Both the position numbers and the translations under genes were made by a program. A stretch of 32,774 nt of DNA from contig JAAFJM010000025.1 in assembly GCA_013298895.1 (NCBI GenBank), forward strand, positions 1 to 32,774, read 5' to 3'. Below, piece by piece: positions 1-32,774 of the stretch. This DNA is from Bacteroidota bacterium. Its GTDB lineage: Bacteria; Bacteroidota; Bacteroidia; UKL13-3. How positions within the stretch are numbered: position 1 is the stretch's first letter; each line of letters starts with the position of its first letter. The notes under the pieces were generated by a model. The model did not search any database and had not been told where the DNA came from. It worked only from the letters and a program-made list of their open reading frames with translations.

Positions 1-122
1 TTTATCCTGATGGAACTCCAGAAGGTTGGGGATGTCCAACTATTTCCGATAACAGTTTCAAAATAATTGATCCATTGTTAAAATCAAGTGCTAAACCTGT
101 TCTCATGTGGATTTATAAATAA
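1..122 (+). CDS. C-terminal fragment of a probable murein L,D-transpeptidase (YkuD_2-like)
   Basis: The gene runs in from the left edge; the frame beginning at base 3 is open for 39 codons and stops with TAA at 120-122. The visible tail contains EGWGCPTIS followed by an amphipathic stretch and a hydrophobic ending (VLMWIYK). A Gly-Cys-Pro turn followed by a short helix and a final beta strand is how the catalytic end of the YkuD_2 family of Bacteroidota looks, the Cys being the nucleophile that cross-links peptidoglycan in the periplasm. The assignment rests on this short tail only, so it is a pattern match rather than proof; another cysteine enzyme is possible. A hairpin with a T run follows 58 bases downstream. 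Confidence 0.5.
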   Translation, partial: YPDGTPEGWGCPTISDNSFKIIDPLLKSSAKPVLMWIYK

Positions 123-173
123 TAAGATAACTCGACCTTATTTATGTTTGACTAATCAATACCAACAAGAAAA

Positions 174-303
174 AGTCTCGCCCCTAAGGGGCTTTTGGAT
201 GTGGGGTGCAAGTTTTGTTACCATATTGTCGCTCCTATGGAGCTTTTAGTAATTAGTTTACAGTTCTTAGTACCAAGTTCTTAGTTTTTTCACTCCTTGA
301 GTG
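174..303. repeat. Cluster of three short GC-rich hairpins with T runs
   Basis: Three hairpins lie in a row. GCCCC/GGGGC with a TAA loop (180-192) is followed by TTTT. GCTCC/GGAGC with a TAT loop (231-243) is followed by TTTT. CACTC/GAGTG with a CTT loop occupies 291-303. The first two share the layout GTC-stem-loop-stem-TTTT, so they are diverged copies of one unit. The first could end transcription of the partial gene at the left edge. Between hairpins 2 and 3 the DNA is built from the words TTAGT and TTCTTAGT. A second, more decayed cluster lies at 1844-1967. Confidence 0.6.
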
Positions 304-357
304 ATTTGATTACAGTTGTGTAAATCAAATAAATCATAATTTAGACAATGGACCTGT

Positions 358-543
358 TCGCTTGAGATTGCTTCTCTTCGATCGCCATGACATTCCCTAA
401 CATTTAAGTTTCAATCATGTCAATCAACTTAATCAAACAAATCATAGTTCAGATAAGGGTGGGAAATTCTGCGCCATCTGCGGGAAACTTTTGTTGGATT
501 GAGATTGCTTCGTTTTCTAAAGCAATCGGAATGGGAATGACGA
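358..543. repeat. Dispersed intergenic repeat, copy A
   Basis: This block is repeated at 2053-2248 in the same orientation with most positions identical. Shared landmarks in order are TCGCTTGAGATTGCTTCTC, TCGATCGC, ATGACATTCCCTAACATT, a run ending TCAATCAACTTAATCAAAC, GGAAATTCTGCG, TCTGCGGGAAAC, and a second GAGATTGCTTCGTTT followed by AGCAATCGGAATGG. The two halves each carry a GATTGCTTC...AATGAC core. It has no credible reading frame. It resembles the short palindromic intergenic repeats common in Bacteroidota genomes, but copy number elsewhere is unknown from this window. Confidence 0.75.
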
Positions 544-578
544 ATCATCAAAATCAAAAAAATAAAAGCTCAGACAAT

Positions 579-728
579 TTATTTATTTAAGGTATTGTAA
601 GTGCCGATAGTTAAAGCCAAGCGACCTCGAAAAATAACTGACTTTACTATTTGCTTTGTTTTTTCTTCTTTTATTAGCATGTTTACCGAAGGTTTGTGAA
701 TCGATTTTTCAAACTTAACAGTTGCCAT
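579..728 (-). CDS. Possible 49-residue protein of unknown function
   Basis: A minus-strand frame of 49 codons starts with ATG (CAT at 726-728) and ends with TAA at 579-581. The product begins MATVKFEKSIHKPSV and ends ALTIGTYNTLNK; it is basic, with no membrane segment or cysteine. Composition looks protein-like, with mixed charged and hydrophobic residues, and it lies just outside repeat copy A. The start is 26 bases from the divergent glycosylase gene at 755, leaving little room for two promoters. It may be a real small gene, the remnant of a longer one, or chance. No family was recognised. Confidence 0.35.
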   Translation of the reverse strand: MATVKFEKSIHKPSVNMLIKEEKTKQIVKSVIFRGRLALTIGTYNTLNK

Positions 729-754
729 TTTAGAAAAACATTAGACATTAGTAA

Positions 755-1357
755 ATGAAGATAGAAAACGAGAAATTATTGTCAAATACTGACCCAATTC
801 TAGAAAAAATAATTCTTCAAGTGGCTAAACCTTACTTTGTTTCTACAAACGATGTTTTTCATGATTTGATGAGTTGTATTATTGAACAACAAATTCATTA
901 TAGAAGTACCAAAAGAATTTTTGCCAAGGCTTTGGAACGCGCAGGGATTGAACATCTTAGTTTGGATAATTTTCATTTGATTGAGAAACATTCTTTACCA
1001 CAAATAAAATTGGCAATGGGTAAGTACGAAACAATTATGTCGTTTATAGATTATTGGAGTAATAATATTTTAGATTTCAATCAATTGACTGATGAGGAAA
1101 TTATTTCGAAATTATCATCTATAAAAGGTATCGGCAAATGGACAATTGATATGATTTTACTTTATACTTTGCAACGACCCAACGTATTTCCCTGCGATGA
1201 CTTTCATATTAAACAGGTAATGATTTCTCTTTATAATCTCAACCCAAATGTAAAATTGAAGGCTCAAATGGTAGAAATTTCAGAAAAATGGGGAAATCAG
1301 AAATCATTGGCAGTTCTTTATTTATTGGCTTGGAAACAACACAATAAAAGTTTGTAA
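755..1357 (+). CDS. DNA-3-methyladenine glycosylase, AlkA-like (HhH-GPD superfamily)
   Basis: This is a base-excision repair enzyme of the HhH-GPD superfamily that removes alkylated purines. At 200 residues it corresponds to the helical catalytic domain, lacking the N-terminal beta domain of the 282-residue E. coli AlkA. The helix near residues 40-55 contains the family pattern CIIEQQI. The helix-hairpin-helix is at residues 120-131 (LSSIKGIGKWTI), and the catalytic aspartate is in PCDDFHIK, most likely D149 by analogy with AlkA D238. The ATG at 755 fits the expected domain start. The stop codon overlaps the start of the next gene by one base, so the pair is translationally coupled. Both genes sit between two copies of a long intergenic repeat. 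Confidence 0.88.
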   Translation: MKIENEKLLSNTDPILEKIILQVAKPYFVSTNDVFHDLMSCIIEQQIHYRSTKRIFAKALERAGIEHLSLDNFHLIEKHSLPQIKLAMGKYETIMSFIDYWSNNILDFNQLTDEEIISKLSSIKGIGKWTIDMILLYTLQRPNVFPCDDFHIKQVMISLYNLNPNVKLKAQMVEISEKWGNQKSLAVLYLLAWKQHNKSL

Positions 1358-1764
1358 TGAAAGAAAAATTCACCTGCCCTCAATGTAAACGAGTTTTGCG
1401 AAGTTTAAATAGCTATCATTATTGCAAAGAAGTTGCAATTGATGACCTATTTTTGAATAAATCAGACGAAATTGTTTTGATTTTTGATAAACTTTTAGCG
1501 TATTTATCTTCGTTTGAAAACATAGAAATAAGTGCTACAAAAAATTGTATTGTTTTTGTAAGAAACAAAACATTTTTAGTAGCCAAACCAATGACTAAAT
1601 GCTTAGAAATAAAATTTTATGCCAATGAACCTATTGATGACAATGAGTTATATAAATGTCATTTGTGGAGCAGTAAGTACGAAGCGATTTTAAGACTTCG
1701 AACCGTAAATGAATTTAAAGAAAAGCACTTTCAATATTTTAATAACTCTTATCAAATATCCTAA
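1357..1764 (+). CDS. DUF5655-like protein with an N-terminal zinc-finger motif
   Basis: The 135-residue product starts with a CPQC motif (C7, C10) followed by HYC (H21, C23), a likely one-zinc ribbon. After that comes a domain of about 100 residues with the pattern of DUF5655: a helical stretch around LIFDKLLAYL, then strands with IVFVRNKTFLVAKP and a final basic region. DUF5655 has no established activity. The gene shares one base with the preceding glycosylase stop (TAATG), so it is probably made together with it, and a DNA-related role would be a guess by association. The family name comes from pattern recall, so it is moderately sure; the zinc ligands are read directly. Confidence 0.65.
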   Translation: MKEKFTCPQCKRVLRSLNSYHYCKEVAIDDLFLNKSDEIVLIFDKLLAYLSSFENIEISATKNCIVFVRNKTFLVAKPMTKCLEIKFYANEPIDDNELYKCHLWSSKYEAILRLRTVNEFKEKHFQYFNNSYQIS

Positions 1765-1843
1765 CACATGAAACGCTCGGGTTACTCAGAATTAGCATTT
1801 CTACCTTGTTTGTGTTTAGTGAGGCTTAACCAATTAGAAATTA

Positions 1844-1967
1844 GTGTCGCCCTTACAAGGCTTCGTGTAATTAGTTTTTAGTTCTTAGTACTTAGTTTTT
1901 TGTTACAATACTTTCGACCCAATGGAGCTTTTAGTAATTAGTTTGCAGTTCTTAGTACTTAGTTTTT
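1844..1967. repeat. Decayed second copy of the hairpin cluster
   Basis: GTCGCCCTTACAAGGCTT at about 1845-1863 matches the first hairpin of 174-303, with a GCC(C)TT/AAGGC stem. TCGACCCAATGGAGCTTTTAG (about 1913-1934) matches the second, its left arm broken by substitutions. The following text, TAATTAGTTTGCAGTTCTTAGTACTTAG, matches the TAATTAGTTTACAGTTCTTAGTACC stretch at 248-273. This links the two clusters on either side of the AlkA-like pair. Confidence 0.6.
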
Positions 1968-2052
1968 GTGATTTAGTTAATCATCAAAAAACAAATAAAT
2001 AATGTTCAGATAAGGGCGGGAAATTCTGCGTAATCTGCGAAAAAAAATCTGC

Positions 2053-2248
2053 TCGCTTGAGATTGCTTCTCTTCGATCGCAATGACATTCCCTAACATTA
2101 AAGCATAAATCATGTCAATCAACTTAATCAAACAAAACATAGTTAGGATAGGGGTCGGAAATTCTGCGTTATCTGCGCTGTCTGCGGGAAACCTTTGTTC
2201 GATTAAGATTGCTTCGTTTCCGATAGCAATCGGAATGGCAATGACAAA
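2053..2248. repeat. Dispersed intergenic repeat, copy B
   Basis: This is the direct-orientation partner of 358-543, about ten bases longer because of an insertion in the GCGTTATCTGCGCTGTCTGCG part. An extra piece, CAGATAAGGGCGGGAAATT followed by CTGCGTAATCTGCG, lies just before it at about 2007-2040, giving three copies of the GGAAATTCTGCG word in this part of the window. It lies between the DUF5655 gene and the Crp-type regulator; no gene is seen in 1765-2440. Confidence 0.75.
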
Positions 2249-2428
2249 TTGAATCTATGAATAAGGTAGAGTGCGAATACCGACCCTGAACAAATTGTCC
2301 TATACAAATTATTTTCTTTAATAATAAAAATGGATAAGCCTTGAGCAGACAATAATTCCGAATGTTTTCGGGATGGCCGTATCTAAGAGTCAATTGCGAA
2401 CAAAACAACAACCATCAAAAACAAATAC

Positions 2429-2436
2429 TAACTTTG
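2429..2436 (+). promoter_or_regulatory. Candidate -7 promoter element TAACTTTG for the regulator gene
   Basis: TAACTTTG is an exact match to the Bacteroidota -7 consensus TAnnTTTG. It ends four bases before the ATG at 2441, so transcription would start at or almost at the start codon. No good TTTG -33 element is seen at the usual spacing, so confidence is limited. Confidence 0.4.
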
Positions 2437-2440
2437 TAAA

Positions 2441-3061
2441 ATGGAATTAAACGAAATAATAGAATTCAAATCTTCGCCCTTTATAAGAGAAAAACTTGCT
2501 GAGATTGGTTTCTCTAAAACCTTTGCAGAAGGCGAAACAATACTTAATGAAAACGCATACATAAAAGCTATACCCATTGTAACCACTGGCAGCATCAGGG
2601 TAATGCGAACTGACGATGACGGTAGAGAAATTTTATTGTACTATATTAAGGCAGGTGAAAGTTGTATTATGTCATTCCTCGGAGGTTTACACCACGATAC
2701 AAGCAAAGTAAAAGCCATTGCTGAGGAAGAAACAGAAATACTTTTTATTCCAATTGACAAGGTAAGTTTACTCATTAAGGAATTCCCTGAATGGTTGGAT
2801 TATATTTTTCGATTGTATCACAAAAGGTTTGAAGAATTATTGGAAGTGGTAAATGCCATAGCCTTTAAAAAGTTAGATGAAAGACTTTTGAACTTTATAA
2901 AAAGAAAATGTGAAATGACAAAAAGCCAAACACTATACCTTACCCACGAGCAACTGTCGAACGAATTAGGAACAGCTCGAGTGGTGGTTTCTCGCTTACT
3001 CAAACAAATGGAGGACGAAGGTTTGGTAAAACTTGGCAGAAATAAAATTTCGCTTGTGTAA
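2441..3061 (+). CDS. Crp/Fnr family transcriptional regulator
   Basis: This 206-residue protein has the standard layout: an N-terminal cyclic-nucleotide-binding-type beta roll (about 15-125), a dimer helix (about 125-155), and a C-terminal winged helix-turn-helix (about 166-200) with EQLSNELGTARVVVSRLLKQ. The Glu of the nucleotide pocket is kept in AGESC, but the Arg-Ser pair that follows in E. coli Crp is absent, so cAMP is an unlikely ligand. There is no Fnr-type cluster of N-terminal cysteines. A cysteine (C75) sits inside the pocket loop instead, and another (C157) lies just before the HTH. It is 75 bases upstream of, and co-directional with, the sulfur genes, so it probably controls them. 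Sensing of a sulfur or redox signal through C75 is an inference. Confidence 0.88.
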   Translation: MELNEIIEFKSSPFIREKLAEIGFSKTFAEGETILNENAYIKAIPIVTTGSIRVMRTDDDGREILLYYIKAGESCIMSFLGGLHHDTSKVKAIAEEETEILFIPIDKVSLLIKEFPEWLDYIFRLYHKRFEELLEVVNAIAFKKLDERLLNFIKRKCEMTKSQTLYLTHEQLSNELGTARVVVSRLLKQMEDEGLVKLGRNKISLV

Positions 3062-3136
3062 CATAAGTAGCTGTGCAGCTCAATTCAATGTTGGACTTTT
3101 GTGGTATAATTTATTAATCACATAAAAAATAAAACT

Positions 3137-3343
3137 ATGAAACAAAATATGGGCACAGCTGACAAAGTAGTTAGAATACTTGTAGCAATCATCATTACAG
3201 GTTTGTATTTCGCAAACATCATTTCAGGCACTTTAGTCATTGTACTATTAGTTCTAGCAGGTATTTTTATACTTACTAGCTTTATGAGTTTCTGTCCGCT
3301 GTATTTGCCATTCGGCATATCTACCCGAAAAAAAGGACAATAA
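3137..3343 (+). CDS. DUF2892 (YgaP-type) small inner-membrane protein
   Basis: The 68-residue protein has two hydrophobic helices (about 12-28 and 31-50) and ends with SFCPLYLPFGIST, the typical close of DUF2892 with its conserved Cys (C53). In YgaP of E. coli this membrane part is joined to a rhodanese; here the rhodaneses are separate downstream genes, so it may serve as their membrane partner for persulfide or thiocyanate traffic, which is inferred. It is the first gene of a run in which spacers are between 0 and 19 bases. The ATG start is the only sensible one. Confidence 0.82.
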   Translation: MKQNMGTADKVVRILVAIIITGLYFANIISGTLVIVLLVLAGIFILTSFMSFCPLYLPFGISTRKKGQ

Positions 3344-3344
3344 T

Positions 3345-3548
3345 ATGTACCTTAAAAACATTACACTTATTACCCTAATTGGCATAATTGCTGGAGCGAT
3401 AGGCGGTTATTTGTATTACCATTTTGTGGGCTGTGCAAGTGGCACTTGTGCCATTACATCAAAGCCATTAAACAGCACTTTATATGGAGCAATGATGGGC
3501 GGTTTGTTTCTCAATATATTTCAAAAAGAAAAATCTAAAACAGAATAA
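3345..3548 (+). CDS. DUF6132-like small membrane protein with CASGTC motif
   Basis: The 67-residue protein has a hydrophobic helix (about 5-28), then GCASGTCAITSKP with C30 and C35, then a second helix (about 44-58) and a charged tail. A short loop with two cysteines followed by ITSxPLN is the signature I associate with DUF6132, a family usually found beside rhodaneses in Bacteroidota. The cysteines would lie at the membrane face and could carry sulfane sulfur or form a disulfide; this is inference. It begins one base after the previous stop. Confidence 0.72.
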   Translation: MYLKNITLITLIGIIAGAIGGYLYYHFVGCASGTCAITSKPLNSTLYGAMMGGLFLNIFQKEKSKTE

Positions 3549-3549
3549 A

Positions 3550-3822
3550 ATGAAAACAGAAATAATAACTGTAGCGAATTTAAGTTGCAGTGGTTGTGTA
3601 AATACCATCACCAAAAAACTAACCGCTATTATAGGAGTTGAAAAAGTAGAAGTTGATTTGGAAACAAATCATGTTTTAGTAAATTATAATGAAACTGTAA
3701 GTAGAGAGCAAATAACGCACATGCTTTTATCAATCGGTTACCCCGAAGCAACTGAGAAGAACGGATTATTAACGCAACTAAAAAGTGTTTCCAGTTGCTT
3801 GTCAGGAAAATTTTCAAGTTAA
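3550..3822 (+). CDS. Heavy-metal-associated (HMA) domain protein
   Basis: Residues 1-70 form one ferredoxin-like HMA domain with SCSGC (C13, C16) at the metal site and the usual VDLETNHVLVNY strand. Such domains bind Cu(I), Zn(II) or other soft metals, or, when alone, may act as thiol carriers. There is an additional C-terminal tail with one cysteine (SSCLSGKFSS). No P-type ATPase is encoded nearby, so a copper-export role is not supported by context; a place in the surrounding thiol/persulfide pathway is more likely but unproven. It starts one base after the DUF6132-like gene. Confidence 0.85.
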   Translation: MKTEIITVANLSCSGCVNTITKKLTAIIGVEKVEVDLETNHVLVNYNETVSREQITHMLLSIGYPEATEKNGLLTQLKSVSSCLSGKFSS

Positions 3823-3833
3823 ATCAATATAAA

Positions 3834-4118
3834 ATGAACGCAGAACAAATTATCAAAGAAAAACAAGGCACCATAATAGATGTGCGAACACCTAATGAAT
3901 TTATGGGTGGAAATGTAGCGGGTTCAATCAATATTCCTTTACAAGAAATTCAATTAAGAATGGATGAACTGAAAAAACTAAATCAACCATTGGTATTATG
4001 CTGTGCAAGCGGTAACCGAAGTGGTCAGGCAACTCATTTCCTTTCTCAACAAGGTATTGAATGCTGTAATGGTGGCTCTTGGTTGGATGTAAATTATTAT
4101 CAATCTCAAACAATTTAA
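3834..4118 (+). CDS. Single-domain rhodanese (sulfurtransferase)
   Basis: The 94-residue cytoplasmic protein is one rhodanese domain: IIDVRTPNEF near the start and the active loop CCASGNR, in which C57 of CASGNR is the persulfide-bearing cysteine, then CNGGSW near the end. It moves sulfane sulfur to thiol acceptors such as thioredoxin. The ATG at 3834 is chosen because the domain begins right after it; a TTG-initiated extension back to 3795 would overlap the HMA gene and adds a non-conserved basic stretch. The next gene is a paralogue (GSINIP, CCASG and NGG(S/G)W shared), so the pair probably arose by tandem duplication. Confidence 0.92.
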   Translation: MNAEQIIKEKQGTIIDVRTPNEFMGGNVAGSINIPLQEIQLRMDELKKLNQPLVLCCASGNRSGQATHFLSQQGIECCNGGSWLDVNYYQSQTI

Positions 4119-4122
4119 AATA

Positions 4123-4437
4123 ATGATCAACACAATAAAAAATTTACTGGGATTAGGTCCAAAAGTAGACTATGCAGAGTTAGTTAAACAAGGAGCTGTA
4201 ATTTTAGATGTTCGCAGCAAAGGTGAATACCAAGGCGGACATATAAAAGGTTCAATCAATATTCCTGTTGACTCTTTAAACAATAATTTGAGCAAACTGA
4301 AAAAAGATAATCCAATTATTACTTGCTGCGCAAGCGGAATGAGAAGTGCATCAGCAAAATCTATTCTTAAATCAAATGGCTTTACAGAAGTTCACAACGG
4401 TGGCGGATGGAGCAGTTTACAAAATAAAATACGCTAA
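4123..4437 (+). CDS. Single-domain rhodanese, paralogue of the preceding gene
   Basis: The product has 104 residues with a short N-terminal helix (IKNLLGLGP) followed by a rhodanese fold: AVILDVRSKGEY, GGHIKGSINIPVD and the active loop CCASGMR with catalytic C69. As in its neighbour, a second cysteine precedes the catalytic one, which may allow disulfide or trisulfide formation. Two rhodaneses in a row suggest division of labour, for instance one taking sulfur from a membrane protein and one passing it to thioredoxin; that split is inference. The spacer after the previous gene is four bases. Confidence 0.92.
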   Translation: MINTIKNLLGLGPKVDYAELVKQGAVILDVRSKGEYQGGHIKGSINIPVDSLNNNLSKLKKDNPIITCCASGMRSASAKSILKSNGFTEVHNGGGWSSLQNKIR

Positions 4438-4439
4438 AA

Positions 4440-4679
4440 ATGAAAGAAAGGATTTTAACCAACTGGACTTTTATGAGAGCATTATACCTTTTAATGGGAA
4501 TTGCTGTAATTGTTCAAGCTGTAATGAGCCAACAATGGTTTGGCATTTTAATTGGTGGCTACTTTGCTTCAATGGGTTTGTTTGCTTTTGGTTGTGCCGC
4601 AGGAAATTGTTACAAAGGAAATTGTGCAACAGAACCGCAGCAAAAATCAAATACCACCATTCAAGATGTAGAATTTTAA
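4440..4679 (+). CDS. Small membrane protein, YgaP/DUF2892-like, with cysteine-rich tail
   Basis: The 79-residue protein has two hydrophobic helices (about 11-30 and 33-51) followed by GCAAGNCYKGNC (C52, C57, C62) and a polar tail. Its start, LTNWTFMRALYLLMG, resembles small DUF2892-like proteins that accompany thioredoxins and rhodaneses in Bacteroidota. Three closely spaced cysteines at the membrane edge could relay thiol or persulfide groups. No enzymatic domain is present. It is two bases after the rhodanese stop and 19 bases before thioredoxin. Confidence 0.7.
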   Translation: MKERILTNWTFMRALYLLMGIAVIVQAVMSQQWFGILIGGYFASMGLFAFGCAAGNCYKGNCATEPQQKSNTTIQDVEF

Positions 4680-4698
4680 GAAGTAAAAACGAAATAAT

Positions 4699-5001
4699 AT
4701 GGCAACTACATTTTCAGAAATCATCAATAGCGAAACACCAACATTGGTAGATTTTTTTGCAGAATGGTGCGGACCTTGCAAAATGATGAAACCCATTTTG
4801 GAGGAATTGAAATCTAAAATTGGCGAAAAAGCTAAAATCATAAAAATTGATGTAGATAAAAATCAGCAAGTAGCAAATGCCTATAAAATACAAGGAGTGC
4901 CAACACTAATTCTATTTAAAAAAGGCGAAATAAAATGGAGACAATCGGGAGTTGTGTCAGCAAATAACCTTCAACAAATTATCAATCAACATTTAAACTA
5001 A
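4699..5001 (+). CDS. trxA: Thioredoxin
   Basis: This is a complete 100-residue thioredoxin with [14 protein letters not shown] (C24, C27), the cis-proline in GVPTLILF and the usual FKKGE turn. It reduces disulfides and persulfides in the cytoplasm using electrons from thioredoxin reductase, which is not encoded here. Within this operon the likely substrates are the rhodanese persulfides. Its stop is directly followed by the ATG of the rhodanese-thioredoxin lipoprotein. Confidence 0.96.
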
Positions 5002-5715
5002 ATGAGAAAAATATTTTCAATCGCTTTATTAGCAATTCTATTCAACAGTTGTGGTAGCGGACAAACCAACTCGACAACCAAGACTAACCTTTCAGCAATG
5101 GAGTTTGCAGAAAAAATAAAGGAAATGCCAACCGCTACAATTATTGACGTGCGAACAATAGATGAATTTTCAAAAGGACATTTGGCAAACGCATTAAATT
5201 ACGACTGGAACGAAAATGAATTTGATAAACAAATTGCTCTACTTGACAAATCAAAAACTGTTTTTATTTATTGTTTAAGTGGAGGTAGAAGTTCATCTGC
5301 TGCAAGCAAAATGCGTTCAGAAGGTTTTACAGTATATGAATTAGACGGAGGTATAATGAAATGGAGAGGTGCGAACTTACCTGAAACTACCGACAACACA
5401 GTTGTATCAAACGGAATGAATAGAGAAGAATTTGACGCATTGCTCAAATCTGATAAATTAGTATTAATTGACTTTTATGCTGAATGGTGCGCCCCTTGCA
5501 AAAAAATGAAACCATACTTAGATGAAATTTCAAAAGAAATGGCAGACAAAGTTGCTATAATTCGCATCAATGCAGACGACAATCAAGCCCTTTGCAAAGA
5601 ATTAAAAATAGATGTACTACCAGTTCTGCAACTCTACATAAACAAAAACCTGACTTGGACAAATATTGGTTTGATTGACCAAGCTGAAGTATTAAAAAAT
5701 TACATTAAACTGTAA
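5002..5715 (+). CDS. Rhodanese-thioredoxin fusion lipoprotein
   Basis: The 237-residue protein begins with a lipoprotein signal (LLAILFNSC, lipid-modified C17). A rhodanese domain (about 30-125) follows with IIDVRTIDEF and the active loop CLSGGR (C91) and closes with DGGIMKWRG. A thioredoxin domain (about 140-237) has DFYAEWCAPCKKMKP (C163, C166) and a cis-Pro in DVLPVLQLY. Both domains would face the periplasm, tethered to a membrane. The fusion suggests that a sulfane sulfur taken by C91 is released by the attached CxxC pair. It is the last gene of the operon and has no obvious terminator; the next 400 bases hold only weak hairpins. Confidence 0.93.
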   Translation: MRKIFSIALLAILFNSCGSGQTNSTTKTNLSAMEFAEKIKEMPTATIIDVRTIDEFSKGHLANALNYDWNENEFDKQIALLDKSKTVFIYCLSGGRSSSAASKMRSEGFTVYELDGGIMKWRGANLPETTDNTVVSNGMNREEFDALLKSDKLVLIDFYAEWCAPCKKMKPYLDEISKEMADKVAIIRINADDNQALCKELKIDVLPVLQLYINKNLTWTNIGLIDQAEVLKNYIKL

Positions 5716-6133
5716 GACAATTGAAGTAAATTTTATGCCACGTTTGATAATTATATTAATTAATTAATCTAATAATTTTCTATATTATGGTTCATAATTA
5801 GTGCGTTGCTTTCAGAACATTTTCTGTTTAGCAATTGCTAACTTTTTAGCTTTAGCTTGAGGTTATTATTTAAACAAACTTTTAAAATAATCCTCACACC
5901 AAGACTACTCAAAATCAATCATTTTAATTTAATTAACAGAGCAAAATTAAATGGATCAAATAGTTAAATAAATTAAAGGCGCTTTTATTTGTGGCTAATG
6001 AATCTGTATAAACGGTCGAAAAAAAACAAGCAATATTAATTGCACCTAATAAATTGGCTATTTATTAGTTAAATACCTAATTACCTTTAAATAAAAGTAA
6101 TTTTGTAAAATAAAAATAAGGCATAAAATTAAC
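5716..6133. other. Gene-free region with weak palindromes
   Basis: No credible reading frame was found on either strand. The region holds a perfect 14-nt palindrome TTAGCAATTGCTAA (5828-5841), an imperfect hairpin with TGAGG/CCTCA ends (5868-5896), and AATTACCTTT paired with AAAGTAATT-type bases (6079-6102). None is followed by a convincing T run. It separates two convergent genes, so a promoter is not required; a small RNA cannot be excluded. Confidence 0.5.
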
Positions 6134-6496
6134 CTACTCTTCCCTATTAACTCCTTGAATTGAAAAAGCCGGAATACAAATACTCCAATAATCAGCACTT
6201 TCGGTAAAAGGGTTACTATACCTAATTTTAGCCCCAGCTTTAACTAAAATAGTTTGCCCAGCTTCTATAATCACAGTTTCACCATCTATTTCTATTTGTT
6301 TCTTACCTTTTATCATGATAGTTACTTCATCAAAATTAGGTGTTTGATGAGGCTCGCTCCAACCCGGAGGTGCCACCATATGTGCCACACTAAACTTACT
6401 TTCGGCTGTGCTTGCCAAACCAAAATGTTCTTCTATCAATTTACCATCGGCAGTGGGTATTACAAATGGCTCATTTTGAATTTTATATTTTTTCAT
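6134..6496 (-). CDS. Cupin-domain protein
   Basis: The 120-residue single-domain protein has the cupin pattern: GWSEPHQTPNFDEVTIMIKG (residues 45-64) and a second motif around GQTILVKAG and YSNPF. H50 and E57 would be metal ligands; the second His of the classical HxH pair is Thr (T52), so metal binding may be altered. Cupins of this size are small sugar or amino-acid binding or isomerising proteins and the substrate cannot be read from the sequence. It is divergent from the rhomboid gene with 81 bases between the start codons. Confidence 0.8.
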   Translation of the reverse strand: MKKYKIQNEPFVIPTADGKLIEEHFGLASTAESKFSVAHMVAPPGWSEPHQTPNFDEVTIMIKGKKQIEIDGETVIIEAGQTILVKAGAKIRYSNPFTESADYWSICIPAFSIQGVNREE

Positions 6497-6577
6497 TAAT
6501 TTGTTTAATAATTTCTACCCTATAAAAATAATATTTTAGAATTAATAAGCGTATTCTTGCCAAAAATATATCAAAAA

Positions 6578-7177
6578 ATGACCATTACCTTATTTATCAT
6601 TATTGCTACTTGCTTAATCAGTTTTTTGTGTTTCAATAATGAAGATTCAAAGATGAAGTTAATATTTCATCCTTATACCATTAACAAGGATAAAAGCCAA
6701 TGGATGCGATTTATTAGTGGTGGTTTTATTCATGCCGATTATTTGCATTTAGGTTTTAATATGTATGCGCTATATGGGTTTGGTGAAGTTTTGGAACGTA
6801 GTTTTTTTCCAATGGTTTTTGGTAATTATTACAAATTGGCTTACATACTATTTTATTTAAGTGCCATTGCCTTTTCTGATGTTTATACTTATTTTAAACA
6901 TAAAAATAATTCAAGCTATTATTCGCTTGGCGCATCTGGTGCTGTTTCGGCAGTGGTTTTTGCTTGTATATTATTTGCTCCCAATTTATTAATTATGGGT
7001 ATACCTGGATGGCTTTATGGTTTAATTTACTTGGGTTTTTCGAGCTATGCTTCTAAACGTAATTTGGGAAATATAGCACACGATGCGCATATTTGGGGTT
7101 CAATATATGGTTTATTATTACCATTAATTTTTAAACCAACTTTGTATTTTGACTTTATTAATAGTATTCTACACTAG
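6578..7177 (+). CDS. Rhomboid-family intramembrane serine protease
   Basis: The 199-residue protein has about six membrane helices. Rhomboid signatures are all present: HLGFNMYAL (H57, N61) in the second helix, GASGAVSA with the nucleophile S120, and AHDAHIWGSIYG with the catalytic H171. It would cleave membrane-anchored substrates within the bilayer. The ATG at 6578 is chosen; a TTG seven codons upstream would add only MPKIYQK and lies inside a TATTCTTG promoter-like element (6552-6559). The stop codon overlaps the convergent stop of the next gene. Confidence 0.9.
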   Translation: MTITLFIIIATCLISFLCFNNEDSKMKLIFHPYTINKDKSQWMRFISGGFIHADYLHLGFNMYALYGFGEVLERSFFPMVFGNYYKLAYILFYLSAIAFSDVYTYFKHKNNSSYYSLGASGAVSAVVFACILFAPNLLIMGIPGWLYGLIYLGFSSYASKRNLGNIAHDAHIWGSIYGLLLPLIFKPTLYFDFINSILH

Positions 7178-7770
7178 AATACAAAACCTATCCTAATATC
7201 TAATGGATTTGAATAAAAGCTAGTCTTTGAGTTATATAATAAGTCATATAAAACTACGATGTAAACACCTGTCCCTCCTGGCATATAACCTCCACCAACA
7301 AAGGCACTATTACTGAACTTTGATACGTCTAAGCCTGATAATTCATCATAAATTTTATAACTTAAGCCCAAATATTCAACATGAGCAAATATGTTGTCAT
7401 TAATTAAGTATCTGCCAAAAACACCTGGCCCAAATGCATTTACTGATTGTGTAAAGTTTTTTCCAGAAGTGAATTGATAAGTGCGTGAACTATAAATATA
7501 TAATGGACATAAACCAGTTTGAAATTTATCGGTTATTTTATAACCAACAATAGGTTGAATCATAAAAAAGGAAGACACATTACCTAAACTTCCACCAATA
7601 TTTCCACCATAAATCATTCTATCTTTCCAGCTATCATTGCTTCCATAGGTTTCGTTTGCCTGCTTTTGTTCCTCCACTTTTTGCTTATCTAACTCAGGTG
7701 TTTTACGTTGCGCAAAGGCCGTATTTATCAAAAATGCTGCGGATAAAATCGTTAAAACTATTCTATTCAT
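7174..7770 (-). CDS. Outer-membrane beta-barrel protein, unknown function
   Basis: A 198-residue protein with a signal peptide (cleavage expected after INTAFA). It has a short charged stretch (residues 21-50) and then alternating strands ending in the aromatic C-terminus IRIGFVF, typical of small outer-membrane barrels of the OmpW/porin-like type. The barrel probably has eight strands. It is preceded by a good promoter at 7794-7825. Ligand and role cannot be read from the sequence. Its stop codon and that of the rhomboid gene share the palindrome CTAG at 7174-7177. Confidence 0.72.
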   Translation of the reverse strand: MNRIVLTILSAAFLINTAFAQRKTPELDKQKVEEQKQANETYGSNDSWKDRMIYGGNIGGSLGNVSSFFMIQPIVGYKITDKFQTGLCPLYIYSSRTYQFTSGKNFTQSVNAFGPGVFGRYLINDNIFAHVEYLGLSYKIYDELSGLDVSKFSNSAFVGGGYMPGGTGVYIVVLYDLLYNSKTSFYSNPLDIRIGFVF

Positions 7771-7793
7771 AATATGATGTTAATTAATTGGCT

Positions 7794-7825
7794 CAAATTT
7801 ATCACGTTTATTTTGGTTATTTCAA
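7794..7825 (-). promoter_or_regulatory. Promoter for the outer-membrane protein gene
   Basis: On the minus strand TTG (7823-7825) is followed after 21 bases by TAAATTTG (7794-7801), an exact match to TAnnTTTG. The start codon lies 23 bases further on. Element identity and spacing both fit the Bacteroidota primary-sigma consensus. Confidence 0.55.
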
Positions 7826-7839
7826 TCCTTAATTCTTAA

Positions 7840-7868
7840 TTTGACAACTATCAAACTAATTAAGTTGC
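7840..7868 (+). promoter_or_regulatory. Candidate promoter for serC
   Basis: TTTG (7840-7843) is followed after 17 bases by TAAGTTGC (7861-7868), two mismatches from TAnnTTTG. The serC ATG at 7872 is three bases later, so the transcript would be almost leaderless. It is divergent from the promoter at 7794-7825. Confidence 0.35.
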
Positions 7869-7871
7869 ATT

Positions 7872-8942
7872 ATGACAAAAGTACACAATTTTTCAGCAGG
7901 TCCCGCTATTTTACCTCAATCGGCTATAGATGCAAGTATTGAAGCCTTAAAAAACTTTTCAGGAACAGGTTTATCGCTAATTGAAGTAAGCCATAGAAGT
8001 AAAGAATATGAAGCTGTTGTAGAAGAAGCTTGCCAATTAGTAAGAGATATATTAAATTTAAGCGATGAGTATGCTGTTTTGTTTTTACAAGGTGGTGCTT
8101 CTACTCAATTTGATATGATTCCAATGAATTTATTAGACGAAGGCGAAACAGCGGCTTATGTAAATACGGGTGTTTGGGCTAGTAGAGCTATTAAAGAAGC
8201 AAAAATGTTTGGAAACGTAAATGTTTTGGCAAGTAGCGAGGATAAAAACTTTAATTACATTCCTAAAAACTATACCATTCCAAGCGATGTAAAATATTTC
8301 CATTGCACCAGCAATAACACTATTTATGGTACCGAAATGTTTGATTTTCCCAAAACAGAGGTTCCATTAATTTGTGATATGAGTTCTGATATTTTTAGTC
8401 GCCCTTTTGATGCCAATCAATTTGATTTGATATACGCTGGTGCTCAAAAAAATATGGGTCCTGCAGGAACAACCTTGGTAATTATAAAAAAGAGTTTAAT
8501 AGGCACTGCCAAACGCAAAGTACCTACCATGCTTGATTATAAACCACATTTAGATAACGGAAGTATGTATAATACACCAAGTGTATTTGCCATTTTTGTT
8601 TGTATGCATACTTTACGTTGGATTAAAGAAATGGGTTTAGAGGCTATGGAAGTTAGAAACAAGGCCAAAGCGGATTTATTATATGCCGAAATCGACAGAA
8701 ATCCATTATTTGAAGGCACTGTAGTTAAGGAAGATAGAAGCCGCATGAATATAAACTTTGTTACAACTAATAAAGAACATGAGGCTGAGTTTTTAAAATT
8801 CTGCGAAAGTAAAAACTTAAGCGGCTTAAAAGGACATCGCTCAGTTGGCGGTTTACGTGCTAGTTTATACAATGCATTACCAATTGAAAGTGTAGAAGTT
8901 TTGGTTAATACCATGAAAGAGTTTGAATCAAGCAAAATGTAA
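7872..8942 (+). CDS. serC: Phosphoserine aminotransferase
   Basis: SerC converts 3-phosphohydroxypyruvate and glutamate to phosphoserine and 2-oxoglutarate, the second step of serine synthesis, and serves pyridoxal phosphate synthesis in some bacteria. The 356-residue protein is full length for the family. It starts with HNFSAGPAILP, has the phosphate-binding LFLQGGAS loop and TSNNTIYGTE, and holds the PLP lysine K193 in AGAQKNMGPAG. The end HRSVGGLRASLYNA matches the conserved substrate arginine region. It is followed 86 bases later by the dehydrogenase that makes its substrate, so the two form a biosynthetic pair. No serB is present in the window. Confidence 0.97.
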   Translation: MTKVHNFSAGPAILPQSAIDASIEALKNFSGTGLSLIEVSHRSKEYEAVVEEACQLVRDILNLSDEYAVLFLQGGASTQFDMIPMNLLDEGETAAYVNTGVWASRAIKEAKMFGNVNVLASSEDKNFNYIPKNYTIPSDVKYFHCTSNNTIYGTEMFDFPKTEVPLICDMSSDIFSRPFDANQFDLIYAGAQKNMGPAGTTLVIIKKSLIGTAKRKVPTMLDYKPHLDNGSMYNTPSVFAIFVCMHTLRWIKEMGLEAMEVRNKAKADLLYAEIDRNPLFEGTVVKEDRSRMNINFVTTNKEHEAEFLKFCESKNLSGLKGHRSVGGLRASLYNALPIESVEVLVNTMKEFESSKM

Positions 8943-8945
8943 TTT

Positions 8946-9016
8946 TGAATGTTGAATTATGAATGTTGAATTAATTTAACTGAATTTTTCAATCTTTCAA
9001 TTTTTCAATCTTTTAA
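8946..9016. repeat. Two short tandem repeats between serC and serA
   Basis: TGAATGTTGAATTA occurs twice without a gap (8946-8959, 8960-8973). TTTTTCAATCTTT(C/T)AA then occurs twice (8985-9000, 9001-9016). The two sets are built of complementary words (TTGAA versus TTCAA), so the RNA could fold back on itself. No gene is present. Confidence 0.8.
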
Positions 9017-9028
9017 TTAAAAATAAAA

Positions 9029-9997
9029 ATGACAAAAATATTAGCAAACGATGGCATTGATGCCAATGGAAAAAAGATACTTGAGGATGCTGGTTTTACA
9101 GTAATTACTGAAAAAATTGCTCAAGAAAATTTATTAACCGAGTTAAATAATTTTGATGCTATTTTGGTACGTAGTGCTACTAAAGTGCGCAAAGAATTAA
9201 TCGATGCTTGCCCTAATTTAAAGTTAGTAGGTCGTGGTGGTGTAGGTATGGATAATATTGATGTAGAATATGCTAAAAATAAAGGCATTAAGGTAATCAA
9301 TACACCTGCTTCTTCATCAGTTAGTGTGGCTGAATTGGTATTTGCACACATTTTTTCTGCAGCACGTTTAATTCAAGTTACTAATCGAGTAATGCCCACA
9401 GAAGGAAATACCAAATTTAACGATTTGAAAAAAGTAGCATCTAACGGTATAGAATTACAAGGTAAAACCATGGGTATTTTTGGTTTTGGTCGTATTGGAC
9501 AGGAAGTAGCAAAAATGGCTATCGGCCTAGGAATGCATGTTTTAGCTTTCGATCCTTATGTAGATAAAGTTGATTTAAGTTTAAACTTACCTGCTTTGGG
9601 TCAAAACAACTCACGCATTAAAGTTACCATTAACACAGTAAGCGATGAAAGCGTGTTAACTCATGCTGATTTTATTACTTTCCACTTACCTTTTAACGAA
9701 GGTGACAAACCCATCGTAAATGCAGCTAAAATGGCTAAAATGAAACGTGGTGTTGGATTAGTAAATTGTTCGCGTGGTGGTGTTATTAGCGAAAGCGATT
9801 TATTAGCAGCATTAAACTCAGGCCAAGTTGGATTTGCAGGTTTAGATGTTTTTGAAAAAGAACCCCCTGTTAATATGGATATTTTAAAACATGATAATGT
9901 GAGTTTAAGTCCACATATTGGAGGAAGCACAAAAGAAGCTCAAAACCGTATTGGTATTGAGTTAGCCGAAAAGGTAATTGAGTTTTTTAAGAACTAA
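9029..9997 (+). CDS. serA: D-3-phosphoglycerate dehydrogenase, short form
   Basis: The enzyme oxidises 3-phosphoglycerate to 3-phosphohydroxypyruvate with NAD, the first step of serine synthesis. The 322-residue protein has the split catalytic domain and a Rossmann domain with GFGRIG (152-157). The catalytic set is R249 in NCSRGG, a Glu in DVFEKEP (E278) and H296 in SPHIGGST. It lacks the C-terminal ACT domain that gives serine feedback in the 410-residue E. coli enzyme, so allosteric control by serine is probably missing. Another D-2-hydroxyacid dehydrogenase activity is possible, but pairing with serC makes SerA likely. A strong terminator follows. Confidence 0.92.
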   Translation: MTKILANDGIDANGKKILEDAGFTVITEKIAQENLLTELNNFDAILVRSATKVRKELIDACPNLKLVGRGGVGMDNIDVEYAKNKGIKVINTPASSSVSVAELVFAHIFSAARLIQVTNRVMPTEGNTKFNDLKKVASNGIELQGKTMGIFGFGRIGQEVAKMAIGLGMHVLAFDPYVDKVDLSLNLPALGQNNSRIKVTINTVSDESVLTHADFITFHLPFNEGDKPIVNAAKMAKMKRGVGLVNCSRGGVISESDLLAALNSGQVGFAGLDVFEKEPPVNMDILKHDNVSLSPHIGGSTKEAQNRIGIELAEKVIEFFKN

Positions 9998-10010
9998 GTA
10001 AATAAAAATA

Positions 10011-10043
10011 AAAAGCCGTTTTAGTATACCTAAAACGGCTTTT
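10011..10043. terminator. Bidirectional terminator between serA and the photolyase gene
   Basis: AAAAGCCGTTTTAG (10011-10024) pairs perfectly with CTAAAACGGCTTTT (10030-10043) around a TATAC loop. Runs of A before and T after let it work in both directions, ending serA on the plus strand and the photolyase operon on the minus strand. Confidence 0.9.
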
Positions 10044-10044
10044 T

Positions 10045-11355
10045 TTATTCCTTAGCTAGTCCGGCTTTATACACTTCAAGGCAGCGCTTGCGAGCAAATT
10101 CATGGTTTACTATAGGTTTGGTGTAGGTTGAAAACAAAACCTCAGGAACCCATTTTTTAATGTATTCGCCTTTTTTATCAAATTTTTCAGTTTGTAAGGT
10201 AGGGTTAAATACTCTAAAATATGGAGCAGCATCAGTTCCTGAACCTGCAGCCCATTGCCAACCTCCATTATTGGCACTTAAATCAAAATCTAATAATTTT
10301 TGAGCAAAATAAGCCTCGCCCCAACGCCAATCTATTAACAAATGTTTGGTCAAAAAACTAGCCACAATCATACGCACACGGTTATGCATAAACCCTGTTG
10401 CATTCAACTCGCGCATACCTGCATCTACAATTGGGTAGCCCGTTTTACCATTGCACCAGTTTTTAAAATCTTGCTCATTGTTCACCCATTTTATCCTGTC
10501 ATATTCGGGTCTAAATGCCCCTTTAACCACATGCGGAAAATGATATAAAATCATCATATAAAAGTCACGCCAAATTAACTCGTTTAAAAATGTTTCGCTT
10601 ATATCTTTACATTTTCGTGCCTTTTCGCGTATGCTAATGGTTCCAAATCTGAAGTGAACACCTAACCTGCTTGTGCCTATTATTGCTGGAAAATTTCTAT
10701 TATCAGCGTAGTTTTTTATAATGGCTAAAGTGGTTTGTTTTGATGGAAATTCAAAATCACATTTAGTAAAACCCATTTGCTCCAAACTGATTAAAGTTTG
10801 TGGGTTTGGTATTTTATAAAAATTTTGGAAATACTTTTCGTTGGGGTAAGCTTTTAAGTAATAATCATTCAGTTTGGCTTTCCATTTTTTAGAGTAAGGC
10901 GTAAAAACGGTATAAGGTTTTCCATCATCTTTAGTAACTTCATCTTTCTCAAAAATACATTGGTCTTTAAAAGTTAAAAATTCAATGCCTTTTGATGCTA
11001 AAAGTTTTTGTACTTGCCCATCACGCTCGTTGGCATAAGGCTCATAATCGTGGTTAGTAAATACCTTTTTTACCTGATATTGATTATCAATATTTTGCCA
11101 AATAGCCATTGGGTCGCCATATTCTACCTGAATATCTGTTCCTAATTGGTTGTATTCAGATTTTAATTCAGCTATTTGTTCATGTATAAATGTTACCCTT
11201 TTATCTTCATTATCTTCCAGTTTATCTAAAATATTTTTATCAAAAATAAACAAAGGCAATACAGGTAAACCACTTTTTAAAGCATGGTATAAGCCAGCAT
11301 TATCAGTATTCCTTATATCTCTGCGGTGCCAAAAAATGGCAATTTCTGTACTCAT
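10045..11355 (-). CDS. phrB: Deoxyribodipyrimidine photolyase
   Basis: The enzyme repairs UV-induced pyrimidine dimers using blue light. The 436-residue protein has the N-terminal antenna domain starting IAIFWHRRDIRNTDN and the C-terminal FAD domain. FAD/DNA-binding signatures include TSRLGVHFRFGTIS (228-241), LIWRDFY (260-266), HNRVRM (324-329) and WQWAAGSGTDAAPYFR (366-381). These match class I photolyases rather than the DASH type, and the Trp-rich W-x-W segment in the last motif is that of the electron-transfer region. The start codon is one base after the stop of the SDR gene on the same strand, so both are co-transcribed. Context with a CarH-like photoreceptor suggests light induction. 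Confidence 0.94.
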   Translation of the reverse strand: MSTEIAIFWHRRDIRNTDNAGLYHALKSGLPVLPLFIFDKNILDKLEDNEDKRVTFIHEQIAELKSEYNQLGTDIQVEYGDPMAIWQNIDNQYQVKKVFTNHDYEPYANERDGQVQKLLASKGIEFLTFKDQCIFEKDEVTKDDGKPYTVFTPYSKKWKAKLNDYYLKAYPNEKYFQNFYKIPNPQTLISLEQMGFTKCDFEFPSKQTTLAIIKNYADNRNFPAIIGTSRLGVHFRFGTISIREKARKCKDISETFLNELIWRDFYMMILYHFPHVVKGAFRPEYDRIKWVNNEQDFKNWCNGKTGYPIVDAGMRELNATGFMHNRVRMIVASFLTKHLLIDWRWGEAYFAQKLLDFDLSANNGGWQWAAGSGTDAAPYFRVFNPTLQTEKFDKKGEYIKKWVPEVLFSTYTKPIVNHEFARKRCLEVYKAGLAKE

Positions 11356-11356
11356 T

Positions 11357-12268
11357 TTAGTAAATTACTTTTTTGTAAATATTATTCAAAGCTTCATTCA
11401 CAGTTTCAAATTCAAATTTAAAACCAGCATTTATGGTTTTTTGAGCCGAAATATTTTGACTCATCAATATAACAGCGGCCATTTCGCCAAAAATTAATTT
11501 TAAAGCAAAAGCCGGAACATTGGGCATAAAAAATGGTCGATGTAATGCTTTGGCTATTTGTTTAGTTATTTCATAATTGGTAACTGGATTTGGAGCTACT
11601 GCATTGTAAACACCATTTAAATTTTCTTTTTTAGCAGCAAACAAAAATAAGTCAGCTAAATCGTTAATATGAATCCAACTGGTTATCATTTTACCATTGC
11701 CTAAAGCGCTAGCAAAACCCCATTTGGCAGGTGCTGCCACTTTTTGTAAATAACCTCCATCAGCACTTAAAACTATACCTATTCTTAATTTTACTACTCG
11801 TATCCCAATATTTTCAAATTGATTTACTGCATTTTCCCAATCCTTGGTTAAAGTGGCTAAAAAATCTGTTCCTTGTTCACTTTCTTCGTTTAGTAAAAGG
11901 TCGTCTTGATTTTTATAAATTCCAATGGCAGAGGCTGCCACTATTACTTTGGGTTTATTAGTTAAATTTTTAACTGAATCAAAAAGCAGTTGCGTTGATT
12001 TTAATCTGCTATCAATTAGTTCTTTTTTACGTGTTTCTGTCCAATTTTTTTCAGCAACACCTGCTCCCGCAAGGTGAATTATGGCATCTACATTGGTAAA
12101 ACAGTTGGTATCAATTTCGTTTTTATCAATATTCCAGCTAAAACAGCTAACATTTTTTTGTTCTTTTTTTGAACTAGTAAGCCAATTAACTTGCTCATTT
12201 TGAGTTAAAATTTTACTAGTTATAACTTTTCCTACCAGTCCACTTCCCCCTGAAATTAAGTATTTCAT
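11357..12268 (-). CDS. TIGR01777-family SDR/epimerase-like protein
   Basis: The 303-residue protein is an extended short-chain dehydrogenase with ISGGSGLVG (residues 5-13) for NAD(P), followed by the family signature IIHLAGAGVAEKNWTETRK and DSRLKST. A C-terminal DUF1731-like part has ALHRPFFMPNVPAFALK and GEMAAVILMSQ. The reaction is not established for this family. The ATG at 12268 is chosen because MKYLISGG is the normal beginning; an upstream ATG at 12304 would add twelve unrelated residues and overlap the promoter region. In many bacteria these genes sit with photolyases and CarH/LitR regulators, exactly as here. Confidence 0.88.
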   Translation of the reverse strand: MKYLISGGSGLVGKVITSKILTQNEQVNWLTSSKKEQKNVSCFSWNIDKNEIDTNCFTNVDAIIHLAGAGVAEKNWTETRKKELIDSRLKSTQLLFDSVKNLTNKPKVIVAASAIGIYKNQDDLLLNEESEQGTDFLATLTKDWENAVNQFENIGIRVVKLRIGIVLSADGGYLQKVAAPAKWGFASALGNGKMITSWIHINDLADLFLFAAKKENLNGVYNAVAPNPVTNYEITKQIAKALHRPFFMPNVPAFALKLIFGEMAAVILMSQNISAQKTINAGFKFEFETVNEALNNIYKKVIY

Positions 12269-12276
12269 ACATTTTT

Positions 12277-12301
12277 TGTTTAATATCGAAACATATTGCA
12301 G
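12277..12301 (-). promoter_or_regulatory. Candidate operator overlapping the SDR-photolyase promoter
   Basis: Read on the minus strand, TGTTTCGATATTAAACA (12277-12293) is an inverted repeat TGTTT/AAACA with a seven-base centre. It overlaps TATGTTTC, one mismatch from TAnnTTTG, which lies about 20 bases before the SDR start. A MerR dimer bound here would block RNA polymerase, as CarH does in the dark. A second TGTTTAA lies at about 12308-12314. This is sequence pattern only. Confidence 0.35.
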
Positions 12302-12346
12302 CAATTAATGTTTAAAAAATAATAAAAATAAAACACAACATAAAAA

Positions 12347-13252
12347 TTGGCCAATTTTTCAATCAAAGATATCGAATCCTTAACTGGCATTAAAGGCCAC
12401 ACATTGCGCATTTGGGAGCAGCGATATGGAATTATTAAACCAAAACGTACAGAAACCAATATACGTTATTATGATGATGACGATTTAAAATTATTATTGA
12501 GCATCAGTATTTTAAATGAACATAATTTTAAAATTTCGGAAATAGCTAAAATGACAGAAGCCGAAATTTCGGAAGCTGTTTTAAAACTAACTACTGCTAC
12601 AGGTGAATTTGCCAATCAAATCAAAAATCTAATTTCATCCATGATGATGTTTGATGAAGTGGATTTCCATGCTAAGTTAAATATTTATATAGCCGAATAT
12701 GGTTTAGAAGAAACTTATATTAAAATACTTTTACCATTTTTAGTAGAGGTAGGAATACTTTGGCAAATAGGCTCCATTCAACCATCGCACGAGCATTTTG
12801 TTACCAATATTATCAAACAAAAACTATTTGCTTCAATCGACAGCCAAATTGGAAACAAAGGAGAATGCAAAAAGAAGTTTTTGCTGTTTTTACCTGAAAC
12901 AGAAACACACTCATTAAGTCTATTATTTGCAAATTACGTTATTCGTTCAAGGGGTCACGATGTTATTTTCTTAGGTCAAGAAGTTCCCTTAGAAGATTTA
13001 AAAAATGCTTTTAAAAATGAGGCTCCTGATTATATTTATACTACAGCTACCATCGCTCATTTAAAAATTTCAATGCAAGATATGCTTGATTTTTTAAGCA
13101 GTAATTGGCCTCACTCACAAATATTGGTTTCTGGCTATCAATTTTTAATGGCCGATTTAATAATACCCCAAAACGTACATTTATTAAAGAAAGCCGAAGA
13201 TTTTATAGAATTTATCAATGGCATTTCAGTAGAATATGTAAGGAATAGTTAG
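12347..13252 (+). CDS. CarH/LitR-like MerR regulator with B12-binding photosensory domain
   Basis: The 301-residue protein has a MerR HTH (2-70: FSIKDIESLTGIKGHTLRIW, EQRYGI), a four-helix B12-cap domain (about 90-165) and a Rossmann B12 domain (about 176-295). The CarH light-sensing pattern W-X9-EH is exact: W139, E149, H150. The lower axial ligand candidate is H188 in PETETHSLS; the following Gly of the usual DxHxxG is Ser. Known CarH binds adenosylcobalamin, represses in the dark as a tetramer and falls apart in light. The start is TTG: TAA at 12341-12343 in the same frame rules out anything earlier, and the HTH needs the first residues. It is divergent from the SDR-photolyase operon, its probable target. 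Confidence 0.87.
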   Translation: MANFSIKDIESLTGIKGHTLRIWEQRYGIIKPKRTETNIRYYDDDDLKLLLSISILNEHNFKISEIAKMTEAEISEAVLKLTTATGEFANQIKNLISSMMMFDEVDFHAKLNIYIAEYGLEETYIKILLPFLVEVGILWQIGSIQPSHEHFVTNIIKQKLFASIDSQIGNKGECKKKFLLFLPETETHSLSLLFANYVIRSRGHDVIFLGQEVPLEDLKNAFKNEAPDYIYTTATIAHLKISMQDMLDFLSSNWPHSQILVSGYQFLMADLIIPQNVHLLKKAEDFIEFINGISVEYVRNS

Positions 13253-13269
13253 CAATTTTTGATTTAAGG

Positions 13270-13440
13270 ATTGTTAGATGGTTGAATTGTTATATTGTTA
13301 TATTGTTGTATTGTTAGATGGTTAAATTGTCTAACCTAATTAACCGGCAACTCACCAATGCGTAACTCGTAAACTAATCAACCATCAACTCGAAACTCGC
13401 AACAAATAAAACTTGAACTCGCAACCTTCAAACCTTTAAC
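13270..13440. repeat. Degenerate word repeats in a convergent intergenic region
   Basis: ATTGTTAGATGGTTxAATTGT is present twice (13270-13290, 13310-13330). Between them TTGTTATA-like octamers run in tandem (13287-13318). The right half is made of AACTCGxAA and CAACTC words (about 13350-13440). No gene is present between the regulator end at 13252 and the convergent gene end at 13447, and no clear terminator is seen. Confidence 0.7.
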
Positions 13441-13446
13441 CCGCAA

Positions 13447-14136
13447 CTATTTCATCATTTCGCTGGCTAATTCTTCTTCGTCTTTTACCATTTTATAAGC
13501 AGCACCTAATTCAAATAGTTTATCGCTCATTTCTTCTTTCACTATTTGTCTTACACGCATGGTAATTCGCATTTCACCTTGATTTACGGTATATTCTAAA
13601 ATCCCTCCATCTAGTTTCGAAAATATTTCATCTTGCTCATTTCCCATATTTATCTTCGGTATTTCGCTATTGAACCAGTACTCACTTACAGATGATTTTC
13701 CATTTAAAACAGAAGTAACAATGGCTTTGGTACCTTTGTAACCTGTTATCATTTTGGTTTCTTTAGTAATTTCTACATTTATTTTTACTTTATTGGTATC
13801 AGCAAGTGCATTTTTTACCTCTTCTTCCGTTTTTTTAAAGGCAACTTTTTTCTTTTTTTCAATATTGTTAAAGGCAAATACAAACTCTTTTTTTTGAATA
13901 TCTCTTATGATAATCATTTTGCCGAAAGGAGTTGGCGTTTCTATTCTGGTTTTACTTTCTTTAAAATAGGCTGTGGCATCTTTAGGTAGCATGCTGGCCA
14001 TCATTTGTTTTTGCTCAGCAGGTATATCTGGAAAATCCATTTCGTAATAAATTTTTCCTTGTTTAATAACATTCTGTGCAACAAGTATTTGTACAAATAC
14101 AACAAAAAATAATGGTAAAATAGTTCTCTTCAGCAT
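13447..14136 (-). CDS. Secreted DUF4412-like protein
   Basis: The 229-residue protein begins with a signal peptide (MLKRTILPLFFVVFVQILVAQ). The mature part starts with KQGKIYYEMDFPDIP and continues with repeated beta-rich stretches carrying many Lys and Glu residues, ending in a helical, acidic tail. The pattern of a G-x-I-x-Y-E-M strand, a metal- or ligand-free middle and a YWFNSEIPKI motif recalls DUF4412/GLPGLI-type periplasmic proteins of Bacteroidota, function unknown. The ATG at 14136 is chosen because the signal peptide starts there; the frame extends to a TTG at 14184 with residues that do not resemble a signal. It is divergent from icmF with 148 bases between starts. Confidence 0.68.
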   Translation of the reverse strand: MLKRTILPLFFVVFVQILVAQNVIKQGKIYYEMDFPDIPAEQKQMMASMLPKDATAYFKESKTRIETPTPFGKMIIIRDIQKKEFVFAFNNIEKKKKVAFKKTEEEVKNALADTNKVKINVEITKETKMITGYKGTKAIVTSVLNGKSSVSEYWFNSEIPKINMGNEQDEIFSKLDGGILEYTVNQGEMRITMRVRQIVKEEMSDKLFELGAAYKMVKDEEELASEMMK

Positions 14137-14284
14137 GTCGCAATAAATAATAAAATTTGGACAATTGATTAACCTTTTATCCAAAAATTGTTTAGGTCAA
14201 AAGTTTTAACTTTACTGAACTAAATTAGTATATGGTTTTGAGTAAAATCTATTATTTTCGCCCAATATCATCAATAGTGCAAAT

Positions 14285-17200
14285 ATGAAAATTGTAGAAA
14301 AATATACTCCTGTAAATAAAATAAGAATTGTAACCGCTGCTGCTTTGTTCGATGGACATGACGCTGCCATAAACATTATGCGCAGAATTATCCAATCAAC
14401 TGGTGCTGAAGTTATTCATTTAGGACATGATAGAAGTGCGGAAGAAGTGGTTGATACTGCCATTCAGGAAGATGCAAATGCAATTGCAATGACCAGCTAC
14501 CAAGGTGGGCACGTGGAGTATTTTAAATTTATGCACGATTTACTGCAAGAAAAAGGTTGCGGACATATAAAAATTTTTGGAGGTGGTGGAGGTGTAATTT
14601 TACCCACCGAAATTGCCGAACTTCATGCTTACGGAATTTCAAGAATTTACTCACCTGATGATGGTAGAGCAATGGGATTGCAAGGCATGATTAACGATAT
14701 GTTAAAGCAATCTGATTTTGCCACAGGCGCAAATTTATTAGCCGAATCAAATGAAATTAACCAAAAAGTTAAAGAACAAGATTATAAATCAATAGCTAAA
14801 TTAATTTCGGCAGCCGAAAATTTCCCAGACGAGTTTCATAAGGTATTTAACGAAGAGACGCATAATTATGCGTCTTTACAAAAGCAAACCCCAATATTAG
14901 GAATAACAGGAACTGGTGGTGCTGGAAAATCATCATTGGTAGATGAATTGGTACGTAGGTTTTTGATGGATTTTGAAGATAAAACCATAGCCATTATTTC
15001 GGTTGATCCAAGTAAACGCAAAACTGGTGGTGCTTTATTAGGTGATAGAATCAGGATGAATGCCATTAAAAATCCTCGTGTTTATATGCGTTCGTTGGCA
15101 ACTCGTCAAAGTAATTTGGCATTATCAAAATATGTAAAAGAAGCCATTGATGTTATAAAAGCTGCAAAATTTGATTTGATTATTTTAGAAACTTCGGGCA
15201 TTGGCCAAAGCGATACTGAAATAATTGAACACAGCGATATGAGTTTGTATGTAATGACACCTGAATATGGTGCTGCTACACAGCTTGAAAAAATTGATAT
15301 GTTGGATTTTGCCGACATCATTGCATTAAATAAATTTGATAAAAAAGGTTCGTTAGATGCGCTGAGAGATGTAAAAAAACAATACCAACGTAACCATCAG
15401 TTGTTTGATAAAAACCCTGACGATATGCCTGTTTTTGGTACCATTGCTTCGCAGTTTAACGACCCCGGAATGAATAGATTGTACAAATCTATCATGAATA
15501 AATTGGTTGAAAAAACTGGTGCTGACTTAAAATCTGATTACCACATTAGCGAGGAAATGAGCGAAAAAATTTACATCATTCCACCTGCAAGAAATCGTTA
15601 CTTATCTGAAATTTCGGAGAACAACCGCAACTATGATAAATGGGTTGCTAAACAAGCTGAAATTGCTGATAAATTATTTGGTTTAAAATCATCAATCGAA
15701 ACCATTGCGGCTTCTAAAATGGATGATAAAGACCGTTTATTAAAAGGTTTAGAAGAAGCATATCAAACAGTAAATTTAGATTTAGATCCTCGTAATAAAA
15801 TATTGCTTGAAACTTGGAGCGAAAAAATTGCTCAATACCAAAACGAGTTTTATATTTTTAAAGTGCGTGATAAAGAAATCAAAATTAAAACTCATTCTGA
15901 ATCGTTATCGCATTTGCAAATACCAAAAGTTGCTGTACCTAAATTTAAAGGTTGGGGAGATATTTTACGTTGGGCTTTGCAAGAAAATTTCCCAGGCGAA
16001 TTTCCATACACAGCTGGTATTTATCCATTTAAGCGTGAAGGCGAAGACCCAACAAGAATGTTTGCTGGTGAAGGCGGACCAGAAAGAACCAACAAGCGTT
16101 TTCATTATGTGAGCAAAGGCATGCCTGCTAAACGCTTAAGTACTGCCTTTGATTCGGTAACTTTATATGGACAAGACCCTGACCACAGGCCAGATATTTA
16201 CGGAAAAGTGGGTAATTCAGGGGTGAGTGTTTGGAGTTTAGATGCTGCCAAAAAATTATATTCAGGCTTTAATCTTGCTGACCCTAAAACTTCCGTATCC
16301 ATGACCATTAATGGGCCTGCGGCAATTATTTGTGCATTTTTCATGAATGCTGCCATCGACCAACAATGTGAAATTTACATCAAACAAAATGGTTTAGAAG
16401 CAGAAGTAAATGAAAAATTAGAAGCCATTTTTAAAGCAAGAGGAACCGCAAGACCAACTTATAATGAAGAAATCCCAGAAGGAAATGATGGCCTAGGTTT
16501 AATGCTTTTGGGCGTTACGGGCGATATGGTTTTACCTGCCGATGTATATCAAAAAATTAAAGTAGAAACTTTAAAACAAGTTCGTGGAACTGTTCAAGCT
16601 GATATTTTAAAAGAAGACCAAGCACAAAATACTTGTATATTCTCTACTGAGTTTTCATTACGTGTAATGGGCGATGTACAGCAATATTTTATCAATAATG
16701 CGGTTCGTAATTTTTATTCGGTTTCAATTAGTGGATACCATATTGCCGAGGCAGGTGCAAACCCAATTACGCAGTTGGCTTTAACACTTTCAAACGGATT
16801 TACTTTTGTTGAATACTATTTAAGTCGCGGAATGAATATTGATGATTTTGCACCAAATCTTTCATTCTTCTTTAGCAATGGAATTGATCCAGAATATTCA
16901 GTAATTGGAAGGGTTAGTCGTAGAATTTGGGCAAAAGCCATGAAGTTAAAATATGGTGGAAACGAACGCAGCCAAATGATGAAATACCATATTCAAACCA
17001 GTGGTAGAAGCTTGCATGCGCAAGAAATTGATTTCAATGACATTCGCACAACCTTACAAGCACTTTACGCCATTTACGATAACTGTAATTCGTTACACAC
17101 CAATGCGTATGATGAAGCCATCACAACGCCAACGGAAGAATCTGTGCGCAGGGCAATGGCTATTCAGTTAATCATTAACCGTGAGTTAGGTTTGGCTAAA

Positions 17201-17683
17201 AATGAAAATCCTTTGCAAGGTTCGTTTATCATTGAAGAATTAACTGATTTGGTGGAAGAAGCTGTGTTAGCTGAATTTGATAAAATTAATGAGCGTGGTG
17301 GTGTTTTAGGTGCTATGGAAACCATGTACCAACGCAATAAAATACAAGAAGAAAGTATGTATTACGAAATGTTAAAACATACGGGTGAGTATCCAATTAT
17401 TGGGGTAAATACTTTTTTAAGTTCAAAAGGTTCACCAACAGTTATTCCGCAAGAAGTAATTCGTTCAACCACCGAAGAGAAAGAATTCCAGATTACGATG
17501 CTAAACCAATTAAAGCAAAGCAACGAGGAAAAAGGAAAAGAAATGTTGGCTAAAATTCAACAAGTAGCCATCCATAACGGAAACATATTTGAAGCCTTAA
17601 TGGAAACAGTAAAATACTGCTCATTAGGACAAATTACCAATGCCTTATTTGAAGTAGGCGGACAGTATAGAAGAAACATGTAA
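14285..17683 (+). CDS. icmF: Fused isobutyryl-CoA mutase (IcmF)
   Basis: This 1132-residue enzyme interconverts isobutyryl-CoA and n-butyryl-CoA using adenosylcobalamin. Domains in order: B12-binding (1-145; DGHDAA with H25 as lower ligand, [15 protein letters not shown]), MeaB-like GTPase chaperone (about 200-415; P-loop GTGGAGKSS 209-217, [19 protein letters not shown]), linker, and the mutase barrel (about 560-1132; [33 protein letters not shown] with H819). Where methylmalonyl-CoA mutase has Tyr and Arg contacting the substrate carboxylate, this protein has F593 (RMFAGEG) and Q781 (QAQNTCIF), the IcmF pair. A perfect 20-nt palindrome is embedded at codons 191-197 in the linker between the first two domains. 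The gene stands alone, followed by a strong terminator. Confidence 0.95.
14856..14875. repeat. Perfect 20-nt palindrome inside the icmF reading frame
   Basis: AGACGCATAATTATGCGTCT is its own reverse complement. It encodes part of ETHNYASL at residues 191-198, in the interdomain linker before the GTPase domain. Its outer arms (GAGACG...CGTCT followed by T-T/C-T-A) resemble those of the intergenic palindrome at 18655-18678, which suggests the same repeat family. Confidence 0.85.
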
Positions 17684-17724
17684 GGAATTTTGATTTGTGA
17701 ATGATGATTTTTGAATCATGTTCG

Positions 17725-17764
17725 AACCGATGTCATCGCTTCAAGCGATGACATCGGTTTTTTT
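17725..17764 (+). terminator. Strong intrinsic terminator after icmF
   Basis: AACCGATGTCATCGCTT (17725-17741) and AAGCGATGACATCGGTT (17743-17759) are perfect reverse complements separated by one base, followed by seven T residues. It lies 42 bases after the icmF stop. Confidence 0.93.
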
Positions 17765-17842
17765 ATTGAGGAGAAATACCGATTATTTATTATTTTTTTT
17801 ATCCAATAAAAAATGAATATTTGAAAATATAAAATATATTGT

Positions 17843-18634
17843 ATGATACTGAGTTTAGTTTTATTTGCTGTTGGAATTGGCTTGATTTTGTTTGCTGTTT
17901 ATATCAAATTAAATAGTAAAGTCAATAAACAAAAGTTAGATGATTCAAATGAAAATAATAGCATTCCAGATAATTTAGACTATGAAATTTTAAACTTTGA
18001 ATTTAAAAAAACAGGAAATTCAACAACTCTTATTTTAGGAGATTATGTTAATTTTTGGATTAACCCAGATAATAATGATATCTTTATCTTTAGTGCGGGA
18101 AGCATTGGAGCTGGCGGGAAAGTCGGATTAGTACCTAAAAAAGTTGAAGATAAAATTCGTCAATATATAAAAATGGATAATTCATATATAGAAACAAAAA
18201 TTTTATCAGTGAATGAAGATGTAATAAAAGTTGAAGCAATTCTATATAAAGAAAGACCAATAAGTCATTACGAAATTGATTTAGAAAGAAACAAACAAGG
18301 TAGATTTATTGATACTTTCGATACCCCATATTTTCCAAGAAAACCTATTGAGATAATTTTTAATATTATTGACAAAAGGAAATTCAATCCAGATAAGAAG
18401 TATACTTTTTCAACCTTAAGTAAAGAATATTTTATTCAAAACCCTCTTAAATTAGAAATATCATTGTTGAATGAAAAAAACGAAATTATCGCACATCAAA
18501 AAAATTATGCTTCTAAACTAGAAAAAATAATTCATGCATCTTTTTTTAATAATATTGAAGCGGAGATAATTGATACATCTAATCTTAAATATACAGATTA
18601 TATTACTGTCAAACTTATTTTTACTAAAAAATAA
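17843..18634 (+). CDS. Membrane-anchored protein of unknown function
   Basis: The 263-residue protein has one N-terminal membrane helix (residues 3-22) and a short polar linker rich in Asn, Asp and Ser (about 27-45). A soluble domain follows. Residues 80-135, FSAGSIGAGGKVGLVPKKVEDKI followed by an ETKILSVNEDVIKVEAILY strand, faintly resemble a HIRAN-type fold (glycine-rich turn, GxVPK, then helix), but this is a weak pattern. The C-terminal half (about 145-263) is beta-rich with no family recognised. It uses AT-rich codons like its neighbours and stands alone between a terminator and a 260-base gene-poor gap. Confidence 0.72.
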   Translation: MILSLVLFAVGIGLILFAVYIKLNSKVNKQKLDDSNENNSIPDNLDYEILNFEFKKTGNSTTLILGDYVNFWINPDNNDIFIFSAGSIGAGGKVGLVPKKVEDKIRQYIKMDNSYIETKILSVNEDVIKVEAILYKERPISHYEIDLERNKQGRFIDTFDTPYFPRKPIEIIFNIIDKRKFNPDKKYTFSTLSKEYFIQNPLKLEISLLNEKNEIIAHQKNYASKLEKIIHASFFNNIEAEIIDTSNLKYTDYITVKLIFTKK

Positions 18635-18654
18635 ATATATTTTATTTACCCAGT

Positions 18655-18678
18655 AGAACGTTGCGTGCAACGTCTCTA
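18655..18678. repeat. Intergenic palindromic repeat
   Basis: ACGTTGC (18658-18664) and GCAACGT (18667-18673) form a perfect inverted repeat with a two-base centre, followed by CTCTA. It matches the outer arms of the palindrome in icmF at 14856-14875. Sequences of the type GAGACGTTGC-GCAACGTCTC are familiar as dispersed repeats in this phylum. Confidence 0.7.
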
Positions 18679-18689
18679 AAAGATGAACG

Positions 18690-18806
18690 TTATAGCAAAA
18701 TTAGTCCAAAGCAAGGATCTTTATCTTCTGTTTTACATTCATATAAATCGGCAGTTTCAAATAAAGCAAAACATATCAACCCAAATTTTACATGGCAACC
18801 TCGCTT
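18690..18806 (-). pseudogene. 38-codon open fragment without a start codon
   Basis: Between an in-frame TGA (18807-18809) and TAA (18690-18692) on the minus strand lies a protein-like frame, KRGCHVKFGLICFALFETA then DLYECKTEDKDPCFGLILL. It has four cysteines, no ATG, and directly adjoins the palindrome at 18655-18678. It could be a gene remnant or part of a longer dispersed repeat. No family is assigned. The rest of 18635-18903 shows nothing else. Confidence 0.3.
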
Positions 18807-18903
18807 TCACTAAAAACATTGTTGAAATAAATTTACTCGAAAAATACTAGCTATTACAACAATAAAAATTTTCTATTATCATTGAATTTTTATTTTGAAA
18901 ATT

Positions 18904-19362
18904 ATGCTTGAAGAAAATTTATCATTTACCAATAAATCAGTTAAAAGTAAATTCGCGTTAATTATAGGATTAGCAATAGCATTAATAATTGGAGGAATCA
19001 GTGGTTTATTTTTCAATTTTATTAATAAAGGACTCTTTATTCCTATTGGTATTGGTGGATTTATTAGTGCTTATATTTTCAATTACAATAGTTTTAATAA
19101 AATAACTATTACACCAAATGGTATTGTTTTTTTTAACACGTTTTTCAAAAGGAAACATTATTTTGGGTTTTCAGAAATAACCAAATTCAAAAGCAATATC
19201 AGCACCAATCCCATCACTAACGAAAAGAGTTTTTATATAATTGAACTTGAATTTGGAAACAAATTATCAATAAACCTCAATGAAAAAGATTTTGATGATT
19301 TTGAATTATTAAAACATACCATTCATTCAAAAATAATAACAGAAAGAAGTATTTCTAATTAA
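18904..19362 (+). CDS. Small membrane protein with a C-terminal PH-like beta domain, unknown
   Basis: The 152-residue protein has two membrane helices (about 19-42 and 44-60 from M1) joined by a very short turn. The following 85 residues have alternating strands (NKITITPNGIVFFNTF, KHYFGFSEITKF, SFYIIELEFGNKLSINL) and a last helix (DDFELLKHTIHSKI). Two membrane helices followed by a small beta domain with a closing helix is the layout of bacterial PH-domain membrane proteins, but no signature confirms it. ATG at 18904 is preferred to a TTG three codons earlier, because that TTG is part of TTATTTTG (18890-18897), a near match to the -7 element. Confidence 0.68.
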   Translation: MLEENLSFTNKSVKSKFALIIGLAIALIIGGISGLFFNFINKGLFIPIGIGGFISAYIFNYNSFNKITITPNGIVFFNTFFKRKHYFGFSEITKFKSNISTNPITNEKSFYIIELEFGNKLSINLNEKDFDDFELLKHTIHSKIITERSISN

Positions 19363-19388
19363 ACTCAATCAATTATTCTAAAAGACTT

Positions 19389-19835
19389 TTATCTTTTTCT
19401 TGTATCACAAACTTGAATAATTTTCCAGTTTCCGTTTTCATAAAATAGTTGAAAAGCATCTACACCTTTGTGTGAGAATTTGCCATTTACATAAAATTCA
19501 TAATCAGCCCAAACACTTGCCATGGGGTAATCTACTTTTATATCAAATTGAGTAATGCGTTCTTCTATCTGTAAGTTGCGTTTTTTTATGGTTAACACTT
19601 GCAATAAAAAACTATCTACAGATGCGTTTTCAAGCGCAGTAATATTTGTTTTATTGTTTAAAAGGGCTGTTTGAAATCTTGCAGTTTTGTGTAAACATTG
19701 GTTAATTATACTGATATCGCTTTTTTGCATTCCTTCAAAAAACAACAAAATAGTTTGTTTGATATTGTTTTCGTGCACCTGAGCAAAAATCCAATTGGGA
19801 GCAATTAGTAAGAAGAGTAAAAGTAATTTTTTCAT
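19389..19835 (-). CDS. Secreted SnoaL/NTF2-like protein
   Basis: The 148-residue protein has a signal peptide (MKKLLLLFLLIAPNWIFAQ). The mature part follows the NTF2-like cone fold: an opening helix NIKQTILLFFEGMQKSD, a helix with INQCLHKTARF, then strands ending in WADYEFYVNGKFSHKGVDAFQLF and NGNWKIIQVCDTRKR. It resembles the nuclear-transport-factor-2 proteins annotated as DUF4440 or putative lumazine-binding in Bacteroidota. There are no clear catalytic residues, so substrate and role are unknown. It is divergent from the acetyltransferase with 52 bases between starts. Confidence 0.78.
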   Translation of the reverse strand: MKKLLLLFLLIAPNWIFAQVHENNIKQTILLFFEGMQKSDISIINQCLHKTARFQTALLNNKTNITALENASVDSFLLQVLTIKKRNLQIEERITQFDIKVDYPMASVWADYEFYVNGKFSHKGVDAFQLFYENGNWKIIQVCDTRKR

Positions 19836-19874
19836 AATTGGCGAATAAAATAGTTTTCAATTATAGCGAAATTG

Positions 19875-19882
19875 TACATTTG
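19875..19882 (+). promoter_or_regulatory. Candidate -7 element TACATTTG for the acetyltransferase gene
   Basis: TACATTTG matches TAnnTTTG exactly and ends five bases before the ATG at 19888. A TTTTC sequence lies about 18 bases upstream as a weak -33 element. The transcript would be leaderless or nearly so. Confidence 0.45.
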
Positions 19883-19887
19883 AACGA

Positions 19888-20391
19888 ATGGAAATAAAAC
19901 TGCAAACAGCAAGATTATACATGCGTGAGTTTACTTTGGCCGATGCTGAAATTTTGTATCAAATGCACCAAGACCCTGCTATAACTAAATATACTGGCGA
20001 CCCAATACCTTGGGATAGTATAGAAATGGTGGAGAAAATTATTGCAGAAGCATTGATGCCTCAATATCAGTTTGGCATTGGTCGCTGGGCTTGTCATTTA
20101 ATTGAAAACAACGAGTTTATTGGTTGGTGTGGATTTAAAAAAGTTGGTGATGAAGTAGATTTAGGATACAGATTTATACAAAAACATTGGAGTAATGGTT
20201 ATGCTACCGAAGCTGCTAAAGCAGTTTTAGATTTTGGAGTTAAAAATAAAATACCCAATATTATTGGCAGAGCTGCTGTTGAAAATACTACCTCCGTTAA
20301 GGTTTTACAAAAAATTGGGTTAACCTTTAAAGAATATTATTTGGAAGAAGATGAAAAACACCAATCCATTAAATTGGAGTGGGTGTATTAA
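19888..20391 (+). CDS. GNAT acetyltransferase, RimJ/RimL type
   Basis: The 167-residue protein is a single GNAT domain. It starts with LQTARLYMREFTLADAE, typical of the RimJ/RimL subgroup, has the acetyl-CoA pyrophosphate loop QKHWSNGYAT (98-107), and ends with the strand-helix pair NTTSVKVLQKIGLTFKEY. This subgroup acetylates alpha-amino groups of proteins or small amines; the substrate cannot be read here. It stands alone between the NTF2-like gene (divergent) and the oxygenase 87 bases later. Confidence 0.9.
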   Translation: MEIKLQTARLYMREFTLADAEILYQMHQDPAITKYTGDPIPWDSIEMVEKIIAEALMPQYQFGIGRWACHLIENNEFIGWCGFKKVGDEVDLGYRFIQKHWSNGYATEAAKAVLDFGVKNKIPNIIGRAAVENTTSVKVLQKIGLTFKEYYLEEDEKHQSIKLEWVY

Positions 20392-20478
20392 TGCCTACAA
20401 ATAGTTTTTTTATTGAGTGGTGTCATGTTTTTTAAAAACCAAAAAATTCAATTTGCACCTTAATAAACTACATGTATT

Positions 20479-21249
20479 ATGATACGTTTTGATTTTATAG
20501 AAGCCAATAAAGAAAAGTACCGTGAGCAGTTTTTAACTGCAAAACCATTTCCTCATATTGCCATTGACGGCCTTTGCGATGAAGTTAAATTAACCGAATT
20601 GTATAATAATATTCCTGAAATAGAAACATCAAGTGCTGATTATGTTTTTGCAAAAAATAAGTTTGAAAAATCAAAGTTTAAAGAATTAGGTGGCGTATTT
20701 GAAGAACTTTATAACGATTTAACCAGTTTGAGATTTAAAATTTGGATTTCATATATTACCAATGAAGATGTTTTTATTGATGATACTTTTTATGGTGGAG
20801 GCATTCACCAAGGGCGTGAAGGCAGCTTTTTAGATATGCATGCCGATTTTAATTACCATCCATTGGTTGAAACTTGGTACCGTAATTTAAACTTATTGCT
20901 TTATATTAATAAAGATTGGCAAGAAAACTATGGTGGACATTTACGTTTAGAAGATGAACGAACTGGAGTAAAAACCGAAGTTGGTGTTCCTTTTAACCGT
21001 TTGGCTATCATGCATTGCAGGTCTTACACCTTACATGGCTATGATCCAATTAATTTCCCAAAAGGAACTGCTCGTACTTCCATAGCAGCTTATGCATACA
21101 CAGTTCATGAAAATAATTTTGAAGCACCACGAACCACTGTTTGGCATGTTAAAAAAGACAATCCAATAAAATATGCCTTATCTAAAATTTGGGTTCCAGC
21201 AGTAAAACTAAAAAGTATGTTTTTGAAAAGCAACACTGCTAATCACTAA
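20479..21249 (+). CDS. 2OG-Fe(II) oxygenase, prolyl-4-hydroxylase-like
   Basis: The 256-residue protein has the double-stranded beta-helix iron site: H121 and D123 in FLDMHADFNYH, H186 in YTLHGYDP, and the 2-oxoglutarate-binding arginine R199 in TARTSIAAY. It would use iron, oxygen and 2-oxoglutarate to hydroxylate a substrate, perhaps a surface sugar, lipid or protein. The order HxD-Xn-H-R and a length near 250 agree with the P4Hc/2OG-FeII_3 families. The C-terminal basic stretch is poorly conserved. TCAATTTG at 20448-20455 is a near match to the -7 element. It ends before a clear terminator. Confidence 0.88.
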   Translation: MIRFDFIEANKEKYREQFLTAKPFPHIAIDGLCDEVKLTELYNNIPEIETSSADYVFAKNKFEKSKFKELGGVFEELYNDLTSLRFKIWISYITNEDVFIDDTFYGGGIHQGREGSFLDMHADFNYHPLVETWYRNLNLLLYINKDWQENYGGHLRLEDERTGVKTEVGVPFNRLAIMHCRSYTLHGYDPINFPKGTARTSIAAYAYTVHENNFEAPRTTVWHVKKDNPIKYALSKIWVPAVKLKSMFLKSNTANH

Positions 21250-21265
21250 TAATTAACTAATTAAC

Positions 21266-21298
21266 AAAAAGCTGGTGTAAAATATACCAGCTTTTTTT
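21266..21298 (+). terminator. Terminator after the oxygenase gene
   Basis: AAAAAGCTGGT (21266-21276) pairs with ACCAGCTTTTT (21286-21296) around a nine-base loop, followed by T residues to 21298. It lies 16 bases after the oxygenase stop. Confidence 0.88.
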
Positions 21299-21335
21299 GT
21301 TGGTAAACTTTACGCTAAAACACTTTTAGTTTTTT

Positions 21336-21343
21336 TAAGTTTG
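21336..21343 (+). promoter_or_regulatory. Candidate -7 element TAAGTTTG for ytxJ
   Basis: TAAGTTTG matches TAnnTTTG exactly and ends seven bases before the ATG at 21351, predicting a leader of only a few bases. No convincing -33 element was seen. Confidence 0.42.
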
Positions 21344-21350
21344 TAAAATT

Positions 21351-21689
21351 ATGGAATGGAATAAATTAAGTGAAATAGAGCAATTAGAAGAAATAAATAA
21401 GGCTTCGTTTGATACTCCCGTAATGATTTTTAAACACAGTACACGTTGCAGTATCAGTTTAAGTGCATTAAATCGAGTTGAGCGTAATTGGAATAATGAA
21501 CAAGATGATATTAAAGTAAAACCTTATTACCTTGATTTAATTGTATATCGTAATGTTTCGAACGAAATTGCAAAAAAATGGAATATTGAACACCAATCGC
21601 CTCAAGTTTTGATTATAAAAAAAGGTGCATGTATTTATACTGAAACTCATATGGGTATAAATTATGAAGAAATAATAAATTTAAAATGA
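21351..21689 (+). CDS. ytxJ: Bacilliredoxin-like protein YtxJ (BrxC family)
   Basis: The 112-residue thioredoxin-fold protein has a single active-site cysteine C33 in FKHSTRCSIS, the TRCSIS motif of the YtxJ/BrxC family, and ends with the SPQVLIIKKG cis-Pro strand. In Firmicutes this family removes bacillithiol from oxidised proteins, so its presence suggests that the organism uses bacillithiol or a related low-mass thiol. No bacillithiol synthesis gene is in the window. It is 51 bases upstream of the histidine kinase on the same strand and may be transcribed with it. Confidence 0.88.
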   Translation: MEWNKLSEIEQLEEINKASFDTPVMIFKHSTRCSISLSALNRVERNWNNEQDDIKVKPYYLDLIVYRNVSNEIAKKWNIEHQSPQVLIIKKGACIYTETHMGINYEEIINLK

Positions 21690-21740
21690 TTTAAATATAT
21701 TATAAAATAGCTTAATATTGAACTACCAAAAAATTTAAAA

Positions 21741-23837
21741 ATGCAAATAGATATAGCTACACTTAAATTAGTATTATGTTTAATAAATATTTTAAATTTA
21801 TGTATTTTATTTATTCAGTATTTATCTAACAAAGAATATAAAGGCATTCTTCATTGGATTGCGGGTTTTGGCTTTATCGCCTTATCGCAAATAATTACAT
21901 TAGAATTTGTTTTTCCTCCACATAAGTTCACACCATTATTTTCCGACTTATCCATTGTTTTCGGATTCTCCATAGTTTTAGTTGGTATCAACTACTTTAT
22001 TTCTGCAAAGTACAATAATACTTTTCATCTAATTTCGGCAACCTTAGTACTGGTTATTATTGCTACTCTATACCTTAATGATTTATTACTGATAGAAAAA
22101 ATATTTCTTTCCCTCATAAAATCAATCATTTGCTTTCAAATTGTAGCCACCTTATGGTGCGCTAAAATTCCAACCATAAAAAGAACTACCAATTTTATAG
22201 GTATACTATTTTTCACCTATGCAAGTGTATTCTTATTACAATCAATTTCTATTTTAATTAATGGCATAAATACCAACCTAAACTCCCCTATTTTCATTGT
22301 AATTTATTTATTCTCCATCATAGTTGGTATCATTTCAACTTTTGGATTTACCTTTTTGGTAAATCAGCGATTAATAGGAGAAAGAGAAAAGGTAGAAAAT
22401 AATGCACAGCTAGTTCAGTATGCTGTAAACAATACCTTAGATGCAGTATATTGGGTAAAAAAAGATGGTACTTTTTTAGAATTGAATAAATCAGCACATA
22501 ATATTTTAGGATATACATACAAAGAACTTATGAACTTATCTGTTCCTGAAATTGACCCAGATTATAATAAGGAAATGTGGCCAAAGCATTGGGAAGAATT
22601 AAAAGAAAAAAAATCAATGACATTTCATAGTAAGCATCTTACTAAAGATGGAAGGATTATTCCAACCGAAGTAAATGCAAACTATATTTTTTTTAACGGA
22701 CAAGAGATTAACTGTGCATTTGTTAGGGATATTTCGGAGAGAAAAAAAGCAGAACAAAATCTTATTGCTACAAAAAATCACTTAAAAGCTATTTTAGATT
22801 CTGAGCCAGAATGTATAAAATTACTCAGTAGAGAAATGATACTTTTAGATATGAATCCTGCAGGGCTTGAAATGATAGGTGCAGATAATTTAGAACAAGT
22901 GCTAGGAAAAAGTGTTATAAGTATTGTTAAAAACGAATACCAAGATGCTTTTAAAAAACAAACCGAAAATGTTTTTAATGGTAAAAGTGGAGTAATAGAG
23001 TTTGAAATAATTGGTTTAAAAGGCGAGCATAAATGGTTAGAAACACACTCAGTTCCTATGAAAGATAACTCAGGAAAAATTATTTCACTATTAGCCATTA
23101 CAAGAGATATTACCGAACGTAAAAAATCTGAACAAAAAATGAATGAATTAATGGTTGATACCATTGATAAAAATAATCGTTTGCAAAATTTTGCACATAT
23201 AGTTTCACATAATATCAGGTCGCATGCAGCTAATTTTAGTGGTTTACTTGAAATTATAAAAGACGCTAAAAATGAGGACGAAAAGAAACTTTATTTTGAA
23301 TATTTAAATTCGAGTAGTGTTAAACTATCTGAAACAATAGATAATTTAAATGAAATTATTACAATTCAATCCAATAATTCATTGCCTATAGAAACAATCA
23401 ATTTAAAAACAGAAATTGATAAAACCATTAAATCGCAGAACTTTAGCATCTTAGAACATCATGTTTTAATTGAAAATAACATTTCACCAAATGTAGTAAT
23501 CAATTCTATTCCAGCTTATTTTGATAGCATTATATTAAATTTAATAACCAATGCCATAAAATACAGAGCAACAAACAGAACGCCCACCATAAAAATATCG
23601 AGTAAAGTAGAAAAAGATTACACTATTTTAGTAATTGAAGATAATGGAATAGGTATAGACCTGGAAAAAAATGGCGGTAAACTATTTGGAATGTATAAAA
23701 CTTTTAATGGCAACAGCGATGCAAAAGGAATTGGTTTGTTCATAACAAAAAATCAAATTGAAGCCATGAAAGGTAAAATAGAAGTAAGTAGCAAATTGGA
23801 TGTCGGTACCACTTTTATTATCTATTTTAAAAATTAA
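21741..23837 (+). CDS. Membrane PAS-PAS sensor histidine kinase
   Basis: The 698-residue protein has about seven membrane helices (8-28, 35-55, 68-88, 97-115, 118-140, 152-172, 183-207), a PAS domain (about 222-335, DAVYWVKKDGTFLELN, followed by VRDISERKKAEQ), a second PAS with PAC (about 343-463), and the kinase core. The H-box is NFAHIVSHNIRSH with phospho-acceptor H490. The ATPase has the N-box ILNLITNAIKY, G1 EDNGIGID, and G2 DAKGIGLFI. No response regulator is adjacent, so it is an orphan kinase. The seven-helix N-terminus and the two PAS domains could sense membrane or small-molecule signals, not identifiable here. The next gene is convergent, eight bases away. Confidence 0.94.
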   Translation: MQIDIATLKLVLCLINILNLCILFIQYLSNKEYKGILHWIAGFGFIALSQIITLEFVFPPHKFTPLFSDLSIVFGFSIVLVGINYFISAKYNNTFHLISATLVLVIIATLYLNDLLLIEKIFLSLIKSIICFQIVATLWCAKIPTIKRTTNFIGILFFTYASVFLLQSISILINGINTNLNSPIFIVIYLFSIIVGIISTFGFTFLVNQRLIGEREKVENNAQLVQYAVNNTLDAVYWVKKDGTFLELNKSAHNILGYTYKELMNLSVPEIDPDYNKEMWPKHWEELKEKKSMTFHSKHLTKDGRIIPTEVNANYIFFNGQEINCAFVRDISERKKAEQNLIATKNHLKAILDSEPECIKLLSREMILLDMNPAGLEMIGADNLEQVLGKSVISIVKNEYQDAFKKQTENVFNGKSGVIEFEIIGLKGEHKWLETHSVPMKDNSGKIISLLAITRDITERKKSEQKMNELMVDTIDKNNRLQNFAHIVSHNIRSHAANFSGLLEIIKDAKNEDEKKLYFEYLNSSSVKLSETIDNLNEIITIQSNNSLPIETINLKTEIDKTIKSQNFSILEHHVLIENNISPNVVINSIPAYFDSIILNLITNAIKYRATNRTPTIKISSKVEKDYTILVIEDNGIGIDLEKNGGKLFGMYKTFNGNSDAKGIGLFITKNQIEAMKGKIEVSSKLDVGTTFIIYFKN

Positions 23838-23845
23838 TTAAACAA

Positions 23846-24619
23846 TTACTCAAATCGTAAATGTTTAACTGATTCGCCAGAATCACGCAATTCAATTAAG
23901 GCATCAATTCCAATTTCAATATGTCGTTTTACATATTGAGCAGTAACTGCAGTATCACTTTTTGATGTTTTTACTCCATCAGGTGTCATTGGATTATCAC
24001 TTACCAACAGCAAAGCTCCTTTGGGAATACTATTCACAAAACCTACAATAAAAATAGTAGCCGTTTCCATATCAATAGCCATGGCGCGTGTTTTCTTTAA
24101 GTAATCTTTGAATTCATCATCATGCTCCCAAACCCTTCTGTTTGTGGTATAAACAGTTCCGGTCCAATAATCAACATCATGTTTTACAATGGTGGTGGAT
24201 ACCGCTTTTTGCATTCTAAATGAAGGTAAAGCAGGTATTTCAGGCATTATATAATCATTACTTGTGCCTTCTCCCCTTATTGCTGCAATGGGCAAAATTA
24301 AATCACCTAGTTTGGTTATCTTTTTTAAACCTCCACATTTACCTAAAAATAAAACTGCTTTTGGAGTAATGGCCGAAAGTAAATCCATTATGGTAGCTGC
24401 CATTGCACTTCCCATTCCAAAATTAATAATGGTGATATTCTCAGCTGTAGCCGACTGCATAGGCTTGTCGGTACCCATAATATTTACATTAAATTTTTGT
24501 GCGAAAATTTCAACATAGTTAAAAAAATTGGTAAGTAGAATGTATTCACCAAATTTATCAAGCTCTACGCCTGTATAGCGCGGAAGCCAATCATTTACAA
24601 TATCTTTTTTAGTTTTCAT
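23846..24619 (-). CDS. amn: AMP nucleosidase
   Basis: This enzyme splits AMP into adenine and ribose 5-phosphate. The 257-residue protein is one nucleoside-phosphorylase fold: NFGMGSA (66-72) for the phosphoribosyl group, FLGKCGGL (91-98), the DMETA segment (183-187) whose Glu contacts the ribose, and SDNPMTPDG (207-215). It matches the short AMP nucleosidase of Bacteroidota, which lacks the extra N-terminal domain of the ~480-residue E. coli Amn. A purine phosphorylase acting on another nucleoside is the alternative. The gene is alone on the minus strand, divergent from the ECF sigma gene. Confidence 0.88.
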   Translation of the reverse strand: MKTKKDIVNDWLPRYTGVELDKFGEYILLTNFFNYVEIFAQKFNVNIMGTDKPMQSATAENITIINFGMGSAMAATIMDLLSAITPKAVLFLGKCGGLKKITKLGDLILPIAAIRGEGTSNDYIMPEIPALPSFRMQKAVSTTIVKHDVDYWTGTVYTTNRRVWEHDDEFKDYLKKTRAMAIDMETATIFIVGFVNSIPKGALLLVSDNPMTPDGVKTSKSDTAVTAQYVKRHIEIGIDALIELRDSGESVKHLRFE

Positions 24620-24691
24620 TTAAACAATATTTTAATTTGCAATATTTAGCATTAATTATGCAAAAGCAATATTAAAAATTTATTTTTACCC

Positions 24692-24713
24692 AACCATAAC
24701 CATATACCATCGT
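24692..24713 (+). promoter_or_regulatory. Candidate ECF-type promoter before the sigma factor gene
   Basis: AACC at 24692-24695 and CGT at 24711-24713 are separated by 15 bases, the AAC/CGT layout common in ECF promoters. The stretch holds three ACCAT words (24694-24698, 24700 onward and 24706-24710). The distance to the sigma ATG is 61 bases. It would allow autoregulation; this is inference. Confidence 0.35.
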
Positions 24714-24774
24714 ATTAAGGTAAAAAATAACTAATTATTTAATTGCCTAACGAAAATAAATTTACTTAACTTTA

Positions 24775-25353
24775 ATGAAAATAGAGCTAGATCAGCTTAT
24801 AAGTTTATGTTTAAAACAAGATCGCAAGGCCGAAAGTGCTTTGTATAAATATTGTTTTACTAAACTTATGCCTATTTGCCATAAGTATTATAAAAGTAAA
24901 GACGATACCTTAGCACAAATAAATAAAGCGTTTTTAAAAATATTGAATAATTTAAGCAGTTTTGATGGCAATAAATCATTTGATGCATGGATAAAAACAA
25001 TAATGGTGAATACTATTATTGATGAATTTAGGGTAAATAAAAAACGTAATGCCTTGTTTATAGATAACAACAATGAACAAGTAGACCTTGATTTCCATCC
25101 ATTCAATTTAAACGAGGCTGAGGCTAAATTAACTGCTGCCGATATTCAGATTCATATTCAGCAATTACCTGAATCGAGTAAAATGGTATTTAACCTTTTT
25201 ACAGTTGATGGTTATAACCACAAAGAAATTGGTGAAATGTTGGGAATTAATGAAGGAACAAGCAAATGGCATTTAAATAATGCCAGAAAAATTTTAAAGA
25301 AAAAACTGATTGAAATGTTTCCTCAACTTAAAGAAAGGGAAAAACAAGCATGA
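24775..25353 (+). CDS. ECF-type RNA polymerase sigma factor
   Basis: The 192-residue protein has sigma-2 (about 15-88: SALYKYCFTKLMPICHKYY, KSFDAWIKTIMVNTIIDEFR) and sigma-4 (about 120-175: LPESSKMVFNLFTVDGYNHK, EIGEMLGINEGTSKWHLNNA). No sigma-3 is present, as expected for the extracytoplasmic-function class. The HTH in sigma-4 is well preserved. Its stop overlaps the start of the next gene (ATGA at 25350-25353), so the sigma factor and its probable anti-sigma protein are translated together. The regulon probably includes the operon itself. Confidence 0.95.
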   Translation: MKIELDQLISLCLKQDRKAESALYKYCFTKLMPICHKYYKSKDDTLAQINKAFLKILNNLSSFDGNKSFDAWIKTIMVNTIIDEFRVNKKRNALFIDNNNEQVDLDFHPFNLNEAEAKLTAADIQIHIQQLPESSKMVFNLFTVDGYNHKEIGEMLGINEGTSKWHLNNARKILKKKLIEMFPQLKEREKQA

Positions 25354-26567
25354 CAGATAACGAATTATATAATTTAATTAAAAACAAACTCAATAACCAA
25401 ACTTTTGAGTATGAAGATTCTTATTGGCAACAGGCCGAAAAGATGATTGATGCTCAGCGTTTTGAAAATAAAAAATTGGTTTGGTATAAATCGGCATTTT
25501 ATGTTGCTATAACTTCTGTTTTTGCATTATTAGGATGGTTTTTAGTTGAAAATAATAAAATCACCTCTCATCAAACAGCTATCAATACCATTACTGAAAA
25601 TGCTCAAATGCTGGAACTTGAATTAAAAAGTTCAGCTATTTACAGTCAACCTAAAGCTACTGAAGCTAATAAATCTGTTAACTCAAATAGTATTAATAGT
25701 AAGGAAAATTCAATATTAGTTGAATCAAATGATAAAAATAATGACACTAAAATTATAAGAACAGCTAAAGATAAATTACAAAACATTGAAACTTTTTTGG
25801 GTGATGAATTATCAATTAAAAATGAAGCTATTACTACTGAAAATATTGTTATTAATAACGAAGTTATGGTGGATGTTTTGCAAGGTAAAAACGCACAAAA
25901 AATTAGTTTAAATTTATTAGCTCCATCTTTCGATTTTACTCAAATTGATTTTATTAAATCGCCAATTAATTATAAAAACAGTTCAAAATTAAACAGTTAT
26001 TTTAACGCAAGTTTGGAAGCAGGAACCAATTCGTTTAATAATACATTTTCGACTAATTCATTTGGTTATTATGTTGGAGGTAGATTGTATTTTGATTTTG
26101 GTAAATTCTCGTTAAATACCAATTTGCATTACGAAAATATAAATCAAAATTTGGCTCCTCGTGAAATTATAAATAAAACATACGATTTTACATCAAATAC
26201 TACTAAAACTGTTATTAAAAACCAATCAATTGATTATGCTATTATTGGATTAAATGCTATGTATCCTGTTTACAAAAACCATAGCATTGGTATAGGTTTT
26301 CAATATGCTCGATTGATTAAAACCAACGATTTGTTTACCACCCAAAATTTAGAAAACAATACCATCACAAATAAAAGTACCAATAATTACAGTAATGGAA
26401 TTAATAAATCTGAAATTCAATTTACTTTAAATTACCAATTTAGATTTACCAAACATTTAGCTGTAAATGCTGCCTATGTTTATGGTTTAAATGATGTTTC
26501 AACCAATGAAACGGCTAATTATAAAAACAGAGGAGTTAAATTAGGTTTACAATACATTATAAAATAA
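25350..26567 (+). CDS. Predicted dual-membrane anti-sigma factor (anti-sigma head fused to an outer-membrane barrel)
   Basis: The 405-residue protein has four parts: a cytoplasmic head (1-44; LYNLIKNKLNNQTFEYEDSY, similar in character to anti-sigma domains), one membrane helix (46-66; YKSAFYVAITSVFALLGWFL), a long polar linker rich in Ser, Asn, Lys and Thr (about 67-200), and a C-terminal barrel (about 213-405) of alternating amphipathic strands ending GVKLGLQYIIK. It has no cleavable signal. If the barrel is inserted in the outer membrane, one chain spans the whole envelope and can pass a surface signal to the co-translated sigma factor. This is the plan of the Dma (dual membrane-spanning anti-sigma) proteins described in Bacteroides. 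Topology is inferred. Confidence 0.83.
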   Translation: MTDNELYNLIKNKLNNQTFEYEDSYWQQAEKMIDAQRFENKKLVWYKSAFYVAITSVFALLGWFLVENNKITSHQTAINTITENAQMLELELKSSAIYSQPKATEANKSVNSNSINSKENSILVESNDKNNDTKIIRTAKDKLQNIETFLGDELSIKNEAITTENIVINNEVMVDVLQGKNAQKISLNLLAPSFDFTQIDFIKSPINYKNSSKLNSYFNASLEAGTNSFNNTFSTNSFGYYVGGRLYFDFGKFSLNTNLHYENINQNLAPREIINKTYDFTSNTTKTVIKNQSIDYAIIGLNAMYPVYKNHSIGIGFQYARLIKTNDLFTTQNLENNTITNKSTNNYSNGINKSEIQFTLNYQFRFTKHLAVNAAYVYGLNDVSTNETANYKNRGVKLGLQYIIK

Positions 26568-26573
26568 TCTTTC

Positions 26574-27686
26574 ATGCGTTCAATAATATATTTCATTATC
26601 AGTTTTGCTATTTTAACAACAGGTTGTAAAACCAAAGAAGATCCAATTGGATATATTGGCACTGCTGAGTTTTATGCCAAAGGAATAATCAATAATAAAT
26701 CTGTTTTAATTGAAGCTGGCAACAATAATTTCATTATGCAAACTGAAAATGGAAAAGACAGTTTAAATATAAATACTTACACAGGTTCATTGGTTAGCAC
26801 ATGTGCTAATTGCAAGGAAAAATTAAGTATTACAATTCGTAATTTTGAAATAGGAAATACTAGCAATTGGCTTTTAGATTCAGTATTTAAGCAAGGCATT
26901 ATTTATAGTTATTACAAAGATGAATTGCCACCAAGTGCCTATAAAATTATTTTAAAAAATGAATCCGTAGGTATTGGTAATGTAGATTATAAATGGGATT
27001 TTGGTGATGGGTTTGGCAGTTTATCAACTGATCCTGAATTTGTATTTAAAACGGATGGTAAGAAAAACATAAAACTAACGGCAGATTTTAAAGATGTTAA
27101 TTGCTCTTCAACCATTGAAACACCTGTATACATAGATGGTAACAACTTAAATGGCTATATCGACTATACTTATCAAAACATAGGTAATAATGTATTTAGA
27201 TGCAATGTTATCAATGCAGATTCAAGTACGCACAAATTTGTTTGGCAATATTTAAATCAAACCAATTCATTTCCGAAAGGCAATTATTTTGATTTACCTG
27301 CATTTGCTAATGAAGGGGTATATAAAGTAGATTTATTAGCCATAAATAAAAGTACAAATGATACCACACTTGTATCAAAAAATTTAGCTACTGCCGCAAA
27401 TACGAATTGTGTTTCAAATTTTTCATACAGTTTAATACCTATTCGAGATACACTTCAGTTTAATAAGGTAATAATTGATTATACTGCTCCTGATGGAACT
27501 TATTATTCTTCAAAGTATTTAGAGCAGTTTACAGGTTTTGTTATTCAAGAAATTACAAATTACAAAGACATGGTAACTGTTAAAAAAACAATTAAAGTAA
27601 AGGTTTTATTTACTTGCAATGTTAGTGATGGAACCACCACCATTGAGTTAAAAGACATCAATGCTGTGTTTGCATTTTCTTATTAA
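26574..27686 (+). CDS. PKD-domain lipoprotein, third gene of the sigma operon
   Basis: The 370-residue protein starts with a lipoprotein signal (SFAILTTGC, lipidated C18). Residues about 25-115 are a beta-rich domain with a CANCKEK pair (C77, C80). A PKD-type domain follows with WDFGDG at 141-146, then a second immunoglobulin-like region and a C-terminal strand-rich part (about 280-370). It carries no catalytic motif and is likely on the outer membrane or exposed. It is six bases after the anti-sigma stop, so it is part of the same operon and is a candidate partner or ligand for the barrel. No homologous function is known to me. Confidence 0.82.
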   Translation: MRSIIYFIISFAILTTGCKTKEDPIGYIGTAEFYAKGIINNKSVLIEAGNNNFIMQTENGKDSLNINTYTGSLVSTCANCKEKLSITIRNFEIGNTSNWLLDSVFKQGIIYSYYKDELPPSAYKIILKNESVGIGNVDYKWDFGDGFGSLSTDPEFVFKTDGKKNIKLTADFKDVNCSSTIETPVYIDGNNLNGYIDYTYQNIGNNVFRCNVINADSSTHKFVWQYLNQTNSFPKGNYFDLPAFANEGVYKVDLLAINKSTNDTTLVSKNLATAANTNCVSNFSYSLIPIRDTLQFNKVIIDYTAPDGTYYSSKYLEQFTGFVIQEITNYKDMVTVKKTIKVKVLFTCNVSDGTTTIELKDINAVFAFSY

Positions 27687-27694
27687 TTTTAGGT

Positions 27695-28081
27695 TTACTT
27701 TTCATAAAACTCAATGGGTAAACCATCAGGGTCGGCTATAAAAGTGAATTTTTTATTGGTAAATTCATCAATTCTTATTGGTTCAATATCAATATTAAGG
27801 GAATTCATTTTACTAACTACTTCCATTAAATTATTTACCTCAAATGCCAAATGCCTTAATCCAGAAGCTTCTGGTCGGCTTGATCTTTTTGGAGGATTAG
27901 GAAATGAAAAAAGTTCAACTACGTAATTTCCGTTTAAAGCCAAATCAAGCTTATAGGAATCTCGCTCTGCCCTGAAAGTTTCATTCAAAATTTCTAAGCC
28001 AATAACTGCTGTATAAAACTGCTTTGAAACAGCGTAATTACTACAAATAATAGCGATATGATGTATTTTATTAATAATCAA
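27695..28081 (-). CDS. VOC (glyoxalase/YaeR-like) metalloenzyme
   Basis: The 128-residue protein is a vicinal-oxygen-chelate fold with two beta-alpha-beta-beta-beta halves. Likely metal ligands are H8 (KIHHIAI), E56 (VVELF), H77 (GLRHLAF) and E124 (PIEFYE), the complete glyoxalase set. The pattern ADPDGLPIEFYE is typical of the YaeR/GloA2 subgroup. The start is TTG (CAA at 28079-28081); an in-frame TAG six bases upstream and a domain start right after it exclude an earlier ATG. It is the last gene of a three-gene minus-strand operon and follows the AsnB-like gene with only six bases between. Its substrate is unknown. Confidence 0.88.
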   Translation of the reverse strand: MIINKIHHIAIICSNYAVSKQFYTAVIGLEILNETFRAERDSYKLDLALNGNYVVELFSFPNPPKRSSRPEASGLRHLAFEVNNLMEVVSKMNSLNIDIEPIRIDEFTNKKFTFIADPDGLPIEFYEK

Positions 28082-28087
28082 ATTATA

Positions 28088-29344
28088 CTACGTTTTTAAC
28101 TTTTTCTTTTTAGCACTTGGGAACAATATATTATTTAAAATAAGTCTGTAACCTGGCGAGTTTGGATGTAAGTTTAAATCGGTTGGTGGTTCACCAACCA
28201 TATGCTGATAATCTTCAGGGTCATGTCCTCCATAAAAAGTCCAAGTACCTTTACCTAAACTGCCATGTATATATCTTGCTTCTTTCAGTTGTTTATTTTC
28301 GCCCAAAATAAGCACATCACTTTTAATAAATTGTTTTCTAAAAGCAGTAGTTTGACCCATAAAGCCTTTAACTGTGCTAGTGTGGTTTTGACATAACATA
28401 GTTGGTACTAAATCCCATTTTGCCGAAAATTCAAATAAAGAAAACACATCGTTTTCTTCATTTACAGGTCTGGTATCTGGTGTTGCGTCTATGTATGAAT
28501 ATTCGTACTCAAAAGGATTCATAACTAAGTTAAAATCCTTAAAGGCAATAGTTTTGCTAAAATCAAGTTTAGCATTAGCGTCATGGTCAGCTGGATCGCC
28601 ATCAAAAATACTTTCGCAAATATCAATTCCATCGGCTGCCATGGCAATATCGTAGGTATCTGTAGCGCTGCACATTGCAAATAAAAATCCGCCACCTAAT
28701 GTAAAATCTCTTATTTTTTTTGCTGCTGCTAATTTAAGTTCTGATACTTTTTTAAAACCATGTTTAGCTGCCATAGATTCATTTTCTTTAACTTCAGCCT
28801 GATACCAAGCAGTGTTGGCAAACTGCGCATAAAACTTACCATATTGACCAGTAAAGTCTTCATGATGCAAGTGAAGCCAATCGTACTTTACTAATTTATC
28901 GCTCAATAATTCATCATCAAAAACAACCTCGTATGGAATTTCTGCATAAGTTAAAACCATGGTTACTGCATCATCCCAAGGTTGTTTGGTTTTAGGAGAA
29001 TAAACAGCAATTTTCGGAGCTTTATATAATTTTACTAACTCCATATTAACATCGGGTTTAGCTATTTGTAATAATATTTCTGAAACTTGAGCTTCGCTAA
29101 TAATTTCATAACTAATGCCTCTAATCTTTAATTCTCGTTCATAAACTTGGTCGTAACCAAACATAAAACTGCCTGCTTTGTAGTTTAAAAGCCAATCTAC
29201 TTCAATGTCTTTTTGTAAAATCCAAAATGCCAATCCGTATGCCTTCAAATGATTTTTTTGTCCTTCATCCATTGGAATTAATATACGGCTAGCAAAACTA
29301 GATAAGGAACAAAATAGGAATAGTATAACTAATAGTTTACGCAT
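28088..29344 (-). CDS. Secreted AsnB-like family protein, amidotransferase-fold, function unclear
   Basis: The 418-residue protein has a signal peptide (MRKLLVILFLFCSLSSFAS). Conserved-looking blocks are LIPMDEGQKNHLKAYGLAFW, PWDDAVTMVLTYAEIPYEV, YDWLHLHHEDFTGQYG, FLFAMCSATDTYD with a possible nucleophile C225 in a glutamine-amidotransferase-like elbow, and WTFYGGHDPEDYQH near the end. Proteins like this are labelled asparagine synthetase B in Bacteroidota, but the signal peptide and lack of an AsnB synthetase domain argue against asparagine synthesis. A secreted cysteine hydrolase or a non-catalytic binding protein is possible. The gene overlaps the upstream DUF2520 gene by eight bases. Confidence 0.78.
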   Translation of the reverse strand: MRKLLVILFLFCSLSSFASRILIPMDEGQKNHLKAYGLAFWILQKDIEVDWLLNYKAGSFMFGYDQVYERELKIRGISYEIISEAQVSEILLQIAKPDVNMELVKLYKAPKIAVYSPKTKQPWDDAVTMVLTYAEIPYEVVFDDELLSDKLVKYDWLHLHHEDFTGQYGKFYAQFANTAWYQAEVKENESMAAKHGFKKVSELKLAAAKKIRDFTLGGGFLFAMCSATDTYDIAMAADGIDICESIFDGDPADHDANAKLDFSKTIAFKDFNLVMNPFEYEYSYIDATPDTRPVNEENDVFSLFEFSAKWDLVPTMLCQNHTSTVKGFMGQTTAFRKQFIKSDVLILGENKQLKEARYIHGSLGKGTWTFYGGHDPEDYQHMVGEPPTDLNLHPNSPGYRLILNNILFPSAKKKKLKT

Positions 29345-30110
29345 AATTGTTTTCTTTTAATTCGAATATACTTTTACTCATTAATTCATACAAATCTTTT
29401 GTGTGAGTGTTTTGTAATAAACTTAAGTGTTTTTGCATGGTGCTTATATCGTTTCTAATTGCTGGCCCTGTTTGAATTTTACTAGGCTCAAAGTTAAACG
29501 AATTATTGATAGCTTTAGTTAACAAATGCTGCAAAATTGAATAATCCAATTGCTGCAAATCTAACTCTTGTTTTGCCAATGCAATTAAGTGATTACTAAA
29601 ATTATTGGTAATGGTAGCTGCCAAGTGCAAATATTGACGTTCTGCACTGCTTATTTTATTTACATTTTTTGAAAGCCTATCGGCAAATGCCTCTATTATT
29701 CTATAATTTTCTTCGCTATTTGCTTCAATACAAATAGGAGTGTTTTTAAAATCGCTAAATGAATTTTTATTGATACTTTCAATTGGCCAAAAAACAGCTT
29801 GATTGATTTGTTTATTGAGTTCTGATATTGACTTTAAACCTGAGCAGTGTACTACTAAACCGTCTACTATTGGCAAATTATTGGCCACCTCATTAATTGA
29901 ATCATCGTTTATACAAAGCAGGTATAAATCGGCATTAGTTGGTATTTCACTTATACTCTGATAAGCTTTTACATTAAAATTATTTGCCAAAGCAATACTA
30001 TTTTCCTTGGTTTTTGAAAATATTCCTACAATTTCAACATCTGTATTCAAACATGAAGTTAAAATAGCAAATGCCATATTTCCACTACCTAAAATAATTA
30101 CTTGCATCAT
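29337..30110 (-). CDS. Rossmann-like DUF2520 protein
   Basis: The 257-residue protein has an N-terminal nucleotide-binding fold with VIILGSGNMAFAI (G8, G10, N11) and the strand-turn DLYLLCINDDSI. Then come VVHCSGL and AVFWPIESI, and a C-terminal helical half (about 150-257; HLAATITNNFSNHL, GPAIRNDISTMQKHL) which is DUF2520. The family resembles F420/NADP oxidoreductases and ketopantoate reductases in fold; its reaction is not established. ATG at 30110 is used; a second ATG at the next codon is equally possible. It opens a coupled operon with the AsnB-like and VOC genes. Confidence 0.86.
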   Translation of the reverse strand: MMQVIILGSGNMAFAILTSCLNTDVEIVGIFSKTKENSIALANNFNVKAYQSISEIPTNADLYLLCINDDSINEVANNLPIVDGLVVHCSGLKSISELNKQINQAVFWPIESINKNSFSDFKNTPICIEANSEENYRIIEAFADRLSKNVNKISSAERQYLHLAATITNNFSNHLIALAKQELDLQQLDYSILQHLLTKAINNSFNFEPSKIQTGPAIRNDISTMQKHLSLLQNTHTKDLYELMSKSIFELKENNYA

Positions 30111-30397
30111 AAATTAAAATGAAAAATATTTTTTTTCAAATCAAGCTAAAAAAAGCCTAATGCAATAACAGATTTGATGGTTATTTATTTTTTTAATTTT
30201 ATAACAAAACTCTACTCTCTAATGCGCTGATTATTATTTTTTTGTGTGTTTTGTAAATTTTATAAAATTTAATTTATAAAAATAAACGGCAATTCAAATA
30301 CTCTATTATTTTTAATTTTATGGTATTAAAAAATCTCAAATACTGTTTTAGTTTGATTTTGTAAACTATATTGCACCTTAAATAATGAATAATTAAT

Positions 30398-31960
30398 ATG
30401 AAGAAACTTTTATTAGGTGCACTATTAGTAACTTGTTTTGGCCAATATGGTCAGGCTCAAACCAAAGATATGCCGTGGCAAATTGGTCTTGGTGTTGGTA
30501 TTTCCGAATACTCAGGCGATTTAGGTAATGGTTTTTTTAAGTTTGATTTAACTCCACACAACGTGTCGAATAATGGTGGTGGCAAAACAGAAAACACACC
30601 AGGTATTGGTTATTTAACAATAACCAGGTATTTAAGCAACCAATTTGATATTTCGGCAAGAGGATATCTTGGAGAATGGGGATATTTTGACAAACTTAAC
30701 GTAATAGGTAGCACTACCACAGGTAATTTTTACCGTCAAACTTTAGGATTTGAAGTTACCCCTCGTTGGAAATTTTTAGAAAAAGATAATGCTATGTTTA
30801 CTCCTTATGTTACTTTAGGTTTAGGCGCAAGAAGAATAAACATGCCAAAAACTAGAATGGAAGATTTTGGGATTTTTGGTACAGACAAAGATGGTTTATA
30901 TGAATTTACTGTTCCGGCAGGTTTAGGAGTGAATGTTAAATTAACTGAAAAATTTGGCATGAATATCCAATCAAATTACATGTGGACCAATAACGATAAA
31001 GTAGAAGGTTTACCATTATATGAACAATTAACATATGACCAAGCTTGGTTTCATACTATTGGTGTAACCATGAATTTAGGTAAAGTGATAGATACAGACG
31101 GTGATGGAGTTGGTGACAAAAGAGATAAGTGTCCAAATACACCTGCAGGTGATTTAGTTAGCCCAACCACTGGTTGTTCAATTGATAGTGATAAAGATGG
31201 AATAGCTGATAATAAAGATGCTTGTCCACTAGTAGCTGGTGTAGCTAATTTTAAAGGCTGCCCTGATTCTGATAATGATGGAGTTCAAGACAGTGAAGAC
31301 AAATGTCCAACTGTTGCAGGTGTTGCTAAATTTAAAGGTTGCCCTGATTCAGATAATGATGGTATACAAGATAGCGAAGATACTTGTCCTGCCGTTGCTG
31401 GTATTGCAGCATTCAAAGGTTGCCCTGATACAGATAACGATGGAATTCAAGATAGCGAAGATGCTTGCCCTACCGTTGCTGGTATTGCAGCATTTAAAGG
31501 TTGTCCTGATTCAGATAACGATGGCATTGAAGACAAACTAGATAATTGCCCTAAAGTAGCTGGTGTAGCTGCAAATAATGGTTGCCCAGAAATTAAAGCT
31601 GCAGTTAAACAATTATTTGAAAAAGCATTACAAGGTGTTCAGTTCGAAACTGGCAAATCAATTATTAAACCTAATTCATTTGCTATTTTAAACAACGTAG
31701 CTAAGATAATGGCAGAAAATCCAACTTATAAACTATACATTTTAGGTCATACCGATAATGTTGGTGATGCGGCTAAAAACTTAAAATTATCACAAGACAG
31801 AGCGGCAGCAGTTGAAAAATACTTAGAAAGCAAAGGTGTTAAAACTGAAAGAGTGCGTTCTGAAGGTTTTGGAGATACAAAACCTGCTTATGATAATGCT
31901 ACAAAAGAAGGAAAAACTAAAAATCGTAGGGTTGAATTCAAAGTTGAATTTGAACAATAA
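30398..31960 (+). CDS. Outer-membrane protein: beta-barrel, TSP3 calcium repeats and OmpA domain
   Basis: The 520-residue protein has a signal peptide (cleavage after GQAQ), an N-terminal barrel (about 25-228), thrombospondin type 3 repeats (about 230-396), and a C-terminal OmpA domain (about 405-520). The repeats carry DxDxDG calcium-binding loops and paired cysteines. The OmpA domain has VQFETGKSIIKP, LGHTDNVGD and LSQDRAAAVEKYL, with the Asp and Arg that grip peptidoglycan diaminopimelate. It anchors the outer membrane to the cell wall through a stiff, calcium-dependent stalk. A candidate promoter includes TATATTGC at 30367-30374, weak. It is single-gene and followed by a terminator. Confidence 0.94.
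   Translation: MKKLLLGALLVTCFGQYGQAQTKDMPWQIGLGVGISEYSGDLGNGFFKFDLTPHNVSNNGGGKTENTPGIGYLTITRYLSNQFDISARGYLGEWGYFDKLNVIGSTTTGNFYRQTLGFEVTPRWKFLEKDNAMFTPYVTLGLGARRINMPKTRMEDFGIFGTDKDGLYEFTVPAGLGVNVKLTEKFGMNIQSNYMWTNNDKVEGLPLYEQLTYDQAWFHTIGVTMNLGKVIDTDGDGVGDKRDKCPNTPAGDLVSPTTGCSIDSDKDGIADNKDACPLVAGVANFKGCPDSDNDGVQDSEDKCPTVAGVAKFKGCPDSDNDGIQDSEDTCPAVAGIAAFKGCPDTDNDGIQDSEDACPTVAGIAAFKGCPDSDNDGIEDKLDNCPKVAGVAANNGCPEIKAAVKQLFEKALQGVQFETGKSIIKPNSFAILNNVAKIMAENPTYKLYILGHTDNVGDAAKNLKLSQDRAAAVEKYLESKGVKTERVRSEGFGDTKPAYDNATKEGKTKNRRVEFKVEFEQ
31181..31585 (+). repeat. Five 81-bp tandem repeats encoding TSP3 units
   Basis: Units begin at 31181, 31262, 31343, 31424 and 31505, each 27 codons (PDSDNDGIQDSEDxCP, then VAGIAAFKGC). 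Units 3 and 4 (31343-31504) are nearly identical in DNA, which points to recent duplication. A more diverged, longer first unit precedes them at about 31100-31180. Confidence 0.92.
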
Positions 31961-31987
31961 ATTATCGATAATATAAATTTTACTTAC

Positions 31988-32016
31988 AAAAAGCGACTGG
32001 TTAAAGGTCGCTTTTT
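31988..32016 (+). terminator. Terminator after the OmpA-type gene
   Basis: AAAAAGCGAC (31988-31997) pairs with GTCGCTTTTT (32007-32016) around a nine-base loop. It lies 27 bases after the stop codon. Confidence 0.88.
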
Positions 32017-32046
32017 GTTTTTATAGAAACCCTATAATTAATTGCC

Positions 32047-32774
32047 ATGAAAAAAAGTTTACTCCTCACCATTGTGTTTATAGCTATTGGTTTAAAAAAT
32101 TATGCGCAAGTGAGCAATACGGGTATGGTTGAACAAATGGATAGTACCGAAAACGGAAAGTTAAATGTTTCGGGCTATGTTGATGTATATTATGGCTTTG
32201 ATTTTAACCAACCAAAGACCTTTGATAGAGATTATGCTGTTTCATCATCAAGGCACAACGAGGTAAATATTAACTTAGTTTATGTTGATTTAAAATATAA
32301 AAACGATAAGGTTAGGGCAAGAATAATCCCTGGTTTTGGTAGTTATGTTAACTCAAATTATGTAAGTGAAAGTGGTTCTTTAAAAAATTTGATAGAAGCC
32401 AATGTAGGTTTAAAATTATTTAAGAATAAAGAAATTTGGGTTGATGCAGGCGTAATTGGTTCGCCTTATTCTAATGAGTCGGCTATTTCAAAAGATCATT
32501 TTATGTACACACGTTCTTTTGCCCCTGAGTATGTGCCTTATTACCTATCTGGTGCCAAAGTTTCAATTCCTTTTGGAAAAAAAATAATTGCTTATTTTTA
32601 CCTACTAAATGGTTGGCAACAAATATCGGATGTTAACAATCCACTTTCATTTGGAACTCAAATTGAATACCGACCAAATAATAAACTTTTACTTAATTGG
32701 AATACTTATGTGGGAGATGAAAGCTCCAAGTTAAATCCCAATTATGGTAACAGGTATTTTACCGATTTATATGC
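32047..32774 (+). CDS. BBP2-type porin, 3' end outside the window
   Basis: Two hundred and forty-two codons are visible before the right edge, in an uninterrupted frame. The product starts with a signal peptide (MKKSLLLTIVFIAIGLKNYAQ), then LNVSGYVDVYYGFDF and amphipathic strands including RARIIPGFGSYV and EIWVDAGVIGSPYSNE. This is the start of a porin-like barrel of the BBP2/porin family that is common in Bacteroidota. The family normally has around 350-450 residues, so roughly half is missing. It follows a terminator and has its own start, so it is a separate unit. Confidence 0.87.
   Translation, partial: MKKSLLLTIVFIAIGLKNYAQVSNTGMVEQMDSTENGKLNVSGYVDVYYGFDFNQPKTFDRDYAVSSSRHNEVNINLVYVDLKYKNDKVRARIIPGFGSYVNSNYVSESGSLKNLIEANVGLKLFKNKEIWVDAGVIGSPYSNESAISKDHFMYTRSFAPEYVPYYLSGAKVSIPFGKKIIAYFYLLNGWQQISDVNNPLSFGTQIEYRPNNKLLLNWNTYVGDESSKLNPNYGNRYFTDLY

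Follow-up and report, generated by a model that had tools for sequence, protein, structure and literature searches.

How the state of the outermost cell surface is reported to promoters is largely an open question in Bacteroidota, and the Dma class of proteins offers a direct route. The window analysed here, a 32,774-nucleotide stretch of DNA from a Bacteroidota bacterium (GCA_013298895.1, contig JAAFJM010000025.1), carries three consecutive genes that raise this question: do an ECF sigma factor, a putative Dma-type anti-sigma protein and a PKD lipoprotein form such a route, and if so, what does the lipoprotein contribute and which genes respond? A sequence-only reading had proposed a possible new trans-envelope signalling operon with the lipoprotein as its third partner and perhaps its sensor or ligand.

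Anatomy of the locus

The features assigned to the locus are as follows.

24688–24716, + strand: predicted autoregulatory ECF promoter (two-box motif, score 15.8)
24775–25353, + strand: ECF sigma factor, 192 aa (Pfam and NCBIfam superfamily matches; conserved position before the Dma-like gene)
25350–26567, + strand: gene 2, probable Dma-type dual-membrane-spanning anti-sigma protein, 405 aa (AlphaFold model, fold search, profile match to Dma2 orthologues)
25350–25475, + strand: predicted cytoplasmic anti-sigma head, residues ~1–42, Trp26 nearly invariant (model helices)
25476–25547, + strand: inner-membrane helix, residues ~43–66 (hydropathy; helix 23–68 in the model)
25557–25985, + strand: disordered, presumably periplasmic linker, residues 70–212 (pLDDT <50; composition)
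25998–26564, + strand: predicted outer-membrane beta-barrel, residues ~217–405 (VIA Z 17.0 to OmpA 1qjp)
26574–27686, + strand: Dma-associated lipoprotein, 370 aa, lipobox Cys18 (lipobox; operon context wherever readable)
26643–26918, + strand: lipoprotein N-domain, residues 24–115, CxxC at 77–80 (kept in the PKD-less member L023; profile A8)
26979–27089, + strand: PKD domain match (PKD_4, PF18911), residues 136–172 (Pfam, over the cut-off)
27150–27401, + strand: second Ig-like (PKD/FN3-like) domain, residues 193–276 (VIA Z up to 9.7)
27408–27683, + strand: lipoprotein C-domain, residues 279–370 (conserved family-wide)

The ATGA at 25350–25353 is common to the sigma stop and the gene 2 start, and 6 nt separate gene 2 from the lipoprotein gene, so the overlap and the gap had both been read correctly, as had the PKD domain of the third product. 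The first gene exceeded the Pfam cut-offs for Sigma70_r4_2 (40.5 bits) and Sigma70_r2 (32.6 bits); its best NCBIfam subfamily, TIGR02985, fell below cut-off at 75 of 126.4 bits. When genomes were searched for the three-gene set, a check that the sequence-only reading had named, the order sigma, Dma-like gene, lipoprotein was found again in 76 further distinct operons (counted without L226, which lies at a contig end). A Dma-like gene was present in 9 of 9 other same-genus genomes searched. Recurrence on this scale is beyond chance.

Gene 2 alone gave no match in Pfam or NCBIfam at E up to 1, and a sequence search among solved structures reached a best E of 0.21; PF13568 was found in 15 of 26 aligned family members, the window protein itself not among them. 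In the AlphaFold model (mean pLDDT 70.8, pTM 0.50), helices at 3–16 and 23–68 are followed by a stretch of pLDDT below 50 at 70–212 and by barrel strands at 218–403, mostly above 90. This predicted barrel aligns with OmpA 1qjp with an rmsd of 2.7 over 135 residues. Hydropathy gave a top 19-residue Kyte-Doolittle window of 1.97 at residue 48, while no window that starts before residue 25 or after residue 75 exceeds 0.7. The linker has 143 residues, 59% of them N, S, T, K, E, D or Q, and Trp26 is present in at least 90% of the 24 heads of the head alignment, which was made without L130. The head, the single helix, the polar linker and the barrel had all been anticipated, the barrel with structure prediction suggested as its check, and so had the lack of a signal peptide; only the linker length needed correction, from ~130 to ~143 residues.

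In the parts of PMC13088901 drawn on here, a Dma protein is defined by an N-terminal anti-sigma head, one transmembrane helix, a long disordered tether and a C-terminal barrel. Gene 2, as modelled, has all four in one chain and adjoins its ECF sigma gene. The window-family HMM matched a Dma2 orthologue in L173 (E 8.5e-6) and, only weakly, a second in L174 (E 0.064), orthology here meaning a gene order that fits PMC13088901 rather than comparison with the named B. thetaiotaomicron sequence. With hhalign, the single best local match to the Dma2 orthologues was the barrel for alignment A5 (97.9%; Dma alignment, without L087 and L099) and the head plus helix for alignment A1 (93.7%). Because the profiles match Dma2 orthologues on both head and barrel, gene 2 probably belongs to the known Dma family as a diverged member, in agreement with the sequence-only reading and with the predicted architecture and barrel fold.

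Linkage of the lipoprotein to the sigma–Dma pair

The lipoprotein census was based on the N-domain profile alone, because the full-length profile is dominated by PKD matches elsewhere. No count was drawn from the full-length Dma profile across the phylum, since this mixes plain porins and barrel-less heads. Across 395 genomes of the class, the N-domain profile gave 83 matches, spread over 71 genomes, and every context was read: 81 lie directly behind a Dma-like ORF, one is a tandem second copy and one is truncated at the end of a contig. At the order level, all 17 of 17 matches lie directly behind a Dma-like ORF. Some genomes have two or three such operons. The lipoprotein family is thus tied to the sigma–Dma operon, and this gene order strongly supports the lipoprotein as a third partner. 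Novelty had been overstated: to call this a new trans-envelope operon is too strong, because the Dma class has been published and the dma2 operon, as described in PMC13088901, also consists of sigma, Dma and a third gene.

The second Ig-like domain resembled PKD1 of PrtV (4l9d) at a modest VIA Z of 9.1. Of the lipoprotein export signal, in the form taken from part of PMC5080379, the pattern C-x-K-(D/E)2 occurred in 5 of 75 members and C-x-K-(D/E) in 22 of 75. Barrel and N-domain co-diverged with a partial r of 0.42 given sigma. This co-divergence is not specific, because sigma and C-domain reached 0.46 given the barrel (71 of 77 loci kept for both, short or duplicate ones being left out).

Promoter motif and predicted targets

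The promoter and its likely targets are additions to the sequence-only reading. Upstream of the operon, a predicted −35 box CCCAACC (24689–24695) and −10 box CGTA (24711–24714) are separated by a spacer of 15, 58 nt upstream of the sigma ATG. CCCAACC-N15/16-CGTA was present before the sigma gene, at a score >7, in 59 of 87 operons and absent from the other 28, with 0–1 such scores per shuffled set and 1 in the reverse-complemented control; the model was fitted on the same 87 regions that it scored. Near-identical upstream regions were kept (85 of the 87 differ within the last 100 nt). Phaeodactylibacter luteus (L091) has all three genes, but the motif is absent from its upstream region. In the window's own genome the tight motif occurs once, at the operon.

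Outside the genus, in 12 genomes from six families, the tight motif had 37 matches against 3 in the reversed control. The operon itself accounts for 11 of these, with a site in 11 of the 12 genomes. Among the other downstream proteins, 16 of the 19 scanned carry TIGR04183, the T9SS type A sorting domain, in genomes where T9SS genes are common (L438, a 133-aa GTG ORF, was left out of the scan, and behind the sites of L434, L444 and L449 no ORF reaches 110 aa). In related genomes, T9SS cargo genes are therefore enriched downstream of this motif, and several of the predicted targets there have PKD-like repeats.

Within the genus, a T9SS surface-protein family scored >7 in 12 of the 17 members that had not themselves led to it, against 1 of 86 control regions; 5 of 21 family members had no site >7. 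Two truncated members in the operon's own genome scored 7.3 and −4.0. Across ten same-genus genomes the tight pattern gave 12 matches against 5 in the control, and a looser pattern gave no overall excess over control. The loose pattern had 13 other matches in the own genome, 12 of them inside ORFs of at least 100 aa on either strand; the remaining one falls between such ORFs, and no larger gene begins downstream of it. The targets are motif predictions. The operon's sigma would be the reader of these T9SS-gene promoters, and the motif could be common to other ECF sigmas as well.

A proposed switch, its rivals and related systems

The reading that we favour, with a probability of roughly 0.6, is an autoregulated Dma-type trans-envelope sigma switch with a dedicated third component and T9SS surface proteins as output. 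It is built on the computed gene order, domain anatomy, barrel fold, lipoprotein linkage, conserved promoter and T9SS enrichment. The anti-sigma head would bind the ECF sigma and keep it in the cytoplasm, while the same chain would run from the inner-membrane helix through a disordered tether over the periplasm to the OmpA-like barrel in the outer membrane. The lipoprotein, probably anchored in the outer membrane, would contact the barrel and work with it as a sensor or modulator of outer-membrane or surface state. A change in that state, the presumed signal, would free the sigma, which would then transcribe its own operon and genes for T9SS-exported surface proteins, many of them with PKD or Ig-like domains.

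A single two-membrane chain is not the only way to read gene 2. The barrel might be an ordinary outer-membrane barrel released by processing from an inner-membrane anti-sigma half, so that nothing spans both membranes. Separate halves may be workable, since at eight Flavobacterium loci sigma is followed by a gene for a head-plus-helix protein of 222–246 aa that gave no barrel match (one of the eight was scanned by Pfam). We regard processing as quite improbable, given that head and barrel profiles match one and the same gene in 77 of 77 loci read and that the Dma class is described, in the consulted portion of PMC13088901, as reaching from outer membrane to cytosol. A misassigned start codon in front of a plain porin, which the sequence-only reading had named as an outcome that would refute it, is hardly credible for gene 2: nothing besides the barrel itself speaks for it, the window protein has no signal-peptide-like hydrophobic stretch directly before the barrel, and the conserved head preceding the membrane helix in relatives speaks against it.

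The remaining rivals concern the lipoprotein and the output. A somewhat unlikely reading makes the lipoprotein a mere output of sigma, a co-transcribed surface product without a part in signalling. Its gene does lie behind the predicted autoregulated promoter, several predicted targets elsewhere also have PKD-like repeats, and in B. thetaiotaomicron, according to the sections of PMC13088901 used here, deleting dma2 strongly raises expression of the genes behind it, which are dispensable for vesiculation. However, the targets are scattered and variable, whereas the lipoprotein is never away from the sigma–Dma pair in the readable contexts of the 83 class matches, which suggests a dedicated function. 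It is unlikely that the operon controls itself alone while another motif-sharing ECF sigma reads the T9SS promoters. The related core CAACC...CGT does occur upstream of related sigma genes that have different partners, the operon holds its own genome's only tight site, and some genomes have more than one operon; against this, the tight motif marks the operon in 11 of the 12 genomes outside the genus, with most of its other sites at T9SS genes, and no score above 2.4 was found upstream of the 8 of 12 other own-genome sigmas tested.

A rather unlikely extension of the favoured switch is a homeostatic loop, in which the PKD lipoprotein might monitor the T9SS-exported surface layer; missing or misassembled cargo would shift its contact with the barrel and, relayed through the tether to the head and the freed sigma, call for more cargo. 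If the switch itself is real, outer-surface state would be linked directly to gene control by one two-membrane protein. With a co-travelling third component, a promoter recognisable by eye and exported surface proteins as predicted targets, the signal, the partner and the output all become open to test. A literature search, with most subscription journals outside it, brought up no previous work connecting a two-membrane anti-sigma protein with T9SS cargo. What is new here is the linkage of the lipoprotein to the operon, the promoter motif and the predicted T9SS targets; the Dma class itself is known.

In FecA-FecR-FecI cell-surface signalling, too, an ECF sigma receives a signal from the surface by way of an outer-membrane barrel, but the anti-sigma there is a protein distinct from the barrel, and the system makes use of TonB-dependent transport. 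PorXY-SigP of Porphyromonas gingivalis likewise ties an ECF sigma to T9SS, with PorA, a T9SS CTD protein, proposed to relay a surface signal, as far as the portion of PMC7712824 used here describes it. It uses a two-component system rather than a barrel anti-sigma, and controls T9SS machinery genes, not cargo.

The closest relatives are in the Dma class, of which Dma1/Das1 with NigD1 is the founding member, as cited in the part of PMC13088901 drawn on. Dma2/Das2 of Bacteroides thetaiotaomicron (BT_1558/BT_1559; ECF21) shares with the present locus an ECF sigma adjoining a head-helix-tether-barrel protein and a three-gene operon whose third product, judged from the orthologous loci L173 and L174, reads as a lipoprotein. 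That third gene is DUF4943, another family than the window lipoprotein: DUF4943 (PF16301) was not matched by the latter, for which Pfam at E up to 1 returned PKD only, and the N-domain and C-domain profiles did not match the DUF4943 proteins encoded at L173 and L174. The CAACC motif is also absent before both orthologous sigma genes, and the output described in those parts of PMC13088901 is OMV production and PULs, in contrast to the T9SS surface proteins predicted here.

Anatomy and linkage of the three genes

The three ORFs described in the sequence-only reading were borne out, in both position and description, when the sequence was re-read:

24775-25353, + strand, gene 1, ECF sigma factor
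25350-26567, + strand, gene 2, Dma-like (dual membrane-spanning anti-sigma) protein, 405 aa
26574-27686, + strand, gene 3, lipoprotein, 370 aa

The gene 1 product was assigned as an ECF sigma factor by Pfam. The gene 2 product alone had no family match in Pfam or NCBIfam; 15 of the 26 aligned members of its family matched the outer-membrane barrel family PF13568. An AlphaFold model from this 26-row alignment predicted helices at residues 3–16 and 23–68, a region of pLDDT below 50 at 70–212, and barrel strands at 218–403. With this model, the top Foldseek structures were OmpA, Ail and NspA, and the barrel matched OmpA (1qjp) with a VIA Z of 17.0 and an rmsd of 2.7 over 135 residues, so that the C-terminal barrel first read from the sequence is also predicted, in OmpA-like form, by structural modelling. 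The lipoprotein encoded by gene 3 has, besides its PKD match, a second domain of Ig-like type (model mean pLDDT 82.2, pTM 0.54).

The linkage of the lipoprotein to the operon was measured by a census with a profile of its N-domain (residues 24–115), which gave 17 matches in 15 of 64 genomes of the order and 83 matches in 71 of 395 genomes of the class. All match contexts were read, 78 in newly fetched loci and the remainder in loci already read around matches to the window Dma-like protein. The lipoprotein lay directly behind a Dma-like ORF in 77 of the 78 new loci, the exception (L226) sitting at a contig end. An upstream sigma ORF was present in 77 of 77, with a gap of at most 85 nt in 75 and larger gaps of 238 nt (L281) and 321 nt (L295, which has no sigma under a 250-nt limit). 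As L270 and L279 are a single operon with two lipoprotein copies, the gene set proposed from the window recurs in 76 distinct operons. Across the 83 class matches, 81 were directly behind a Dma gene, one was a tandem copy and one was cut off. The commonest sigma–Dma junction was a 4-base overlap (31/77). The PKD domains form the variable middle of the lipoprotein family, and two members (L023, L094) keep the N- and C-domains with PKD absent.

Searched directly, the window Dma-like protein had matches in 15 of 58 genomes, including its own and all nine others of the genus, and the order sigma, Dma-like, lipoprotein was found at the matched loci with the exceptions of L014, where the contig begins 86 nt before gene 2 and the sigma gene is hence out of view, and L022, rejected as a chance porin on reading the locus. 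In a sigma-alignment scan, limited to the best 80 of at least 582 loci, 65 had a Dma-profile match at E < 0.05 and 26 had the lipoprotein; taxa included Saprospiraceae, Saprospirales, Flavobacteriales, Crocinitomicaceae, Fluviicola, Phaeodactylibacter and unplaced Bacteroidetes.

Variant architectures were also seen. Six Dma-like proteins (L087, 4552–6261; L096; L099; L147; L157; L163) carry, by eye, multiple copies of the anti-sigma head N-terminal to the membrane helix, four in that of Fluviicola sp. L087, as if several sigma molecules were held by one protein. In eight Flavobacterium loci (L133, L148, L150, L156, L158, L159, L162, L164) sigma is followed by a head-plus-helix protein of 222–246 aa with no barrel match, and the next gene encodes an exported protein on its own, an arrangement that may represent a split two-membrane anti-sigma. 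Third genes also differ between lineages: in Mucilaginibacter L121 the product is YceI-like and exported, and in L127 and L153 it is a transglycosylase SLT protein.

Promoter motif and candidate targets

CAAC-N17-CGT occurred in 46 of 87 sigma upstream regions, compared with 0.35 expected. A model of two boxes, ACCCAACCTTT and TTCGTATA, fitted on the same 87 regions that it scores, exceeded 7 in 59 and left 28 without the motif; the gap was 10 bases in 52 of the 59. In each shuffled set 0 or 1 region passed, and 1 did so after reverse complementation. The window carries:

24688-24716, + strand, predicted promoter, two-box motif, 58 nt before the sigma ATG

Because variants also precede related sigmas with other partners (GGCAACC...CGTG in Mucilaginibacter, TGCAACC...CGTC in Flavobacterium), autoregulation seems to be a shared property of this group of sigmas. 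Upstream regions scored for eight of the 12 other sigmas in the window's genome reached 2.4 or lower. G007 and G005 each have a second copy of the system (L024, L025); it lies immediately downstream of a gene whose PKD product has, by eye, a T9SS-like C-terminus, and the region upstream of its sigma lacks the motif.

Within the genus, CCCAACY-N15/16-CGTAT had 12 matches in ten genomes versus 5 for the reversed control. Seven are operon sites (the window's genome has its only match there), and one, at a contig end (G007:C149), shares its sequence with the operon sites of G001 and G002. Another three lie in front of genes for an exported family, in two cases 340 and 359 nt away from the start codon, and the last lies in front of a gene for an unrelated, apparently exported protein. 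The family, first met through four intergenic matches of a looser pattern, is present in all ten genomes, is about 1330–1390 aa long with a shared body and varying N-terminal tips, and had the T9SS tail PF18962 and Ig-like PF16403 in all four full-length members scanned. A site above 7 lay within 400 nt of 16 of the 21 members with a 5′ end. Excluding the four that led to the family, this was 12/17, versus 1/86 control upstream regions and 0/420 shuffles (Fisher p 5e-11, generous since some members are orthologues). Two truncated members in the window's genome scored 7.3 (L376) and −4.0 (L368). T9SS surface-family copies (L389, L390, L391, L394, L395 and contig ends in G000, G003, G009) have near-alike bodies within a genome and differing N-terminal tips; many stop at contig breaks, which suggests that recombination keeps the repeats alike.

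Outside the genus, 12 operon-bearing genomes from six families, picked mostly for strong operon sites, gave 37 matches to CCCAACCTT-N13/14-CGTR versus 3 for the reversed control. Eleven were operon promoters and one a second copy beside the operon in G512. All 25 remaining sites were read; 21 have an ORF of at least 110 aa behind them, representing 20 genes. TIGR04183, the T9SS type A sorting domain, was over cut-off in 16 of the 19 scanned and not found in L437, L445 (C-terminus beyond the contig end) or L448 (apparently cytoplasmic). These genomes hold at least 78 to 150 sorting domains each (150 candidates scored per genome); 16/19 by chance has p of about 7e-14 or 4e-11, if 10% or 15% of genes are assumed to carry the domain. 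Several targets have, by eye, PKD-like repeats, as in the lipoprotein. At L434 (G512), two tandem near-identical tiny ORFs, each resembling a short membrane peptide, lie behind motif copies at 172 and 401.

Proposed mechanism and comparison with Dma2

What was computed here is the order of the genes, their anatomy, the promoter and the enrichment of targets; we infer binding, localisation, signal and direct control of the targets by sigma. The anti-sigma head would bind and retain sigma, the tether would span to the outer membrane, and the barrel and lipoprotein would sense the outer membrane or surface; released sigma would then transcribe the operon that encodes it and genes for exported surface proteins. 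Co-divergence analysis did not single out a barrel–lipoprotein contact, and the lipoprotein export-signal test was weak.

PMC13088901 already describes the Dma class together with the logic of its operons and the upregulation of neighbouring genes. The literature searched yielded no lipoprotein partner, promoter or T9SS link of a Dma system, and to that extent these three are new; the original Dma1 paper, outside its scope, may say more. PMC13088901 gives the dma2 operon as das2, dma2, BT_1557 (DUF4943), BT_1556 (DUF4858) and BT_1555, the last described as resembling enoyl-ACP reductases and nitronate monooxygenases. A DUF4943 search hit 7 of 295 genomes; ORF reading showed gene order fitting this operon in L173 and L174, and no dma2-like order in L175 and L176. 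The window-family profile matched the Dma2 orthologue of L173 with E 8.5e-6 but that of L174 at no better than 0.064, and profile–profile comparison with the orthologues gave 97.9% for the barrel and 93.7% for head and helix. CAACC is absent upstream of the sigma gene in L173 and L174; these regions share, by eye, a TTGCAGCA box and a GCGTCTAA box with promoter-like spacing. A lipobox is visible by eye in their DUF4943 product, which has no match to the lipoprotein profiles. Thus the dma2 loci and the window operon have the order sigma–Dma–lipoprotein in common, whereas their third products are unrelated lipoproteins.
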